DNA of 64,000 nt from positions 1 to 64,000 of the forward strand of contig JADZAS010000036.1 of the NCBI GenBank assembly GCA_020852515.1. The letters are read 5' to 3'. Of the stretch, positions 1-64,000 are shown piece by piece. Source of the DNA: Phycisphaerales bacterium (GTDB lineage Bacteria; Planctomycetota; Phycisphaerae; Phycisphaerales; UBA5793). Position 1 is the first letter of the stretch. Every line of letters begins with the position of its first letter. Position numbers and translations under genes: made by a program. The notes beneath the pieces were generated by a model, which saw only the letters and a list, made by a program, of their open reading frames with translations, ran no database searches and had not been told where the DNA came from.

Positions 1-1123
1 CGAGGACCGCCGTCTGGAGGTGGTTCTGCTCGACGCGGATGGATTTGTAGTAGGTCTGGTGGTCGAGCCGGCCGGAGGCGTAGTTGTACCCGCTGGAGTT
101 CCCGGCCGCGACGTTGAAGGGCATGTTCAGGCAACGCGCGATCTCGTTGAGGATCTCGCGTTTGAACTCGGCGTATGTCGTCGCGGGCTGCTCGGCATGG
201 ACCTGACCGAGCTTCCAGCCGCCGGGCAGGACCGTGGCCAGCCGCTTCTCGAGTTCGACGATATCCATCGGCTCAAGAGACTCGGCTTCACCGTTGGGAG
301 GTGCGTCGGTGTAGATGACGGCCGCGAAGTCGGCGGCAGTCTCCGCCGCGGCGATCACCGCGAGCGTGTAGCGCCGCAACTGGGCGAACAGCGGCAGCGC
401 CGGCGTGATATCGGGGATGCCGCGCCACTGCCCCGGCCGGTCGACGCGGTAGTAATGCACCACTGAAGCGGCCGGCACGGTGTCGAACTCGCCGGAGAAG
501 CCGAATGCGCCACTGTCACCGGGATGGCGACGCAGCACCGTGTACGAGATCGGGTTGCCGAACGAGTCGAACGTGATCCCATCCGCTTCGCCCACGCGAA
601 GCAGGCGACCGGGCGGGCTCGTCACCTGGTCCGGTTCGACAAGCCGCAGATCGAGTTGGACCGGCGCCTCGACGGCCGGGTTGCTGGTGAGAATCCCGAA
701 GACCTCGCCGCTCTCGGCCCGGGCCAGTCGCATGGTGCGCAACTTCTCAGGCAGGTTGATCGCCCGCGACCACTGCGCGAATGACTTCTCGATGACCTCG
801 TTCGCCCTGGAGTCCTCCGTGAGCATCTGGAGACGCGGACCCGTGCCGATCGTGTCGTTGGCGAGTGTGAGCACGATGCCCTTGGCGTACGAGTTGTTGG
901 CGACCTCGTAGCGGGCGCGGTTGCGCAGGATGCGCCGGACTTCGGGCGAGAGGGCCGCGTTGGGCGACAGGCCATCCGCGTTCGCCCAGTGGCGGCGGTT
1001 GTCGATCGTGGTTTGGGCCGAGTCGAACTTGGCGCGCACGAACCGCAGTGGCGGCCGCGATGTCGTTGACGGCGCCTTGCCGCTGCCATTGAACCACGAT
1101 GTCACGAATCGCTTGAGCATCAT
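1..1123 (-). CDS. Phage portal protein, lambda (gpB) family, partial
   Basis: The portal forms the dodecameric ring at one capsid vertex through which DNA is packaged and to which the tail attaches. The reading frame stays open from an ATGATG start at 1123 to the window edge, so the C-terminal part is missing. Family hallmarks visible are an N-terminal basic stretch, a segment with VEPDQV, then HYYRVDRPGQWRGIP followed by a PALPLF helix, all typical of lambda-family portals. The start overlaps the stop of the preceding small gene as TGATG, implying translational coupling. It is the most downstream head gene visible; capsid and protease genes should follow outside the window. Confidence 0.88.
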   Translation of the reverse strand, partial: MMLKRFVTSWFNGSGKAPSTTSRPPLRFVRAKFDSAQTTIDNRRHWANADGLSPNAALSPEVRRILRNRARYEVANNSYAKGIVLTLANDTIGTGPRLQMLTEDSRANEVIEKSFAQWSRAINLPEKLRTMRLARAESGEVFGILTSNPAVEAPVQLDLRLVEPDQVTSPPGRLLRVGEADGITFDSFGNPISYTVLRRHPGDSGAFGFSGEFDTVPAASVVHYYRVDRPGQWRGIPDITPALPLFAQLRRYTLAVIAAAETAADFAAVIYTDAPPNGEAESLEPMDIVELEKRLATVLPGGWKLGQVHAEQPATTYAEFKREILNEIARCLNMPFNVAAGNSSGYNYASGRLDHQTYYKSIRVEQNHLQTAVL

Positions 1124-1323
1124 CACGCCGTACCCGGCGGCTCCAGTCGCACGAACTTCACCTTGAGCCCTTTGCCCCGGCTCGCCTTCTTGCTTTCGAG
1201 GTAGCGGTCTGCCTCGATCTGCTCCGCGAGGCCGTGCTGCTCGATGCTGCCCGAGTCGCCGCTCGCCTTGGCGGGGCCTTGGGCGCTCTGTTTGATCGCC
1301 TGCTCGATGTCGGACTCAGCCAT
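1123..1323 (-). CDS. gpW-like head-tail joining protein
   Basis: A 66-residue protein starting MAESDIEQAI, rich in charged residues and ending near KFVRLEPPG. Small proteins of this size and composition directly upstream of lambda-type portals are usually gpW-like or related head proteins; the assignment rests on size, composition and position. The start at 1323 is the only ATG giving a compact product; an in-frame extension to 1440 has no family support. The stop overlaps the portal start. About 166 bp of the gene also lies inside a longer frame (1158-1538) on the same strand, so one of the two ends may be misjudged. Confidence 0.6.
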   Translation of the reverse strand: MAESDIEQAIKQSAQGPAKASGDSGSIEQHGLAEQIEADRYLESKKASRGKGLKVKFVRLEPPGTA

Positions 1324-1538
1324 CCCTTGTCCTCGTAAAGGTCGATGATCACGGCCATGCGCTTGCGATACCGCCGCTGCCGCTGGGCGTAAGTGTTCAC
1401 CGCCGTGGAAACGGGCCGTCCCTCCAGGTGCGCCAGCCACGCCTCCTGCACCGCGTCTTCACGGTCAAGCGCAGGGACAAAGCGCAACTCGATCACGAGC
1501 CGCGCGGGGTCATCCAGAGGTGGAAGCACATGGTCCAT
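1158..1538 (-). CDS. Hypothetical prophage protein, first gene of the head operon
   Basis: A 126-residue frame starting MDHVLPPLDD. The first 70 residues look like a real acidic-then-basic small protein, with DREDAVQEAWLAHLEG followed by an arginine-rich helix and VIIDLYEDKG. The remainder is Ser/Arg-rich and runs out of frame over the gpW-like gene, so the true protein may end earlier, or one gene may carry a frameshift. No family is recognised; the DREDAVQEAWL stretch faintly recalls sigma-factor region 2 but is too short to name. The start codon sits in the arm of an 8-bp inverted repeat. Confidence 0.45.
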   Translation of the reverse strand: MDHVLPPLDDPARLVIELRFVPALDREDAVQEAWLAHLEGRPVSTAVNTYAQRQRRYRKRMAVIIDLYEDKGWLSPTSSRRSNRAPKAPPRRAATRAASSSTASRSRSRQTATSKARRRAGAKGSR

Positions 1539-1558
1539 CCGTCAGTTACCGACGGATG
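1536..1558 (-). promoter_or_regulatory. Inverted repeat over a start codon
   Basis: Two perfect 8-bp arms, CATCCGTC and GACGGATG, are separated by a 7-nt loop. The ATG of the gene starting at 1538 lies in the 3' arm when read on the minus strand. The loop reads GGTAACT on that strand, the core of the palindrome upstream of the replication operon. It could be an operator or an RNA hairpin that masks the start codon. Confidence 0.4.
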
Positions 1559-1798
1559 AAACGCTCAGCGATTGAGGATGGGGAGGGGTGGGAGCGAAGT
1601 CGTTACACGGGTAGAACTCTCTGAGCGACTCTCGCGTTTCCAGTTCACGCCAGCACACCGCCCATCGGACTTCAGCAGATGAACTGATGGTCCATCTTCT
1701 CATGCGGGGCAAGCCAGCGCCCGAACGGCTGACACGTGCAAACCGCCAAGCCGACAACACGGTGCGGGCCGAATCTCCGTACATTCGAGGAATAGGAA

Positions 1799-1826
1799 GG
1801 CCCGTCCTCAGCGAAGAGGACGGGCC
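1799..1826 (-). terminator. Perfect 11-bp hairpin downstream of the exported-repeat gene
   Basis: Arms GGCCCGTCCTC and GAGGACGGGCC enclose a 6-nt loop, about 80 nt past the stop of the minus-strand gene ending at 1909. On the minus strand the hairpin is followed by a pyrimidine-rich but weak T tract (TTCCTATT). It probably ends transcription before the head operon. The rest of 1539-1908 shows no convincing gene. Confidence 0.6.
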
Positions 1827-1908
1827 GTTCGATGGCTGAACCTCGCGGCCGCTCGTGATTCATCTCCGATGCGAGATGACGATGGCTCGCGCAACTGACG
1901 CGGGAGGA

Positions 1909-3489
1909 TCAGTTCTCGACAACCGCGTCGAGGACATCGGAAAGGCACTCTTCCGGGCAAGTTCCCCGCATGGCGGCCTGGAACTTGAGTGCTACGCCTC
2001 CGGCGTTGCCCGGGACTGCACGCGTGATCGTGGCGACGCCTCCGCCGTCGGCCAGCGCCACACCAACCACGCGGGCGGGTCGGTTGATGCCCGCGATGCC
2101 GAATGACGCGCAGTAGCCTCGAAGCCCGCTGAAGATCGAAGAACCGGCATCGAAGCCGTAAACCACCACCACCTGCTCTCCGGGAAGGGCGCCGCCGATC
2201 GTCCACGTCGCCTGCTGACCCGCAACGAGGTTATCGACGCTCAGCGAGAGGCATGCACCGGGGACGCAACCCTGGTAGCGGGCGATGCGACTGTCGCCGC
2301 CCGTGGACTGACCGAAGGTGCCGCCGACGAAGAGCGAGTTGTTGAGGGGATGAAGCGCGTAGACCTGGCCGTCCATCCCGCTGTCGAGCCCGGACCACTC
2401 GGATCCGTTCCACTTGGCGACCCGAGCCGCCGGGTTTGCGCCGGCCTCGAAGAAGTCGCCGCCGACGTAGAGTGCCGGACCATTGCCCGTCCCGTCGTCA
2501 AAGACGGCCAAGCCGCGCACCCAGTCGCTCACTCCCGGTTCGTTCGTGTTGATGTCGCGCAGTGCAGACCAGTTGGCGCCGTCCCATTTGGCGATGCGAT
2601 TGACGGCCAGGAAATCTCCGGTGAGCGTGAACTGCCCGCCGACGAAGAGCGCCTCGCCGCCGCCATCATCGAAGACGACCATCGCGCGGACGGGCTCGTC
2701 TCTGAGCCCATTGCCCAGCGCGGACCAGGAGACCCCGTTCCAGCTGGCGATGCGGCTGGCCGGTGCGCCACCCGCCTGATCGAAGTCGCCGCCGATGTAG
2801 AGCGCCTCACCGCCTCCATCGTCGAAGACACACAGCGTGCGCGCCGTGCTGTTGACGCCAACGGTGCCGCTGCCCAGCGCGGACCACGTCTGGGCCTGGG
2901 GATTCCATCTGGCAACTCTATTCACGGTGACGCCGCCCGCCGTGGTGAAGTTGCCGGCCGCGTAGAGGGCTGGGCCGCTGCCGTCGTCGTAGACGGTCAG
3001 GGCGTTGACGAGGTTGTTCATCCCGGTGCCGAGGGCCGACCAGGATGAGCCGTTCCACTTCGCGATGCGGTTGAGCAGCACGTTGCCATCGTCGGTGCGA
3101 ACGAACTGCCCACCGACATAGAGGGCGGGCCCGCCTCCCAGCCCGTCATCGAAGACGGTCATGCACCAGACGGTGCTGTCCAGCCCGACTCCCAGCGGCG
3201 CCCAAGTGTTGCCATCCCACTTGGCGATGCGCTTGAGGGTCTGGATTCCTCCCTGCTGGAAGAGACCGCCGACATAGAGCGCCTCGCCGCCGCCGTCATC
3301 CCAGGTGGCGAACGAAGTGACGATGCTGTCGAGGGGCTGCCCGCTGAATGTCCCCACCCATTCGGGCTGACAGGGCTGAGCGTGGACGGCCGCCGCGCCC
3401 ACAGCCAGGACGGTGGCACAGAGCAGCCCGGCCCTCATGCTGACGGAGCCCCGCGAGTTGAAGGTACGTTGCGTTCGACGTCGGTTCAT
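1909..3489 (-). CDS. Exported VGG-repeat protein (cargo gene)
   Basis: A 526-residue secreted protein of unknown function. A start at 3489 is preferred because AGGAGGAGAGG lies just upstream; the longer frame to 3615 lacks a site. The N-terminus is basic, then hydrophobic (LLCATVLAVGAAAV) and ends HAQP, a signal-peptide pattern. The body has about eight units of roughly 48 residues reading ALYVGG-x-F, then RIAKWNG or RVARWN, then WSALG, a beta-propeller-like repeat frequent in planctomycete exported proteins. A C-terminal domain from about residue 425 has Cys pairs (GCVPGACL, GTCPEECL). It lies between terminase and head genes, an unusual place for a secreted protein and typical of cargo that benefits the lysogen. 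Confidence 0.75.
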   Translation of the reverse strand: MNRRRTQRTFNSRGSVSMRAGLLCATVLAVGAAAVHAQPCQPEWVGTFSGQPLDSIVTSFATWDDGGGEALYVGGLFQQGGIQTLKRIAKWDGNTWAPLGVGLDSTVWCMTVFDDGLGGGPALYVGGQFVRTDDGNVLLNRIAKWNGSSWSALGTGMNNLVNALTVYDDGSGPALYAAGNFTTAGGVTVNRVARWNPQAQTWSALGSGTVGVNSTARTLCVFDDGGGEALYIGGDFDQAGGAPASRIASWNGVSWSALGNGLRDEPVRAMVVFDDGGGEALFVGGQFTLTGDFLAVNRIAKWDGANWSALRDINTNEPGVSDWVRGLAVFDDGTGNGPALYVGGDFFEAGANPAARVAKWNGSEWSGLDSGMDGQVYALHPLNNSLFVGGTFGQSTGGDSRIARYQGCVPGACLSLSVDNLVAGQQATWTIGGALPGEQVVVVYGFDAGSSIFSGLRGYCASFGIAGINRPARVVGVALADGGGVATITRAVPGNAGGVALKFQAAMRGTCPEECLSDVLDAVVEN

Positions 3490-3579
3490 TGCCTCTCCTC
3501 CTGCTTTTGAGGTGTTGAATGTCGAGTGGCCATGCGGTCCGAACGTCGGAGCAGACCACTTCAAGCGATCTGAACGTCC

Positions 3580-3634
3580 ACATTTTACCTGTGACCCATC
3601 TGAATGCAAGAGCATTTAGGTACATTTTATCTGT
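3580..3634. promoter_or_regulatory. Pair of 13-bp direct repeats in a divergent promoter region
   Basis: ACATTTTACCTGT (3580-3592) and ACATTTTATCTGT (3622-3634) differ by one base and are 42 bp apart, four helical turns. Each is bounded by ACA and TGT, so each is also a weak dyad. They sit in a locally AT-rich gap between the divergent genes starting at 3489 and 3679, a sensible place for binding of a regulator. Confidence 0.5.
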
Positions 3635-3663
3635 ATTTATCCAACTTTTCGGCCCGCTTGGGC

Positions 3664-3669
3664 TATACT
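3664..3669 (+). promoter_or_regulatory. -10 element TATACT, probably giving a leaderless mRNA
   Basis: TATACT lies only 9 nt before the ATG at 3679, so transcription would start within a few bases of the start codon. No ribosome binding site is visible. No good -35 hexamer is seen, which suggests help from an activator, possibly at the direct repeats just upstream. Confidence 0.45.
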
Positions 3670-3678
3670 TGGTGTGCC

Positions 3679-4995
3679 ATGTCCCCACGCGAGCCTCTCA
3701 GCGCTGACCTACCCTCCGCGACCGCAGACAGCCGCGGCGAGCCCCCGCGTCTCGACACAGAGATTCACGAGGTGCTCGAAACCATGCGGCTGGCTTGCCA
3801 GGGGTTCATCGAGGCGGTCGCCCAGGCAACCGGGCAGGGTTCCCCCATGAGGAAGGCCACAGACCTCCAACGGGCGCTGGCCATCCCTGGCACGCTCGCG
3901 TGGCAGGTATTCCGGGTCGCGCACAGCCGCAATCTGATCGCCGCGGCGGACACGGTACCGGGCATGAAGGCGATCCGCCGGCTCGTCCGCGCCGCCGAGC
4001 AGCAGGGAGTGAGTCCGCAGTCCGTGGCGGAACTGACTCGCTCCGCCGCGCGGTTTGAGGATCTGGTTCAGGACGTCGCCGGCTCTCGCCGAACGTTCAA
4101 CTCCCTTCTGACCGGACTCAACCGCGAGCCCGACTGGAAGGACGAACTCCATTACCGCCGCGCCGCCTTTGAGGCCAACAGCCACATCTGGGGAACGCAG
4201 GTCGGCACCAAACTCGTCACGCTCGTCTTCCATCCCTCGTCGGCGGAGCGAGCTGACATGCTCGCCATCTCCGGCGCGATCGACGTGTGCCGCATCCGCG
4301 GCGACGCCCCGATCGAACTCTGCAGCACGGCCGCCCATTCGGACTCTCTTCGCGACATGCGGTCCGAAGCCATCGTTTCAATGGGGCATCCGCTCACGTC
4401 CAACGACATCACCGCGCCGGGATGCACGCTGTTGACGGAGTTCGGCACGCAGCCGCTTCCGAAAGTGCATAGCCGCGTGAATGACCGGGGTCACCTTGTG
4501 GTCGAACTCGAAACCGAGGATGTCGGCCAGCGCCACGCCGTCACCGCGTTCGTCGCCGAGTTGTATCGCCCAGACGTGCCGAGGTATCGCGAAGAAGAGG
4601 AACCGGCGCTCGGAGCATCAGTACTCATCAAGGCGCCGATTCGCACGCTCATCGTCGACCTGATCATCGCCGCGGGCACTCACGGGCCCACGCTGCCGGC
4701 GCCTCGGGGTTACGCGGTCGCAAACCCGCGCGGCGAGCCAATTCTCTTCGGTGGTGTACTCGACAAGCACCAGAAGAGGATTCTCGAGCACTGCAGCGTC
4801 GTCCATCTTGGACAAGGGCCATGCGTGCTCGACACCGCCGATGTGCCGCGCTATTCCCAGATGTTCCGCGAGGTGTGCAGGCAACTCGGCTGGAATCCCG
4901 CCCTGTTCCACGCTTTCCGCTGCCGGGTGGAGTACGCCATCATGCCTTCATCCGTCGTCGTGGGGTACGACTTGCCGCTCAGAACTCACTTGTAG
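3679..4995 (+). CDS. Unknown prophage cargo protein
   Basis: A 438-residue protein not recognised from sequence. Residues 1-130 look helical (EIHEVLETMRLACQGFIEAV, then helices with RRLVRAAEQQGVSP); the second half looks alpha/beta, with KLVTLVFHP, VVELETED and a Gly-rich GVLDKHQKRILEHC segment. There is no signal peptide or membrane segment. It is transcribed against the flanking phage genes from its own AT-rich promoter region, the usual arrangement for a lysogenic-conversion gene expressed from the silent prophage. The start at 3679 is chosen over 3604 because the upstream extension overlaps promoter-like sequence. A defence or exclusion role is possible on position alone. Confidence 0.6.
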   Translation: MSPREPLSADLPSATADSRGEPPRLDTEIHEVLETMRLACQGFIEAVAQATGQGSPMRKATDLQRALAIPGTLAWQVFRVAHSRNLIAAADTVPGMKAIRRLVRAAEQQGVSPQSVAELTRSAARFEDLVQDVAGSRRTFNSLLTGLNREPDWKDELHYRRAAFEANSHIWGTQVGTKLVTLVFHPSSAERADMLAISGAIDVCRIRGDAPIELCSTAAHSDSLRDMRSEAIVSMGHPLTSNDITAPGCTLLTEFGTQPLPKVHSRVNDRGHLVVELETEDVGQRHAVTAFVAELYRPDVPRYREEEEPALGASVLIKAPIRTLIVDLIIAAGTHGPTLPAPRGYAVANPRGEPILFGGVLDKHQKRILEHCSVVHLGQGPCVLDTADVPRYSQMFREVCRQLGWNPALFHAFRCRVEYAIMPSSVVVGYDLPLRTHL

Positions 4996-5075
4996 GTGTC
5001 GCCCGCCAAACGTCCGAGCGATTCGTGACACTTCATGGATGTTTCAGCCGGCATCTCAACCAACCGGACGCTGAT

Positions 5076-5261
5076 CTACCCCCCCATCCGTTCCGTCGTC
5101 GTCATTCTTCGCCCGCAGTGCCGGCACTCCCGCCGCCTTCGGATCGCACCGCCAAGGATGCGGCGGGTGTAGACGACCTCGAAGTGGCCGCAGCCGCATC
5201 TTGGGCAGCGGATGCCGCGTGGTTCGGGTTCGCGTTTCGGCTTGGTCGCCGTTTCGCTCAT
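5076..5261 (-). CDS. Small zinc-ribbon protein
   Basis: A 61-residue protein with two Cys pairs, IRCPRCGCGHF and CRHCGRRM, between basic segments: a treble-clef or zinc-ribbon fold recalling the N-terminal ribbon of NrdR-like proteins. It starts as ATGA overlapping the terminase stop, so it is translationally coupled to the packaging gene. Probably a DNA- or protein-binding accessory factor of the packaging module; no specific function can be assigned. Confidence 0.7.
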   Translation of the reverse strand: MSETATKPKREPEPRGIRCPRCGCGHFEVVYTRRILGGAIRRRRECRHCGRRMTTTERMGG

Positions 5262-7552
5262 CGCCGCCCTCCCTGGAGATCAGAGAGGCGGATTCGCCGG
5301 CGCGGCGCCGGCTGCACGTCCGTGCCGTAGAGAACGGCGCCCTGCATCGACGCCGCAACGGCGCAGCCTACGAGGCAGTCGAGCCAGTGGTTGTCGAGGC
5401 CGTCCACGCGGAGTTTCCACTCATCGACGGTCCGGCCGCGACCCTGCGTCTTCACGCGGTACTCGCTGGTCAGGTGCTCGGCGAGGAGTTGATGGTTGGT
5501 TGCGGTGCGATTCGCTGATCCGCCCGTGCGTCCGAACAGCGCCAGGCAACCCGGATCGCCCATCGGCACGGCCAGGCGCGCCTGCACGAACGACTTCCAG
5601 TAGTTCGTATCAAACACGACGTGGCGCACGGCCCGCTTGCCGGTGATCACGGGGATGCGCCAGTTCAGGCCGACGCGGTCGCCGCGCTTGCGCTTGTACT
5701 CGCTGAACGGGATGCTCGCAGCGCCGACGTACCGGCCGTGGCTGGGCATGACGAGATTGGCATACCGGCTCTGGCGGCAGAACTGGTAGACGACATCCGA
5801 CGACTGGCCCCAGTTCGCGTCGATCAGGCACCGGTCGATGCGGACCATGGCGCCGTCATCGCGTTTCCACTCCCGGCCGAGCATGGAATCGGTGAGCCGC
5901 TCGAGCCCGGCGTAGACCGCGCCTTCAAGCCCCGCATGCGGCGCGGCCGCCGCGAGTGTGCGGCGGACGTCGCGGAGAGTGAAGTACGCCTCTCTCTGGT
6001 CCGGCTCAGTGCCGTAGTCGATTACGTTGCCCGTGAAGTCTTCCTCCCACGCCACGATGAGCCAGAAGAGCGCCTTGGCCTGCACGTCGATGAACATGGT
6101 GAGCAGCGACGAACCGATGGGCACCTCGCCGCGCCCGTGGCCGCTCAACTTCGCGCCGATCTGCTCGGCGGTGAGCAGATCCTCGTCGAGTGCCGTGCTC
6201 TCAGGCAATGGCTCGTTCTGGTATTCAGCCCAGAATGCGGCCTCATCCTGGAGCCGCAGATTCATCGCGTGCTGGATGGCGCTGAGTTCATCGTGATTGA
6301 ACCGGTCCGGCCACGCGACCTCGGCGCCCTCATCCATCTCGGCGCGATGCTGCCCGTAGAAGTCAGTGGCGCGGGTGATGCCCTCGTCGGCGCGCAGTCC
6401 CTCGGCCCGCAGTCGCGCGTACTCCGCCCACAACTGCTCGCGGGTCGGGAACGAGTACACCATCTTTGTGCGCTGCCCCTGCCACTGCGGGTGCTTGTCG
6501 CGATCGAGCAGGCGGTCGGCCAGGTCATCAGGCCGGACGACGGTGAGTGTCATGAGCCCGGCGATCTTGCGCCCCGGGCCGGCCAGGCCGAGGATGGCGC
6601 CGGCGAGGATGCGTTCGCGGGTGGCGCACTGGGATGGCGACCGGGCCGATTCGTCCGTCTGCGGGTCGTCGATGAGCACGAGCGACGGGCGGACGCTGCG
6701 GCCGTCGGGCCGCTTGTACTTCATCCCGCGGATACGCCCGGTGATGCCGGCGACGCGGATGATGCCGCCCGAGGGCAGCGAACCCGGCACCGTCGGCAGG
6801 ACGATCTCGTGCGCGGTCCAGCCGATGTGGGTCTGACTGCCCTCGAAGAGCTGCCCGGCGGCGCGCTGGTGGATGCCGTCGAGGCAGTGGATGGGGAAAC
6901 ACGCCTCGGGGAAGTCGTGCAGGAGGGCTTCGCTGTTCTCCAGTTCGGCCTTGATCGATTCAAGCATCTGGCCGGCGTGCTCTTCATCGGAGCCGATGAG
7001 GGCGACGAAGTCCCGATGGCCGTAGAGCAGCGCCCAGAGACAGGCGGTTTCGCACATTGAAGTCTTTCCCGATCCGCGCGGCATCGCCATCGCGAAGAGG
7101 CCGCCTTCGAGGACCGCCTGCTCGATGCGCGCGATGACCTTGAGGTGATCCGGCGACCACGCCAGGTGAAAGGTCTGCGGGAAATAGGTCTCGCAGAAGA
7201 GGCGGAAGTTGCGGCGGCAGGCTTCCTTGCGACTTGGATCGACGATCTCGGGCAGGGCGTCGATGTTCCGGCCGGTGAAGGAATCGGGCAGGTGGCGCGC
7301 TCGCGCCGCGTCGAACTGCTCATCGAACGAGTCATTCTCGACGGCGTCTTCACCAACCAGCCGCTCGTGCCGCTCGGTCACCAGCCACGCCGTGTAGCGG
7401 AGCAGATCGACCGTCTTCCCATCGCCGATGCGATACCCGGCCCGGGTGCGGTGGCGGTGCAGTTGCCGCTCGCTGATCACTTCGCCCAGCGGCGTGCTGT
7501 TGAGCAGGCGGCAGAGTTCACCGGGCTTGAGTTGGCGCGGGTCAATCGCCAC
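5258..7552 (-). CDS. Phage terminase large subunit, GpA-like
   Basis: The packaging motor: an ATPase that pumps DNA into the prohead and a nuclease that cuts concatemers. At 764 residues it is long because residues 1-65 form an extra helical domain resembling the small protein encoded just upstream. The Walker A is MPRGSGKTS (about residue 157), followed by a Walker B-like VLIDDPQTDE. The C-terminal nuclease part shows TMFIDVQ, CLIDANWGQ and HWLDCLVG with the acidic residues expected for the RNase-H-like fold. The start is GTG, with GGAGG 5-6 nt upstream, overlapping the previous gene by 11 bp. Order small subunit, large subunit, zinc ribbon fits a packaging module. Confidence 0.88.
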   Translation of the reverse strand: MAIDPRQLKPGELCRLLNSTPLGEVISERQLHRHRTRAGYRIGDGKTVDLLRYTAWLVTERHERLVGEDAVENDSFDEQFDAARARHLPDSFTGRNIDALPEIVDPSRKEACRRNFRLFCETYFPQTFHLAWSPDHLKVIARIEQAVLEGGLFAMAMPRGSGKTSMCETACLWALLYGHRDFVALIGSDEEHAGQMLESIKAELENSEALLHDFPEACFPIHCLDGIHQRAAGQLFEGSQTHIGWTAHEIVLPTVPGSLPSGGIIRVAGITGRIRGMKYKRPDGRSVRPSLVLIDDPQTDESARSPSQCATRERILAGAILGLAGPGRKIAGLMTLTVVRPDDLADRLLDRDKHPQWQGQRTKMVYSFPTREQLWAEYARLRAEGLRADEGITRATDFYGQHRAEMDEGAEVAWPDRFNHDELSAIQHAMNLRLQDEAAFWAEYQNEPLPESTALDEDLLTAEQIGAKLSGHGRGEVPIGSSLLTMFIDVQAKALFWLIVAWEEDFTGNVIDYGTEPDQREAYFTLRDVRRTLAAAAPHAGLEGAVYAGLERLTDSMLGREWKRDDGAMVRIDRCLIDANWGQSSDVVYQFCRQSRYANLVMPSHGRYVGAASIPFSEYKRKRGDRVGLNWRIPVITGKRAVRHVVFDTNYWKSFVQARLAVPMGDPGCLALFGRTGGSANRTATNHQLLAEHLTSEYRVKTQGRGRTVDEWKLRVDGLDNHWLDCLVGCAVAASMQGAVLYGTDVQPAPRRRIRLSDLQGGRR

Positions 7553-7796
7553 GGCCGCCTCCGTTGGCGCTGGCGCGCTCGGCCAGGTCTTTCACGAGCC
7601 AGGCCGCATAGTGAACAAGGTTGATCGTGCCGTCGCCGTTGGTCGGCGCGCCGTCCTCGATGTCTCGCTCGATCATCGCCTCGGTGATCGGCCGGCCGCC
7701 GACGCGCGTCAATGTGCGCGCCGTGTCGGTCACCGATAGAGCGGCGGGGTTGAGGCCGCCGGGTCGGTCAGTCTGGTCTTCACGCGGCGTCGGCAC
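7542..7796 (-). CDS. Putative small terminase subunit / DNA-binding protein
   Basis: An 84-residue protein with a GTG start preceded by GGAGGG. Position directly upstream of and overlapping the large terminase suggests the DNA-recognition subunit. Its core (TRVGGRPITEAMIERDI, then GDGTINLVHYAAWLV) aligns by eye with the first 65 residues of the large subunit (GEVISERQLHRH, then GDGKTVDLLRYTAWLV), so both carry the same helix-turn-helix-like module. This looks like a domain duplication within the packaging machine. A transcriptional regulator is the alternative. Confidence 0.55.
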   Translation of the reverse strand: MPTPREDQTDRPGGLNPAALSVTDTARTLTRVGGRPITEAMIERDIEDGAPTNGDGTINLVHYAAWLVKDLAERASANGGGRGD

Positions 7797-7875
7797 GGCG
7801 GCCCTCCGTAGCGCACGGCGCGCCGGGCGAGCGCGAGGCGAGGCGTTGGGCCACCCGCCAGCGCGGTCCAACGTG

Positions 7876-8097
7876 GGCCAACGTGGCGCGATGTTCGGCC
7901 TGACCTAGCACATTCCTAGCAGACTTCGCGCCCGGCGCGGCGAGGTTCCCCACATTGATCGGCAGTTGTGCACAATCTGCGAAATGTGCCGGAATCCTCG
8001 GCGAATTGCCTTGCATTGTCGCGCTGCTCATGCCCTCATGTGTGCAATGCGAGGCGGAATGGGCCGCCCGCGAACGACACCGAAAGGACGAACGACG
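7876..8097 (+). repeat. Conserved leader, copy 1
   Basis: Non-coding leader before the first small-gene cassette, nearly collinear with 59119-59341 and 62460-62658. Shared elements: CCAACRYGGCG; two CCTAGCA boxes exactly 11 bp apart (7904 and 7915); TTCCCCACA; the palindrome TTGTGCACAA (7966-7975); a hairpin with outer arms TTGCA/TGCAA and an inner CATG-CCCT-CATG; then an AAAGGA site. It also separates the cassette from the divergent terminase genes, so it may drive transcription both ways. Confidence 0.65.
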
Positions 8098-8568
8098 ATG
8101 ACGACGCGAACCACCAACGACGACCTGAGCAAGCGCCTGCGCGAGCACCCGATGCACTCGATCAGCGACCTCGAGTACCTCCGCCGCAAGGGCTACACCG
8201 ACGAGCAGATCCTCGCCTTCTGGAATCGCGACCACGCGGCGGGCAAAGCGCCGGTGATCCACGCCGGCACGCGGATCGAGAGCATCGCCATCCGGGTTCA
8301 GTCGGTCAACCGGCAGGTCCATGCGAGCCACGCGCTCGACATCGAGTACGGCCTGAGCGTCTACAAGACCGGCTGCGCCAACGTCGCGGTGAGCGACAAC
8401 TACGCCCCGACGTACAGCTTCGAGCCCATCGACATCGACACCACGCGGCGAGCGCTGGCGCAGCGCATCTTCGAGAAGAACGTCGATGACCTCGACGCGG
8501 GCCAGCACGGCGAACTCGACGCGGTGATTCGCGCCTGCATGCTCGTCGCCAACGTCACGACCATCTGA
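8098..8568 (+). CDS. Hypothetical protein, first gene of cassette 1
   Basis: A 156-residue protein beginning MTTRTTNDDLSKRLREHP. It has a helical N-terminus containing YLRRKGYTDEQILAFWNRD, which resembles a short SHOCT- or HTH-like helix pair, and a beta-rich C-terminal half. No family is named. The first seven residues equal those of the gene in the matching position of cassette 2 (59342), but the rest is unrelated, so different genes occupy the same slot behind the same leader. The start is set by AAAGGA about 11 nt upstream and by the conserved leader boundary. Confidence 0.65.
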   Translation: MTTRTTNDDLSKRLREHPMHSISDLEYLRRKGYTDEQILAFWNRDHAAGKAPVIHAGTRIESIAIRVQSVNRQVHASHALDIEYGLSVYKTGCANVAVSDNYAPTYSFEPIDIDTTRRALAQRIFEKNVDDLDAGQHGELDAVIRACMLVANVTTI

Positions 8569-8607
8569 ACCACGCCAGCCGCCACCGCGCGGGAAAGGAC
8601 CACGACC

Positions 8608-8862
8608 ATGACCATCACACAGATCACCATCAAGGGCGTCGAGGGCGACGTCGAGATTCACGCGGCCGACTACGGGGCGCAGATTCTCTTCGGCGAGACG
8701 TGCCTCGAACTGGCACGCGGCGCCAGCGACTACGAACGCTGGACCGCTGCGGTCGCGGCGGCCAAAGCGATCTACGGGGCCGACCGCCACGGCCATCCGA
8801 ACGCCACCAACAGCATGCTCCACAGCGTGCGGACCGAGATCGAACGCGTCGCGGGCTGCTGA
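8608..8862 (+). CDS. Conserved cassette protein, 84 aa
   Basis: Starts MTITQITIKG with AAAGGA upstream. A small protein with a beta-strand N-terminus and the motif DYGAQILFGETCLEL, ending RVAGC. The counterpart at 59759-60013 has the same length and about three quarters identical residues by hand alignment, so it is a genuine conserved gene. No signal peptide or membrane segment; function unknown. Confidence 0.75.
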   Translation: MTITQITIKGVEGDVEIHAADYGAQILFGETCLELARGASDYERWTAAVAAAKAIYGADRHGHPNATNSMLHSVRTEIERVAGC

Positions 8863-8892
8863 ACCATCAACCCCATGCGAAACGGAGCCATC

Positions 8893-9129
8893 ATGAGCAG
8901 CACACGCGACAACAAGTTGACCACCATCGCCCGCGAGGCGCTCGGCCTTGAGACGCTCGACACCCGGCGCAGCGGCAGCCTCGACTTCCACGACCTCGCG
9001 GTCTGGTGCATCAAGGACGCGCTGGAGCGGGCCTACGAGGCTGGCCGCCAAGCGGCGCGGCCCACCAAGGCCGTCTGCCCGGCGTGCAACCGCGCCATCG
9101 AGATCACGCCGCTGCCTGCGGGCACGTGA
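8893..9129 (+). CDS. DUF6900-like small protein
   Basis: A 78-residue protein with IAREALGLETLDTRRSGS and LDFHDLAVWCIKDALERAY, the pattern I associate with DUF6900 proteins of mobile elements, followed by one CPAC pair. The start MSSTRDN (8893) is preferred over 8875 because CGGAG lies just upstream and the counterpart at 60320-60556 begins at the same residue and has the same length. Function unknown. Confidence 0.75.
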   Translation: MSSTRDNKLTTIAREALGLETLDTRRSGSLDFHDLAVWCIKDALERAYEAGRQAARPTKAVCPACNRAIEITPLPAGT

Positions 9130-9141
9130 GAGAGGAGCACC

Positions 9142-9450
9142 ATGAACAGCAGCACCATCCAGATCGAACGCACGCGAGCCGCCCGCCGACGCGGCACGAC
9201 CGCTCCGAACGTCGTCATCCGCGAGGCCTGCGATCGCGACGGCATCGTCCTGGGCCACCTCGTCGCCAGCCACGACGGCACGCCCGAGGGGATCGTCGCC
9301 GCCGCACGCCGCGCGACGCAGCGCATGTTCGACGCCTTCGCCGACGTGTCCAACGTGAGCAGTCGCATCATCGCGACCGACGCGAGCGGCCGGCCGCGCT
9401 GGGGCGTGTCGCCGAACTTTCAGATCATCGAAGAACTCGCCGCCAAGTGA
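9142..9450 (+). CDS. Conserved cassette protein, 102 aa
   Basis: Begins MNSSTIQIERTRAARRR after GAGAGGAG. It has a basic N-terminus, then NVVIREACDRDG and LVASHDGTPEGIVAAARRA. The counterpart at 60569-60877 has the same length and is nearly identical in the central part. Charged and soluble; a nucleic-acid-binding role would fit the basic N-terminus but is not shown. No family recognised. Confidence 0.72.
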   Translation: MNSSTIQIERTRAARRRGTTAPNVVIREACDRDGIVLGHLVASHDGTPEGIVAAARRATQRMFDAFADVSNVSSRIIATDASGRPRWGVSPNFQIIEELAAK

Positions 9451-9495
9451 CGGCGGGCCATTTCCACCAACCGCTCTCTTGAAAGGAGCAGCAAC

Positions 9496-10587
9496 ATGAA
9501 GAAGGATCAGGTACGAATCGGCGGAACGTACACCGCCAAGGTCTCCGGCAAGATCGCCAAGGTGCGCATCGACGCCGAGAGCCGGCACGGCGGCTGGGAC
9601 GCCACCAACATCGAGACGAAGAAGAAGGTGCGGATCAAGAGCGCCCAGCGGCTGCGGGCCGAGGTCGGCTCGCCGCCGAAGGCGAGCACACCGCCGCCCG
9701 AGGCGAGCAACAACAAGGACGCCCAACCGGCCTCCGGAAGTGAATCCGGGGGCCGCGTTGTTGATCGGGATGCCCAGCGCATCGCCGAGCGCGACGCCAA
9801 GGCCGCAGCCAAGGGCCTGGTCATGCGGACGGAGATCGTCAACGGCAAGGAGCGCTCGCGCTGGGTGAAGAAGGCGGCGGAAGCGGCAGCGCAACAGGGC
9901 ACGACGCCCGCGACGCCCACGACACCGCCCGCCGAGAAGCGCAAGGGCCGGCGCACGCCGCCACGCATCGCGCTGGTCAACAAGCCGGACTTCGCTGAGA
10001 TCGCCAAGCAGGTCGAGAACCTGCCCACCAGCCGCAACCACATCTGCTGGAAGAAGAACGGCCGGCTCTACGAGTTGTTCTTCCGCATCGACGGCAAGAC
10101 GCCGCTGCTCTACCGCGTGCCCGCCGACTCGCCCATCGATGAGAAGACCGGCTGCCGCGAGGTGGACGCCTCGGGCAGTGTGACGGGCGTCTTCCACATC
10201 AAGCAGTCGATCAAGCAACTCACCGGAAAGACCCCGGCGCAGATCGGCATCACCATGCCAGCCGACCGCGGCGCGCCCAAGGCCCGCACCAGCAGCGCGA
10301 AGACCACCAGCGGCAAGGAGGGCAAGGCGGAAACGAAGCCGCGCAAGAAGCGCGAGGGCTTGAGTGGCCTCGACGCCGCCGCGCAGGTCCTGGGACGGGC
10401 CAAGGAGCCTCTCGACGCCAAGACGATCGCCGAACGCGCCATCGCCGCGGGGTGGAAGACCAACGGCGCCACGCCGCACGCGACGCTCTACGCGGCCATG
10501 ATCCGCGAGATCGCAGCCAAGGGCAAGGACGCACGATTCGCCAAGGTCGACAAGGGCCGCTTCACCGCGGCCGGGAAGGAGGCGTGA
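9496..10587 (+). CDS. HARE-HTH domain protein
   Basis: A 363-residue protein, the largest of the cassette. Residues 1-55 form an SH3/KOW-like unit ([18 protein letters not shown], then [12 protein letters not shown]). A long basic, low-complexity linker follows, then a central domain with [19 protein letters not shown]. The C-terminal 75 residues ([20 protein letters not shown] ... LYAAMIREI) match the HARE-HTH/HB1 winged helix found in restriction enzymes, RpoE delta and ASXL proteins. It is likely a DNA-binding regulator or nucleoid protein. The counterpart at 60926-62017 is also exactly 363 residues. AAAGGAG lies upstream. Confidence 0.75.
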
Positions 10588-10590
10588 ACG

Positions 10591-10791
10591 ATGAAGTTCG
10601 TCGTCCTTCTGAAGAAGTCCACGCTCCACGCGCTGAGCGAGCATGCCGTCACCGAGATGGGGCCGGTCGTGGAGATCAACGAGGCCGAAGCGCTGGTCAT
10701 GCTCAGCGACGAGGTCATCACCCGCCTCATCACCCTTGCCAAGCCGGAAGATGAACGCATCGACGATGTCATCGCCCGGCTGGCGCTTTGA
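10591..10791 (+). CDS. Conserved cassette protein, 66 aa
   Basis: MKFVVLLKKSTLHALSEHAV, ending DDVIARLAL. A small helical protein directly behind the HARE-HTH gene (3-nt gap) with AAGGAGG upstream; counterpart at 62243-62446. Function unknown. Confidence 0.7.
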   Translation: MKFVVLLKKSTLHALSEHAVTEMGPVVEINEAEALVMLSDEVITRLITLAKPEDERIDDVIARLAL

Positions 10792-10808
10792 GAAGGGACC
10801 AACAACCC

Positions 10809-11000
10809 ATGAACCATGAACCCAACGACCACCTCGTCGACCCCGAGGACGCATGTCCGCGCTGCGGCCAGCGTTGCATCGACCGCCTGATCTGGATCGA
10901 CGACGGCGAGCAGGTGCGCTGCGCCGCCTGCTCGACCGTCTACACGCCACCGGCGCTGCGCCGGGAAGGAGGTGATCCCCATGCCGCGCCAACTCAATGA
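10809..11000 (+). CDS. Small zinc-ribbon protein, 63 aa
   Basis: MNHEPNDHLVDPEDACPRCG begins a two-knuckle zinc ribbon: CPRCGQRC and RCAACSTVYTPP. A start at 10809 is preferred over 10788, which overlaps the previous gene. The counterpart at 62659-62853 shares both Cys pairs and the VEPEDACP/VDPEDACP lead. Its 3' end overlaps the next gene by 20 bp. Likely a nucleic-acid- or protein-binding accessory factor. Confidence 0.7.
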   Translation: MNHEPNDHLVDPEDACPRCGQRCIDRLIWIDDGEQVRCAACSTVYTPPALRREGGDPHAAPTQ

Positions 11001-11364
11001 GACCTTCGCCGTCGATGGCCCGAGCGGCGCGCTGCTGCGCCGCGTCATTCCCAAGCGCGGCAAGCCCTACGAGCACATGTGCACCAAGCAAGTCTACGAC
11101 GACATCGCCTACGCCATCGAGCAGATGGGCAGTGCCGCGTTCACGATGGAGGACATCCGGTCCAAGGCCGGCGGCGGCGAGGAATCGGCCATGCCGCCGT
11201 GGACGCAGGTTGCTGTCGCCGTCGCGTTCCTCAAAGAGCGGGGCTGCATCGTGCCGGCCCGCGAGCGCAGGCACGTCGCCGCCAGCGACTTCGTCTACGA
11301 GGACGCGCTCATTGAGTATCACGCGCTGCGCGAGAAGGGGCCGGAACCGACCGCCACCGAGTAG
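10981..11364 (+). CDS. Conserved cassette protein, 127 aa
   Basis: MPRQLNETFAVDG ..., with SGALLRRVIPKRGKPYEHMC and a winged-helix-like segment (AAFTMEDIRSKAG, then VAFLKERGCIV). It is preceded by AAGGAGGTGATCC, a near-complete match to the 16S anti-Shine-Dalgarno, inside the end of the previous gene. The counterpart at 62837-63364 carries an extra N-terminal helix. Probably DNA-binding; function unknown. Confidence 0.7.
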   Translation: MPRQLNETFAVDGPSGALLRRVIPKRGKPYEHMCTKQVYDDIAYAIEQMGSAAFTMEDIRSKAGGGEESAMPPWTQVAVAVAFLKERGCIVPARERRHVAASDFVYEDALIEYHALREKGPEPTATE

Positions 11365-11387
11365 ACGGCCCCATCCCGGCAAGCATC

Positions 11388-11415
11388 CACAGCCGTGACC
11401 CAGGTCGCGGCTGTG
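11388..11415 (+). terminator. Hairpin closing cassette 1
   Basis: Arms CACAGCCG and CGGCTGTG with a 12-nt loop, followed by TCTGCGGG rather than a T run. The same hairpin, with a longer stem, stands in the same place in the second cassette (63388-63418). Conservation supports a terminator or processing site. Confidence 0.5.
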
Positions 11416-11451
11416 TCTGCGGGTTCGCCCAGCCGCCTGCCGGCCAGTACA

Positions 11452-12087
11452 ATGATCATCATGCTCAGGTGGGCCCGACGGGCCGTCATCTTCCTGCTGC
11501 TCGGCGCGATTGTGAATACCGCTGTGGCGTGGGGCGCCGCGTTCGCGACCGGATGGGGGCTCGAGAGCGAGCAGCATGATGCGAGTGAGGACCATATTCG
11601 GTGGTGGCAGAGAAACGCCCCGGCGGGTTTTGACCCGCTCCCGAGCGACACACTCGACACATTCAATGCGACGGCTTGTAGCCTGTATACCTTCTTTGGA
11701 ACGTCTGTAAACGAGGACGGTCTTGAGATGCAGCGTGCGTATCACATGCGCGCCGGATTCCCGTTGCGGGCCTTCGAGGCTCAGAGATGGGCAGACTTCA
11801 CGCCCGTGCCATATGGAAACCCGCCAACGACCATCGACCGTGGCGCTTGGATCGGGCGAAGAAGTGGAGCGGACTACCTCATCCCGATCGGTCCAATCTG
11901 GTTGGGCCTGATATGCAACTCCCTGTTCTATGCTGGCATCACATTGTTCGCCTTCAGCGCGGCAGGATGGTATCGCGGGACGCGGCGCGCTCGGAGGGGG
12001 TTGTGCCCTGCGTGCGGCTACCCGCGAGGCACCTCGCCCGTCTGCACCGAATGCGGCGAGCCGCTTCCTGGCGTCGTGGCGAAGTAG
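11452..12087 (+). CDS. Two-TM membrane protein with C-terminal zinc ribbon
   Basis: A 211-residue inner-membrane protein. TM1 is near the N-terminus (AVIFLLLGAIVNTAVAWGAA), an extracytoplasmic domain of about 115 residues follows, then TM2 (IWLGLICNSLFYAGITLFAF), and a cytoplasmic ribbon with CPACGYPRG and CTECGEPL. This anchor-domain-anchor-ribbon layout recurs in planctomycete proteins of unknown role. The homologue at 63455 shares TM1 and position but has a divergent middle. The start MIIMLRW is chosen from the pair. Confidence 0.7.
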   Translation: MIIMLRWARRAVIFLLLGAIVNTAVAWGAAFATGWGLESEQHDASEDHIRWWQRNAPAGFDPLPSDTLDTFNATACSLYTFFGTSVNEDGLEMQRAYHMRAGFPLRAFEAQRWADFTPVPYGNPPTTIDRGAWIGRRSGADYLIPIGPIWLGLICNSLFYAGITLFAFSAAGWYRGTRRARRGLCPACGYPRGTSPVCTECGEPLPGVVAK

Positions 12088-12110
12088 ACCGGACATTCGT
12101 GTCCACACCC

Positions 12111-13529
12111 TCACCGCATCTTCTCCTCGCGCGGCTTCATCGGAATCGGCGACTCGCCGGTGCGCTCCAGCACGGCCGGTCTTCCTGAAAAGCGCTGGTA
12201 CCGATCCACAATGACATCCGCATAGGCCGGATCGATCTCCATCAGGAACGCGCGGCGCTGTGTCTGCTCAGCGGCGATGAGACTGGAACCCGATCCTCCG
12301 AACAGATCAAGCACGTTCTCGCCGACGCGCGAGGAGTACTGCATGGCGCGCACGGCCAGTTCAACCGGCTTCTGAGTCAAGTGCTCCATTGATGCCGGGT
12401 TGATCTTCTTGATCGACCACACATCGGGCACGTTGTTGGGACCGAGAAAGACGTGTGCAGCGCCTTCTCGCCAACTGTAGAAACACCATTCGTGGTCACC
12501 CATGTAGTCCTTGCGCGTCAAGACCGGATGCTGTTTGTGCCAGATGATCGTCTGGCTGAAGTAGAGGCCGCACGCCTTGAGAGCCGGCGGGTAGTTGGCG
12601 ACGTTCGCATAGCCGCCCCAGCAATAGAACGCCCGGCCCGGCAGCAGCACGCGCGCGATGTTGCCGAACCACGCGAGGAGCATTTGCTCGAAAGCATCAT
12701 CGCTCACGAAGTCATTCTCCAGCGGCCTGTCTTTCGCCCGCATCTTCCGCGTCGTCCGCTTCTTCTCGCCCTGCCTCGCCACGTCGAAACTCTGATGATG
12801 AGTGCGCCTGGCCTTGCGCTCGCGATCCTGCCTGCCTCGCTCGGTCGTGGAGCGGTCGCACTGGAGATCAGCGCGCCGCGCGAACGAGGTCACGCCCGCC
12901 GCGATCGCGTTGTTGCTGCGCGGCTCGACCTTGACGTTGTAGGGCGGATCCGTGTTGACCAGATGAATCGGCTGGCCTTCGAGGAGTCGATCGACATCGG
13001 CGGCGCTGGCGCTGTCGCCGCAGAGCAGTCGGTGTTCGCCGAGCACCCACAGGTCGCCGGGCTTGGTGATCGGTTCATCGGGCGGCTCAGGGATCGCATC
13101 GGGATCGGTCAAGCCATCCTGCACGCCCGGGTCGAAGATCTTCGCCAGGTCGTCGGCGCTGAAACCGAGGCTCGACCAGTCGATCCCGGCGCCCTGGAGT
13201 TCGCCCATCTCCAGCGGCAGCAGGTCCATGTTCCATTCCGCCAGTTCGGCCGACTTGTTGTCGGCGATCCGGTACGCCCGCACCTTCTCGGGCGTGAGGT
13301 CAGTCGCGACATGGACCGGCACCATCTCCAGGCCGAGTTTCTGTGCCGCCTTCCACCGCGTGTGGCCGCAGATGATCACGCCGTTGCCATCGACGACGAC
13401 CGGCTGCCGCCAGCCGAACGAGGTGATGCTGTTGGCCACGGCCGCGACGGCGTCGTCGTTCAAGCGCGGGTTCTTCTCGTACGGCTTGATCTCGGCCAGC
13501 GGCCGCAGTTCGACCTTGAACGTGTTCAT
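12111..13529 (-). CDS. ParB-domain DNA methyltransferase (phage type)
   Basis: A 472-residue fusion common in phages. Residues 1-100 are a ParB/Srx-like domain (EIKPYEKNPRLND ... GHTRWKAAQKLGL). The catalytic part has motif IV DPPYNVKV (about residue 190) before the AdoMet motif LDLFGGSGSSLIAA near the C-terminus, the order of beta-class N4-cytosine/N6-adenine methyltransferases. It probably shields phage DNA from host restriction or marks packaging sites. No nuclease partner is adjacent. It starts as ATGA overlapping the stop of the upstream gene. Recognition sequence cannot be predicted. Confidence 0.85.
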   Translation of the reverse strand: MNTFKVELRPLAEIKPYEKNPRLNDDAVAAVANSITSFGWRQPVVVDGNGVIICGHTRWKAAQKLGLEMVPVHVATDLTPEKVRAYRIADNKSAELAEWNMDLLPLEMGELQGAGIDWSSLGFSADDLAKIFDPGVQDGLTDPDAIPEPPDEPITKPGDLWVLGEHRLLCGDSASAADVDRLLEGQPIHLVNTDPPYNVKVEPRSNNAIAAGVTSFARRADLQCDRSTTERGRQDRERKARRTHHQSFDVARQGEKKRTTRKMRAKDRPLENDFVSDDAFEQMLLAWFGNIARVLLPGRAFYCWGGYANVANYPPALKACGLYFSQTIIWHKQHPVLTRKDYMGDHEWCFYSWREGAAHVFLGPNNVPDVWSIKKINPASMEHLTQKPVELAVRAMQYSSRVGENVLDLFGGSGSSLIAAEQTQRRAFLMEIDPAYADVIVDRYQRFSGRPAVLERTGESPIPMKPREEKMR

Positions 13530-14461
13530 GAGTCAATTCTCCTTGTGCTCTTGGTTGGGCTGCCCCGTTGCGAATCCGCCGCCCCGTTTCGCCCCATGTC
13601 GCCGCCCACGTTCGCCCCTGTGGCGAGATGTGCCGCCGCGGCGGCGTACTTGGCGTAGTCGCAAAACTCCTGTCGGGCAGTGGCGTAGGTGTACGGCTGG
13701 GCATCATGGGCCGGCAGAGGCAGCAGGCCGATCTCCCGCTCCGATCGCTGGGCGGCGGCGAGGCGGACCTGCATGGCATGCGCCCCCTCGCGCCACGCGA
13801 GCGCGCAGTCTTCATCGGCGTCGATGCCCGACGGCGCCTCGGCCGGCGCGTCCGCAAGCGCAGCGGCCCCCGCGTCCGTGAACGAATACCACACCCGCCC
13901 GTCCATGTCTGCGCCGCTCTCCATCCAGCCGCGAACCAGCGCGGGAATGGCCGCCTCCTCAAGTTCCGACAGCCGCCGTCGATTGGCTCGCCCGGTTTCG
14001 TCGTTGCCGCACGCGGCCCACTGCGACGGTGTGCCCGCCAAGGCCCACTCCGCCGTCCACCGCGTCCCGAGGTGCATCATCCACGCCCGCCTGTCGTCAC
14101 ACTCCACGAGCCGCCGGCACACCTGCCATCCCGCGGACCAGCACGGCGCGCCGGCCAGCGAGCAGACCCGCTCGATCCCGGCGTCGAGCAGCCGGGTCGC
14201 GATCACCTTCGTCTTTTCCACCCGCCGAGTGAGCAGCCCGCGCCGCTCCAGCCGCCCGAGCGCTTCGACGTTCTCATCGCGCTCATCTCGATCGCGGCCC
14301 TGATGCCGCCATCGCAACCCAGCGCCGGACCGGAACGATCGCCGACCCAGGTACGCCGCTGCAGCGCCGCCGCCACCCCACGGCCCGCGCCAAGGCGCGA
14401 AGACTGCCCAGAGTTCGCCAGCCAGGCGGCAGAGCAGCATGTCATCGACCGTCGCGCTCAT
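13526..14461 (-). CDS. Unknown phage protein, Trp-rich
   Basis: A 311-residue protein beginning MSATVDDMLLCRLAGELWAV. It is helical and rich in Trp, Arg and Ala, with DENVEALGRLERRGLLTRRV resembling a winged-helix segment near residues 60-85. No catalytic motif is obvious. It is coupled by ATGA overlaps to both the DNA-binding protein upstream and the methyltransferase downstream, so it belongs to the early DNA-metabolism operon. The start at 14461 is preferred to 14590 because the latter runs deep into the upstream gene. Confidence 0.65.
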   Translation of the reverse strand: MSATVDDMLLCRLAGELWAVFAPWRGPWGGGGAAAAYLGRRSFRSGAGLRWRHQGRDRDERDENVEALGRLERRGLLTRRVEKTKVIATRLLDAGIERVCSLAGAPCWSAGWQVCRRLVECDDRRAWMMHLGTRWTAEWALAGTPSQWAACGNDETGRANRRRLSELEEAAIPALVRGWMESGADMDGRVWYSFTDAGAAALADAPAEAPSGIDADEDCALAWREGAHAMQVRLAAAQRSEREIGLLPLPAHDAQPYTYATARQEFCDYAKYAAAAAHLATGANVGGDMGRNGAADSQRGSPTKSTRRIDS

Positions 14462-14994
14462 TGTGGTGCCTCGCTGGAATCGATCGCCAACTCCATCAAT
14501 TGGCGCGGGGTGGCGACCCGGACATCCCGCTTCCTGACGCCCGTTGCATTGAGGTATCTCTCGAACGCAGTCGCGTTCGGCGGCATCCAACTGCGCAGAT
14601 CAGAAGGGATTTCGCTCGCCAGGATCGCGTCGAACAACTTCCGGTACGACATCTCCGCCGCCTCCGGGATGTTCTTGAGCGCCCACTCGTAGGCCGCCCT
14701 CGCCTTGACCCGCGACGGCGGCTGGTGAGGGGCGTCTCCACTCTCGACGCGTGCGGTCTCGACCGGCGGTGCTGGAACCGTCGGGCACCCTGCATCGATC
14801 CAGCGCAGCAACTCACGGCGCGACCAGCGCACCAACCCGCCGAGTTTCACCGGCGCCGGGATCGTGCCGACAAAGGCGAACTGGTAGACGCGGCGGTAAG
14901 GTACCCCGAGCATGTCGGCCACGGCATGCACATCGAGCAGCTCGGCCCGGGTGCGACCTTGCGGGTGACGATCGCCATGATACTCATCCATCAC
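14458..14994 (-). CDS. Excisionase/MerR-like helix-turn-helix protein
   Basis: A 178-residue protein. Residues 18-60 (LLDVHAVADMLGVPYRRVYQ, then VKLGGLVRWSRRELLRWIDA) are the classic winged-helix pattern of excisionase and helix-turn-helix-17 proteins: a recognition helix, then a wing with RW, then a helix. The C-terminal 110 residues are helical and unassigned. It could be the excision factor, although it is 6 kb from the integrase, or a regulator. First gene after the origin-like region in the direction of transcription. Confidence 0.7.
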   Translation of the reverse strand: MMDEYHGDRHPQGRTRAELLDVHAVADMLGVPYRRVYQFAFVGTIPAPVKLGGLVRWSRRELLRWIDAGCPTVPAPPVETARVESGDAPHQPPSRVKARAAYEWALKNIPEAAEMSYRKLFDAILASEIPSDLRSWMPPNATAFERYLNATGVRKRDVRVATPRQLMELAIDSSEAPQ

Positions 14995-15185
14995 TGATCC
15001 TCCTGAAGCAAAAACGCGGTTTCTGACTCAAAATGGCCGTTTCGACGTGCTCGTCGCCAAGTCATCCACAAAATCCGGACACCCTCCGCGTTATCATGTG
15101 CCAGTCTACCTTTGCGGCTGTTCCCGCGGGCGTCGTGGCACGCCATTTGCTGGGAAGTACCTAATCAGGGGATGTGACTGTCGCG

Positions 15186-15312
15186 CACTGCCGCGCACTG
15201 TCGCGACAGTCCCATTTAATTTCACGCGGGCGCGCGGGCGCGCGCATGCGCGCGAGACGATGTTGAGTACAGTGGCAACTGACGCGACAGTCCGTGACAG
15301 TGCGCGGCAGTG
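15186..15312. other. Origin-like repeat region beside the primase-helicase
   Basis: Perfect 17-bp inverted arms CACTGCCGCGCACTGTC (15186-15202) and GACAGTGCGCGGCAGTG (15296-15312) flank about 93 bp. Inside are the 14-bp palindrome ACTGTCGCGACAGT (15197-15210), further copies of CGCGACAGT, a short AT-rich stretch (CCATTTAATTTCA) and an alternating GC tract. Together with the immediately adjacent replicative primase-helicase this resembles a phage replication origin. The rest of 14995-15319 shows no gene. Confidence 0.5.
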
Positions 15313-15319
15313 ATTCGAG

Positions 15320-17743
15320 TCATGACTGGCCCTCCCGCAAACTGATGCCCTCGTAGAACGACACCATGCCCGTCCCTCGCCTGCGTTTGATGTCGGCGAC
15401 GGCCGCCCCAAGGTCCCGACCGAAGGTGTGCTTGTTGGTGATCAGCGTGCGCCCATCCTGCTCGCACCACCGCTTCCATGCTTGGTAGAGATCATCGACG
15501 TTGACGCGGTGACCCCGGCCGACGACACAGCAGTCGCGCACAAAGGCGCTGACCGGCGACGCAAGGTCTTCGAGGTCTCGGATCGCGTCCTCGCTGCTCT
15601 CGGGCTGCACGAATCGGCCGCGCTCTCTCAGTCGTTTCCATCCCTCGATCGCCCACAGGAGGATGCCCGGCAGTTCGGCGACGAGTTGATCGGTGAGCGT
15701 GGTGTCCTCCTGGCCATAGAAGCTGTTCGTGAGCCGAAGGACGAGGAAGCGGCGGGCGAGCGCGGTGCTGGCGTCGTTGAGACGCGGCAGTTCGTTCGTG
15801 AGGAACATGAACCGCGTCGGGAGCTTCATGCTGATGGAGCCGAGGAACTTGCGATCGATGCTGAGTGTGTCCTCGCCTGAGATGCACAGCAGCCGCTCCA
15901 CGACGGTCGCCACGCTCTCGCCGGTGAAGCGGGCGTCGGAAACGATGGCGAGGGACTTGTCGATGAGCGGCTGGAGCCCGAAGTTGCCCGCGAGACTGCT
16001 GGTGGTCGGACCGACCACGTTCATGGCGCCGACGAGGCGGGTGAGCACGCGCCCGATCGTGCCCTTTCCGGATCGCGGCGGCCCCACCAGCAGGAGCATC
16101 TTGTGCTGCGAGGTGTCGGCGGTGAGGCAGTAGCCCATCCACTCCTGGAGCATCTCCATTGACTCGATGTCATCTCCGAAGAGCTGCTCCATGAACTTGA
16201 TCCACCGCTCGGGCGGCTCAGGATCGGGGTCGTAGTCGAAATCGAGCGCGTTGATGGTGAAGAGCGCCGGCGTCGGCTTGAAGATGCGACCCGTGGGAAT
16301 GTGGAAGTTCAGCGACTTGCAGGGCAGAATCTCCAGCGCGGGTGGACGATCGGTCCGCGAGTCGAGCCATGAGGGGGCGTTGATTGACGCCGGCAGGTGG
16401 ACGAACGAACGGATCGTGTCCAGCGCCTGCTTGACGGTGGTGGGGTTCGACTCGAAGTCCGCGAGTTCCATCGACCTCGTCTGTTTGTTGTAGACGTACC
16501 GCAGCGCCGCATGCAGCCAGGGCTGGAGCCGGTGCTTGAGCCATTCGTCCTCGACCTGCTGATAGCGGTTGTCGCGCCAAAGCATGACCACGCCGCCGTA
16601 GGAGTGAACCGTGCGGCCCTCAGTGTGCTGGTGAAACTCGCGGACGAACGCCTCGGCTGTGGGCAGGGTGCGCCTCGGCGACAGCACGAGCCGGCCGCTC
16701 TCGGGATCACGCTGCCCGAGGGGCACGAATCCGGCATCATCGCCGCTGGCCGGGGCATCGTCTTGTGTTGCACGGGTTTCGGTGCTCGGGCTCTCCGCTT
16801 TCACGCTGCCGTTGGGTGTGCAGCCGGCGTCGGCGTGCGTGCGGCCCGGCGCGACCGGACGCGGCGCATCACGCAGCCAGCCGTAGGGCAACTCATGCGG
16901 CTTGGTCGCCGCGTCTTCGACCTTGTGTCGCAGTTCCTTCTCGCTCCACGGCGGTTCACAGCGCGGGTTGTAGCGTTCGAGCAGTAGCTGCAGCGCCATC
17001 TCCGGCTCGAGGCCGAAGCCATGCACCATCGCGGTGGCGGCGGTGTAGGTCGTGCCGTGCCCGCCCTGGCCGGAGATCGCCGGGTCCATCGCGTCGAGGT
17101 AGGCGGTGGCGCGGCGGAGCAGCGCCTCGTCGGCGGGAGCGGCAGCGCGATGCGCCGGACGCGCCGCCGCAGGCGCCGCCGCGCCGGTGCGAGCAGCAAC
17201 CGCCCGAGCGAGCCCTTCGACCGCTCTGGCAAGCACTTCGTGCTCTACGGCCGCGGGATCGCCCGTCAGCCACTCGTACGCCTCGCCTGATGGGTGGATA
17301 CTCGGCCCGACGACGGTCTGGCAGCCGGTGCTGCGGATCTCGACGATCATCTTCTTCGTGCCGGGAAAGTGGTGCTTTCTGGTCACCGCGCCCGGGCATC
17401 GGTACCACCAATGCGAATTGGGCGCGCTGGCGCGGCCGGTGATCGCGAGCGTCGGCGGCAGGTACTGCGGCGCCAGTTCAATCGCCTCCGGGCAATCGAG
17501 ATCGACGTCAGTGAGCCCGCCGCTCGGATCGCCCAGCAGCAGCCCGATGTTGCCGCGGCCGCTGAAGTGCTGTGGCAGATCGGCGTCATCGAGACGCAAG
17601 TCCGGCCACCCCGCGTCGACCGGCCCCTTCCTGCGCAGCGGGATCGGCACGCATCGAAATCCGCGCATTGTGTACGCTCGGGCGGCGTCGAGCCGGCTCA
17701 TGCCGTCGTGGACCAATGCGCCGTTCTGTGTCACGGCTTCCAT
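15320..17743 (-). CDS. Primase-polymerase / D5-like SF3 helicase
   Basis: The replication initiator of the prophage, 807 residues. The N-terminal prim-pol domain (about 1-190) contains the catalytic DVDLD and the GxSIHPSGE pattern. A low-complexity linker follows, then a D5-type N-terminal domain, then a superfamily 3 helicase with Walker A LLLVGPPRSGKGT (about residue 550), a B-motif region SLAIVSDARF and the conserved MFLTNELPRL. The C-terminus has a small winged-helix-like domain. The start at 17743 overlaps the stop of the preceding gene as TGATG. Such proteins open and prime self-encoded origins, in keeping with the repeats directly downstream. Confidence 0.88.
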   Translation of the reverse strand: MEAVTQNGALVHDGMSRLDAARAYTMRGFRCVPIPLRRKGPVDAGWPDLRLDDADLPQHFSGRGNIGLLLGDPSGGLTDVDLDCPEAIELAPQYLPPTLAITGRASAPNSHWWYRCPGAVTRKHHFPGTKKMIVEIRSTGCQTVVGPSIHPSGEAYEWLTGDPAAVEHEVLARAVEGLARAVAARTGAAAPAAARPAHRAAAPADEALLRRATAYLDAMDPAISGQGGHGTTYTAATAMVHGFGLEPEMALQLLLERYNPRCEPPWSEKELRHKVEDAATKPHELPYGWLRDAPRPVAPGRTHADAGCTPNGSVKAESPSTETRATQDDAPASGDDAGFVPLGQRDPESGRLVLSPRRTLPTAEAFVREFHQHTEGRTVHSYGGVVMLWRDNRYQQVEDEWLKHRLQPWLHAALRYVYNKQTRSMELADFESNPTTVKQALDTIRSFVHLPASINAPSWLDSRTDRPPALEILPCKSLNFHIPTGRIFKPTPALFTINALDFDYDPDPEPPERWIKFMEQLFGDDIESMEMLQEWMGYCLTADTSQHKMLLLVGPPRSGKGTIGRVLTRLVGAMNVVGPTTSSLAGNFGLQPLIDKSLAIVSDARFTGESVATVVERLLCISGEDTLSIDRKFLGSISMKLPTRFMFLTNELPRLNDASTALARRFLVLRLTNSFYGQEDTTLTDQLVAELPGILLWAIEGWKRLRERGRFVQPESSEDAIRDLEDLASPVSAFVRDCCVVGRGHRVNVDDLYQAWKRWCEQDGRTLITNKHTFGRDLGAAVADIKRRRGTGMVSFYEGISLREGQS

Positions 17744-18063
17744 CAGTCCGGCCGCTCCTGCACCATGCGAATGGCCGTGATCAGGCAGGGAATGTCCTCC
17801 GCGGCGATCACGACCAGCAGGCGTGAGCGGCGGCGACGTGCGAGAAGCGCTGGAACCCGGTTTCCGGCGGCTCTCCGGGCACGATTCCATTCGCGCCAGA
17901 AGTCCGGCAGATCGACCTGCACTTCCACTACGGCAACCCCTGGAAGGTCGGCATCGGGTTCATCCGGTCGCGTACCGGCTGGTGCACTGCGAACGCTCGC
18001 AAGCAAGTCGTGCGGAGGGGCAGGTTGGCGTGATTTCGGCTTGGCAGGGCGTCGTCGCGTCAC
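17743..18063 (-). CDS. Small hypothetical replication-operon protein
   Basis: 106 residues: basic N-terminus (TRRRPAKPKSRQP), then VAVVEVQVDLPDFWREW and RLLVVIAAEDIPCLITAI, an alpha/beta pattern. Coupled on both sides (ATGA with the upstream gene, TGATG with the primase). Possibly an accessory replication factor or a nuclease inhibitor; no family recognised. Confidence 0.65.
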   Translation of the reverse strand: MTRRRPAKPKSRQPAPPHDLLASVRSAPAGTRPDEPDADLPGVAVVEVQVDLPDFWREWNRARRAAGNRVPALLARRRRSRLLVVIAAEDIPCLITAIRMVQERPD

Positions 18064-18476
18064 AGACCCGCCTCCTCGAGTTCTTGCTCGGCTTCGAGGT
18101 GGCGGCGCTGCGACTCGTGCATCGCGTTGCGGGGGGGTCTGCGACGGAAGGGTCGCCGCGGTGAGCGGGCCTCAGCGGCGGGTGCTTCTCGCTCTGGCCG
18201 ATCGAAATGGACCGCATCAGCCTCGGCGAGAGCCAGGCCAAAGTCATGCAGCCATTGACGCGTGGTGTAGATGCGCGAGCCAAACCGCATATGCTTGAGC
18301 CGGACACGCTGGCCGGACGCCGCCTTCACACCCTCGCGGCACCACCGCCAGACGCAGTTGGATGATGGCCGACCGGGTGCCAGCCTCGCGGCTTGGGAGA
18401 GCGTGATGTACTCCTCCGTCGCCAGCGCGTCAGTGCTCGTGTCGCCCGACTTCCCTGTCAAGTATTGCCCGTCCAT
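18060..18476 (-). CDS. DUF1580-like DNA-binding protein
   Basis: 138 residues; the core ITLSQAARLAPGRPS, VWRWCREG, then LKHMRFGSRIYTTRQWLHDF, is the MerR/excisionase-like fold of DUF1580 proteins, which are largely planctomycete. The C-terminal 50 residues are charged and probably disordered. It is the first gene of the replication operon, directly behind the palindromic operator at 18557, so it may be the autoregulator of the lysis-lysogeny switch. Confidence 0.72.
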   Translation of the reverse strand: MDGQYLTGKSGDTSTDALATEEYITLSQAARLAPGRPSSNCVWRWCREGVKAASGQRVRLKHMRFGSRIYTTRQWLHDFGLALAEADAVHFDRPEREAPAAEARSPRRPFRRRPPRNAMHESQRRHLEAEQELEEAGL

Positions 18477-18548
18477 GCGAAACTCCTCACCGGTGTGGCT
18501 CGGTGTTGAGCCACTTGCGATGAGCGATTTTCAACACGGCTTTCGGGT

Positions 18549-18572
18549 GGTAACTCGGTAACTCGAGTTACC
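18549..18572. promoter_or_regulatory. Palindromic operator GGTAACTCGAGTTACC plus extra half-site
   Basis: A perfect 16-bp palindrome (18557-18572) directly preceded by another GGTAACTC (18549-18556), with a further GGTAACTC at 18655-18662. They lie in the 568-bp gap between the leftward replication operon and the rightward cargo gene at 19045. The layout of a dyad plus extra half-sites suggests a repressor controlling divergent transcription. Confidence 0.6.
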
Positions 18573-18590
18573 GCGCGGGACCGAAGCGAC

Positions 18591-18619
18591 AACGGCCCTC
18601 CCGCACTGGGAGAGCCGTT
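18591..18619. repeat. Inverted repeat with 11 paired bases
   Basis: AACGGC-C-CTCCC and GGGAG-A-GCCGTT, with a 5-nt loop and one mismatch. A run of six T follows about 12 nt after the arm on the plus strand. It may be a terminator protecting the cargo gene from read-through, or part of the operator region. Nothing else gene-like is seen in 18477-19044. Confidence 0.4.
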
Positions 18620-19044
18620 CGGGCGCGCACCTTTTTTCGAAATTGTGATGCGACGGTAACTCTCGCGCGGCTAATCCGTCCTCGTGCCGGCCATCAGTGG
18701 GATGTCACCGGGCGACCATGTCAACCTTGGACTTCGCGGCGGCCAAGGGGGTGGCGGCGAAAAGACGAACCGGTCCCACAACGTCGCGCAGGTGCGCTGG
18801 CGCGTCCGGTAGTCTCGTGCGGTTCCCACCGGAATAAGGCGAGGCGGTCCATTCGATCCCCCCCTCGATCACCCCGAAGGATCGGGCCGGCCAATCACCG
18901 GCCGCCGGTCGGCCGGGGTGCCCAGCATCGCGCGACCAGCCGCGTGATCTGGGCCACCACCCTCGACCGGTCTCGTGGCAGTTGCTCCACTGCGCAATCG
19001 CTCGCATACCCGACACAACGGGAGGGAACGCGGGATAATCATGC

Positions 19045-20850
19045 ATGCCACTGACACCCCCGCCTGAAGTCGCCGCGGTCCTAGCCGAGTTCGACGCCCG
19101 AATCGACACGTTCGAAGTAATGCATGTTCAACATGCCGTCGAAAGGGCGGTGCCCGACTGGAATGCGCTCGCCCCTGGGGTGCAGCAAGCAGCTTGGGCA
19201 GAGTGGGCGGCATTCGACTTCAGCACTCACGAAGCAAACGGCGGTCCGTGGCAGACCTACTTCCAGCCGATGATGACGCTGCGTGAAGGCGACGGGATGC
19301 GGTGCCGCCCTGACTTGCGGCGAGCCGATGCGGCGGTCATCGAATACTGGTCCACTCGCGCCCGTGACGCGAAGCATCCGGTGCTGAAGGCGCGATACGC
19401 CGACTTGGTGTGGGACACCACGAAGTTCGTGACGAAGGGAAAGCCGGTGATTGAGTTCGCCCGGCTTGCCATTGACAACTACATTGCGGCGGCAACGTTG
19501 GACGATGGATCGTCATGGGGCGATACCCGCGAGGGCGTCGGACGAGCCCTCAGGCTCGCGCTGAGCATCAAAGACAAGGTGCGCATCGGGCAAGCAGTGG
19601 ACGCGACCATCGACTACGTTGATCGCACAGCCCGCGATGACAAGCTCGGCACCTACTGCTACCTGTTCGACAACCTGCTGCCGCCGGAGAAGGGGCCGGA
19701 ACTGCCCGAAGACCTGGAGCGCAGCATCGTTGAACGCATGGAGAAAAAGTTCGCCGAGATGACCACGCCCGGCAGTCAATGGGATGTTGACCCCCACAGC
19801 CCGCAGAGCATCGGCCTTCGCCTCGCGGCCTACTACCAACGCAAGAACAGATCTGAGGATCGGGTTCGCATCCTCCGGGCGGTCGGACAGGCATTCGAGC
19901 GCCGCGCGAAGATCGGTGACGCGATGACTGGCGTGATGTTTCTGGAGACGGCGCGCAAAACGTATGCCCAAGCGGGGCTGCGAGAGGAAGCCGAGCGGGT
20001 TCTGTTCGACGCGGAGCAGAGGGCTCCTGATGCCGTCAAGCAACTCGCACCCATGACTTTCGAGTACGAAGTGACGAAGGAAGACGTGGACAAGTTCTGC
20101 GCGATGCTCACTGAAGGCGGGAGCATGGAGGTGGCCCTGTTGCGGCTGGCGGTGGAGTTCATCCCGGATCAGCAGGCCCTGGCGCAGATCGCGGAACTCG
20201 CGAGGGAGTGCCCACTCGGAGCATTGCTTCCCCCCTTGATCATTGACGAGCGGCAAATCAAGGCGAACATCGGCGACGAAGCTGGCGACCCGGACGGGAA
20301 GATGGTTCATGAGACATCACGGCATATCCAGTTCCACGCCCCGTGGATCAGTTGGGGGTTTGATCACCTATTCGCCAACGGACTAACTTCGGCGCACGTC
20401 GTGGACTTCGTTCGTCTCTCACCTTTGTTCACCGAGGATCGAATCCCGCTGATCCGGCGCGCGGTCGAGGCACACATCATGGGCGACTTCATCCAGTCCA
20501 TTCACGTGCTGGTGCCGCAGATTGAGCGGGCAGTGGTCAACATTGCCCACCATGCGGGCAAGCCCACGGTGAAGCCGTTCCAGAGTGGGAGGGGGGTCAT
20601 ACAGTCAAAGAACCTCCAAGATGCATTGGAGCGCGACGAGGACGTGAAGAAGATCCTGGGCGAGAAACTACGGATGTACCTGCTGGCAACGCTGGCCCAC
20701 AGTAAGGGTCTGAACATTCGCAACGAGGTATGCCACGGCCTATGGACTACCGACCAGTTCACGAAGACAGCCGGTGAACGGGTACTCCACGTTCTATTGT
20801 CAGTGTCCATGCTGCGGCGGGCGAAGCCAGCACCGCATGTTGCTCCCTGA
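19045..20850 (+). CDS. DUF4209 / HEPN-like protein, prophage cargo
   Basis: A 601-residue soluble protein. The C-terminal 130 residues contain NIRNEVCHG, the RNxxxHG motif of DUF4209, which also fits the R-x4-H ribonuclease signature of HEPN domains. The N-terminal 450 residues look like an all-helical repeat solenoid (ARYADLVWDTTKF, helices with RxRILRAVGQAFERR). It is transcribed away from the replication operon between it and the integrase, the classic position for a superinfection-exclusion or abortive-infection gene. RNase activity is inference; the motif is directly visible. GGAGGG lies about 17 nt upstream of the ATG, which is far, so initiation may be weak. Confidence 0.7.
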   Translation: MPLTPPPEVAAVLAEFDARIDTFEVMHVQHAVERAVPDWNALAPGVQQAAWAEWAAFDFSTHEANGGPWQTYFQPMMTLREGDGMRCRPDLRRADAAVIEYWSTRARDAKHPVLKARYADLVWDTTKFVTKGKPVIEFARLAIDNYIAAATLDDGSSWGDTREGVGRALRLALSIKDKVRIGQAVDATIDYVDRTARDDKLGTYCYLFDNLLPPEKGPELPEDLERSIVERMEKKFAEMTTPGSQWDVDPHSPQSIGLRLAAYYQRKNRSEDRVRILRAVGQAFERRAKIGDAMTGVMFLETARKTYAQAGLREEAERVLFDAEQRAPDAVKQLAPMTFEYEVTKEDVDKFCAMLTEGGSMEVALLRLAVEFIPDQQALAQIAELARECPLGALLPPLIIDERQIKANIGDEAGDPDGKMVHETSRHIQFHAPWISWGFDHLFANGLTSAHVVDFVRLSPLFTEDRIPLIRRAVEAHIMGDFIQSIHVLVPQIERAVVNIAHHAGKPTVKPFQSGRGVIQSKNLQDALERDEDVKKILGEKLRMYLLATLAHSKGLNIRNEVCHGLWTTDQFTKTAGERVLHVLLSVSMLRRAKPAPHVAP

Positions 20851-20917
20851 TGGCGCGCCTTGGTCCTACAACCTGAACTGCCACTACGCGCCGAGTAGGC
20901 GGTCAGCGACTCGGGTC

Positions 20918-22255
20918 TCACCCCACCAGCCGCATGATCTCCGCGACCTTCGACTGGTCCCGTTCCGCATAGACCGCGTCGGTGACCCGGGCGCTGGCAT
21001 GCCCAAGGACCAAGGCAGATGCCTCAAGACCGTGCTCGCGGCGGTAGAGGGTCGCAGCCGTGTGGCGGAGTTGGTACGGGAACCACCGGTGTTCTTTCCG
21101 CCAAGCGTCGAGAGCATCCTTCAACTTGTCCGCTATCAACCGACTCCGCCACTCATCTCGCGTCTCGTCGTCTCGCTTGGCGAGCGGCGGAGGAGGAGGG
21201 AACGCCACATCGCAGGCGTACTGCACCGCGCGGTAGTACGCCCGCGCGTCGTAGCGCTCTCCGGCTGTCTTCTTCGGCTCGGCCCTGCGGTTGGTGCCTG
21301 CCCGGTTGCCGCATGAGAGCGGAGTCTTTCGCGCCTCCGCCCGGGCCGCCCGGCGCTCCGCGTTCGCCTCGGCGGGCCGGAAGAGATATGCCTCCGCCGC
21401 GCGCTTCATGAACGGCGTCAGCACGGCCTGCGCCTTCGGCCCGAGGAAGAGCACACGGTCGTGTCCCATGTACTGCGTCTTATGGCGCTCCAGCCTCGCC
21501 ACCCACACGCCGTCTGCGGCCGTGGTATCGATGTCGCACGGCCGAAGGCGCAGCACCTCATCCGGCCGCGCGCCGGTGAGCAGTTGGAGCCGCACAGCGG
21601 CAGCGACGGGGCTGGCCATGAACGGAAGAGTCTGCTCGACCACCTCCACCGGCACTGGTTTCACGACGCGGCCGACGCGAGCCGCACAGCGCCCGGGTTT
21701 GAGCGGATCAACCGACAACAGTTCCATGCGGACTCTCGCCGTGACGAGTTCCTGCGATGCGGCCCACTTGAAGAGCCGACACAGCCGACGCACTTGGGCG
21801 TTCGCATACGTGATGCCCCACGCGCGGCGCCCGTGCTCTTCATCATCCCGAATCATTTGATCGCGCAAGCGCTGCAAGCGCCGCGGGCCGAATGCCACCG
21901 CCGGCATCGAGCCGTACGACCGTCGCAGAAGCCGGATCAGCGATTTGTGATGGTCCTGCTCGCGCTTGTTCAGGTGGGCGCCGCGCGTGCGCCAGAAGCG
22001 GGCGCACAATTCAGAGACGGTGATGCCGTCACCCTCGCCCTCGCCGCCGGCGGGTGGCTTCTCGAATTTAGCCTCGAAGAGCCGCCTTCCGTTGGCCTCC
22101 CATTCCGCGATGACGCGGTGGTACATCTCGCGGCTTTGAGGCGTGCCAAACTCACCGAGCCAGTAGTCCCGTCGCTGCTTGGTGACGGCGTCGGTGAGAG
22201 TGACGATGGCCTGGTTGCGGTCGTGACGCTTGCGATAGCCCGGGGTCTTGGGCAC
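20918..22255 (-). CDS. int: Tyrosine integrase
   Basis: A 445-residue site-specific recombinase that integrates the prophage at the adjacent tRNA-Asp. It has an arm-binding N-terminus, a SAM-like core-binding domain (GITVSELCARFWRTRG), then the catalytic domain: Arg in TGARPDEVL, Lys in RHKTQYMG, box II as PYQLRHTAAT, LGHAS, and the Tyr nucleophile in VTDAVYAERD. The first His of box II is replaced by Tyr, a tolerated but less usual variant. A GTG start at 22255 is chosen because GGGAGGT lies just upstream; extending to 22402 would run through the tRNA. The gene ends 67 bp from the DUF4209 cargo gene, to which it is convergent. Confidence 0.88.
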   Translation of the reverse strand: MPKTPGYRKRHDRNQAIVTLTDAVTKQRRDYWLGEFGTPQSREMYHRVIAEWEANGRRLFEAKFEKPPAGGEGEGDGITVSELCARFWRTRGAHLNKREQDHHKSLIRLLRRSYGSMPAVAFGPRRLQRLRDQMIRDDEEHGRRAWGITYANAQVRRLCRLFKWAASQELVTARVRMELLSVDPLKPGRCAARVGRVVKPVPVEVVEQTLPFMASPVAAAVRLQLLTGARPDEVLRLRPCDIDTTAADGVWVARLERHKTQYMGHDRVLFLGPKAQAVLTPFMKRAAEAYLFRPAEANAERRAARAEARKTPLSCGNRAGTNRRAEPKKTAGERYDARAYYRAVQYACDVAFPPPPPLAKRDDETRDEWRSRLIADKLKDALDAWRKEHRWFPYQLRHTAATLYRREHGLEASALVLGHASARVTDAVYAERDQSKVAEIMRLVG

Positions 22256-22371
22256 GGGGCACCTCCCGAAACTCCAGCGCGGTGCGCGCACCGCGCGGAA
22301 ATCGTCTCGAGCTGCGCCCCCGACCGTCGGGAGGTATCCGTAACCTACGGATTCAGCAAGGTTTTCAGAAA

Positions 22372-22445
<74 letters not shown>

Positions 22446-22807
22446 ACACGGGGTGCGACCGGTGGGGAGGCGATCCACCCCTGGCCGCGAAATGCCGCAA
22501 AATGTACCGTGCCGACTCGGCCAGTCAAGATCGCTCGCCCAATTGATCGGGACGCCGCCATCCTGCAGGATCGCATCGACACACTGACGGAGCAGCCGGC
22601 CGGCGCCCGCCGCCGCGTCAGTCGTCGATTATAGACGCGGCCGGGCCGCCGGCGGTTCGACGCGCGCTCGGGACTGCACCCGAACCGGCTGCAGGCCGTC
22701 AAGCACTTTACCCTGATCATGCTCCGGCCGGTCCTCTTATCGAGCCCGAATCGCCAAAGTCGGCGTATGCTGACGCGGCAGCCGCCCCGCAGCGGGTCGC
22801 CGGGAGC
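22446..22807. other. Intergenic region, nothing recognised
   Basis: A 362-bp gap between tRNA-Asp and the efflux adaptor. No convincing gene. It should hold the tRNA promoter (minus strand) and the efflux operon promoter (plus strand), but no strong hexamers stand out. Confidence 0.5.
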
Positions 22808-23947
22808 ATGAAGATGGTTGCACCTTCGCCAGAGCGCGCCGGCCGAAGCGATTCGCGCCGGCTGCTCGCCGTGCTGGGCAATTCGGCGCTGGGGCTCGCC
22901 TTTCTGGCGGCGGTGGTCGTGCTGCTGCTGTGGCTGGCTGGTTCCTTCGAGCCGAAGATCGGCGGCCCCGTTCACGCGGGCCCGTCGGCCTCGCTGCCGC
23001 CGGCGGGGGATCGGCCGCGCGTCGAGGTGGTCTCCATCGCCGTTCCGCTCGTCGAGACGGCCGTCGGCTCCATTGAGGCCGTGCACGAACTGACCGTCGC
23101 CTCCAAACTGCTCGCCCGCATCGAGACGATGAACGTGACCGCCGGCGCTGCGATCCGCAGCGGCGATGTCATCGCCACGCTCGACAGCGAAGACCTCCAG
23201 GCGCGACTGGAGCAGTCGCAGGCCGCAGTCTCTTCCGCGCGTGCGCGGCGCGACCAGGCGCAGCGCGAGTTCGATCGGCTCGAGGAGGTCTTCGCCAGCG
23301 GGGCGGCCAACCAACTCGAACTCAACCGGGCTCAGACCGCGCTCGAATCCGCCCAGGGCGATTTGCTCGGCGCCGAGCAGGCGCAGCGCGAAGCCGAGAC
23401 GATCCTCGCCTACGCCACGATCCGCTCGCCGATCTCCGGCGTGGTGATCGACAAACTCGTGGAGCAGGGCGACACCGTCGCGCCCGGCCAGCCGATGGTG
23501 ACTCTCTACGACCCCACGCGCATGCAGCTGGTCGCGAGCGTGCGAGAGTCGCTCACGCAGCGGCTCAAGGTCGGCGAGCCGGTCGATGTGCAGGTCGAGT
23601 CGCTCGATCTTCAGTGCACCGGGATCATCAGCGAGATCGTTCCCCAGGCGGCGCCGGGCAGCCGGAGTTTTCTCGTCAAGGTCACCGGCCCGTGCCCCGA
23701 GGGCGTATACAGCGGCATGTTCGGCCGGCTGCTTATTCCGCTCGAGGATGAGCAGGTGCTGGTCGTGCCGGCCGAGGCGGTGCGGCGCGTCGGGCAGATC
23801 GAACTGGTTGATGTGGTGATCGACGACCACCTCCAGCGGCGCGCCGTGCGCACCGGCCGCGCCATGCCGGGTGACGCGCTCGAAGTGCTTTCGGGACTAC
23901 GGGCCGGCGAAGTCGTGGCACTGGCGGATCGCGGGCCGGGCTCGTGA
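22808..23947 (+). CDS. RND efflux periplasmic adaptor (HlyD/AcrA family)
   Basis: A 379-residue membrane-fusion protein that links an inner-membrane RND pump to an outer-membrane channel. It has an N-terminal membrane anchor (LGLAFLAAVVVLLLWLAG), a lipoyl half-motif (ASKLLARIETMNVTAGAAI), a coiled-coil hairpin of about 85 residues (LEQSQAAVSSARARRDQAQ...), the second lipoyl half (ATIRSPISGVVIDKLVEQGD) and a beta-barrel. It is followed after 12 bp by the pump gene. Ordinary chromosomal gene rather than part of either mobile element. Confidence 0.88.
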   Translation: MKMVAPSPERAGRSDSRRLLAVLGNSALGLAFLAAVVVLLLWLAGSFEPKIGGPVHAGPSASLPPAGDRPRVEVVSIAVPLVETAVGSIEAVHELTVASKLLARIETMNVTAGAAIRSGDVIATLDSEDLQARLEQSQAAVSSARARRDQAQREFDRLEEVFASGAANQLELNRAQTALESAQGDLLGAEQAQREAETILAYATIRSPISGVVIDKLVEQGDTVAPGQPMVTLYDPTRMQLVASVRESLTQRLKVGEPVDVQVESLDLQCTGIISEIVPQAAPGSRSFLVKVTGPCPEGVYSGMFGRLLIPLEDEQVLVVPAEAVRRVGQIELVDVVIDDHLQRRAVRTGRAMPGDALEVLSGLRAGEVVALADRGPGS

Positions 23948-23959
23948 ACAGCCGGAGCG

Positions 23960-26900
23960 ATGAGCATGACTGACGCCGGCGAGCCGAGTTCCAGCCATGG
24001 TCCGGCACCTGCGCCCGCCGCCGCGCACCATCACGGCGGCGTGAACGCGATCATTCGCATATTTCTGCACTCGAATCTCTCGATCATTCTCATCGCGCTG
24101 GCGGCGCTTCTCGGCGTCGCGGCTCAGCTGCTCACGCCGCGCGAGGAGGACCCGCAGATCGTCGTGCCGCTGGCGGACATTCACGTCGCCTTCCCCGGCC
24201 ACAGCGCGGAGGAGACAGCGCGCCTCGTCGCCACACCTCTCGAAAAGATTCTCTACCAGATCGACGGCGTCGAATACGTGTACTCGATGTCCAGGCGCGA
24301 CAGCGCCGTCATCACCGTGCGATTCTTCGTGGGTGAAGACCGCGAACGCAGCCTCGTCAAGCTCTACAAACGCATCGATGAGAAGATCGATCTCGTGCCG
24401 CCGGGCGTGAGCGGCTGGGTCGTCAAGCCCGTCGAGATCGATGATGTGCCGATCGTGACGATGACACTCACCGGGCCGTCGGCCGATCCGTTCACGCTCC
24501 GCCGCGTGGGAGAGGAGATCGTCGAGCGCCTCGCCACGCAGCGCGACGTCTCGCGGGCTTACGTGGTGGGCGGCGAGTCGCGGCAGGTCAGCGTGCGGCT
24601 CGATCCGGCGCGCCTGGCTGCCTACGGCATCGCTCCGGCGGACGTGCAGCGCGCCATCGCCGTGACCAACGTCGCCGCCTCGGCCGGTGCGATCGACCGA
24701 GGCGATGAGCACGTCAGCGTCGAGGCGGGGCAGGCGTTCTCCAGCGCAGCCGAATTGCGCGAACTCGTCGTGGGCCTGTTCGACGATCGGCCGGTGTTTC
24801 TCAAGGATGTGGCGGAGATCAGCGATGGCGCCGCGGAGATCTCCAGCTACGTCCGGCACGGCTGGGGGCCCGCAAGGGACTTCGGGCACCACGCGGCGGC
24901 GCCGGGATCGCTCATCGGCGCGCCCGCGACGGGCGCTGCTGACCCGCAGGAACTATCCGGCGCGGCCGTGACCATCGCCGTGGCCAAGAAGAAGGGCACC
25001 AATGCCGTCTGGGTGGCCGACGAGATTATCCGCCATGCCGGTGAGTTGCGCGACTCGATTATCCCCGACGACATGGAGCTGGTCATCACCCGCAACTACG
25101 GCTTGACCGCCGATGAAAAAGTCAACGAACTGATCGGAGCGCTCGGCGTGGCGGTGTTCATCGTCATCGCGCTGCTCACGATCGGGCTGGGCTGGCGCGA
25201 GGCATTGATCGTCGCGGTCGCCGTGCCGGTCGTGTTCGGCCTGACGCTGCTGGTGAACCTGCTCTTTGGATTCACGATCAATCGCGTGACGCTCTTTGCG
25301 CTGATCCTGTCGCTGGGTCTGCTCGTTGACGATCCCATCGTGGATGTCGAAAACATCGTGCGGCACTTTCGACTGCATGGACGCGCCACGCGCGAGATCG
25401 TGCTTGAAGCCGTGTCGGAAATCCGGCCGCCGCTGATCACGGCGACGCTGGCGGTGATCGTGTCCTTTCTTCCGATGATGTTCATCACCGGCATGATGGG
25501 GCCGTACATGCGCCCGATGGCGCTCAATGTGCCGGTCGCCATGCTCATGTCGATGCTTGTCGCATTCACGATCACGCCGTGGTTGTCGTACCACGGGCTG
25601 CGCCGGCACTACGGCGGCGAGACCGCGACGGCCGTGACCGATGAAGTTGACGAGCACGACATCACTGCCGTGCGCCAGACGCTGCTTTACCGGCTGTTCT
25701 ATCCGCTGATGGCGCCGCTGCTGCACTCTCGTCGCAACGCGGCCGTCTTTCTCATCGTCATGGGCGTGCTCACCGTCGCGGCGATGCTGCTCGCGGCGTT
25801 TCGCACCGTGCCGCTGAAGATGCTGCCCTTTGACAACAAGAACGAACTGCTGCTCGTGCTCGATCTGCCCGAGGGAACCACGCTCGAGCGCACCGACGCC
25901 GCGGTGCGAGACCTCGAGGAGTCCATAGCGCAGGTGCCGGAAGTGGTTGACTTCACCAGTTACGTCGGCCTCGCCTCGCCGATGGATTTCAACGGCCTCG
26001 TGCGGCACTACTACCTGCGGCAGGGCGCCAACGTGGCGGAGATCCGCCTCGGTCTCGTCGGCAAGAAGAGTCGCTCGCAACAGAGCCACTCGCTTGGCCT
26101 GCGCGAGCGCGACGCGTGGACGCGGATCGCCGCGGGCCACGGCGCGAGTCTCAAGATCGTCGAGACGCCGCCGGGCCCGCCGGTTCTCTCGACGCTCGTG
26201 GCCGAGGTGCGCGGCCAGGCGGATTCGTCATACGACGAACTCATCGCCGCCGCGCGGTCTGTGCGCGGCCGGCTTGAAGTCGAGCCAGGCGTGGTCGATG
26301 TCGATGACACGATCGAAGCGCCGCAGGGCAAGTGGCGCTTCGTCGTGGACCGGGAGAAGGCGGCGATCAACGGCATCTCCGTCGATGATGTCGCGCAGAG
26401 CCTCGCCCTGGCCGTCGAGGGCGCCACGGCCGGCACCATCCGCGATCCCGACGATCGCCAGCCGGTGGTGATCGAGTTGCGTCTGCCCCGGCCGCTGCGC
26501 TCGAATTGGGGCCTGCTCAACGAGATTCGGCTGCGCGGCGCGAGCGGCTCCATGACGCCGCTGGCCGAGATCGGCGCGTGGGAGGTGTTGCGCGTCGAGC
26601 AGACGATCTATCACAAGAATCTCGAGCCGGTCGTATACGTGACGGCCGAATCCGCCGGCCGCCCGCCGGCCGACGTGGTCGTCGATCTTCTCGCCGATCG
26701 CGCTGCATTTGAGGCGATGCCCGACGGAGCGGAGCGCGCCGGCAGCGGCTGGATCGCACAGGCTGAGCCACGCAGCGCCGACGGCCGTTCGTTCATCAGG
26801 CCCGGCGGGGGCGTGGCGTGGGCCGTGCCCGATGGCATCAACGTCGCTTTCACCGGCGAGGGCGAACTCAAGATCACCCTCGAGGTCTTCCGCGACCTTG

Positions 26901-27466
26901 GCATCGCATTCGGCGTGGCGCTTGCGGGCATCTACATCCTGCTCGTGGCGCAGACCGGTTCATTCGCCATTCCCGCTGTCGTGATGCTCGCCATTCCGCT
27001 CACGGTGCTGGGCGTGATGCCCGGCTTCTGGCTGCTCAACGTGCTCTCGGGCGGCAACGTCGGCGGCTACGCGGATCCCATCTTCTTCACCGCGACGGGG
27101 ATGATCGGCATGATCGCCTTGGCCGGCATCGTCACGCGCGACTCAATCATCCTCGTGGATTTCATCCACCTCTCGCTGCAGCGCGGCCGGTCGCTGTTTG
27201 ACGCCATCATGGAAAGCCGCGTGGTGCGCCTGAGGCCGATCCTGCTCACCGCGGGCACGGCAATGCTCAGCGCCGCCCCGATCGCCATCGACCCGATTTT
27301 CTCGGGTCTGGCGTGGTCGCTCATCTTCGGGCTGTTCGCCTCGACGGTGTTTACGCTGTTCGTGATTCCGGTTGCGTACTGGCTCATCTACGCCAACACG
27401 CCGGGCCACGGCGCAGGGGAGCGCGCCGGGGGCACGGCCATCGCGAAGCCACAAGCGGCGGGATAG
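23960..27466 (+). CDS. RND efflux transporter, AcrB/MdtB-like
   Basis: A 1168-residue proton-driven exporter, somewhat longer than the usual 1030-1050. The first membrane helix follows a short cytoplasmic tail (NAIIRIFLHSNLSIIL), with two large periplasmic loops and two blocks of membrane helices. The TM4 motif LGLLVDDPIVDVENIV carries the acidic pair used for proton relay. Extra length lies in periplasmic insertions (a Gly/Ala-rich loop near 300-330, and one near 910-960). The substrate cannot be inferred. It ends 28 bp before the tRNA-Ala fragment, so the second mobile element inserted immediately downstream. Confidence 0.9.
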   Translation: MSMTDAGEPSSSHGPAPAPAAAHHHGGVNAIIRIFLHSNLSIILIALAALLGVAAQLLTPREEDPQIVVPLADIHVAFPGHSAEETARLVATPLEKILYQIDGVEYVYSMSRRDSAVITVRFFVGEDRERSLVKLYKRIDEKIDLVPPGVSGWVVKPVEIDDVPIVTMTLTGPSADPFTLRRVGEEIVERLATQRDVSRAYVVGGESRQVSVRLDPARLAAYGIAPADVQRAIAVTNVAASAGAIDRGDEHVSVEAGQAFSSAAELRELVVGLFDDRPVFLKDVAEISDGAAEISSYVRHGWGPARDFGHHAAAPGSLIGAPATGAADPQELSGAAVTIAVAKKKGTNAVWVADEIIRHAGELRDSIIPDDMELVITRNYGLTADEKVNELIGALGVAVFIVIALLTIGLGWREALIVAVAVPVVFGLTLLVNLLFGFTINRVTLFALILSLGLLVDDPIVDVENIVRHFRLHGRATREIVLEAVSEIRPPLITATLAVIVSFLPMMFITGMMGPYMRPMALNVPVAMLMSMLVAFTITPWLSYHGLRRHYGGETATAVTDEVDEHDITAVRQTLLYRLFYPLMAPLLHSRRNAAVFLIVMGVLTVAAMLLAAFRTVPLKMLPFDNKNELLLVLDLPEGTTLERTDAAVRDLEESIAQVPEVVDFTSYVGLASPMDFNGLVRHYYLRQGANVAEIRLGLVGKKSRSQQSHSLGLRERDAWTRIAAGHGASLKIVETPPGPPVLSTLVAEVRGQADSSYDELIAAARSVRGRLEVEPGVVDVDDTIEAPQGKWRFVVDREKAAINGISVDDVAQSLALAVEGATAGTIRDPDDRQPVVIELRLPRPLRSNWGLLNEIRLRGASGSMTPLAEIGAWEVLRVEQTIYHKNLEPVVYVTAESAGRPPADVVVDLLADRAAFEAMPDGAERAGSGWIAQAEPRSADGRSFIRPGGGVAWAVPDGINVAFTGEGELKITLEVFRDLGIAFGVALAGIYILLVAQTGSFAIPAVVMLAIPLTVLGVMPGFWLLNVLSGGNVGGYADPIFFTATGMIGMIALAGIVTRDSIILVDFIHLSLQRGRSLFDAIMESRVVRLRPILLTAGTAMLSAAPIAIDPIFSGLAWSLIFGLFASTVFTLFVIPVAYWLIYANTPGHGAGERAGGTAIAKPQAAG

Positions 27467-27494
27467 TGCGGATTCAGTTGGAAATCGGGGAAAG

Positions 27495-27538
27495 TGGAGC
27501 TGATCGGGATCGAACCGACGACCTCTTGCATGCCATGC
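27495..27538 (-). pseudogene. tRNA-Ala(GGC) 3' fragment (attachment site)
   Basis: On the minus strand this reads the anticodon loop with GGC, the 3' anticodon stem GCAAG, the variable loop, T-arm, acceptor 3' half and an encoded CCA. The 5' half, which should continue to the right, is absent; sequence diverges after 27538. This is the signature left when an element integrates into a tRNA 3' end. A reading frame across it beginning MELIGIEPTTSC is an artefact. Confidence 0.8.
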
Positions 27539-27685
27539 CGTCCCAAGCCTGGGCCTGAACGCGTAAACGACGCTAGGACCGAGCTTTGCCGATTGCAAGC
27601 GTTGCCAGAATCGTCCCGTTTTTGGCGAGTTTTGGCAGCCAGCGCGGTTCCCACACCGCGCTGCACCGCGCCATGTGCGCAGAAT

Positions 27686-29119
27686 TCAGCCGTCCCCTTT
27701 ACCCTGCAGGCACTTCGCTGCTCGCCACCGCTTGGGGTCGGCTATTTCGCAAGCCAGCCATTCGCCAAAGCTAGATTCAATGAGTTCCCGCTTTGCGCTG
27801 TAAGGGACCCTAAGACACTCGATCCTTCCCGCGCTCGCTTCGCGAGATACTCGCGACATTGCGCTGTCAAGCCTGATGCCGGGAATGACGCTTATGAGGC
27901 GGGCCGCGCCCTCCTTTATGCTGATCGTACTCGGGTCAACAGAGGTGGCCGGATTTGCCCGCGAGGAAAGGTCAGTTTGCGTCGATGGTGCGCAAGTCGG
28001 CGATCGGTCCGGCGCGCCGTGGGCGCAGCCCGCAAGCTGAGGGGCTTGAGTTCCACGTTGCAAAGGCTCGTTTGCGATTGACCCTAGTTCAGCCTGAACT
28101 CGAGCACGACGCAGAGTTTCCGACTGCGTTATCGCCTTCTTCATGGTCTCCGGATGGCAGCGGCTCCGTCGAGCCAGCTCATTGACCCCAGGAAACGGGT
28201 GGTTGCGGATGTACTCCTCCCCACGTTCCTTGGCGACCCGCCACGCCTTGGTGCCATCACCACGGTTCTTGGCGTCCTCCTGGCATGTCGTCTCAAATGC
28301 AAGCCCTGCAGCAGGTTTCGTGCTTGGAGCAGCCTCGGAACCGATCGAAGCAGGCTCCACCCCGGCAATCGCCGCCGCACTGACTCCGGTCCGAGTAATG
28401 CCTCGCGCGCCTCCGTCGTGCTCGAGCCCGTCTGGCTCATCGTGTCGGATTGAATCCACCCCAATGGGAGGAAGGGAGCGCTCCACGAAGATCTGGCCGG
28501 GGACTCGTCGGCGGCTATTCCCATCGAAGCCGCGAATGAACTCGATGACGTGCGGACGCTTCTTCTTCAGCAGGACATCTCGGGCAATCTCGCCCTGGTC
28601 CGTCAACCTGATCGCCACGATGTCGTAGCGGTACCTCTTTCGATCTGTCGAGCCGTCGACTGGTTCGCTCATATGCAGAACGTCTGACTTGACGAAACGA
28701 GCGACTGCCGAAGCGTGGTCACCGCTGACGCGGCACTCCGCTCTCGTCCATGTGGCGCAAGAGTTCCAACGAGCCGACACGATGGCCCGGGCTTCCATAA
28801 AGCCACAGTCGACAAGCATCAAGATCGCCTCGCTGTCGAGGCTGGAGAGCTCTTCCCAGTCAATGGCGACCCAGCGCCCGTTCTGTTTGACCAGGATCTG
28901 CGCGAGCTTGTGATCCAGCAGATCCACTTTACGCGGGTGCGCGAGATTGGGCAGTTCGTCGAGCAATGCAGTCGGCAACAGCAATCCCGGCCTGCCGTTA
29001 CCTGTTTCGCGGCCCAGGACACTTGGCGCGGGCCTCGACGCCCGCGCGTCTCGACTCGCCGACGGTCGACTCTGTTGTGAGCGCGATCCGGATCCTGCTG
29101 TCTTCGAGAGGGGTTTCAT
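27686..29119 (-). CDS. Unknown island protein with two HTH-like segments
   Basis: A 477-residue protein starting MKPLSKTAG, with AAGGAGGTGCC immediately upstream. After a Ser/Arg-rich N-terminus comes an alpha/beta region (KVDLLDHKLAQILVKQNGRW, then YRYDIVAIRLTDQGEIARDV). An HTH-like segment NPFPGVNELARRSRCHPETM-like (HPFPGVNELARRSRCHPETM) lies near residue 320, and a second near the C-terminus (ISIKEGAARLISVIPGIRLD). No catalytic motif is recognised. It is the first gene inside the island, transcribed towards the attachment site, and could be an element regulator or DNA-binding maintenance protein. Confidence 0.6.
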   Translation of the reverse strand: MKPLSKTAGSGSRSQQSRPSASRDARASRPAPSVLGRETGNGRPGLLLPTALLDELPNLAHPRKVDLLDHKLAQILVKQNGRWVAIDWEELSSLDSEAILMLVDCGFMEARAIVSARWNSCATWTRAECRVSGDHASAVARFVKSDVLHMSEPVDGSTDRKRYRYDIVAIRLTDQGEIARDVLLKKKRPHVIEFIRGFDGNSRRRVPGQIFVERSLPPIGVDSIRHDEPDGLEHDGGARGITRTGVSAAAIAGVEPASIGSEAAPSTKPAAGLAFETTCQEDAKNRGDGTKAWRVAKERGEEYIRNHPFPGVNELARRSRCHPETMKKAITQSETLRRARVQAELGSIANEPLQRGTQAPQLAGCAHGAPDRSPTCAPSTQTDLSSRANPATSVDPSTISIKEGAARLISVIPGIRLDSAMSRVSREASAGRIECLRVPYSAKRELIESSFGEWLACEIADPKRWRAAKCLQGKGDG

Positions 29120-29904
29120 GGCACCTCCTTGCGAACAAGTCAATGATCCTGCCTCGGGTCTGAGTCGCGCAATGATAGAACCGTTCAGCGCCACGTTGGG
29201 CCGTGAAGTGGAGCGGGTTGCGGGCAGGAGCAGGTGGCACCCGGCCGCAGGTCGATCTGGGAGGATGTCCTTCGGTGGACCCTCTCGTCCGTCTGGGGCT
29301 CAGTTCCACCACTCGGTTCCCTCGCTGCCACATCACTTCGTTCGATCGAGACAGTGTGCGTCGTCGGCACGTCCCGAGACGAAGACGAAGTGTGCCGGGG
29401 ATGCGTGCGATACGTTCCATCCTCCGGCGACCAACGCGAACTGACACAACACCAGCCGCGACTAGGCGGTACGCCGGTGAGTCCCGTGCGGCGGTAACGG
29501 ACGAATGACGGACCGGCCCCGCAGGGCGCCAGATTCGGCGGGTCCGGCGTGAGGCGTGCATGACTCGGAGACGGGCAGCGCGGCGGCGACGGCCTAAGCA
29601 CCGCGACTGAAAGCCGTCAGGCAAGCCAATCGCCGGCGGCCCGAACGAGCCGTACGCGGAGGAAGGCAAAGCCACTGACCGCTACCGGTCGCCGGCGGTT
29701 CCGCGCAGCGCGAATGCAGGATTGATCCGTGCGCGGCGCAGCTCGCCGGCTGACACTGGGTGCGTCCGCAATGACGGAAGGGCTGGCATCAAGCGCTGGC
29801 GCCGCCAAGGGCTAGGGCGGCGTGATGTTTGCGTCCGTGGCGCGGCGTCAGCTAAATCTGGCGGCGAGCGATATTGCCAGCGTCATCATGACCAATGGTG
29901 ATGT
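29120..29904. other. Non-coding 785-bp gap
   Basis: Between the unknown gene and the end of the ATPase gene. Reading frames here are short, mutually overlapping and low-complexity, with no ribosome binding sites. I see no RNA gene or strong repeat. It may be the remnant of deleted genes plus the promoter of the leftward gene at 29119. Confidence 0.5.
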
Positions 29905-32900
29905 TCACCGGCGTAGGTCATGGCGACGGAAGCCGTCCCCCAAGAAATCGAACTTGCGCTCGAAGAGCGTGGCGAGCTTCTCGCTTGCAGTCGCAAACAG
30001 GATCTGTCTACTGCCCGCCAAGGCAAGCTCGCGCAAGTAGTCCAGAAACGACAACGCATTTAGATCATCGACATGGGCGATCGGGTCGTCAATCAGAACC
30101 ACAGGCGGGGCCGCCCGTAACTGTGCATTCTGAGCCAAGAAAATCGACAGGGCAAAAGCGGCTCGCTGACCGGTGCTGATCTCGCTGAGTGTGGCCTCGG
30201 TTGCGCGGTTCTTTCTGACAAGCGTGGAAAGGCAACCGCCAAGCCCTGAGAACTCTGCGGGGGCGTGGATACGGCCGAAGATCATCTCGATCTGCGCGCG
30301 GTTCCGCTTGAGCGCCGCCTCCATGGCACCGGTCAGGGAGTGGTTCGTCTGAATGGCCTCAAGTGCCTTGCCAGCTTTGACTAATCGCTCAATGCGGGGG
30401 CTTACTTCTGCCAGCTGCTTGGCGAGTTGTTCCCTCCGCTTTGTGGACTCCGCGAAGATGGTCTTCGCCTGCTGCTCCCTGCCAAGCACGGCTTGGAACT
30501 CCGCTGCGACTTTGCGGATCGAATCGGTCTCAACTACCAGCTCGGAGAGCGGTCTGTCTCCCGGCCACGGAAACGACTTGAGCAGGGTGCCGAGCTTCTC
30601 CCGAAGGCTGTCTGCTACTGCGCGGCGCTCCTTGAGCTGGGATACCGCTACTTTCAGGCTCTCAGTACTGGACTCCCCCAATCCCAGACCTGCCTCAAGC
30701 GATCGCTGAAGTGCCGCGGCCTTGGAACGCTCCTCCTCCAGCGTCCTGGCAGCGCTCGCCTGGTCGCGCTCGATCGTACCTCGGACTTGGTCGATGGTCT
30801 CCTTCGTCCAATCGGCCAGAGCGTGACCGGAATCGCGCAAGCCCACGAGGAGTTGATCCAACATGGCAACGGGTAGGCCTTGGGACTCCAGAGCTTGAAG
30901 TTCTTTATTCAATGCCTCAAGTCGTCGCTGTGCCTCGACAAGCGCCTGCCGTGCTCCTTCGATCTTCGACAGTGTGGCCACGACCGTGACCGCTCCATCG
31001 ATCGCTGCCCGCTCGCAGAACTTCCCGAGCCACGTTGACGCATTCTCAACGATCACGGCTTGGCGCAGCGCCTCTTCGCGCTGCCGCAACTGCGACAGCA
31101 ACACTTGTCCGCGAGCTTCGACGTGCTGATCCACGCCAAGCTGCATGTGCTTGGCCAACTCCCCGGGGGCGAACTGAGTGTGGCACAGGGGACACTCCTC
31201 GGATAGGGGACTGACCTGGAGGATCTGGGCTGCGATGTCGCGAAGCTGTTGCGCCAGGCTGACTGAGTGATCGCGGAGCCGTGTGAAGCATGCGTGCTCT
31301 TCCTTCGCGGCGTTCACTGCCTTTTGTGCAGCCGTGCGCGCCGCCTTGGCAGCCGCGGCGAGTGCGACAACAGTCGCTTCAGGCTGGCTCTTCGCGAGCA
31401 CGGTCAGCAACGTGTCATCGGAGCCGGCTAGCAATCCGCCGTGGGATGTCACGGCGTTCTGCAGCTTGCGAAGTTCCTCTGCGCGATCGGGCAGGCCGGC
31501 GTCCACCACGCGCGCCGCGTCAGCAATCAGCGTCAAGGCGCTCTGGAAACGGCGGACCTGATCTACGAGTCGCCTTTCCTTCTTTCGATGCTCCTCGAGG
31601 CGCTCTATGTCTGCTTCCGCCCTTTCGCATGCCTTCTTGGCGTCGCTGCTGTACTTCTTCAGTCCATCGGCTGACGTAGGAGACGCCGCCCACTCAAACG
31701 CGGCGGCCTGCATCGCCAATGACTCCAGTTCCGGAAGCGATTCGAGGAGAAGTTCGGGAAACTCTGCTTTGTCCTTGGTCGGCGCCGGCCACTTGAGACG
31801 GCGCACCATGTCCTCGACCCGCGTGAGTATTGAGTCTGACTCCTGTTTGACACTACCCGCTTCCTTGAGACGGGCGTCAAGCGTGACGATCTCGCTTTTG
31901 ATTTGAGTTTCAAGAGGCCGCAGTTCGCGGAGCTTGGCTGTTGTGGCGTCATGCAGTCGCTCGATCTCACGCCACGTCTTGGACGCCTCGGACCCCACGA
32001 GCAGATTGGAAAGATCGTCGTCAAGCCGTGCGGTCGATTCCGCGAGGCCGACTGCTGCGTCGGTATCGAGAAAGTTGAACAGTGCAAAACTCAGGTATAG
32101 GTTGTTTGTCTTCACCTCCGGCTGCCCGTACCAGTGCAGATTCCTTTGCCTGAACGTCTTCTGAGGTCGGGTATGCGTCGCAGTCTCCTTGCTGCCATCG
32201 GCGAACACCGCCGCGATGTCGTACGCGCCGTCCGCGTGCGCATTTCGTTTGTTCCTTCCGCAATAGAGGAGCTCGATGGCCTCAAGGAGCGATGTCTTTC
32301 CTGATCCGTTGGCACCGACAATGAGATTCACTGTGCCGAACGCAAAGTCGCGTTGCAGAGGAAACTCTCGAAACTTCGCAAGCTGAAGCGATTTCAGAAA
32401 CGGCAGCGGGCTGAGGGATGGCTGCGGCGTTGGCACTGTAGGCGGGGGCGAAGGTGTTGCGGACGCCGTTTCAATCAGTGCCAATCGACTGGGAAGCGGC
32501 TTATCGCTCAGTACCGCCTTATCAAGACCGACCTCCGTCAGCTTTGCGAGCCACACCGAGTGAATGCTGGCTTCTGGCAGTGCGTCCGGCGATGCCGATG
32601 GAGGAGCCCCGAACGCAGCATCCAGCTCACTCTCAGTAATGACGAATTTGCGAGCATAGGTGCGATCCAGCTCTATCCACTGTTTGGCTTCTTCCATCGC
32701 ACTGGTGCGCGCCTGCTCGGCACTGACGACAAAATACAGATAGTTACTCCACTGCAGGCTTTTCTTGCCCTCAAAGTACCGCTTTCCTATCACCCGATCC
32801 TGATAGTCTGTGAGCGCCTCACGCGTAGTAGGCAGATGCGAACCGACATCGACGTAGTACAGAGCGAACGCATGGCCGTTCGATTTGCGAGTGAATCGGA

Positions 32901-32979
32901 TTACGAATTCCTCGACCTGTTCAGCGTCCGGGAAGCGGAGCGCAAGTCGTTCGCGCAGTTGGCCAATGTTGAGCATCAT
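29905..32979 (-). CDS. Rad50/SMC-like ATPase
   Basis: A 1024-residue ABC-type ATPase. Residues 1-190 form an extra N-terminal domain (EFVIRFTRKSNGHAFALYYV) ending in a Pro-rich linker. The Walker A VGANGSGKTSLLEAIE (about 230) begins the SMC head; two long coiled coils follow, separated by a CPLC motif (SEECPLCHTQF) that looks like the zinc hook of Rad50. The signature LSEISTGQRAAFALSIFLA and Walker B VVLIDDPIAHVDD are near the C-terminus. All ATPase motifs are intact. Such proteins sense or tether DNA and often act with a nuclease or effector. The ATGA overlap with the nitrilase-fold gene implies a functional pair. Confidence 0.82.
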   Translation of the reverse strand: MMLNIGQLRERLALRFPDAEQVEEFVIRFTRKSNGHAFALYYVDVGSHLPTTREALTDYQDRVIGKRYFEGKKSLQWSNYLYFVVSAEQARTSAMEEAKQWIELDRTYARKFVITESELDAAFGAPPSASPDALPEASIHSVWLAKLTEVGLDKAVLSDKPLPSRLALIETASATPSPPPTVPTPQPSLSPLPFLKSLQLAKFREFPLQRDFAFGTVNLIVGANGSGKTSLLEAIELLYCGRNKRNAHADGAYDIAAVFADGSKETATHTRPQKTFRQRNLHWYGQPEVKTNNLYLSFALFNFLDTDAAVGLAESTARLDDDLSNLLVGSEASKTWREIERLHDATTAKLRELRPLETQIKSEIVTLDARLKEAGSVKQESDSILTRVEDMVRRLKWPAPTKDKAEFPELLLESLPELESLAMQAAAFEWAASPTSADGLKKYSSDAKKACERAEADIERLEEHRKKERRLVDQVRRFQSALTLIADAARVVDAGLPDRAEELRKLQNAVTSHGGLLAGSDDTLLTVLAKSQPEATVVALAAAAKAARTAAQKAVNAAKEEHACFTRLRDHSVSLAQQLRDIAAQILQVSPLSEECPLCHTQFAPGELAKHMQLGVDQHVEARGQVLLSQLRQREEALRQAVIVENASTWLGKFCERAAIDGAVTVVATLSKIEGARQALVEAQRRLEALNKELQALESQGLPVAMLDQLLVGLRDSGHALADWTKETIDQVRGTIERDQASAARTLEEERSKAAALQRSLEAGLGLGESSTESLKVAVSQLKERRAVADSLREKLGTLLKSFPWPGDRPLSELVVETDSIRKVAAEFQAVLGREQQAKTIFAESTKRREQLAKQLAEVSPRIERLVKAGKALEAIQTNHSLTGAMEAALKRNRAQIEMIFGRIHAPAEFSGLGGCLSTLVRKNRATEATLSEISTGQRAAFALSIFLAQNAQLRAAPPVVLIDDPIAHVDDLNALSFLDYLRELALAGSRQILFATASEKLATLFERKFDFLGDGFRRHDLRR

Positions 32980-34718
32980 GATGCCCTCGCGATGTCAAAT
33001 TCTGACCCAGATCGAGGCTCGTCGATCTTCAGGTAGCGAGTGCGGTCGAATAGCTGGATCGCTCCGTTGCCCTGGCGATACCAGAGGTGAAGCCTTTGCC
33101 GAGCCTCGATCCCCGCATCGGGATTGGGCGAAGCCCTCTGAAGGTACTCGGCCATCCGTTTCCCGACGGCCTCGATGTCAGTGTCGCTTGCGTCTTCACC
33201 CATATAGATGGCCGTAGCTCGGCGACCGGCTGACGATACGACGTTCTGGTGTGGAGCCCATTCGAGGCGGAAGCCTCCTTTGAGATCGTCAAGTGCGGGC
33301 GGCAGGTGGGCGTGAGTGCTCAGAATGTCCCAGAGCCGCCCGCAGCGCCTGAGTCGTCCAATGCGAAACAGCCGTGCGTCGGGATCGCTGTCCTGACAGA
33401 AGGTCATGCGGCGGATGACTTCCGACGCCTGGATACCGCAAGAATCGAGCTTTTGGAGGTGATGCCAATTGGCGTCAGTGCCGATACTTCCCGCGCACAG
33501 GGCCAGAACACGCTCGGCGTTGAACGGATTGACGCCTGCCAGTTCCGCAATGTCGTGTTGCGCATTACCACATTCCGCAACAACTGTCGCGAAGCCGTCT
33601 GTTGGACCGGGATGCGGCACCCAGGCAGAGGCGTGGGCATCCCAAGTCTTCATTGCAGTGAGCTGGGGTCCGCGGCGCCGAGAGAGTGAAGCCGGGACGC
33701 CGCGATGGGCAACTTTACTCGCCGTGATCAGGTAGACTCCCGGTTCGTAGTTGAAGAAGAGTGCGTGGGACCGCATCGCCTGGAACCACGTATAGTACAG
33801 GCCGTTGCGGTGGTTGAAAGATAGAGTCGCGTCCTGATCGTCAAATGTGTCAGGACAGAGGTACCATGCGGAACCGGAAATGTTGTTCCAACATTGCGCG
33901 GCGCCGCCGCATCCCTCGCGCACGTCCTTCGCCCAGTTGAGACAGAGCACCTCGGTAGCGCCCCCGCCGAAGCGAAAGAGGCGGTCGCGGTACTGCCGGT
34001 ACTGATATTGACGTGGCTGTCGGTTGAGCTGGATGTGAAGTACAAGGGCTCGGTCATAGACCTGTTCAGCCTCGGGGTCCAGGAACTCAAACGCATCCGA
34101 GCAAATCAGAGAAAGCAGGCGTGGGTCTCCGGAATCGCCGCCGAACTGGTAAACGCGGGTTCCCCGCTGCATTCCATTGACCTCGAAGTGGCCGTGGTCC
34201 CCCATCGGACAGGTCTTGAACTGGACAAGCAGCACCAGCCTGCTTGCACCGTTGGGCTCCGTTGGAGGTGCAACAAACACGTATGCGAGTGGATCGACAA
34301 ACCGGTGGTCGTCCGGCAGAAGTGTCTCAAAGAGAACAGTGGCATGAGGGGCAAGATCCCGCTTCAAAGCCTCAAGCTCGGTGTATCTGATGCTCTCGCA
34401 ACCAAGTGCCCAAAGCGAGCCGTCCGCAGGGGTGTTGCCCGCCCGGATTGCCTCTGACAGGGTCTCCCACGGCAGTGAGTACTCAGGAGTGACCGCGAGT
34501 GCGGCGTTGTTCGTGCGAGCCTCATTCAAGAAGCCCCGGAACTGGTTGAGGGCAAGTGCACGGTCCTGGTGGCGCACACCGGCGGCGCTGGCCTCGATGT
34601 GTCCTTGGGGTTGCAGGAGAAGCACGGAGTAGTTGTCAACGTTGGGAACGAGCGCGCGGAGTACCGGCGGGCCAAGCCCGGCGGGAGTGAGCAGATCGTT
34701 GACCGACTGGATCTCCAC
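32976..34718 (-). CDS. Nitrilase-fold (carbon-nitrogen hydrolase) protein
   Basis: A 580-residue protein. The N-terminal 300 residues carry a nitrilase-like triad: Glu in AVTPEYSLPWE, Lys in LVQFKTCPMGDHG, Cys in LSLICSDAFEFLD. The C-terminal 280 residues are an unassigned domain (RRCGRLWDILSTHAHLPPAL). Nitrilases hydrolyse nitriles or amides, but nitrilase domains are also known fused to reverse transcriptases in defence (DRT type 1). The GTG start (34718) has AGGAGG 13 nt upstream, a little far. It lies 45 bp behind DUF2130 and overlaps the ATPase start by 4 bp, so it is the middle gene of a three-gene operon. Confidence 0.72.
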   Translation of the reverse strand: MEIQSVNDLLTPAGLGPPVLRALVPNVDNYSVLLLQPQGHIEASAAGVRHQDRALALNQFRGFLNEARTNNAALAVTPEYSLPWETLSEAIRAGNTPADGSLWALGCESIRYTELEALKRDLAPHATVLFETLLPDDHRFVDPLAYVFVAPPTEPNGASRLVLLVQFKTCPMGDHGHFEVNGMQRGTRVYQFGGDSGDPRLLSLICSDAFEFLDPEAEQVYDRALVLHIQLNRQPRQYQYRQYRDRLFRFGGGATEVLCLNWAKDVREGCGGAAQCWNNISGSAWYLCPDTFDDQDATLSFNHRNGLYYTWFQAMRSHALFFNYEPGVYLITASKVAHRGVPASLSRRRGPQLTAMKTWDAHASAWVPHPGPTDGFATVVAECGNAQHDIAELAGVNPFNAERVLALCAGSIGTDANWHHLQKLDSCGIQASEVIRRMTFCQDSDPDARLFRIGRLRRCGRLWDILSTHAHLPPALDDLKGGFRLEWAPHQNVVSSAGRRATAIYMGEDASDTDIEAVGKRMAEYLQRASPNPDAGIEARQRLHLWYRQGNGAIQLFDRTRYLKIDEPRSGSEFDIARAS

Positions 34719-34763
34719 GGGTCGCGTGTTGCCTCCTAATTCGAGCCTTGTCCAGTGCTGCGC

Positions 34764-36041
34764 TCAGGCCACATGCGGTCCGTCGCTACCTTCGAGCATC
34801 TTCACTTCCAAGCCCTCGATCTCCTGGAGCGTCTTGCCGGCGATCCCCTGAAGGTCGCCGTACATGCCGGCGGTGGATTCGATCACACCGCGAATCTGCT
34901 CCTCGCGCTTCGCCCATAGCCGCGTCATCGTCTTGCGCTCCTTGTCGAGGTCCTCGTGCATGTCGGTGAACTTCTCGACGATGGCCTGCACGCGGTGCCG
35001 GAACCGCGGGCCGGTGAGGTACTGGTAGACCATTTCCATCTTCGTCTGCTGCCCCTCGCCCGCCGTCTTGGTCGCCGCGATCTCGATCAGCGTGTGTCGG
35101 AGCGCCACGGCGACGGGAATGGCGCACTTGAACGACGTGACCCATACCCCGCCGATCAGGCTGAACGTGTCGGTGTCCTTCGGGAGCACGTGCGATGCGA
35201 CGATGGCGACTTCGGCGCCGGCGGCGCGCATGTCCTCGCGGACTTTGGCGAGCCAGCCGTCGCTCCAGTTCTTCGTGCGTTTCGATTCCCACAGGATCGT
35301 GCCGCATGGCTGACCAGATGGGCCGAACACCCGATGCAGCACGTCGCCGCCGTGCTCGCCTTTCGCGACCGGCTCGATGGTGTCCCGCGGGAACTTCTCG
35401 CGGAGGATGGCCTCCAGCTCAAGCTCCTGGATTTCGCCTTGAAGCTGCTGCGATCCCTGCTCGGCCTTGCGCAGCGCGTCCTGCAGCTTGGTCTGCAAAT
35501 CCGTGATGGTCTTGTCCTTCTCGGCGATCTTGAGGCGGGCCTGCTCGTCGGCGTCTTTCTGCGCCGACTCACGGATCTTCGCCCGCTCCGCGTCGATGGC
35601 CCGCTGCTTCTCAAGCTCGAACTGTTCCTTCTCCTCCTGGAGTCGCTGACGGTCCTGGCGAAGTTCAAGCTCGTTCTTGCGGGCCTCGGCGAGTTTCGCG
35701 TCACGGTCCTTTAGCAGCGCCTCGGTAGCATCCTTGTCCTCGTGTGCCTTGGCGATGTCATCGGCGACAGCGTCGCGGGCCTTCTTCGCCTCGGCCGCGG
35801 CGATGCCGGCACGCTCGGTTTTCAGTCTGGCTGCGACCTGTTCGTCGATGGACTCCTGAGCCTTGGCGAGAACCGCCTGCTGCTCCTTGACCGCGGCCTC
35901 GCGCTTGACGATGTCGGAGTCTTTCTGGGCGATCTGCTGCTCATACTGCCGACGAGTGGATTCGATGAGCGGTGCCGCAAGCGACTCCGTCAGCTTGATC
36001 TCGGTCTTGCAGTTCGGGCAGACGATCGTTGCTTCTTGCAT
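34764..36041 (-). CDS. DUF2130 protein (coiled coil plus nuclease-like domain)
   Basis: 425 residues. It has an N-terminal zinc-knuckle-like CPNCKTEI, a long charged coiled coil (about 30-205), then the DUF2130 domain: EAILREKFPRDTIEPVAKGE, GGDVLHRV, TILWESKRTKNWSDGWL. The spacing of Asp (GGDVL) and Glu-x-Lys (WESK) is that of a PD-(D/E)xK nuclease core, which supports DNA cleavage, although no activity is established for the family as far as I know. First complete gene of the DUF2130-nitrilase-ATPase operon. Confidence 0.8.
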   Translation of the reverse strand: MQEATIVCPNCKTEIKLTESLAAPLIESTRRQYEQQIAQKDSDIVKREAAVKEQQAVLAKAQESIDEQVAARLKTERAGIAAAEAKKARDAVADDIAKAHEDKDATEALLKDRDAKLAEARKNELELRQDRQRLQEEKEQFELEKQRAIDAERAKIRESAQKDADEQARLKIAEKDKTITDLQTKLQDALRKAEQGSQQLQGEIQELELEAILREKFPRDTIEPVAKGEHGGDVLHRVFGPSGQPCGTILWESKRTKNWSDGWLAKVREDMRAAGAEVAIVASHVLPKDTDTFSLIGGVWVTSFKCAIPVAVALRHTLIEIAATKTAGEGQQTKMEMVYQYLTGPRFRHRVQAIVEKFTDMHEDLDKERKTMTRLWAKREEQIRGVIESTAGMYGDLQGIAGKTLQEIEGLEVKMLEGSDGPHVA

Positions 36042-36207
36042 GAATCTGCCTCGAGAATCGTATCCTGGTCGAAATCAGCCCCCGCGACGCGAGTACCGGC
36101 GGCTCATCCCGTGATGGTCCCCTACGACCTGGGGGCAGTCTAGACCAGGCGAACTCGTGGGTCAGCCGCCGCCCCTGCGCCCGGCGGGCCTTGGCAGCGG
36201 CGACCAT

Positions 36208-36774
36208 TCAGCAATAACCACGGCTATGTATTGTGTCAGCGCTAGCGAGTAGAAGTTTGAGCCGTGGCCGCCTGTTTCGCGGGGAAACGAAAGGTGAGCC
36301 ATACGTCGCGATGTCCCGCGTGTAATTGCAGTTGGGAAACGTCGAGCAGCCCAAGAACTTGGAGCCTGCACGAACGCCGCGCTTGGCGGTGCGCGGTATC
36401 AACACAGCGCCACATTGCGGGCAGATCGGCGCGGATGCACGTGCCGATTCAGAATCCTCTTCGATTCTCTCTGTCTCAATTCGCCCTGATGCTTGGACAT
36501 CGCTGATCATCTGCACGAGTTCGCGGCCATCGATCAGGCGGATCGGATTCTTCGCGGCAGAGTCGGTCGCCTCGGCCGTGAACTGACCCGAGGTCACGAC
36601 GATGCCTGACTGAGCGCCTTCGCTCGTCACAACGCCGAGCGATTCGCGCACGATCTGGACGCCCACCTGCCGCCGCTTCCAGTGCTTGCACTGCACGAGC
36701 GTCACGGCGCCGGCTTTGCCGAGGCGGATGTCGATGCCGTCGTCCGAGCCATCCCGTCCGCTGTGGCGTCGGGA
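36208..36774 (-). pseudogene. N-terminally truncated Mrr-type nuclease with topoisomerase-type zinc finger
   Basis: The open frame begins after a TGA at 36775-36777, with no good start. It enters directly at the catalytic core GRDGSDDGIDIRL and LVQCKHWKRRQVG (the D...QxK of Mrr-like enzymes), continues GIVVTSGQFTAEA, and ends with CPQCGAVLIPRT / FLGCSTFPNCNYTR, a topoisomerase C4 zinc finger. The N-terminal specificity region is gone and no ribosome binding site precedes the only candidate start, a GTG at 36705, which would lose the catalytic Asp. Most likely a degraded restriction gene. Confidence 0.7.
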
Positions 36775-37202
36775 TCAGACCGACAAGCGGATGCCGGTCA
36801 CTCCGCACGGGGCTTGAAGCAGGCGGACCTGTTCGTTTACGGATCGGGGCGGGACGGCCCTTTCGGCGCCACGCGAAATCCACGCGGGAATCCGCGAGGT
36901 TTCGTAGGCTGGGCCACGCCGAACCGCGCTCTCTGGTTTGCTGCGTTGGCGTAGGCCGCATCGCGGAAGGCGGCTTGGGGCCCCATTGCGCACGCCAAAC
37001 TCTCGGCTCTCGGCGGAGAGCGGTGGATCGGGTTGGTTGCGGCAAGGGCCCATCGTTCGATGCGTTCGCATCCCCCGTTTCGCCAGCCCGAAACTGCTCG
37101 AATACCCGCTGCCAAGGGGGTTCTTGGTCATCACTCCGGCTGGCAGGGGCGGCTGGCCCTCAATGAGGCACGCTACCTGATGGGGCATCGGGCGACGGGT
37201 TG
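36775..37202. other. Gap between divergent operons, nothing recognised
   Basis: Open frames here are short and overlapping with no start signals. The junction at about 36775 is where the Mrr-type gene lost its 5' part, so this may be foreign sequence brought in by that rearrangement. Confidence 0.45.
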
Positions 37203-37262
37203 TTGAACACAGTCAGCGGCAGCGTGGTATACTCATGTGGTCGCCTTTCGCTCGCGAGAGCG
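37203..37262 (+). promoter_or_regulatory. Promoter and 5'-UTR hairpin of the AIPR operon
   Basis: TTGAAC (37203-37208) and TATACT (37228-37233), 19 bp apart, resemble a sigma-70 promoter. In the predicted leader, CGCTC-GCGA-GAGCG (37249-37262) forms a hairpin with a GNRA tetraloop. The first gene starts at 37325, leaving a leader of about 85 nt. Confidence 0.5.
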
Positions 37263-37324
37263 GGGCCGCCGAAGCAAAGTCGGGTCGCGGCATGCCGCCG
37301 CCCGCGAACATTCAGGAGATTCAC

Positions 37325-38578
37325 ATGGCTAGCGCCACAGCGCATCGCCCCGTGCCCGTCGAGTTCTTGGTGCATGTTGACGACTTTCGAACGCACAGAA
37401 TTCCGGGCCTCCCCAGTTCGAAGGTCGGTTCCTGCTTCATCCGTGCGGATGAGCTTGTCAAGCACTTGGACCTAGACGAGTGGCTTGCGGTCAATCCTCG
37501 CGTGCCCACGCGAAGCGCCAAAGACGTACTCACCGGTCACGTCGTTCGCGGCATCCAAGACACCCTGCGAGAGGCACCCTCAGACTTCGCTCTGAAGAAC
37601 CAGGGTCTGTATCTGCTCGTCGCATCCGTCGGAGAATACGAGCGGCAGCGAGATGGTGGCCGTCTGCGCTTCACCATGTCCGATCCTCTCGCCCATGGGC
37701 TATGCAACGGCGGACACACCTACGCAGCGGTTCGCGAGTACTCAGAGCGTGCGGAAAACCCACAGACGCTTGAAGAAGTATGGGTTCGCCTCCATCTCTT
37801 CGAGGGTATTGACCCCGACAAGGTGCCGGCGATGGCCGAAGGGCTCAACCGGAGCCGGCAGGTCGATGACCCAAGTCTGATGAACCTCGAGGGTCAGTTC
37901 GATGCTATCCGGAAGGCGCTACAGGGGAAGCCCGGTCACAAAGAGATCGCCTACAGGCAGGGCGATCCGGGCAACTACTACATCACGGAGATCATCCGCG
38001 CGATCATGTTTTTCAACTGCCAGCGGTTCGATAGCCGCAAGCATCCCAGCACGCTCTATCGCCAGCAGAAACAGATGCTCGACGCGTTCCGCGATGACGC
38101 CAACCAGCGGCCCTCGCCGATCGCCCTTGTCGTTCCGCACATCCACGAGATTCTGGTACTGATGGACTCGATTGCCCGGGCGACGCCAGCGGCGTGCAAA
38201 CGGCTCAAGCCCGCGTTCGAGCTCGGCCGGATGAAAGGCGAGCGGGCAGGCGTTCGAGCGGGTTCAGCCGCGCACAAGGACACGCCGTTGTTCTTCCTCG
38301 GCACGAAGATGGACCACAAGATCCACACCGGATGGCTGCTGGTCATGCTGGCGGCCTTCAGAGCCAACGTCCGCTGGGATTTGACGCGCGGCGTATTCGA
38401 ATGGAAGACGCCCTCGACGGAGCTGCTCCCGAAGGTTATCGACGGCCTGGTTGCGATCTGTGTTCAGGAGTATCGGGACAACAAGTCCAAACCCGACGAG
38501 ATGGCGCGCAACCCAGCCGTGTACGACCGCTGCTACAAGGAAATCGAGCTGGAGCTCTTACGTTCCGGCATCCGCTGA
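37325..38578 (+). CDS. AIPR-family protein
   Basis: A 417-residue protein of the AIPR (abortive infection phage resistance) family, judged from FALKNQGLYLLVASV, LCNGGHTYAAVREYS, the following VRLHLFEGID and the NRSRQVDDPSLMN segment. Family members occur in several defence systems; the biochemical role is not settled. A start at 37325 is chosen for AGGAG 7 nt upstream; a longer frame from 37235 has no site. First gene of a plus-strand operon that continues with the helicase 112 bp downstream. Confidence 0.78.
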   Translation: MASATAHRPVPVEFLVHVDDFRTHRIPGLPSSKVGSCFIRADELVKHLDLDEWLAVNPRVPTRSAKDVLTGHVVRGIQDTLREAPSDFALKNQGLYLLVASVGEYERQRDGGRLRFTMSDPLAHGLCNGGHTYAAVREYSERAENPQTLEEVWVRLHLFEGIDPDKVPAMAEGLNRSRQVDDPSLMNLEGQFDAIRKALQGKPGHKEIAYRQGDPGNYYITEIIRAIMFFNCQRFDSRKHPSTLYRQQKQMLDAFRDDANQRPSPIALVVPHIHEILVLMDSIARATPAACKRLKPAFELGRMKGERAGVRAGSAAHKDTPLFFLGTKMDHKIHTGWLLVMLAAFRANVRWDLTRGVFEWKTPSTELLPKVIDGLVAICVQEYRDNKSKPDEMARNPAVYDRCYKEIELELLRSGIR

Positions 38579-38690
38579 CCACCTCCCGTGATGCCGCGGT
38601 CGCTCTCGGCGAACGACCACGGCATTCTCGGCAGGAGCACAGTCCGTTGGCCGCTCACGCCGATGTGCGACCAAACTTTGAGGAATGACG

Positions 38691-41600
38691 ATGCCACGAA
38701 TCTTTGACAACATCGAGACCCGCCTCGGCGACGGCTTGCGCGAGGCACTCGCCAGCGCTGCGAGGGGCGATTTCTGCGTGGGGTATTTCAATCTCCGAGG
38801 CTGGCGCTTGCTGGACTCCCCGATCGACCACTGGTCCGGAACGGACGAGAACTGCTGTCGGCTGCTGGTCGGCATGCATCGAACACCTGAGGAGTCGATT
38901 CGACTTCTCCATTCAGCGACTCCAACGGACGAGCTGGTTGACCAGGCGACGGCGCGCACGCTGCACAAGCAGATCGCGGAGGACTTCCGGCGACAGCTCG
39001 CCAGTGGCGTTCCTTCCAACGAGGATGAGCTTGGGCTTCGACGGCTTGCGGGCCAGCTTCGGTCCCGCCGCGTTCGGACGAAGCTGTATCTGCGCCACCC
39101 ATTGCACGCGAAGCTCTATCTCTGCTTTCGATCTGACCCCACCAGTCCATCCATCGGATTCCTCGGCTCCAGCAACCTGACCATGCCGGGCCTCCTCAAA
39201 CAGGGAGAGCTGAACGTCGACGTTCTGGATCACGATGCTTGCGTCAAGCTGGCGAAGTGGTTTGACGACCGCTGGAACGACCGGTTCTGCATTGATATCA
39301 GCAACGAGCTCGCGGACATCATCGACCAGAGCTGGGCGGCAGAACAACAGTTGTCGCCCTACCTGCTGTATCTCAAGATCGCCTATCACCTCTGCCGTGA
39401 GGCACGCGAGGGCGTGGCACTTTTTGACCTGCCCGCGGCCTTCCGCGGTCTTCTCTTCGAGTATCAGGCGAAGGCTGTTCAGTTGGCGGCCCAGCATCTG
39501 AATAGGCGCGGAGGCGTGATCCTGGGCGACGTTGTGGGCCTCGGTAAGACCATGATGGCGTCGGCCTTGGCGCGAATGCTCGAGGACGACTTGGGCATCG
39601 AGACGTTGATTCTCTGTCCGCCCAAGTTGCAGCGCATGTGGGACGACTACCGCCAGCGCTTTGGCCTGCGGGCGACGATCGCGCCGATCAGTCAGGCGCA
39701 GCAGCAACTTCCGGAGCTGCGCCGCCACAGGCTGGTCATCATCGACGAGAGTCACAACCTGCGGAATCGTCAGGGCAATAGGTATCTCGCCATTCGGGAG
39801 TACCTTGCTCAGAACGAGTCCAAAGTCATCATGCTGTCGGCAACCCCGTACAACAAGTCGTACGGCGACCTTGCCAGCCAGTTGCGCCTCTTCGTGGAGC
39901 CCGACCAGCCGCTGCCGTGTCAGCCTGAGAAGTACGTCGAGGAGATTGGCGAGACCGAGTTCATCCGGAGGCACCAGTGCCGTCCGAACACCATCGACGG
40001 GTTCGAGAAGAGCATCCATCCGGATGACTGGCGGCAACTGATGCAGTTGTACCTTGTGCGCCGCACCCGAGGGTTCATTCGTCAGCACTACGCCCAGCGC
40101 GACGGCGCGAACGGCCGTGAGTACCTCACGCTCGCTGACGGGACTCGCAACTACTTCCCCGACCGCGTCCCGAAGGTCGTGAAGTTCGAGTGCAGGGAGA
40201 ACGACCCGACCGACCAGTATGCCACGCTGTATTCTCCAGCCGTTGTTCAGACGTTGAGCACCCTCCATCTGCCGCGCTACGGTCTCAAGAACTACCTCGT
40301 TGATCCGATTCCGCAGGGCATCACCGCCGAGGAGCAACGAGCAATTGATGGGCTGTCGAGGGCCGGCCAGCGCATGATGGGATTCTGTCGAGTAGGCCTG
40401 TTCAAGCGGCTGGAGAGCAGCGGCGGTTCCTTCATTCTGTCACTGGAACGCCACATCCTTCGGAACGCCCTCGCGCAGCACGCGCTGGACAACGGGCTCC
40501 CACTCCCGATTGGCAAGTCGGACTTCGGCGAGTTCGATCCTTCTCAGACGGACGGCGACGCGGAACCCTCCCTGTTCGAGAGCGAGAACGGCGAGACGGA
40601 AGACCCCGTCGCCGCCGTCTCCGAGCCCCGCCACCCGACTCGCGATTTCATCCGCGCGAAAGCCGCGGAACTGTATGCCCTCTACCGAGACCGCTACGCA
40701 GGCAGATTCCGCTGGCTTCCCTCTGGTCTGTTCACCGGCGACCTGTCGGAGCACCTCCGCCAGGACAGTGACCGCCTCCTCGCCATCTGTGACGAGGTCG
40801 GTCCTTGGCGGCATGCCGAGGATGCAAAGCTCAACGCGCTCACGACGCTGTGCCAATCAACGCACGCGGATGAAAAGGTGCTCGTCTTCACTCAGTACGC
40901 AGACACCGCGGACTTCCTTGTGCGCGAGTTGGCACGTCGCGGTGTGACGAGGGTGGCTGCGGCCACGGGCAACAGTTCGGAAGACCCCACATCGTTGGCG
41001 TATCGCTTCAGCCCCAGAAGCAACTTGCGCCGTCCCGGCCAGGACCGCGAAGAACTTCGCGTGCTCGTCGCAACGGACGTGCTGAGCGAGGGCCAGAACC
41101 TGCAGGACGCCCACATCGTGGTCAACTACGACCTCCCGTGGGCCATCATCCGGCTCATCCAGCGAGCCGGCCGCGTCGACCGCATTGGGCAGCAGTCTCC
41201 GACGATACTCTGCTACAGCTTCATGCCGGCAGAAGGTGTGGACACAATCATCCGGCTCCGCACGCGTATCCGTGCCCGCTTGCGGCAGAATGCGGAGGTC
41301 GTGGGAACGGACGAAGCGTTCTTCGAAGACGAGGCTCCGGAGACCATAATCCGTGACCTCTACAACGAACGGTCGGGCGTCCTGAACGATGCAGACGGCG
41401 GTGAGACGGACCTCGCGTCGTATGCCTATGGAATCTGGAAGGATGCCAAGGAACGAGACCCATCGCTGGAGCGGGTAGTGCCGGCGCTGCCAGATGTGGT
41501 CTACACCGCTAAAGCGTCGCCAGCGGATGCCCTCGGCCCCGGCGCGATTGTCTATGTACGGACTGGTGATGATGTGGACGCACTCGCTCGGGTGAATCCC

Positions 41601-42062
41601 GAGGGTAAGGTCGTCAGCATGTCCCAGAGGCAAATTCTGGATGCCGCCGCCTGTTCGCCAGGCACACCCCCGGCTCCGCGCCGGGCGTGGCATCACGAGG
41701 CCGTGGCGGCGGGAGCATCGCACCTGCTGACAGAGCAGAAGCGAATCGGCGGCCAACTGGGTGGCCGGTCAGGCGCTCGGTTCAGGGTCTACGACCGGCT
41801 TAACCGCTTTGTGCAGGAGCGTGCCGGCACGCTGTTCGTCACGGATGAATTGAAGCGAGCGATCGAGGATGTCTACCGCTCGCCCCTTCGTCCCGTAGCG
41901 ACCGAAACCCTCAACCGCCAGCTCAAGAGCGGTATCGCAGATGAAGACCTCGCCTCTCTCGTCGTAGCCATGCGTGCCGAAGGACGGCTCACGGTGCCGG
42001 ACGACCAGAGGCGAGACCTCCAACCTCGCCTCATCTGTTCCCTCGGCCTCGTTCAGGGGTAA
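38691..42062 (+). CDS. PLD-like nuclease / SNF2 helicase fusion
   Basis: 1123 residues. The N-terminal phospholipase-D-like domain has HPLHAKLYLCF (HxK, about residue 139) and FLGSSNLTMPG, one half of an HKD nuclease. The helicase has Walker A GDVVGLGKTM (about 278), Walker B VIIDESHNL (about 353), MLSATPYNKS, then the C-terminal RecA domain LVFTQYADTADFL, LVATDVLSEGQNL and QRAGRVDRIG (about 823). All motifs are intact, so it should be an active DNA translocase. PLD and SNF2 modules occur separately in DISARM and fused in other defence loci. The second ATG is chosen: GAGGA sits 4-5 nt further upstream. It is 2 bp from the sigma-like gene. Confidence 0.85.
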   Translation: MPRIFDNIETRLGDGLREALASAARGDFCVGYFNLRGWRLLDSPIDHWSGTDENCCRLLVGMHRTPEESIRLLHSATPTDELVDQATARTLHKQIAEDFRRQLASGVPSNEDELGLRRLAGQLRSRRVRTKLYLRHPLHAKLYLCFRSDPTSPSIGFLGSSNLTMPGLLKQGELNVDVLDHDACVKLAKWFDDRWNDRFCIDISNELADIIDQSWAAEQQLSPYLLYLKIAYHLCREAREGVALFDLPAAFRGLLFEYQAKAVQLAAQHLNRRGGVILGDVVGLGKTMMASALARMLEDDLGIETLILCPPKLQRMWDDYRQRFGLRATIAPISQAQQQLPELRRHRLVIIDESHNLRNRQGNRYLAIREYLAQNESKVIMLSATPYNKSYGDLASQLRLFVEPDQPLPCQPEKYVEEIGETEFIRRHQCRPNTIDGFEKSIHPDDWRQLMQLYLVRRTRGFIRQHYAQRDGANGREYLTLADGTRNYFPDRVPKVVKFECRENDPTDQYATLYSPAVVQTLSTLHLPRYGLKNYLVDPIPQGITAEEQRAIDGLSRAGQRMMGFCRVGLFKRLESSGGSFILSLERHILRNALAQHALDNGLPLPIGKSDFGEFDPSQTDGDAEPSLFESENGETEDPVAAVSEPRHPTRDFIRAKAAELYALYRDRYAGRFRWLPSGLFTGDLSEHLRQDSDRLLAICDEVGPWRHAEDAKLNALTTLCQSTHADEKVLVFTQYADTADFLVRELARRGVTRVAAATGNSSEDPTSLAYRFSPRSNLRRPGQDREELRVLVATDVLSEGQNLQDAHIVVNYDLPWAIIRLIQRAGRVDRIGQQSPTILCYSFMPAEGVDTIIRLRTRIRARLRQNAEVVGTDEAFFEDEAPETIIRDLYNERSGVLNDADGGETDLASYAYGIWKDAKERDPSLERVVPALPDVVYTAKASPADALGPGAIVYVRTGDDVDALARVNPEGKVVSMSQRQILDAAACSPGTPPAPRRAWHHEAVAAGASHLLTEQKRIGGQLGGRSGARFRVYDRLNRFVQERAGTLFVTDELKRAIEDVYRSPLRPVATETLNRQLKSGIADEDLASLVVAMRAEGRLTVPDDQRRDLQPRLICSLGLVQG

Positions 42063-42064
42063 GC

Positions 42065-43897
42065 GTGCAAAGCGTCCGGGACCATCTCGCTCGCCACTCG
42101 TTCCGCAACCTCTTCATCGAGGAGTTGGGATGGGACATTGCATCCGGCGACGCGGTAGCAATCGCAGGTTCTACGTCGTTTGCGCTCCGACGGATTGCAC
42201 ACAAGCGAGGGGTTCAGGCGTTCACTTGCGAACTGACGCCCCAACAGTTGACCGATCGGAAGCTCCTCCGCACCATCGAATCTCAGCTGTCTCAGCAGGC
42301 GGTGGAGCATGTCGCCATCTACTTCTGTGAACACCTCCGACAACAGTGCTGGCAATGGGCCGCCGTCGGCCCCTCGGGCAAGCGACTGCGACATCGCGAG
42401 CACCCGTTTACCAGTCGGGTTCCGTCTGACAAAGTCGTCGCGAGGATTCAGGCACTCGCGATTGAATTTGAAGCAGAGGACGCAACGACGCTGTCGGACG
42501 TGTCTGCCCGGCTCAGAACCTCTTTCGATAATGATCCGGAGTTCTCCAGCTTCTTTCGAGGTGCCCGTTGGCGGGTGCTCAGCGACGCGCTGCACCGGCG
42601 CTGGCTGCAGACTCAGACAGATGCGGACCTGAACGCCTTTCTCACGATCCACCTGCCATTGCTCCCCTGGGCGGCAAAGAAGTTCGCTCCGCGACGGATG
42701 GAACAGGAGGACGCCGCCGCAGTCGCGTTCTTCGCGCTGCGCAGGGCTGCCCAGCAGTTCGACGCTGACCACGGTGCGCAGTTTTCAACATACGCCACAA
42801 AGGCGATGATGCAATGGATCGGACGACTCGCACCTGTCTACACCGATTTGATCAAGTGTCGGAGTCATCGGTGCCGGATATTCCGGCAATGCGAGCGGCA
42901 AGCCGAACGGCTTGCCGTCACCTCGGGAGAGTGGCGTGGTCGCCGCCTGCTCGAGTTGCTGACGATTCGTAGGACGACTCAGCCCGCCAGCGTGTTCCGC
43001 GCTGTGCGGCACATCGGCTCGTTCGACGACCGGTCAGCGCCGTTCCGACGCATGCTGAATGAGCGGCCAGACGACGCCCCCACTCCTCTTGAGCGAATGC
43101 TGCACGAAGAGCGAGTCGCGCGAATCCCTGCCGTCCTGGCAGGTCTGCCCGCCCGCGATGCCGCCATCGTGCAACAGCGGTTCGGACTAGGTGGAAGCGG
43201 CGTGAAGGCAACTCTTGAGCAGATTGGAACCGCGCATCGCCTGACCAAGGAGGGTGTGCGCCTGATACTGCTGCGGGTCATTGACGACTTGCGCGAGCTG
43301 TTCGACGAGCCCACTGAGAGCGAAATCACGAATCGTGCCGCGTGGACGCCAATGTCACTGGCAGGCCGCGATCTACTCGCGCCACTGCTTGCGGTTCCTG
43401 GTGCGGACGTCACCCCGATCCCGAGAGAACGGGCGATGCCCATCGCTTCTCGGCCCGCCACATACACGCTCACCCTTCAAGCCGGTCCGGTACCCAAGCT
43501 CTTTGACGGCATGCTCGCGCCGCACCTGGCCAACGGTACTGAGCATCCAGCTGTCTTGGGCGTCACGGACAATGGTCGATCGATTGCGTCGGCCGACAGT
43601 GCTGCGAACCCCGGAGACAGCGACATCGACCGAGTTCAGACCGCGCTTCAAGCCGCCGCTGCAGTTGGCGGTATGCTGGTCACAGAACTCATCACGACAC
43701 TGGGGATCAACGGTGGACGCGTCAGAGCGGCCGTGCATGGCCTCGCCAAGTCCGGCGAAGCAGAGCGCGGCCCAGACCTACGTTGGCGGCTTGTCACGCG
43801 AAAGGGCGCCTCGATGGCCCCACCCTGCACACCGCCATTAACTCGATCCAACCATTCCACCACGCCTCTGCCATCGCTATTCGACGCGCACTCCTGA
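42065..43897 (+). CDS. Sigma-70-like protein with a methyltransferase-associated N-terminal domain
   Basis: 610 residues with four visible parts. Residues 1-155 (FRNLFIEELGWDI, LRRIAHKRGVQAFTCEL, EAEDATTLSDVSARL) align by eye with residues 1-165 of the adjacent methyltransferase. Residues 188-255 match sigma-70 region 2 (LNAFLTIHLPLLPWAAKKF, AAQQFDADHGAQFSTYATKA). Residues 343-412 match region 4 (AVLAGLPARDAAIVQQRFGL, LEQIGTAHRLTKEGVRLIL). Residues 530-582 look like a winged helix (LVTELITTLGINGGRVRAAV). Thus a sigma-factor core sits in a defence operon between helicase and methyltransferase genes. It could direct transcription of this operon, or use the fold to bind promoter-like DNA as a specificity subunit. 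Confidence 0.78.
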   Translation: MQSVRDHLARHSFRNLFIEELGWDIASGDAVAIAGSTSFALRRIAHKRGVQAFTCELTPQQLTDRKLLRTIESQLSQQAVEHVAIYFCEHLRQQCWQWAAVGPSGKRLRHREHPFTSRVPSDKVVARIQALAIEFEAEDATTLSDVSARLRTSFDNDPEFSSFFRGARWRVLSDALHRRWLQTQTDADLNAFLTIHLPLLPWAAKKFAPRRMEQEDAAAVAFFALRRAAQQFDADHGAQFSTYATKAMMQWIGRLAPVYTDLIKCRSHRCRIFRQCERQAERLAVTSGEWRGRRLLELLTIRRTTQPASVFRAVRHIGSFDDRSAPFRRMLNERPDDAPTPLERMLHEERVARIPAVLAGLPARDAAIVQQRFGLGGSGVKATLEQIGTAHRLTKEGVRLILLRVIDDLRELFDEPTESEITNRAAWTPMSLAGRDLLAPLLAVPGADVTPIPRERAMPIASRPATYTLTLQAGPVPKLFDGMLAPHLANGTEHPAVLGVTDNGRSIASADSAANPGDSDIDRVQTALQAAAAVGGMLVTELITTLGINGGRVRAAVHGLAKSGEAERGPDLRWRLVTRKGASMAPPCTPPLTRSNHSTTPLPSLFDAHS

Positions 43898-43917
43898 ATG
43901 CCCGGGGCACATCCGCC

Positions 43918-46900
43918 ATGACCCATACCGCCATCGATCCTGAGCCTATTCGTCGCCTGCTCGATGAGCATGACTTCGTGGCGCTGTTTCGCGAGCACCT
44001 GGGCTGGGATCGTCACGACCACGCGATCGACATTCCCGTTGGTACGCACGCCTTCCGTCTCGGAGCCGTTGCCGAGAAGCGCAACTTCGCGGTCTTCGAG
44101 TGCACTCCTGATGCCCGTGGCCGTGTGCCCGATCGCGCCAGCCGCGATGCGATCGAACGCGTTCTCGCCAAGACCGCCCACGAGCACCTCGTGATCTTCG
44201 CCGACAAAGATCGTCGCCACCAGGTCTGGATGTGGGTCCGTCGCGTGCCCGGCAAACCCGCCAGTCAGCAGTCCTACGAGTGGTTCAAGGGCCAGCCCAC
44301 GGGCCAGATTCTGCAGCGCGTCTTGCCAACACTCGCCATTGCCTTTGACGACGATGACGCCACGACCCTTCCCGACGTGCGAGCGAAGGTCGCCGCGGCG
44401 TTTGATGTGGAGAAGGTCACCAAGAAGTTCTTCGAGCGATTCCAGAAGGAGCACGCGGCGTTCCACAAGTTCATCGAGGGCATTCAAGTCGCCGCCGACC
44501 GCGACTGGTACGCCTCGGTAATGCTGAACCGGTTGATGTTCTGCTATTTCATCCAGAAGAAGGGATTACTCGACGGCGATCGTGGCTATTTGCGCAACCG
44601 CCTCACCCGCCTTCAGTCCACCAAGGGCAAAGACAAGTTCTGGACGTTCTACCAGCACTTTCTCCTGCGCCTGTTCCACGAGGGTCTCAGCACAAAGCCC
44701 GGCCAGCGCTCCAAGGACTTGGACGCGATGATCGGCCGGATCCCGTACCTCAACGGCGGCCTGTTTGACATCCACGAGATCGAGGAGCGGTACGGCGACA
44801 TCCAGATCCCGGACACCGCGTTCGAAAAGCTCTTCAAGTTCTTCGACGAGTACCGGTGGCACCTCGACGAGCGGCCTCTGCGCGAGAACAACGAGATCAA
44901 CCCCGATGTTCTCGGCTACATTTTCGAGAAGTACATCAACCAGAAGCAGATGGGTGCCTACTACACCAAGGAGGACATCACCGGGTACATCTCACAGAAC
45001 ACGATCATCCCCTACATCCTTGATCAGGCGGTGGCGAGCTGCACGATCGCGTTCGTGCCGCCCAACGCCCCGACCGCCGGCGGTTCCGTCTGGCGGCTTC
45101 TCCAGAATGAGCCCGACCGCTACATCCACGAGCCCGTCCGGCGCGGCGTTATCGATGACGCCGGCAGCGCAATGCCGCTGCCGGCGAAGATCGCGGTCGG
45201 AGTTGGCGATGTGTCCAAGCGGAGCGGATGGAACAAGCCGGCCACAGCCCCCTTCGGCCTGCCGACCGAGACGTGGCGCGAGCATGTCGCCAGGCGGGAG
45301 CGGTGCCTGGATCTGCGGAAACGACTCGCCGCCGGAGAGGTGTCCACAGTTAACGACCTGGTAACCCAGAACCTCGACATCCGGCAGTTCGCGGCGGATG
45401 TCGTTGAGCGCTGCGAAGGGCCGGACCTTCTCCGAGCGGTGTGGAGGGCCGTCGAGTCCGTCACCGTGCTCGACCCGACTTGCGGTTCCGGGGCGTTCCT
45501 GTTCGCGGCCCTGAATGTCTTGGAGCCGCTGTACGAGGCATGCCTTGACCGCATGGGTGGCTTCCTTGACACGCTGGCCCGAGATGCCGCGGCGGCTGGC
45601 GAAGGAAAGGGGCGCGCCCCAGCCCCGGACACGTTCGCGGACTTTCGCCGCATCCTGGACCGCGTTGGGGACCATCCGAACCGCCGTTACTTCATCTTGA
45701 AGTCCATCATCGTCAACAACCTCTACGGCGTGGACATCATGGAGGAGGCATGTGAGATATGCAAACTTCGGCTGTTCCTGAAGCTTGTCGCTCAGGTAGA
45801 GGAGGGCTTGATTGAGCGGATCGAGCCGCTGCCGGACATCGACTTCAACATCCGAGCCGGCAACACGCTGGTTGGGTTCGCCAATCTTGACGCCGTGCGT
45901 TCCGCTCTTGCGGGCCGTTTGGACTTCGGTGGAGAGTTCGATCGCATCTCGGAGGAGGCCACTGATGCCGCCACTGAGTTCGAGCGGTTCCGCCGCGCCC
46001 AAACGGACTACAACACAGATGCTGTCGCACTCGCTGCAATCAAGCAGGGGCTCCGCCAGCGGTTTCGGACGCTCGAGTGCTCGCTGAACACACTTCTCGC
46101 TGGCGACTACGGCGTCCGCGTAGACCGCGAGGGCGCTCTTGATCGGTGGCACGCGCGATATCAGCCTTTCCACTGGAGCGTCGATTTCCATGCAATCATG
46201 GCCACCGGTGGCTTTTGTGCCATCATTGGCAATCCCCCGTACATCGAGCTGAAGGAACTGAAGGATTACACCGTGAAGGGGTACTCTACGGAGTCCGCGG
46301 GGAACCTCTATGCGCTCGTAATCGAGCAGTGTCTGCGTCTGCTGCGCCGCGATGGACGTCTGGGAATGATCGTGCCGGTGTCTTCGATCTCAACAGAGCG
46401 TTATGAGGCGCTCCAAGACCTGCTCACCTCACGCACGCTGTGGTACAGCGCCTACGACGACAGGCCGTCACGACTGTTTGACGGGCTAGAGCACATTCGC
46501 CTCACAATCCATCTTGCTGCTCCAGGCGAGGCCGCGCCGTCTCTCGCTTCCACGCGATACCACAAATGGGCAGCCACAGAGCGACCGACACTGTTCGAAC
46601 GACTGTCGTATGTGGCGTCAGCACCGTGTCTGGTTCCCGGCACACTGCCCAAGCTCAACTACGAGTTTGAGCGGTCCATCATCGCTCGCCTACAGACGCC
46701 GCGACGTCGCATGGCGGAGTTCATCACCCGAAATGGGAAGCACTCGATCTATTACTCTCGCAAAGTTGGCTACTTTCTCCAGGTTCTGAATTTTGAGCCC
46801 GAGGTGCGAGACGGAAAGGGCGATCGCCGTCCACCTTCAGAGTTCAAAGAGCTGACGTTTCGGACACGAGGCGAAGCCGACGCTGTTTTGTGCTGTCTGA

Positions 46901-47274
46901 ACTCAAACCTGTTCTACTGGTTCGTTACCGTGTTCTCTGATTGCAGGCACCTCAACCGGAGGGAGGTTGAGACTTTCCCCTTCGACTTGGGCTCTCTGTC
47001 GGAAGCACAAATGGAAGAGGCGCACACCCTCGCTCGGGCGTTGATGAGCGACCTGCGTGCACATTCCGAGCATCGCCGCATGAAGTTCAAGCACGACGAC
47101 CTGACTGTGCAGTGCATCATCCCCAAGCGAAGCAAGGCCCTGATCGACAGGATCGACTTGTGGCTGGGGGACGTGCTCGGACTCTCCGTGTCAGAGGTGG
47201 ACTTTGTCATGAACTACGATGTGAAGTACCGGATGGGAGAGTCTGCCACGGAAGATGAGGAGACCGAGGAGTGA
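43918..47274 (+). CDS. Eco57I-class N6-adenine DNA methyltransferase
   Basis: 1118 residues. Residues 1-165 are the domain shared with the neighbouring sigma-like protein (FVALFREHLGWDR, AVAEKRNFAVFECT, DDDDATTLPDV). The middle has MGAYYTKEDITGYIS (about 345), then motif I TVLDPTCGSGAFLFAALNVL (about 516) and motif IV IIGNPPYIELKE (about 771), the order of gamma-class enzymes such as Eco57I, PglX and type IIG. The C-terminus probably holds target recognition. No clear nuclease motif is visible, so restriction would come from the helicase/PLD partner. A start at 43918 is preferred; the frame extends to 43783 only through the upstream gene. Confidence 0.85.
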   Translation: MTHTAIDPEPIRRLLDEHDFVALFREHLGWDRHDHAIDIPVGTHAFRLGAVAEKRNFAVFECTPDARGRVPDRASRDAIERVLAKTAHEHLVIFADKDRRHQVWMWVRRVPGKPASQQSYEWFKGQPTGQILQRVLPTLAIAFDDDDATTLPDVRAKVAAAFDVEKVTKKFFERFQKEHAAFHKFIEGIQVAADRDWYASVMLNRLMFCYFIQKKGLLDGDRGYLRNRLTRLQSTKGKDKFWTFYQHFLLRLFHEGLSTKPGQRSKDLDAMIGRIPYLNGGLFDIHEIEERYGDIQIPDTAFEKLFKFFDEYRWHLDERPLRENNEINPDVLGYIFEKYINQKQMGAYYTKEDITGYISQNTIIPYILDQAVASCTIAFVPPNAPTAGGSVWRLLQNEPDRYIHEPVRRGVIDDAGSAMPLPAKIAVGVGDVSKRSGWNKPATAPFGLPTETWREHVARRERCLDLRKRLAAGEVSTVNDLVTQNLDIRQFAADVVERCEGPDLLRAVWRAVESVTVLDPTCGSGAFLFAALNVLEPLYEACLDRMGGFLDTLARDAAAAGEGKGRAPAPDTFADFRRILDRVGDHPNRRYFILKSIIVNNLYGVDIMEEACEICKLRLFLKLVAQVEEGLIERIEPLPDIDFNIRAGNTLVGFANLDAVRSALAGRLDFGGEFDRISEEATDAATEFERFRRAQTDYNTDAVALAAIKQGLRQRFRTLECSLNTLLAGDYGVRVDREGALDRWHARYQPFHWSVDFHAIMATGGFCAIIGNPPYIELKELKDYTVKGYSTESAGNLYALVIEQCLRLLRRDGRLGMIVPVSSISTERYEALQDLLTSRTLWYSAYDDRPSRLFDGLEHIRLTIHLAAPGEAAPSLASTRYHKWAATERPTLFERLSYVASAPCLVPGTLPKLNYEFERSIIARLQTPRRRMAEFITRNGKHSIYYSRKVGYFLQVLNFEPEVRDGKGDRRPPSEFKELTFRTRGEADAVLCCLNSNLFYWFVTVFSDCRHLNRREVETFPFDLGSLSEAQMEEAHTLARALMSDLRAHSEHRRMKFKHDDLTVQCIIPKRSKALIDRIDLWLGDVLGLSVSEVDFVMNYDVKYRMGESATEDEETEE

Positions 47275-47304
47275 ATCAGAACAACCCACAAGACGTGTCC
47301 ATGC

Positions 47305-47855
47305 ATGGCCTTTGAGTCTCTTCTGGAAGAGATCGACGCCGAGGTCGATTTGGTGAACAAGGTCGGCTCGCGGTCCTTCGAGGGACGCGACTATGACCGG
47401 GCCAAGGAAGCCCTCGCCCCGGGCCGGCATCCTGATCGCATTCCGCGACAAGGTGGCCGCGCTGCGTGCGGAGTGGCAGACCATCGCCGCTGTCGCGGAG
47501 CAGGAGGAGGACGAGGAGACCAAGACCGCCCGGCGAAACCTTGGCAGGCTCCGCAACGGCCTCCGAACCCCGGAGGCCGCGTATCGGGAGCCCATCCTAT
47601 GGGTGCTGCAGAGCATGGGGGGCTCGGGCAAGGCCGCTGACGTGCTGGAGAAGGTCGGCCAAATCATGAAGCCCAAGCTCCAATCGGTTGAATTCGAGCC
47701 ACTCGCGTCGGGGCCGGAGAACCCGCGCTGGCGGAACGCCGCAATGGGCCAGGAACACGATGGTGAAGGAGGGCCTGTTGAAATCGGATTCCCCTCGCGG
47801 AATTTGGGAGGTCACCCCGATGGGCGCAAGCACAGTGTCGACCAGTCCCCCTTGA
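47305..47855 (+). pseudogene. Winged-helix (Mrr_N-like) protein with two frameshifts
   Basis: Three frames together encode one plausible protein. Frame 1 from 47305: MAFESLLEEIDAEV ... DYDRAKEAL. After a CCCC run near 47422 the frame shifts to RAGILIAFRDKVAALR ... PENPRWRNAAM. Near 47746 it shifts back to ARNTMVKEGLLKSDSPRGIW, ending at 47855. The C-terminal half is the winged helix seen at the N-terminus of Mrr-type proteins. One base gained and one lost would explain both breaks. It is either a recent pseudogene or an assembly error; its place 30 bp after the methyltransferase implies it was part of the operon. Confidence 0.68.
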
Positions 47856-47872
47856 AGGCATAGGAGTCCGGA

Positions 47873-49171
47873 ATGGCAGGCCACCCACTCGGACAGGAAC
47901 GCCTCACCGGAAGCAATTGGCGGGCATTCCCCGCGATGACGACGGTCGGGTTCTACGACTCCTTTGCCCAATACATTGAGCTCAGCACGGTTAGCTCGGA
48001 CGATCTCCGGATCGCACTTGCTGGCACAGACCCCACGATCGGCGTGCGGGTATTGCCGCTTCTGGTTCACGAACTGCAGCATTGGAGTGACCATATCTCG
48101 ACGCTGGCAGGCCGCGTGCGGCTGGTGCGAGCCATCGAGGCAATGGAGGCACGCGTCGCGGATGATCCGACCCAGCTTTGGCGCATCATCGAACACCTGC
48201 GAGCGGCTGAAGCGCACTACTTCGACACGTACTATCAGACCATCAACTCCCTCAGCCCCGGCGATGATGGGCCAACGCGGCCATGGGCTTGGGAGCTCAG
48301 CTCCGGAATGCGGTTCAACCATGATGGTCGTCTCGCCAAAGAGCGGCCCATCTTCTTTACGCGCTTCGCGTGGCCCGACGGAACCATTGCGTGCAGGGTG
48401 CCTTTCTCCGTGTCCGCGCTGCTCGAGGCCAAGGCAATGGCGGCTGAGCTGTCGATGCACATCGCTGCTGCATCGAGGCTGCCGAAGGACGATGCCCTCG
48501 TCGAAATGGCGGTGGCATCCAACCTTCGAGTCGACCGCTTGTACGACCCACGCGTCGCGGTCTATAGCGCCGGCGCACACTTGATCGGTAACGTTGTTGG
48601 TCTCAGCGACGCCATGCGGGCATTCACCCTGGCAAGCCAACTGGCCCACGTGTGTCTTGACCTGCCGTCCTCAATGTTTGAGAGGCTCGTAATCCCTGAA
48701 TCGTTTGCACCGTGGAAGGACCGCCTCGAGGGCGCAATCGCATCTCGAGACCGGAGCTTTGCGTTCTTGGTGCTCACGCACCACGGCGATGAAGCTCCAA
48801 TCGGGACTCCTGATCAGTGGCTCGAAGAGACAGTTCGCCGCGGAGGTCTTCCGTCCTTGGCGGACATCAGGCGCGAATCCACAGCAGAATGCGCCCGCCT
48901 TCGCTCGGGTGCAGCAGCCGGTCGCTTTGAGCAGCGTCTCCAGCATCTGTGGATCCAAGGCGAGGCGATTCGACAGTCGCATGGCTACACGGACAGCTTT
49001 GGCAGCGTCGGCGGCGACGTGCCCCTCCCACCCGTGTACTGCAATGATCTTGCTTGGGTGCTGCCTGGGCATCTAAAGGGAACGACCGCCGAGGACGTCG
49101 AGAGGTGGTGGCTGTCGTGCAACCGACTCGCCCAGCAGTTTCAAGATCTTCGTCGCGCCTGCGGCGTGTAG
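47873..49171 (+). CDS. Putative HExxH metallopeptidase
   Basis: 432 residues. LLVHELQHWSDHIS (about residue 65) contains HELQH, the zinc-binding HExxH motif. LLEAKAMAAEL (about 185) could supply a third, glutamate ligand. There is no signal peptide or membrane segment, so it would act in the cytoplasm. No family is named with confidence. AGGAG lies upstream. It is last in the defence-like operon, 17 bp after the winged-helix pseudogene. Cytoplasmic zinc proteases in such loci can cleave repressors or effectors; the neighbouring sigma-like protein makes a protease-regulator pair a reasonable idea, but this is inference. Confidence 0.6.
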   Translation: MAGHPLGQERLTGSNWRAFPAMTTVGFYDSFAQYIELSTVSSDDLRIALAGTDPTIGVRVLPLLVHELQHWSDHISTLAGRVRLVRAIEAMEARVADDPTQLWRIIEHLRAAEAHYFDTYYQTINSLSPGDDGPTRPWAWELSSGMRFNHDGRLAKERPIFFTRFAWPDGTIACRVPFSVSALLEAKAMAAELSMHIAAASRLPKDDALVEMAVASNLRVDRLYDPRVAVYSAGAHLIGNVVGLSDAMRAFTLASQLAHVCLDLPSSMFERLVIPESFAPWKDRLEGAIASRDRSFAFLVLTHHGDEAPIGTPDQWLEETVRRGGLPSLADIRRESTAECARLRSGAAAGRFEQRLQHLWIQGEAIRQSHGYTDSFGSVGGDVPLPPVYCNDLAWVLPGHLKGTTAEDVERWWLSCNRLAQQFQDLRRACGV

Positions 49172-49421
49172 CGATCGGGCGGCTCAAGCGGCTCGTCCAG
49201 CAGCAGCGGCTCATCGTCCGGGAGCAAATCCAGCGGGTCGTCCTCATTCTCGACCTCTGAATCGATGTCCGGATCGTCCTCCGCGTCCGGCAGCGGCTCG
49301 GGCAGCATGAGCGGGTCGAGCTCCAGCAGCGGTGGTACGGGGACGTTCTCGATTTGATGGCACACGCAACATAGCCGGCGCTCAGGGAGCGCACAAGCGT
49401 TGTGACCTGCATCTCTGACGC

Positions 49422-49928
49422 CTAACGAAGCTCCTTGAATAGCAGCATGGCATCAGTCCCACTTCCCCAGTACCCGCCCAGCCTTGCCCCAATCCGAAAG
49501 CCCAAGTGCTGAAAAAACCCCACCGTCTCGCGAAACCCAGCTGCGCTGAGTGTGGACCCGTTTGGAACGGTGTCCGGGTCGGTGGTCTTCAGCGATACCA
49601 CTTGCTGGGTGCAAACAGTGTCCATCGCAGCAACGACAAGCTGTCGGCCAATCCCTCGCCGCGTGCTCTGCGGATCAACAGCCATCCACAGCAGTTCCAT
49701 CTCGAATGCATGTGCAACCCACACCAGGAATCCTACGAGTCTGCCGTCTTCCTCAAACACGCGGCTCGGAAGCGCAAGAAAGTCTGCCTTAACCAGGGGA
49801 TACGCATCTCGAAGATAGTGGGTTGGCCATGCCGCGAGGATTCGCAGTACGTCGCCAACATCGCCTTGGTTCCCGGGCCTGATCACCGCTCTGACACCTC
49901 GATGCCGATATGGGTGCGATTTGGACAC
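49422..49928 (-). CDS. GNAT-family N-acetyltransferase
   Basis: 168 residues. The acetyl-CoA motif A reads LLWMAVDPQSTRRGIGRQLV, with R-R-G-I-G-R in the usual position, then motif B AGFRETVGFFQHLGF. Substrate unknown; as the downstream partner of a cyclodipeptide synthase candidate it may tailor the peptide product or confer self-protection. The ATG at 49928 overlaps the synthase by 46 bp; a GTG at 49886, overlapping its stop as GTGA, is an equally good start and begins exactly at the first strand of the fold. Confidence 0.8.
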   Translation of the reverse strand: MSKSHPYRHRGVRAVIRPGNQGDVGDVLRILAAWPTHYLRDAYPLVKADFLALPSRVFEEDGRLVGFLVWVAHAFEMELLWMAVDPQSTRRGIGRQLVVAAMDTVCTQQVVSLKTTDPDTVPNGSTLSAAGFRETVGFFQHLGFRIGARLGGYWGSGTDAMLLFKELR

Positions 49929-50596
49929 GCGACAGGAATCCCGGGAAATGCGCCCTCTGAGATCAGCTGCATGAGTTCGAGATCGCGCCCGGGATACACC
50001 TCAATCATGTACCCGCTCTGGTACAACCACATGAACATGGCCAACTCTTCAACCATGTATTGCAACCACAGGCGGCGGCGTGGGGCATCATCCAAGTCAG
50101 ACCGCTTGCCACGCCGCTCAAGGTAATCCCGTGATGCCTCCTCAACCGCCATTGCGAATCGTGGGGTCACCGTGATGAATGCCGAGAGGTCGTGCCGTAG
50201 CCGCTTGTACTCGATCGTCTGCAACGTCTCTTCCCAGTTGAGCAGGCGGACGCGTGCGTTGGCCCCTAACCGAGCAACAATGTCATCTAGACGTCGGCGA
50301 AAACGAGGTAGGCCAGCGCGGGCTTCGCCCTCGGCCACCACCTCCGGCAGCGCTTTCTCCGCCATGATGTTCCACCGATCCGGAAAGCTCCCCTCGACGA
50401 TGAGCACGTCATCCGATCGTGCGCAAACCCAGTTCACGATCTGCTCCAGGCGAGCGCGGTTGACCGACGATGTGGAGGGACTCAGTCCAATCCAGCAATT
50501 GAACCTCTCGCCATTCAGGAATCGTGAGACGAGACGCCCGTGAGTCTCCGACTGAATCACTTGAACCTGGGGAGATGGTGACGCCGTGTCAATCAT
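49883..50596 (-). CDS. tRNA-dependent cyclodipeptide synthase, XYP-type candidate
   Basis: 237 residues. Cyclodipeptide synthases use two aminoacyl-tRNAs to make a cyclic dipeptide. Matches to the family: FNCWIGLSPSTS with the catalytic Ser after Gly-Leu; a long central helix region with basic residues (FRRRLDDIVARLG); QYMVEELAMF with Tyr and Glu four apart, as in Y178/E182 of AlbC; and MIEVYPGRDL, where Tyr-Pro corresponds to the Y202/P203 pair that defines the XYP subfamily. Position 40 is Thr rather than Asn, again XYP-like. The start at 50596 overlaps the previous stop by 8 bp. Product not predictable. Confidence 0.72.
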   Translation of the reverse strand: MIDTASPSPQVQVIQSETHGRLVSRFLNGERFNCWIGLSPSTSSVNRARLEQIVNWVCARSDDVLIVEGSFPDRWNIMAEKALPEVVAEGEARAGLPRFRRRLDDIVARLGANARVRLLNWEETLQTIEYKRLRHDLSAFITVTPRFAMAVEEASRDYLERRGKRSDLDDAPRRRLWLQYMVEELAMFMWLYQSGYMIEVYPGRDLELMQLISEGAFPGIPVACPNRTHIGIEVSER

Positions 50597-51908
50597 CGGA
50601 CGCGTTGTCCTCTTCATCGGTGCCCGCGCCCGATTTGTTGACTCCTCGAACTCCTTCGCGACTCGCTCGAGCCCCGTCCATCAGCACACACTCAAGGAGT
50701 GTCGTCTGCAGTGCCTTCGCCATAGGGTCATTCTGCCGTGGCGTTTCCACGGCGGACTCGAATGCTGCGGTAGCAGTCACTCGGTTATACAGACGATAAC
50801 CCGATTGCTCTCCAATGAAGAACGCGTTTGTACCTTTTGCCACACCGTACAAGACCTCACGAAGCCACTCGTCCGCACGGGCAATCGCCTTCTGCAGCTT
50901 GTTACGCGCCAGGCCAGCGCTGCGACCATTTGAACTCTCCAGTGCGCTGTCACCGAAGATCGCTGCATACAGCGCTTTCAGCGGCACCGGCTGGTCCCGA
51001 CCGGCCTTGCGGCTGGCCCACGACGACATCAACATGAATAGCACGGCCCGCCTGTCTGCGAACTCGCCGGGCGAGCCGTCCAGCAACTGATAGCTCTTGC
51101 CGTTCATACCCAAGAGCTGCGCACCCGGACGAGCGCTCAGTTCGAGCAACTGCCTTGGAGGAGCGCCGTCGCGCACCGCCGAACACGTCATCTTGAATGC
51201 TGCGGGTGAATCGAGAAGGAACCGGTAGCTTGCCGCGCCAGCCGCGTCGCGGTGCCTTGCGAGCGACTCCACGCTCGATTCCGTATCCAGGTCCCATACG
51301 GTCGGCCCTGGCAATGAGTTGACGACTATTGTGATGTGATCGCAAGCGAGGTGGCCACGCGCCAGGCTGAACTGCGCCGCGGCCCGCAGCAGATCGGACA
51401 AGAACCACCCTGCCGCGACAGCTCGCTGCCATGACTCACAGGCGGGCGATCCCGCGCCCTGATGCTGCGGGATGTAGTAGAGCATCGTGTGCTCAGGCTT
51501 GAGCCAGGATCGCCACAGATGGATTGGCTTGGGCCAGGTCGTCGGGGGACCGAAGAGCCTGATTAGGGGTTGCTCGACCTCAGCACGCTCCAAGCGAACC
51601 GTGTTGAGATCGAGCGATGCGGGCTGAGCGAGATCATCGGGATGCAGAAGCGCGTACGAAAAGCTATTAAGCGGGCGCTTCACGTATTGATGATGGTGCG
51701 TACCTTCGCGTTCTAACTCCAATGAGGCCTCAACGCCTCCGATGAACTCCGCGAAGAGCATATGGAAGTCAATACCCAACGAGTCCAATCGGAACTGCAG
51801 ACCGAGGATTCCACTCGGAAGAGAGAGGGTTCCGCCGTAGCGGCGCAGTGCCGGACGAATCAACGGCGCGAGCGCCTCGGCAAGTTGCTGGAGCGTGCGT
51901 TCGTCCAT
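50589..51908 (-). CDS. Unknown protein of the cyclodipeptide cluster
   Basis: 439 residues, starting MDERTLQQLAEALAPLIRPA. It has a helical N-terminus, a middle with FSLARGHLACDHITIVVNSL, and a C-terminal part with a DNA-binding look (LYAAIFGDSALESSNGRSAG, then KLQKAIARADEWLREVL). The extreme C-terminus is acidic and disordered. No family or catalytic motif is recognised. It overlaps the cyclodipeptide synthase by 8 bp and lies 64 bp behind the transporter, so it should serve the same pathway: a regulator, a tailoring enzyme of unknown type, or a tRNA-handling partner. Confidence 0.6.
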   Translation of the reverse strand: MDERTLQQLAEALAPLIRPALRRYGGTLSLPSGILGLQFRLDSLGIDFHMLFAEFIGGVEASLELEREGTHHHQYVKRPLNSFSYALLHPDDLAQPASLDLNTVRLERAEVEQPLIRLFGPPTTWPKPIHLWRSWLKPEHTMLYYIPQHQGAGSPACESWQRAVAAGWFLSDLLRAAAQFSLARGHLACDHITIVVNSLPGPTVWDLDTESSVESLARHRDAAGAASYRFLLDSPAAFKMTCSAVRDGAPPRQLLELSARPGAQLLGMNGKSYQLLDGSPGEFADRRAVLFMLMSSWASRKAGRDQPVPLKALYAAIFGDSALESSNGRSAGLARNKLQKAIARADEWLREVLYGVAKGTNAFFIGEQSGYRLYNRVTATAAFESAVETPRQNDPMAKALQTTLLECVLMDGARASREGVRGVNKSGAGTDEEDNASDD

Positions 51909-51972
51909 CGTTCAGCCGGCGTTTTGCAACCGATAGGGCGAGGGGGCAAGTGGCGTGCACATCGGGGTCATT

Positions 51973-53505
51973 CTACCCAACGTCCTCGCTTCCGAGCGAC
52001 GGGCCCAACTCGCGTGATTCGGGGCGATCGGGCAGGCCCGGCCTGCGGAACGCACGCCAGGCTGGAAGCGTAGCCACCGCAAAGACCAACACTGCCCCCC
52101 CGAGTGCAATGGCCGGCGCGTTGTACATCCAGGCAGTCTGCCCAGAAGTCTTGCCGTAAATGGCACTCCCCCAGGCGCCAGAAAAGCCGGCGAGCACCGA
52201 GAGGGCAGCCGCGGTTCCTGCCTTGCGCAGCTCCAACCGCCGGTGGAGGAACAGAGCTGCGGCAACCGCCGGGACGAGCGCGAGCTGCGCCCCGTAGATC
52301 GCGAAGATGAGTTGAACAACATCAAACTGCAGGAGTCGAAACGCCACGAACACCACGAACGACACAACCGCGGTAATGGCCAGCGTGATCCGCGAGACCC
52401 GGATGCCTCGGTCCGGCGATACCGTGTCCGGTTGAACGCCCATCACGTCCAGCACAAGCATCTGGGCGGCCACTAGTAGAAGGCTGTCCGCCGTCGTGAT
52501 CATGGCCGCACAGAGCCCCAGCATGAACACGAAGAGCACGAGCAGGCCGAGCGTGCCGTTCGCCGCCAACGAGGTCAGGATGAATGCCATCAGCGAACCA
52601 GTCGCCGGGTCAAAGGAGTGCCCAGCGACTGCGACCTTCGCAATGTAGCAGCTGACGATGATGAGTGTGCCCCACAGAAGCACGAAGAAGGGGATTGCTG
52701 AAAGCAGCCCTCGCCGCGCATGATCTACTGAACGTGTTGAGCAGAGCCGCTGCCACGTGCCCGAGTCGCTGATCGCCGCGGGCAGGTTCATGGCGATGAT
52801 GCCGAGCACGAACGCCCATCCCGCATTCCAGGATCCGAAGATCTCTGATGTGATCTTCCCGATCCCTACGGTCTGTGGAGAACGCCAGATCAGGATGAAG
52901 AGAAAGACAGGAAGCATCAACACCGCCACGACGATGAAGCGAAACTGCCATTGCTCTGTCGCCACGATCGACCGGTACCCGCTGATTAGGGAATAGCCGA
53001 TGATGAACAGGAGGTACGTCACGGAGAACGCGAGCACCCAATCGCCTACAAACGGTTCCAGAATGGTGACGCCAACCAAGAGTTCCATGCTGAAGATCGC
53101 GACGTATCCAATGAACGTGAACGCGACTGAGACAGAGCGCACGCGGCGGTTGCCGTACTCGTGACCAAGGAAAGATTGGAGGGTCTTGTTCTCCGGATTG
53201 CGCGCCAGAATGGCCGGAGCCGCGAAATAGAGGACGATGAAACCGGCGGCATAGGACCCGATCGTCGTCAGAAGCGAGATGCCAAGGAATGGCGCGAGGT
53301 TGACCAGCGCGAGGATCACCGTCGCGAGGCTGATGCCGGCGGTCACCGTCGAACGGGAGTAGGCGCTGGCGCTGACGTATCGAGTCAGCGGGAAGAAGTC
53401 GCGGATGGACACGACAAACCGGTGCTCCCGGATCGCCAATCCGAAGTACAGGAGGCCAGGAAGCAGTACCGCTAGCAGAACCAATACGGTTGCGATGGGG
53501 GGCAT
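51973..53505 (-). CDS. Sodium/solute symporter-family (SSS) transporter
   Basis: 510 residues with about 13 hydrophobic segments from the N-terminus onward (VLVLLAVLLPGLLYFGLAI ...), matching the usual SSS length and topology. The segment STVTAGISLATVIL and the TM8-like region LGLCAAMITTADSLLLVAAQ, with paired Ser/Thr for sodium coordination, fit the family. The C-terminus is charged and cytoplasmic. A start at 53505 is chosen for GGAAGGA about 8 nt upstream; an extension to 54102 is low-complexity. First gene of a minus-strand operon leading to the cyclodipeptide synthase, so it might move a precursor or the product. Confidence 0.78.
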   Translation of the reverse strand: MPPIATVLVLLAVLLPGLLYFGLAIREHRFVVSIRDFFPLTRYVSASAYSRSTVTAGISLATVILALVNLAPFLGISLLTTIGSYAAGFIVLYFAAPAILARNPENKTLQSFLGHEYGNRRVRSVSVAFTFIGYVAIFSMELLVGVTILEPFVGDWVLAFSVTYLLFIIGYSLISGYRSIVATEQWQFRFIVVAVLMLPVFLFILIWRSPQTVGIGKITSEIFGSWNAGWAFVLGIIAMNLPAAISDSGTWQRLCSTRSVDHARRGLLSAIPFFVLLWGTLIIVSCYIAKVAVAGHSFDPATGSLMAFILTSLAANGTLGLLVLFVFMLGLCAAMITTADSLLLVAAQMLVLDVMGVQPDTVSPDRGIRVSRITLAITAVVSFVVFVAFRLLQFDVVQLIFAIYGAQLALVPAVAAALFLHRRLELRKAGTAAALSVLAGFSGAWGSAIYGKTSGQTAWMYNAPAIALGGAVLVFAVATLPAWRAFRRPGLPDRPESRELGPSLGSEDVG

Positions 53506-54031
53506 GCCTTTGTCCTTCCGACGAGCGCCTGAGGCTGAGTCGATTCGCCCGCCGCCTCTACCCCAACCCTGAGACAGCCCTGAGCGACGCATGCCGTTTG
53601 CGCGACTGAAGCCGCAAACACGCGTCAGATCGCTCTTCCGATTGAGTCTGGTTCTCGCAAAAAGTGCGATTCTTGGCTGGAACCCGCCGTCAGGATGTCT
53701 GAACGTCCTAGAAAAAGTGTCCGGCACGTTCGAAAATCTGTCCGGACGGACAGCTATGCGGCGGCGCGTACAGCTTGGCGTAATTGCCGCCGGAATCGCG
53801 GGCGTCTGCGTCCCAGAACCAGTAGACCTGCAAAAACATTTCTCGCCCTCAAACGCAGTGCTGGCCACGAAAGGGTGGTTGTGCGCGCGGATTGCGGCGT
53901 GTCCTTGCTGTCGGCTACCGGTGTCTGCACACCCCTGGAAACGGCTCCGCGTTGGAGCCCTTCGGTGGACCGCGACGCAAAACCAGGATCGGGCCAGATC
54001 GCGGCTGGCCGAGTCAGAAAGGAAGTGTCCG
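53506..54031. other. Divergent intergenic region with an inverted repeat
   Basis: A 526-bp gap between the leftward transporter and the rightward envelope cassette, which must hold both promoters. CTGTCCG-GA-CGGACAG (53738-53753) is a 7-bp perfect inverted repeat. On the minus strand just before it a 27-codon frame, MFLQVYWFWDADARDSGG..., ends in TAG; it looks more like a relic of a gene end than a functional peptide. Confidence 0.45.
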
Positions 54032-54337
54032 ATGGATCTGCTCAACTCTGGCAACTCGGGTCTCTCGTCGTTCGGCAGCGGACTGCACACGATCGGCGAC
54101 AAGCCGTGCTACTACGGCGGACAGAAGGTTTACAACGGCCTCGGCATGGAGGTTGGCCGCCTGAAGGGCCACGACCTCGTCGGCAACTACGGCTTCTCCT
54201 CGGGCAGCGTGCGCAACGACGGGGCTGTCCTCGATAGCTGCGGGATGGTGCGCGATTGGCTGGATCGCCGCCCCTTCTCCACCATCGGCCGCTCCTCTGG
54301 CCTGCTCGGCGGGTCCAATTCGATCTTCAACCGCTGA
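54032..54337 (+). CDS. Gly/Ser-rich small protein, first gene of the envelope cassette
   Basis: 101 residues starting MDLLNSGNSGLSSFGSGLHT, with AAGGAAG upstream. Rich in Gly, Ser and Asn with short repeated turns (YYGGQKVYNGLGMEVG) and two Cys. No signal peptide. The composition suggests a structural or secreted small protein, perhaps exported by a leaderless route; no family recognised. Strand, spacing and the strong site tie it to the five genes that follow. Confidence 0.6.
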   Translation: MDLLNSGNSGLSSFGSGLHTIGDKPCYYGGQKVYNGLGMEVGRLKGHDLVGNYGFSSGSVRNDGAVLDSCGMVRDWLDRRPFSTIGRSSGLLGGSNSIFNR

Positions 54338-54428
54338 CTCTACGGGCCCCCTTCGGCCCACGCCGGGGGGGTCGATTGCCCCCCGCGTATTCCCTCGACC
54401 TGCACTCGTTGAAAAAGGAGGTAGAACA

Positions 54429-55517
54429 ATGGTCTGCACAACGTTGAACCAGAGCCGCGGCACGGCTTTCGCCGCGGTGCTCACCGCACTGCTCTTCGCC
54501 TTCGATGCGGCACCGACAAGCGCGCAGAGCCAGCCCACCGCCGCCACGGAGGTTCAGACCCTGCCGCCGATCACACCCCAGGAGCCGTCGGATGCCGCCT
54601 ACACAGCGATGGCAAGCTCCGGCGATCTGTTGGCCGGGAAGATGGCCGACCAGGACACGACGAAGACCGCTGCGGCCCACCGTGTGCGCGATCTCGCCGC
54701 CCGCCTCCGCGCCGATCCCAAGAACGCCGCCATCAAGGGGGAACTCAGGCAGGCCCTCACCGACGCACTGGCGGCGATGAAGTCCGGTAGCGACGAGACC
54801 GCCACCGCTGCGAGCTCGCGGCTCGAGAAGATCGACGCCGTCTACCAGCTGGAACTCGCCTTCCGCGGCGCCCTCCAGGCCGCCGTCGCGTCCAACGAGA
54901 CGTCCACCACCGCCACCCGCGAGAACACTCGGCTGGTCCGCGAGGCGCTGGCCGAGGCACGGACCGCTATGGTCCAGACTGGCGTCACCGACTCAGCGCA
55001 CCCCGTTCCACCGGAGATCGCCCGCAAGGTCTCGGCCATCATCCGCTTGCTCAGGGCCGCGGACGAGGACGAGGCCCTCACCCGCGCCGACCTGGCGGAC
55101 TATCAGCAGGAACTCGCCGACTGCGAGCGCGAGCTGACCCTCCTGGACCGCTCGCGCGACCTCACTCTCAGCATCGCCGAGGCAAGCCGCGCCGAGGGGA
55201 TGCGCGTCCAGCGGTTCGCCGCCACGTTCGGCCGGCGCCTCGCCGCGGCACAGCGCCGCGACCTCAAGGCGCGGAGCCGCCAGCACGAGGCCGTCATCGA
55301 GTCGCAGTTCGCCAAGGCCACTGCCAGCGACGCGGCGGCGTGGCAGTCCATCAGCGCCGGCTCGGCCACGTTCGCCATCCCCGGCCTCGACCCAGACCTC
55401 GGCATCGACATGAACAAGTCCATGAGCTTCGCGGAACTGCTCGCCGCTGTCGACAAAGCCCTCGCTGCCCCCAAGACCCAGCCGGCCTCCACGGAGGCTG
55501 CTCATCCCAAGGAGTGA
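54429..55517 (+). CDS. Exported helical protein
   Basis: 362 residues with a clear signal peptide: FAAVLTALLFAFDAAPTSAQ, cleavage likely after SAQ. The mature part is almost entirely helical, Ala/Glu/Arg-rich with coiled-coil character (AAHRVRDLAARLRADPKNAA, DYQQELADCERELTLLDRSR). AAAGGAGGTAGAACA precedes the ATG, an excellent site. It is probably periplasmic and may extend across the envelope with the ExbB/D-like proteins downstream. No family recognised. Confidence 0.68.
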   Translation: MVCTTLNQSRGTAFAAVLTALLFAFDAAPTSAQSQPTAATEVQTLPPITPQEPSDAAYTAMASSGDLLAGKMADQDTTKTAAAHRVRDLAARLRADPKNAAIKGELRQALTDALAAMKSGSDETATAASSRLEKIDAVYQLELAFRGALQAAVASNETSTTATRENTRLVREALAEARTAMVQTGVTDSAHPVPPEIARKVSAIIRLLRAADEDEALTRADLADYQQELADCERELTLLDRSRDLTLSIAEASRAEGMRVQRFAATFGRRLAAAQRRDLKARSRQHEAVIESQFAKATASDAAAWQSISAGSATFAIPGLDPDLGIDMNKSMSFAELLAAVDKALAAPKTQPASTEAAHPKE

Positions 55518-55523
55518 ATCACA

Positions 55524-55745
55524 ATGTCTCGTCACACCACCTTTCTCGTCCTCCTTTGGCTGGTCGCATGCATCGTGGGCTGCGAGAAGAAGAAGCAGCC
55601 CCCCGCGCCCCCCGCGCCGGTGATCAAACAGACCCCCGCTCCCCAGCCCCCAGAACTCGACCAGGAGGCGCGCGAGCTCCTCGAGTGGGCCGCCCTCGTC
55701 CAGCAGATCGCGTCCGACCCGTCCCCATCGGCGCCGCCCAAGTAG
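55524..55745 (+). CDS. Small lipoprotein
   Basis: 73 residues. LVLLWLVACIVGC is a type II signal peptide with the lipobox IVGC, so the mature protein starts at a lipid-modified Cys followed by EKKK, a Pro-rich stretch and a short amphipathic helix (QEARELLEWAALVQQIA). AAGGAG upstream, 6 bp after the exported helical protein. Likely anchors or couples the neighbouring proteins at a membrane. Confidence 0.7.
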   Translation: MSRHTTFLVLLWLVACIVGCEKKKQPPAPPAPVIKQTPAPQPPELDQEARELLEWAALVQQIASDPSPSAPPK

Positions 55746-55811
55746 TCCACCCCGACACCCGGCCACTCACGGCCGCATTCACACCCGCACCCACGGATAG
55801 GAGGTTCGCTC

Positions 55812-56432
55812 ATGAAGTCTCTCTTGACCACCGTGTTCCCCGTCGTCCCGTCGCTCGTGCTCACCGCGTGCGCCGTCGCGCAGTCGCCGGCCCAGCCCGG
55901 CGACCCGCGCGCGGCCGCTCAGGCACCGGCAACCGAGCCGCGTGTTTCCCATCAGCCCCCGGCTCAGGCCCCCGCCAGCTCCGGTACGAACACTGCGCCC
56001 GGCGCCGGGCTTGACGCGGCGCCCACTGCCGCGGCCGGCCGCGAGGCCCTCAACACCGACATCGCGCGCCTCAACTCCCTCGCGGGCGACTACGACCCCG
56101 CCGCCAATCGCGCCCGGCTCTCGGAGGACATCCGCCGCGCGATCCAGGAGTTGCGTGACGAACTTGGCAAGCTCCCGCGTGACCTGCACACGTTGGGTCA
56201 GACGCCCACGTCCATCCTGGCCGCGCAGTGCGCCGTCGACACGTCTTCTCAGCCGACCGCGACGGTGACCCCCGCGACCGAGACGACCACGGCCACATCG
56301 CCGCTGCTTTCGAAGCAGCTCGAGCTGATCACGATGATCGCCCGCCGGATGGACGCGATCGAGAATCGCGTCGACCGGCTTGAGGCCGGGGCCGCGCCCG
56401 TGGCCGCCACGGGCAACTCGCCGACCAGGTAA
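55812..56432 (+). CDS. Exported Pro/Ala-rich protein
   Basis: 206 residues: MKSLLTTVFPVVPSLVLTACAVAQSPAQ gives either a normal signal peptide (cut after VAQ) or a lipobox at LTAC. A disordered Pro/Ala region of about 60 residues follows, then a helical part (LNTDIARLNSLAGDYDPAAN, IRRAIQELRDELGKLPRDL), then LLSKQLELITMIARRMDAIE, a short coiled coil. GGAGG lies before the ATG. Envelope protein of unknown role. Confidence 0.62.
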   Translation: MKSLLTTVFPVVPSLVLTACAVAQSPAQPGDPRAAAQAPATEPRVSHQPPAQAPASSGTNTAPGAGLDAAPTAAAGREALNTDIARLNSLAGDYDPAANRARLSEDIRRAIQELRDELGKLPRDLHTLGQTPTSILAAQCAVDTSSQPTATVTPATETTTATSPLLSKQLELITMIARRMDAIENRVDRLEAGAAPVAATGNSPTR

Positions 56433-56516
56433 CCCCATCGGGCCCGCCGCGGGAACGGCGCGCCTGGTTTTCTCCGCCCGTTCTCCGCCATCCGCTCACT
56501 GCCCACGGAGGCCACC

Positions 56517-57401
56517 ATGCCGCTCGCTGCGCTCGCCACCACGACGCCTGCCCTCCCCGACTGGTTTATGACCACCGTGACGTTCATCAAGGCGGCCGCA
56601 GTCCTCTCCACCTTTGCAGTCGCGACGGGACTTGTCTGGGCCACCGTCGCCAACGTCAGGGCCATCCGTGCCGCGGAGCCCATCTTTCGGGATTGGCTCG
56701 CACGAGTTGTTGCTGCGTCCAAGAGCCAAGACCGGGCGGAGTGGATCGCCATCACGTCGGAACTCGCTTCGCTATCGAGCCAATACCCACCGCTCGTGGC
56801 GCTCGTCCAGTCCCTCCAACACCCAGAGCTCGCGGAACACGCCGAGTCGCACGTGGATCACTTCATTGCCAACGCCCTCGCCTCCCTGTCCGGCTGGTTC
56901 CAACTCTTCGGCGTGCTGCCCATCGCCGGGCTTGCCCTGAACGCCCTCAGCATCGGCCTGGTGCTCCTCAACGGTCAAGCGCGAGGGTCCGACGAGCTCT
57001 TCGCGGGCCTCGCGGCCAGCCTCCTGGCGTTCGCTGGGATCATGGTGCCATACGCCATCGTCCGCGCAGTGCAGTCACGTTTCTTCCCCGCCAAGATGCT
57101 CAAGTCGCCCACCCTGAAAGCCTTACTCCAGGGCGTGCAGTGCGCGCGCCGGGCGGAGCAGGCCCAGAGCCTGACGACCCCGCCGAGCGCAGCCCCGTCA
57201 CCATCGCGCCGCGCTGTCCCGCACGGTGACTCGACGCGGGCCTCGAGCGGTCACCCTCCCCGAGGAGATGTCATCACGCTGGCGGCACCCAAGCCCGTTC
57301 CCGGTACGTTGACTCACCAAGTGGTGGGCGCTGCATTGAACCACAGCGCGCCGGCCCCCACATCGATCGCCACCCAAGGAGAGCGCCATGGACACCCCTG
57401 A
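56517..57401 (+). CDS. ExbB/TolQ/MotA-like inner-membrane protein
   Basis: 294 residues with the family topology: TM1 (about 22-46, FIKAAAVLSTFAVATGLVWAT), a cytoplasmic loop of about 80 residues, then TM2 (WFQLFGVLPIAGLALNALSI) and TM3 (LFAGLAASLLAFAGIMVPYA). TM2 keeps the Gly/Pro pattern of the channel-lining helix (PIAGLALNAL). ExbB-type proteins form pentameric proton channels that drive outer-membrane processes through ExbD-type partners. A Pro/Ser-rich tail of about 80 residues is extra. The last 14 bp overlap the ExbD-like gene. Homology is topological, with little exact sequence identity visible. Confidence 0.62.
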   Translation: MPLAALATTTPALPDWFMTTVTFIKAAAVLSTFAVATGLVWATVANVRAIRAAEPIFRDWLARVVAASKSQDRAEWIAITSELASLSSQYPPLVALVQSLQHPELAEHAESHVDHFIANALASLSGWFQLFGVLPIAGLALNALSIGLVLLNGQARGSDELFAGLAASLLAFAGIMVPYAIVRAVQSRFFPAKMLKSPTLKALLQGVQCARRAEQAQSLTTPPSAAPSPSRRAVPHGDSTRASSGHPPRGDVITLAAPKPVPGTLTHQVVGAALNHSAPAPTSIATQGERHGHP

Positions 57402-57795
57402 TGAAGACGCCGCTACCGGATGGATCGCGGCCGATGCCATGAGCTGCAACGTCGCCGTCACCCTCGCGCTCGCTCTGCTCGGCGCTCTCACCATCACCTC
57501 CGCCCCGCGCACCGACTCGGCCCGGCAAGTCCGCGCCGCGGGCGGTGGCTTGGCGGACGACGGACCTCCCCCCGTGCAGGTCGAGATCAGGGGCAGCACG
57601 GTTAGAGTGGCAGGCCGCGACTTTGGCCTCGATGTTCCGGCGGCCTGGACTGCGGCCATCGGCGCCTCCGTTGGCGATGGAGCCCCCGTGGTCATCGGTG
57701 TCGGCAAGGGCACTGACTTCTCGGCGTTCGACCGCATCGCGCGGGCGGCCAGAGCCGCGGGTGCAAGCAAGACCACCTACGTGACAAGGGAGTAG
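57388..57795 (+). CDS. ExbD/TolR-like protein
   Basis: 135 residues: a short cytoplasmic tail, one TM (VAVTLALALLGALTI, about 28-42) and a periplasmic domain whose pattern (VQVEIRGSTVRVAGRDFGLD, APVVIGVGKGTDFSAFDRIA, AGASKTTYVTRE) follows the ExbD fold strand by strand. The membrane Asp that carries protons in ExbD and TolR is not at its usual place; an Asn (SCNVAV) lies nearest. Either the motor works differently or the pair is not proton-driven. AAGGAG lies upstream, inside the end of the ExbB-like gene, implying coupling. Confidence 0.65.
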   Translation: MDTPDEDAATGWIAADAMSCNVAVTLALALLGALTITSAPRTDSARQVRAAGGGLADDGPPPVQVEIRGSTVRVAGRDFGLDVPAAWTAAIGASVGDGAPVVIGVGKGTDFSAFDRIARAARAAGASKTTYVTRE

Positions 57796-57798
57796 CCC

Positions 57799-58698
57799 AT
57801 GGTCAACGCGACTCGCTACATCCGAACGACTTCCCTGGCCACACTCGCGGCCGTCGCTGTGTTCTTCCTCGCACGGGCATTCCGTGCCCACCCTCTGCCT
57901 GAGGAGCGTGAGGTGCTCGCTCCCCTACAGGTCGCCAGCGAGACACCGGCGGAGACGTCGGTTCCGCCGCCTCCGCCTGAGCAGGCCCACCTTGAGCGGA
58001 GTCATCCTGTCCGCCTGGAGGGAGGCGGGTCTAGCGCCACGTTGTCGTCCGCACCTGCGTCCAGCGCACCTCGCACCTCCGCTCAACTGGCTACTGGTCC
58101 CGCGCCTTCAGAGCCACCCGCGCAGCCCTTCGTCGCAGTTGCGCCGCCGCCGCCGACCACGACGGCCCCTCGTGACTCCGATTCGGCGGCGCGCGAATGG
58201 GGCTTGGCCGGCCGCAGCGAAACCGACCTCCCCTCCCTGCCACCCATCCGTGTCGCTGGCTTGGATGCTCCCACCGTCTGCAGTGCGGTGCGGGCGGGGT
58301 CTGCCTTTGTGCTCGCCAAGGTTGGCGAGGAGCAACCGGTGTGGTGGCGGCTCAACGTGGACGGGGCCAACGATGGCCTCGACGGCCGATGGACCGTGAT
58401 GACCACCGAGAACCGTCTGCTCGGGATCTCGGAGGTCGGGCTCCCCCTCGTCGACCAGTTCCTCGCCGGTCCCCTCCGAGCTAGCCTCGGCCGGCAGGTC
58501 GGGTCCGGCGGCGAGCTATTCCTGTACTTCAACGATGCCCTTTCCGACCAGCTTCGGTCCGCGTGTCAGCGAGAACTCACCGCCCGGGGCCTCGCCGAAA
58601 CGTGGCGTACCAACCGCGTCGTCATCCATGCGCGGCTGGACGGGGCGAGCAAAGTCGTCACCTTCGACATCATCGATATCGCCGCGGAGCAACGTTGA
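57799..58698 (+). CDS. TonB/TolA-like anchored periplasmic protein
   Basis: 299 residues: an N-terminal anchor (TSLATLAAVAVFFLARAF), a Pro/Ser/Ala-rich extended region (about 35-150), then a globular C-terminal domain (LDAPTVCSAVRAGSAFVLAK, WWRLNVDGANDGLDGRW, VVIHARLDGASKVVTFDI). This is the TonB/TolA layout, and the gene follows the ExbD-like gene by 3 bp, but the C-terminal domain is not recognisably TonB. GGGAG upstream. Last gene of the envelope cassette; 90 bp later the phage-related sequence begins. Confidence 0.62.
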   Translation: MVNATRYIRTTSLATLAAVAVFFLARAFRAHPLPEEREVLAPLQVASETPAETSVPPPPPEQAHLERSHPVRLEGGGSSATLSSAPASSAPRTSAQLATGPAPSEPPAQPFVAVAPPPPTTTAPRDSDSAAREWGLAGRSETDLPSLPPIRVAGLDAPTVCSAVRAGSAFVLAKVGEEQPVWWRLNVDGANDGLDGRWTVMTTENRLLGISEVGLPLVDQFLAGPLRASLGRQVGSGGELFLYFNDALSDQLRSACQRELTARGLAETWRTNRVVIHARLDGASKVVTFDIIDIAAEQR

Positions 58699-58788
58699 GG
58701 ACGCTCTGTGTCCATCGGCGCCCTTGCGGGAGATCTAGCTCCACCACCCCACAGCGTTCCGGGAGATCCCCGTGACGTTCAAGTTCGT

Positions 58789-58992
58789 TCAGACCGTGCC
58801 AACCCCGTACACGCTCGGATTCCTCGGCCCGGGTTCGGAATGGGCCCGTTGTGGCTGGCGGATTGCATCGGCGCGCCAGCGCGCGTCGTAGCCGCGATGC
58901 GGTGAGGCGCGTTGTGGAATGACGCTTCGGGTCTTGGCTCGCAGGTCGGCGAAGCGGGCCCGGGCGAGTTGAGCCAGCGTGATGCGTGGCAT
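58789..58992 (-). pseudogene. Truncated HNH-endonuclease-like gene
   Basis: 67 residues, MPRITLAQLARARFADLRA..., with AAAGGA before the ATG. RASPHRGYDARWRA matches the RGYD-x-RWR lead-in of small phage HNH endonucleases, but the following helix and the HNH core are missing: sequence diverges near 58865. HNH genes normally sit beside the terminase, so this may mark where the packaging module of a second phage-like element was cut. Confidence 0.55.
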
Positions 58993-59118
58993 GGGAAGTC
59001 CTTTCTGGAGTGAACAGCGCGGTGCGCCATCGGCGGCCGTGGTTGGCGACGTTGGCGTTGGTGGCGTTCGGCGCGCCAGGGCCGAGGTGTTGGGCAGGCC
59101 GCTGCGCGCTGCCGGCAT

Positions 59119-59341
59119 GGGCCAACACGGCGCGATGTTCGGCGATTCCTAGCAGATGCCTAGCACATGGCGCGCTGCGGGCGGCGAGGTTCCCCACCTT
59201 GATCGGCAGTTGTGCACAATCTGCGAATCCTGCTCGAATCCTCGGCAATTCCCCTTGCATGTGCGCGCTGTTCATGCCCTCATGTGTGCAACGCGAGGCG
59301 GAATACGCCGCCCGCCAACAACGGCGAAAGGAGCCAACACC
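59119..59341 (+). repeat. Conserved leader, copy 2
   Basis: Same order of elements as at 7876-8097: CCAACACGGCG, CCTAGCA boxes at 59148 and 59159 (11 bp apart), TTCCCCACC, TTGTGCACAA (59210-59219), the TTGCA/TGCAA hairpin with inner CATG-CCCT-CATG, and AAAGGAG before the first gene. No length change relative to copy 1 over the part from TTGTGCACAA to AAAGGA. Confidence 0.65.
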
Positions 59342-59719
59342 ATGACGACGCGAACCACCAACGAGACCACGACGGCGATGAGCCTCGATGAACTGCTCGC
59401 CCTGCCCAGCAACGACCTGTTCAACCGCATCAGCGAGATGGCCACGGCGATGCCGGAGCACGAGAAGACGCTCAAGGCCTTGTACTTCGCCATTGACGAG
59501 TACCAGACGCAATCGAAGTACCTCGCGCGGGACTTCGGAAATGCGAAGCGCCATGCCGAGGAAGGCGAGCAGCACGCGGCCAGCGGCATTCGGTGCGACG
59601 CCGCATGGCTGCTCTCCGACGCGCAGCGCATCGCCGAGGACGCCGCGAAACGGCAGCACGCCGCCGACACCGCCAAGCTGCTCCTCCACATCCTGCCCGA
59701 AGGCATCTTCACGAAGTGA
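59342..59719 (+). CDS. Hypothetical protein, first gene of cassette 2
   Basis: 125 residues, MTTRTTNETTTAMSLDELLA..., fully helical and charged (YLARDFGNAKRHAEEGEQHA). It shares only MTTRTTN with the gene in the same slot of cassette 1, so the slot has been re-filled behind an identical leader and start. AAAGGAG upstream. Function unknown. Confidence 0.65.
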   Translation: MTTRTTNETTTAMSLDELLALPSNDLFNRISEMATAMPEHEKTLKALYFAIDEYQTQSKYLARDFGNAKRHAEEGEQHAASGIRCDAAWLLSDAQRIAEDAAKRQHAADTAKLLLHILPEGIFTK

Positions 59720-59758
59720 CCACGAGGCGCGATCGACGCGCCGGAAAGGACCACCACC

Positions 59759-60013
59759 ATGACCATCAGACAAATCACCATCAAGGGCGAGCGAGGCGAT
59801 GTCGAGATTCGCGACGCCGACTACGGAGCGCAGATTCTGTTCGGCGAGACCTGCCTCGAACTCTCGCGCCACAGCGGCGACGACGAACGCTGGGTCGCCG
59901 CGACGGCGACGGCCAAGGCCATCTACGGCAGCGACCGCCACGGCCGGCCGCGCTGCACCAACTCCGAAATCCACGCGGTGCGCCTCGAGATTGAGCGCGT
60001 CGCCGGCTGCTGA
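59759..60013 (+). CDS. Conserved cassette protein, 84 aa (copy 2)
   Basis: MTIRQITIKGERGDVEIRDA, DYGAQILFGETCLEL, ends RVAGC. Paralogue of 8608-8862 with equal length and about three quarters identical residues by hand count. AAAGGA upstream. Confidence 0.75.
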   Translation: MTIRQITIKGERGDVEIRDADYGAQILFGETCLELSRHSGDDERWVAATATAKAIYGSDRHGRPRCTNSEIHAVRLEIERVAGC

Positions 60014-60061
60014 ACCACCACCACGCGGCGCCGCACCGGCGTCAGAAAGGAAGCAATCGCC

Positions 60062-60280
60062 ATGACACCAATCTTCAAGACCAATCCGCACGGCGTCCAC
60101 GAGGTTCTCGTCGGAGATCCCGCCAGTGAAGAGGAGCGCGGGCTCGTGACCATCCGAGAGGGTGACCGCGAAATGACCTTCACCGCCGAGGAGATGACCA
60201 ACCTCGCCATCCAGTGGCTCGGCTACACCCACGGCTACGAATGGACGGGCTCGGGGCTGGTGCCGCGCCGGACGCGGTGA
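60062..60280 (+). CDS. Hypothetical protein, 72 aa, unique to cassette 2
   Basis: MTPIFKTNPHGVHEVLVGDP, then LVTIREGDREMTFTAEEMTN; a small alpha/beta protein without motifs. No counterpart lies between the matching genes of cassette 1, so it was inserted here or lost there. AAAGGAAG upstream. Confidence 0.6.
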   Translation: MTPIFKTNPHGVHEVLVGDPASEEERGLVTIREGDREMTFTAEEMTNLAIQWLGYTHGYEWTGSGLVPRRTR

Positions 60281-60319
60281 ACCGAGACTCGGGCCCAATT
60301 CCACAACGAGAGGAGCACC

Positions 60320-60556
60320 ATGAGCACCACACGCGACAACCAGTTGAACACCATCGCCCGCGAGGTCCTCGGCCTCGAGACCTTGGCCACCCGCAACAGC
60401 GACCGCCTCGACTTCCACGACACCGCGGTGTGGTGCGTGAAGGAAGCGCTCGAGCGGGCGTACGAGGCAGGACGCCAGTCGGCGCGGCCGACCAAGGCCG
60501 TGTGCCCCGCCTGCGGCCGCAAGATCGAAATCACGCCGCTGCCCAGCGGCAAGTGA
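60320..60556 (+). CDS. DUF6900-like small protein (copy 2)
   Basis: 78 residues: IAREVLGLETLATRNSDR, LDFHDTAVWCVKEALERAY, then CPACGRKIEI. Paralogue of 8893-9129, same length and start. GAGAGGAG upstream. Confidence 0.75.
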   Translation: MSTTRDNQLNTIAREVLGLETLATRNSDRLDFHDTAVWCVKEALERAYEAGRQSARPTKAVCPACGRKIEITPLPSGK

Positions 60557-60568
60557 GAGAGGAGCATC

Positions 60569-60877
60569 ATGAAGACCAGCGCCATCAAGATTGACAGAAA
60601 TCGCACCGCCCGCCGCAACGGCGCCGGCGCGCCCAACGTGGTCATCCGCGAGGCGTGCGACCGCGACGGCGTCGTCCTGGGCCACCTCGTCGCCAGCCAC
60701 GACGGCACGGCCGAGGGCATCGTCGCCGCCGCACGCCGCGCGACGCAGCGCATGTTCGACGCCTTCGCCGACGCGTGCAACGTGAACAGCCGCATCATCG
60801 CGACCGACGGGGCGGGCCGGCCGCGCTGGTCGGTGTCGCCGAACTTTGCAGTCATCGAAGAACTCGCCGCCGCGTGA
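60569..60877 (+). CDS. Conserved cassette protein, 102 aa (copy 2)
   Basis: MKTSAIKIDRNRTARRNGAG, then NVVIREACDRDGVVLGHLVA. Paralogue of 9142-9450; the first 20 residues diverge while the middle is nearly identical. The spacer to the next gene is also conserved between cassettes. Confidence 0.72.
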   Translation: MKTSAIKIDRNRTARRNGAGAPNVVIREACDRDGVVLGHLVASHDGTAEGIVAAARRATQRMFDAFADACNVNSRIIATDGAGRPRWSVSPNFAVIEELAAA

Positions 60878-60925
60878 CGGCGGGCCATTTCCACCAACCG
60901 CTGCATCAACGAAAGGAGCAGCACC

Positions 60926-62017
60926 ATGAAGAAGAACGAGGTCCAGATCGGGAACACGTACACCGCGAAGGTGTCCGGCAAGATCGCCAGGGTGCGCATC
61001 GACGCCGAGAATCGCAATGGCGGCTGGGACGCGACCAACCTTGAGACGAAGAAGAAGGTTCGCATCAAGAGCGCCCAGCGATTGCGGGCCGAAGTCGGCT
61101 CGCCGCCGAAAGCGAGCACGACGCCGCCGCCTGCGGGCAGCGACAACAAGGACGCCAATCCGGCCTCCGGCATGAAGCCCGGGGGCCGCGTTGTTGACCG
61201 GGACGCGCAGCGCATCGCCGAGCGCGATGCCAAGGCCGCGGCCAAGGGCCTGGTCATGAAGACCGAGATCGTCATGGGCAAGGAGAGATCGCGCTGGGTG
61301 AAGAAGGCCGAGCAGGCCGCGGCGCAGCAGGGCACGCCGGACGCGAAGACACCGGCCGACGCACAGTCCGCCGAGAAGCGCAAGGGCCGGCGCACGCCGC
61401 CGCGCATCGCGCTGGTCAACAAGGACCAGTACGCCGAGATCGCCAAGCAGGTCGAGAGCCTGCCCACCAGCCGCAACCACGTGTGCTGGAAGAAGAACGG
61501 CAAGTTGTACGAATTGTTCTTCCGCGTCGATGGCCGCACGCCGCTGCTCTACCGCGCGCCGGCGACCTCGGCCGTCGATGAGAAGACCGGCTGCCGCGAG
61601 GAGGATGCCGTCGGCACGGTGACGGGCGTCTTCCACATCAAGCAGAGCATCAAGCAACTCACCGGCAAATCGCCGGCGCAGATCGGCATCACCATGCCGC
61701 CCGACCGCGGCGCGCCCAAGGCGCGCGGCGAGACGACGAAGAAGACGACCGGCGGCAAGGCCGACGCCAAGCCGCGAAGGAAGCGCGAGGGCCTGAGTGG
61801 CCTCGACGCCGCAGCGCAGGTCCTGGGGCGGGCGAAAGAGCCCCTCGACGCCAAGACCATCGCCGAGCGCGCCATCGCGGCGGGCTGGAAGACCAACGGC
61901 GCGACGCCGCACGCGACCTTGTACGCCGCGATGATCCGTGAGATCAAGGCCATGGGCAAGGATGCGCGGTTCATCAAAGCCGTCAAGGGCCGGTTCACGG
62001 CCCGGAAAGGAGCGTGA
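60926..62017 (+). CDS. HARE-HTH domain protein (copy 2)
   Basis: 363 residues, exactly as long as its paralogue at 9496-10587. The SH3/KOW-like N-terminus ([20 protein letters not shown]) and the C-terminal HARE-HTH winged helix ([20 protein letters not shown]) are nearly unchanged; the linker varies in residues but keeps length overall. The conservation of both ends suggests DNA binding is the selected property. AAAGGAG upstream. Confidence 0.75.
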
Positions 62018-62020
62018 TCG

Positions 62021-62239
62021 ATGGACCGCCATGTCCAACGACTTCTCGCACACGCCGACCAGGCTCGCGCCACGATGCGCGACACCCTGGCCGAAATGCC
62101 CGCGAGCGACAAGGCCGCACTGATCCGTACCTGCGCAGCCGGCGACCTCGCCGGGTTCGACGAGCGCACCGCGCTGCTCGTCGGGCTGCTGGCCATCGTC
62201 GCCATCTTCGACCTGAGCGAATCGCGAAAGGAGGACTGA
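62021..62239 (+). CDS. Hypothetical protein, 72 aa, unique to cassette 2
   Basis: MDRHVQRLLAHADQARATMR ... LLVGLLAIVAIFDLSESRKED. An amphipathic helix followed by a hydrophobic segment that could be one membrane helix. Absent between the matching genes in cassette 1. AAAGGAG upstream. Confidence 0.6.
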   Translation: MDRHVQRLLAHADQARATMRDTLAEMPASDKAALIRTCAAGDLAGFDERTALLVGLLAIVAIFDLSESRKED

Positions 62240-62242
62240 TCC

Positions 62243-62446
62243 ATGCTGCGAATGGTCGTGCTCGTCAAGAAGTCCACGCTCCACATCCTCGCCGAGCATT
62301 CGGAGCAGGACATGGGGCCGATCGTCGAACTCAACGACACCGAGGCGCTGGTCATGCTGACCGCCGAGGTTGTCGCGCGCCTCATCGCCCTTGCCAAGCC
62401 GGAGGATGAACGCCTCGACGATGTCATCCACCGGCTGGCGCTTTGA
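62243..62446 (+). CDS. Conserved cassette protein, 67 aa (copy 2)
   Basis: MLRMVVLVKKSTLHILAEHS ... LDDVIHRLAL. Paralogue of 10591-10791. AAAGGAGG upstream. In this cassette a further copy of the leader follows directly, which is not the case in cassette 1. Confidence 0.7.
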   Translation: MLRMVVLVKKSTLHILAEHSEQDMGPIVELNDTEALVMLTAEVVARLIALAKPEDERLDDVIHRLAL

Positions 62447-62459
62447 GAAAGGACCGATG

Positions 62460-62658
62460 TCGGCCAACACGGCGCCAAGTTCGGCGTTGCCTGGCACATG
62501 CCTGGCGCCCCGCCCACACGTCGCGGCCGCTTCCCCACAATCTGCGAAAGCTGCTCGAATCCTCGACAATTCCCCTTGCATCTTCGCGCAGCTCATGCCC
62601 TCATGTGTGCGATGCGAGGCGGAATGGGCCGCCCACGAACACCAGCGAAAGGACGAAA
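62460..62658 (+). repeat. Conserved leader, copy 3
   Basis: A third, internal copy: CCAACACGGCG, CCTGGCA/CCTGGCG boxes at 62490 and 62501 (again 11 bp apart), TTCCCCACAATCTGCGAA, and the hairpin with outer arms TTGCA/TGCGA (one G-U pair replacing A-U) and inner CATG-CCCT-CATG. It lacks the TTGTGC half of the palindrome present in the other two. Confidence 0.62.
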
Positions 62659-62853
62659 ATGAATTGTGATCGTGATGACAACCTGGTCGAACCGGAAGAC
62701 GCGTGCCCGGAATGCGGCGAGCGGCGCGTCGATGAACTGATCTGGCAGAACGATGAAGATGGCCAGGTCCGCTGCGCCAGCTGCGGCTTCTTCTACATCC
62801 CGCCGAATCGGCGGCCCGCGGAAGGAGGTGATGATCATGACGAGCAGTCATGA
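62659..62853 (+). CDS. Small zinc-ribbon protein (copy 2)
   Basis: 64 residues: MNCDRDDNLVEPEDACPECG, then VRCASCGFFYIPPN; two Cys pairs as in its paralogue at 10809-11000. The start is fixed by AAAGGA and by the end of the leader. It overlaps the next gene by 17 bp. Confidence 0.7.
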   Translation: MNCDRDDNLVEPEDACPECGERRVDELIWQNDEDGQVRCASCGFFYIPPNRRPAEGGDDHDEQS

Positions 62854-63364
62854 GACGACCACGCTGCGCCAGGTTCTGCTCGCGGCCCAGCGTCTGCTCG
62901 AAGCGCGCGAGGACCAGATGGTCACCGCCGAGGAATGGGAGGCGCTCGCCGACGCCGTCAACGCGGCGACGGAAAAGCCCGCCGGCGGACCCGGCGAGTC
63001 CTTCGCCGTGGACGCGGCCAGCGGCGCGCTGCTGCGTCGCGTCGTACCGAAGCGCGGCCAGCCCTACGAACATTCGTGTTCCCGGGCGGTCTACGAAGAC
63101 GTCGCTCACGCCATCGACCTGATGGGCAGCGCCGCCTTCACGCTCGAGGAGATTCGCACCAAGGTGGGCGACGGCGACGAGTCGAAGATGCCGCCGTGGT
63201 CGCAGGTCGCCACGGCCGTCGCGTTCCTCAAGGAACGATCGTGCATCGTGCCCGGCCGCGAGCGCAAGCATGTCGCCGCCACCGACGACACCTGGCTCGA
63301 CGCGATGATCGAGTATCACGCACTGCGCGAAAAGGGGCCGGGGGAGGTGGACCCAAGCGAGTAG
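62837..63364 (+). CDS. Conserved cassette protein with winged-helix-like segment (copy 2)
   Basis: 175 residues. The last 125 parallel the gene at 10981-11364 (SGALLRRVVPKRGQPYEHSC, AAFTLEEIRTKVG, VAFLKERSCIV). The first 50 (TTTLRQVLLAAQRLLEARED) are an additional helical hairpin. ATG choices are 62831 and 62837; the latter gives better spacing to GGAGG. Confidence 0.7.
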   Translation: MTSSHETTTLRQVLLAAQRLLEAREDQMVTAEEWEALADAVNAATEKPAGGPGESFAVDAASGALLRRVVPKRGQPYEHSCSRAVYEDVAHAIDLMGSAAFTLEEIRTKVGDGDESKMPPWSQVATAVAFLKERSCIVPGRERKHVAATDDTWLDAMIEYHALREKGPGEVDPSE

Positions 63365-63387
63365 CCCGCCAACCGGCCTCACCCATT

Positions 63388-63418
63388 CACAGCCGCAGCG
63401 CCCGCCGCCGCGGCTGTG
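63388..63418 (+). terminator. Hairpin closing cassette 2
   Basis: Arms CACAGCCGC and GCGGCTGTG with a GC-rich loop, followed by TCTGCGGG as in cassette 1 (11388-11415). No T run. Position and sequence are conserved while flanking bases differ. Confidence 0.52.
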
Positions 63419-63454
63419 TCTGCGGGAATGCTCTAGCCTGCAACCATCAGTACA

Positions 63455-64000
63455 ATGAACATCATGCTCCGGTGGGCACTTCGCATCGCCATCTTCTTGC
63501 TGCTCGGCGCGATCGTGAATGTTGCGGTGGCGTGGGGATGCGCACTGCTGCATGGCCCGGCGACCGGCCGATACGTGCACGATCCCCGCGAAGAACGTCG
63601 GGTGCTGTGGATCAACAGGCGATTCGGACACATGACCGTGAGCGGGTTCGAGCGATCCGGATCGTTGCTCTACCAAGATCCGGATTCGGTTAAGCAGTAT
63701 CGTGGCGACGTTTGGTGGCGAACCGATGATGTGTTTCCGATCGGTTGGTCGTTTGCGATCGCCAGCGGATGGCCGCGATTGAGCATGACGGGGCGGGTTC
63801 TGCTCATCGATGACCTGAAGTCGGTGGACGAGGTTCAGTGGGTAATCCAACTGGAAGACAAGATGCCGTTGCCCGATGCCGGCCAGTTCCTGCCACTCCG
63901 GCCATACTGGCCCGGCCTCGCTTCGAACACGGTGTTCTTCGCCATGCTGACGTGGATGATCACAGCCGTGAGGATCGCCCTTCGGAATCGGTGGCGCACC
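63455..64000 (+). CDS. Membrane protein, homologue of 11452-12087, partial
   Basis: The frame is open to the window edge. MNIMLRWALRIAIFLLLGAI gives TM1 almost identical to its paralogue; the extracytoplasmic part differs, and a second TM begins near the end (NTVFFAMLTWMITAVRIAL). By analogy a C-terminal zinc ribbon should follow outside the window. Confidence 0.68.
   Translation, partial: MNIMLRWALRIAIFLLLGAIVNVAVAWGCALLHGPATGRYVHDPREERRVLWINRRFGHMTVSGFERSGSLLYQDPDSVKQYRGDVWWRTDDVFPIGWSFAIASGWPRLSMTGRVLLIDDLKSVDEVQWVIQLEDKMPLPDAGQFLPLRPYWPGLASNTVFFAMLTWMITAVRIALRNRWRT

Follow-up and report, generated by a model that had tools for sequence, protein, structure and literature searches.

We describe a protein, here called SIG, which is encoded in a 64,000-nucleotide stretch of DNA from a Phycisphaerales bacterium (contig JADZAS010000036.1; the whole stretch is referred to below as the window) and which, on sequence grounds, combines domains in a new, rare and conserved way within a restriction-like module of known kind. 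Sigma factors are otherwise known as parts of the transcription apparatus; here a sigma core rides on the N-terminal domain (N-domain) of a DNA methyltransferase, beside a restriction-like helicase. SIG would be either a new means of target-DNA choice for a restriction system or a transcription switch dedicated to defence, and an answer as to which would also bear on the MzaA protein of the MZA system.

The domains of SIG follow one another in the order N-domain, sigma-70 region 2, sigma-70 region 4, linker and winged helix (Table 1). The assignment of residues 188-255 and 343-412 to sigma-70 regions 2 and 4, made in an earlier note on this DNA, was borne out for both regions by profiles and for region 2 also by the predicted fold. 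Pfam places Sigma70_r2 at residues 196-247 (E=4.2e-6) and Sigma70_r4 at residues 357-411 (E=4.7e-6), both above the curated cut-offs, the NCBIfam sigma70-ECF superfamily model scores 54.3 bits and exceeds its cut-off of 42.9, and a profile built from the sigma parts of seven members of the family finds RpoS and RpoD/SigA chains in the PDB at E=2.5e-45 to 1e-37. The AlphaFold2 model of SIG (mean pLDDT 74.9, pTM 0.44) is confident in the N-domain, the sigma core and the winged helix, the last with pLDDT 84-92 across most residues, and in region 2 it fits solved sigma structures to an rmsd of 1.4-1.7 A over 92-93 residues (Z 12-13). The long linker (residues ~427-517) is poorly predicted and unstructured in this model. 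As superposition on whole sigma chains gives a large rmsd, the placement of the domains relative to one another is modelled unreliably.

The earlier note had also aligned the N-terminal part of SIG with that of the methyltransferase encoded next to it, and this likeness proved to be, on the scores obtained, far above chance: residues 2-197 of SIG match the methyltransferase N-terminus in BLASTP (31% over 200 residues, E=1e-19), and the PADLOC methyltransferase profile PDLC03628 matches SIG residues 3-161 (E=7.7e-17). Among 40 aligned N-domains of both protein kinds the residues L23, F24, E26, G29, W30, E89, W104, W106 and F171, numbered by the methyltransferase fragment, are invariant. When the methyltransferase N-domain is modelled alone it is predicted confidently (mean pLDDT 92.5, pTM 0.82) to adopt an alpha/beta fold composed of helices, three strands, a helix and three further strands. 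This order of elements would fit a PD-(D/E)XK core; however, we rejected its classification as a clear nuclease of that fold because structural comparison gave weak hits of mixed kinds. Among nucleases 9y1l fits best (Z 5.0, 4.2 A over 108 residues), but unrelated folds tie with it, and a Foldseek search with the N-domain returned no match below E=0.1. In a tree of eight sigma and 37 methyltransferase N-domains, in which the bootstrap was not fully settled and L030 forms a long branch, the eight sigma N-domains are split off from the rest by a branch with support 100/97, recovered in 99% of bootstrap trees. On this topology the sigma N-domain clade has one origin, and we rejected a recent duplication of the front end of the adjoining methyltransferase as the source of the shared domain, given the separate sigma clade (100/97).

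Table 1. Features of SIG and of the operon that contains it, in window coordinates
Feature	Coordinates	Strand	Evidence
Conserved leader ahead of operon, starting with extended -10-like GTGGTATACT	37224..37324	+	Four-locus alignment
AIPR-family protein, first gene of the operon	37325..38578	+	Pfam AIPR E=6.5e-14
HEL: HKD (PLD-like nuclease) + SNF2 helicase, 1125 aa	38685..42062	+	Pfam PLDc_2, SNF2-rel_dom, Helicase_C
SIG ORF, 610 aa, GTG start	42065..43897	+	ORF and translation, Pfam/NCBIfam/PADLOC, AlphaFold2, dN/dS
SIG N-domain, residues 1-165, common to methyltransferase	42065..42559	+	BLASTP, PADLOC, tree, model and fold search
SIG sigma-70 region 2, residues ~187-260	42623..42844	+	Pfam, superposition, residue table
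SIG sigma-70 region 4, residues ~343-415, helix-turn-helix	43091..43309	+	Pfam, residue table
SIG C-terminal winged-helix domain, residues ~518-580	43616..43804	+	AlphaFold2 model
MT: Eco57I-type N6-adenine methyltransferase, 1118 aa	43918..47274	+	Pfam Eco57I E=3.6e-26
Decayed copy of small Mrr_N-domain gene	47277..47865	+	Pairwise alignment: several indels, broken frames

The operon runs in the order AIPR protein, HKD(PLD)-SNF2 helicase (HEL), SIG and N6-adenine methyltransferase (MT), with SIG beginning 2 bases past the stop codon of HEL; the ATG at 37325 was inferred to be the AIPR start from the conserved leader and a preceding GGAG. HEL matches the PADLOC model C3a139 (HKD+Snf2; E=2.7e-42) and MT the model PDLC03628 (1126.9 bits), so that both components of the HKD-SNF2/Eco57I-type methyltransferase module are present in one operon and in the order of the base loci. 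MT consists of the N-domain (~residues 1-165) and, at its C-terminal end, a specificity half which varies among loci in an identity profile. Across four loci the leader of ~100 bases hardly differs (mean column identity 89%), unlike the sequence farther upstream; inspection by eye revealed no conserved -35 before GTGGTATACT. The leader was also considered as a structured RNA, which was rejected since it folds no better than shuffled sequences (z 0.43, -0.88, -0.19). The Mrr_N-domain gene that is decayed in the window stands intact after the methyltransferase in L109, L029 and L110 (Mrr_N E=1e-14 in L109).

Elsewhere in the window, the reverse strand encodes at 29905-34718 a 1024-aa SMC-like ATPase with a match to Lamassu LmuB (E=1e-33), which overlaps by 4 bases a 580-aa protein without a family match, and together they probably form a further defence unit of this island. 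At 36208-36705 on the same strand lies a fragment of an Mrr-type nuclease that bears a topoisomerase-type zinc ribbon; it matches positions 50-115 of the 115 in the Mrr catalytic domain, that is the second half only, and may therefore be truncated. A cyclodipeptide-synthase-like protein (E=8.8e-13) is encoded at 49883-50617, again on the reverse strand, and adjoins a GNAT acetyltransferase.

A genome scan yielded 80 loci, of which 75 carry methyltransferase N-domains from many phyla, mostly adjoining the same type of helicase and lacking a sigma protein. From these neighborhoods, helicase and methyltransferase appear as a two-gene restriction-like module of many phyla, normally without sigma. 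A sigma protein is present in the other five loci (L029, L030, L031, L032 and L033), all in Planctomycetota, with the gene of L033 broken into two frames. Genome searches added one locus each from genomes G094 (L109) and G043 (L110), a further hit in G085 being the L031 locus, and bring the sigma-fused genes to eight with the window included, found in Planctomycetota only. The fusion is rare: the N-domain occurs in 12 of 392 sampled Planctomycetota genomes and, judging by open-frame lengths, only that of the window looks like a sigma fusion. Profile searches with the sigma core returned mostly ordinary sigma factors and are uninformative on fusion frequency. Phage records gave no match to the SIG protein, and viral contigs gave only ordinary sigma-like proteins, plus two loci with a relative of the N-domain. 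A relative also lies on the Synechocystis plasmid pSYSX; its identification with slr6095 was withdrawn, as published accounts do not settle which gene it is, and a search for slr6050 found nothing, so that no methylation motif is claimed for MT.

The order AIPR-helicase-sigma-methyltransferase is common to the window, L109, L110 and L029, so that the gene pair of sigma and methyltransferase does recur across genomes, the association that the earlier note had named as a check, always behind the helicase in these four loci. Helicase and sigma are separated by 2 bases in the window, L109 and L029 and overlap slightly in L031/L112, where the helicase is followed by sigma and then by the contig end. 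The helicase ORF of G043 (L110:8762-12135) ends early and the remaining match continues in another frame, owing to a frameshift or a sequencing error. In L030, sigma is preceded by the C-terminal portion of another type IIG-like methyltransferase and by an Mrr_N protein, and the gene ahead of sigma in L032 reads as a putative HNH nuclease; neither locus shows a helicase, and both are near contig ends. With the sigma loci counted in, 43 of 76 helicase/N-domain pairs lie no more than 40 bases apart, and in base loci the methyltransferase often occupies the slot directly after the helicase, where sigma sits when both are present.

Two related genomes, G133 (L111:9653-14673) and G112 (L248:6323-8949), encode a second type of sigma protein, which differs at its N-terminus and again comes after a similar HKD-SNF2 helicase; between the two genomes the sigma proteins are 58% and the helicase ends 77% identical. 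The proposal that the L111 N-terminus is the same N-domain was rejected, as profile comparison gave no match; the C-terminal stretch of the L111 protein, by inspection, resembles the winged-helix part of SIG. No methyltransferase of the MT kind was seen in the 19.9 kb of L111, and L248 is a short contig. Because this second type pairs with a similar helicase and no methyltransferase was seen, the helicase is as steady a neighbor of sigma as the methyltransferase is. The earlier choice of the methyltransferase as the partner thus holds in that it adjoins sigma in four loci, but has to be widened to the helicase, which sigma follows directly in two lineages.

Codon comparisons indicate that SIG is under purifying selection, with dN/dS of 0.172 against G094, 0.149 against L029 and 0.125 against G043; in the same comparison the helicase gives 0.030-0.034 and the methyltransferase 0.09-0.19. 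The first 650 residues of the methyltransferase are mostly >75% identical in L029 and G043 and its C-terminal half (from ~residue 650) is 16-62% identical, as would result, on our reading of the alignments, from a change of specificity region. In L029 the specificity half of the methyltransferase falls to 26-58%, yet sigma region 2 retains 92-96% identity there, and between close loci region 4, the C-terminus and the linker vary more than region 2. As region 2 was not replaced along with the specificity half (L029, L110), a sigma part matched to the methylated sequence is argued against.

We compared nine family rows, one of them the broken copy, with 57 sampled ordinary sigma factors at positions numbered after E. 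coli sigma-70, whose roles in DNA or polymerase contact are those which we assume from general sigma-factor knowledge. In region 2, F427 and Y430 are kept in 9/9 rows and Q437 in 8/9. In region 4, E585 and R588, which ordinary sigma factors keep, are present in 8/8, and R586 and Q589 in 7/8, the exception being the window copy with G and L. The polymerase-facing residues E407, G408 and N409 of region 2.2, found in 57/57 ordinary sigma factors, are found in 0/9, 1/9 and 0/9 family rows. Within this segment the window copy has the changes Q406A, E407V, G408A, N409F and M413R, and its clade (window, L029, L109 and L110) is the most deviant, with R413, A411, A434 and K or R at 433; distal members retain D403 and Q406, and L030-L032 and L111 resemble more ordinary sigma cores. 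Loss of E407, G408 and N409 was at one point taken as proof of lost RNA polymerase binding, which we withdrew because FliA carries A407 and G409, and WhiG and several viral sigma factors likewise lack E407 and N409.

As a tentative first choice, we propose that SIG might be an accessory, sigma-derived DNA-targeting subunit of an HKD-SNF2 helicase/N6-methyltransferase restriction-like system. In such a system the N-domain would be the docking module by which either protein, methyltransferase or sigma, attaches to the helicase-nuclease, probably on the helicase; sigma regions 2 and 4 together with the winged helix would bind promoter-like or partly opened DNA, and the helicase-nuclease would be brought to such DNA besides the sites read by the methyltransferase, with methylation protecting the host. 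We lean to this proposal because sigma sits straight after the helicase in the slot where base loci often have the methyltransferase, because the second sigma type pairs with a similar helicase, because the sigma N-domains form one clade, with DNA-contact residues kept and, in the clade of the window, the polymerase-facing segment and W433/W434 altered, and because region 2 is conserved in L029 while the methyltransferase specificity half diverged. It is weakened by the variation of FliA, WhiG and viral sigma factors in the same polymerase-facing segment, by the more ordinary cores of L030-L032 and L111, with L030 and L032 lacking a visible helicase near contig ends, and by the G and L of the window copy at two region-4 positions where each of the other seven members scored has R and Q. 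Nearly as likely is that SIG is a true alternative sigma factor for defence genes. It would then associate with core RNA polymerase to transcribe the defence operon or other defence genes close by, and its N-domain would tether it to HEL or MT and so provide a sensor or a brake, in an anti-sigma-like arrangement or as a controller resembling the C proteins of restriction-modification systems. A full sigma 2-4 core with RpoS/RpoD affinity, the kept DNA-contact residues, the retention of D403 and Q406 in distal members, the precedent of MZA (in which the MzaA model is RpoD-like over most of its length) and the strongly conserved GTGGTATACT and leader before the operon in four loci are all as expected of such a factor. 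However, the window clade departs from ordinary sigma factors in the polymerase-facing segment and at W433/W434, the housekeeping sigma could use the GTGGTATACT site, before which no conserved -35 was seen, and SIG lies inside the operon, tightly coupled to the helicase and between the genes to be controlled.

Sigma or RNA polymerase is the target of many phages, and a sigma core joined to a system-specific domain could serve as a decoy or guard which mimics the host sigma and senses phage proteins that seize sigma or RNA polymerase, whereupon the N-domain would release or activate the helicase-nuclease. The faster evolution of sigma (dN/dS 0.125-0.17) relative to the helicase (0.03) would agree with such a role; however, we consider it improbable, given that, when close loci are compared, no part of the sigma core is better conserved than region 2 and it is the linker and C-terminus that vary. 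We regard as very improbable that SIG is a passenger of the operon, a fusion gene that is dispensable and plays no role in defence. Its rarity (one of the 392 sampled Planctomycetota genomes has a sigma N-domain), the broken copy in L033 and a base module that lacks sigma would be consistent with dispensability, but not so the dN/dS of 0.125-0.17, nor the deeply branching clade spread over several planctomycete lineages with gene order kept in four loci.

Among known systems, the base module recorded in PADLOC (C3a139/PDLC03628) has the same helicase and methyltransferase in the same order and differs in lacking the sigma protein. The operon also resembles type-2 BREX-related systems, in which an HKD-helicase fusion effector is combined with an N6-methyltransferase (PMC12839542); however, those carry DUF499 and DUF3780 proteins, which were not found among the scanned neighbors of SIG in a Pfam scan that covered part of the window's ORFs. 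Class 1 DISARM shares the combination of an SNF2 helicase and an adenine methyltransferase, but the DrmD and DrmMI matches are weak (DrmD 136.6 bits against a cut-off of 610; DrmMI E=4.2e-18), and the neighbors scanned include no DrmA or DrmB gene. DNA binding by a sigma-like helix-turn-helix within a defence protein has been described for BrxL, whose SIGMA-HTH (PMC12839542) is a single tri-helical domain in an MCM-like helicase, whereas SIG has a core of regions 2 and 4.

A parallel in composition is the MZA anti-phage system, a defence operon with an AIPR protein and a sigma-70-like component, MzaA, which has been called a sigma factor (PMC9523054) and is so called in the name of its NCBIfam model, a model that resembles RpoD over most of its length. 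The earlier statement that there was no precedent therefore does not extend to a sigma component as such; it does stand for the fusion of a sigma core with a methyltransferase domain, which was not found in the literature searched, mostly papers available without subscription. Against the MzaA model, the sigma part of SIG scores E=5.5e-15 (55.2 bits, short of the cut-off of 800), but MzaA, which is RpoD-like and ~700 aa long, lacks the methyltransferase N-domain found in SIG. Of the MZA partners, the MutL-like, Z1 and DUF proteins are absent among the neighbors scanned and only AIPR is present; the MzaE match is weak (17.9 bits against a cut-off of 1050), and no scanned neighbor reaches the cut-off of any MZA component. 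A sigma-70 gene also directly precedes DrmA-like and DrmB-like genes on plasmid pOT10-1 of Roseomonas sp. OT10 (L246:8875-14754), in a DISARM-like operon with a DNA cytosine methyltransferase and with vsr and HNH genes close by. It is conceivable, if on the doubtful side, that sigma-70 DNA-recognition modules were detached from RNA polymerase and reused, by way of a docking domain borrowed from a methyltransferase, as the target-recognition subunit of a restriction helicase-nuclease, with sigma-like proteins recurring in otherwise unrelated defence operons (the present module, MZA and the Roseomonas DrmA-DrmB locus). The presence of SIG in such a gene cluster suggests that sigma factors can be recruited by defence systems, either for selecting the DNA to be targeted or for regulating the systems' own genes.
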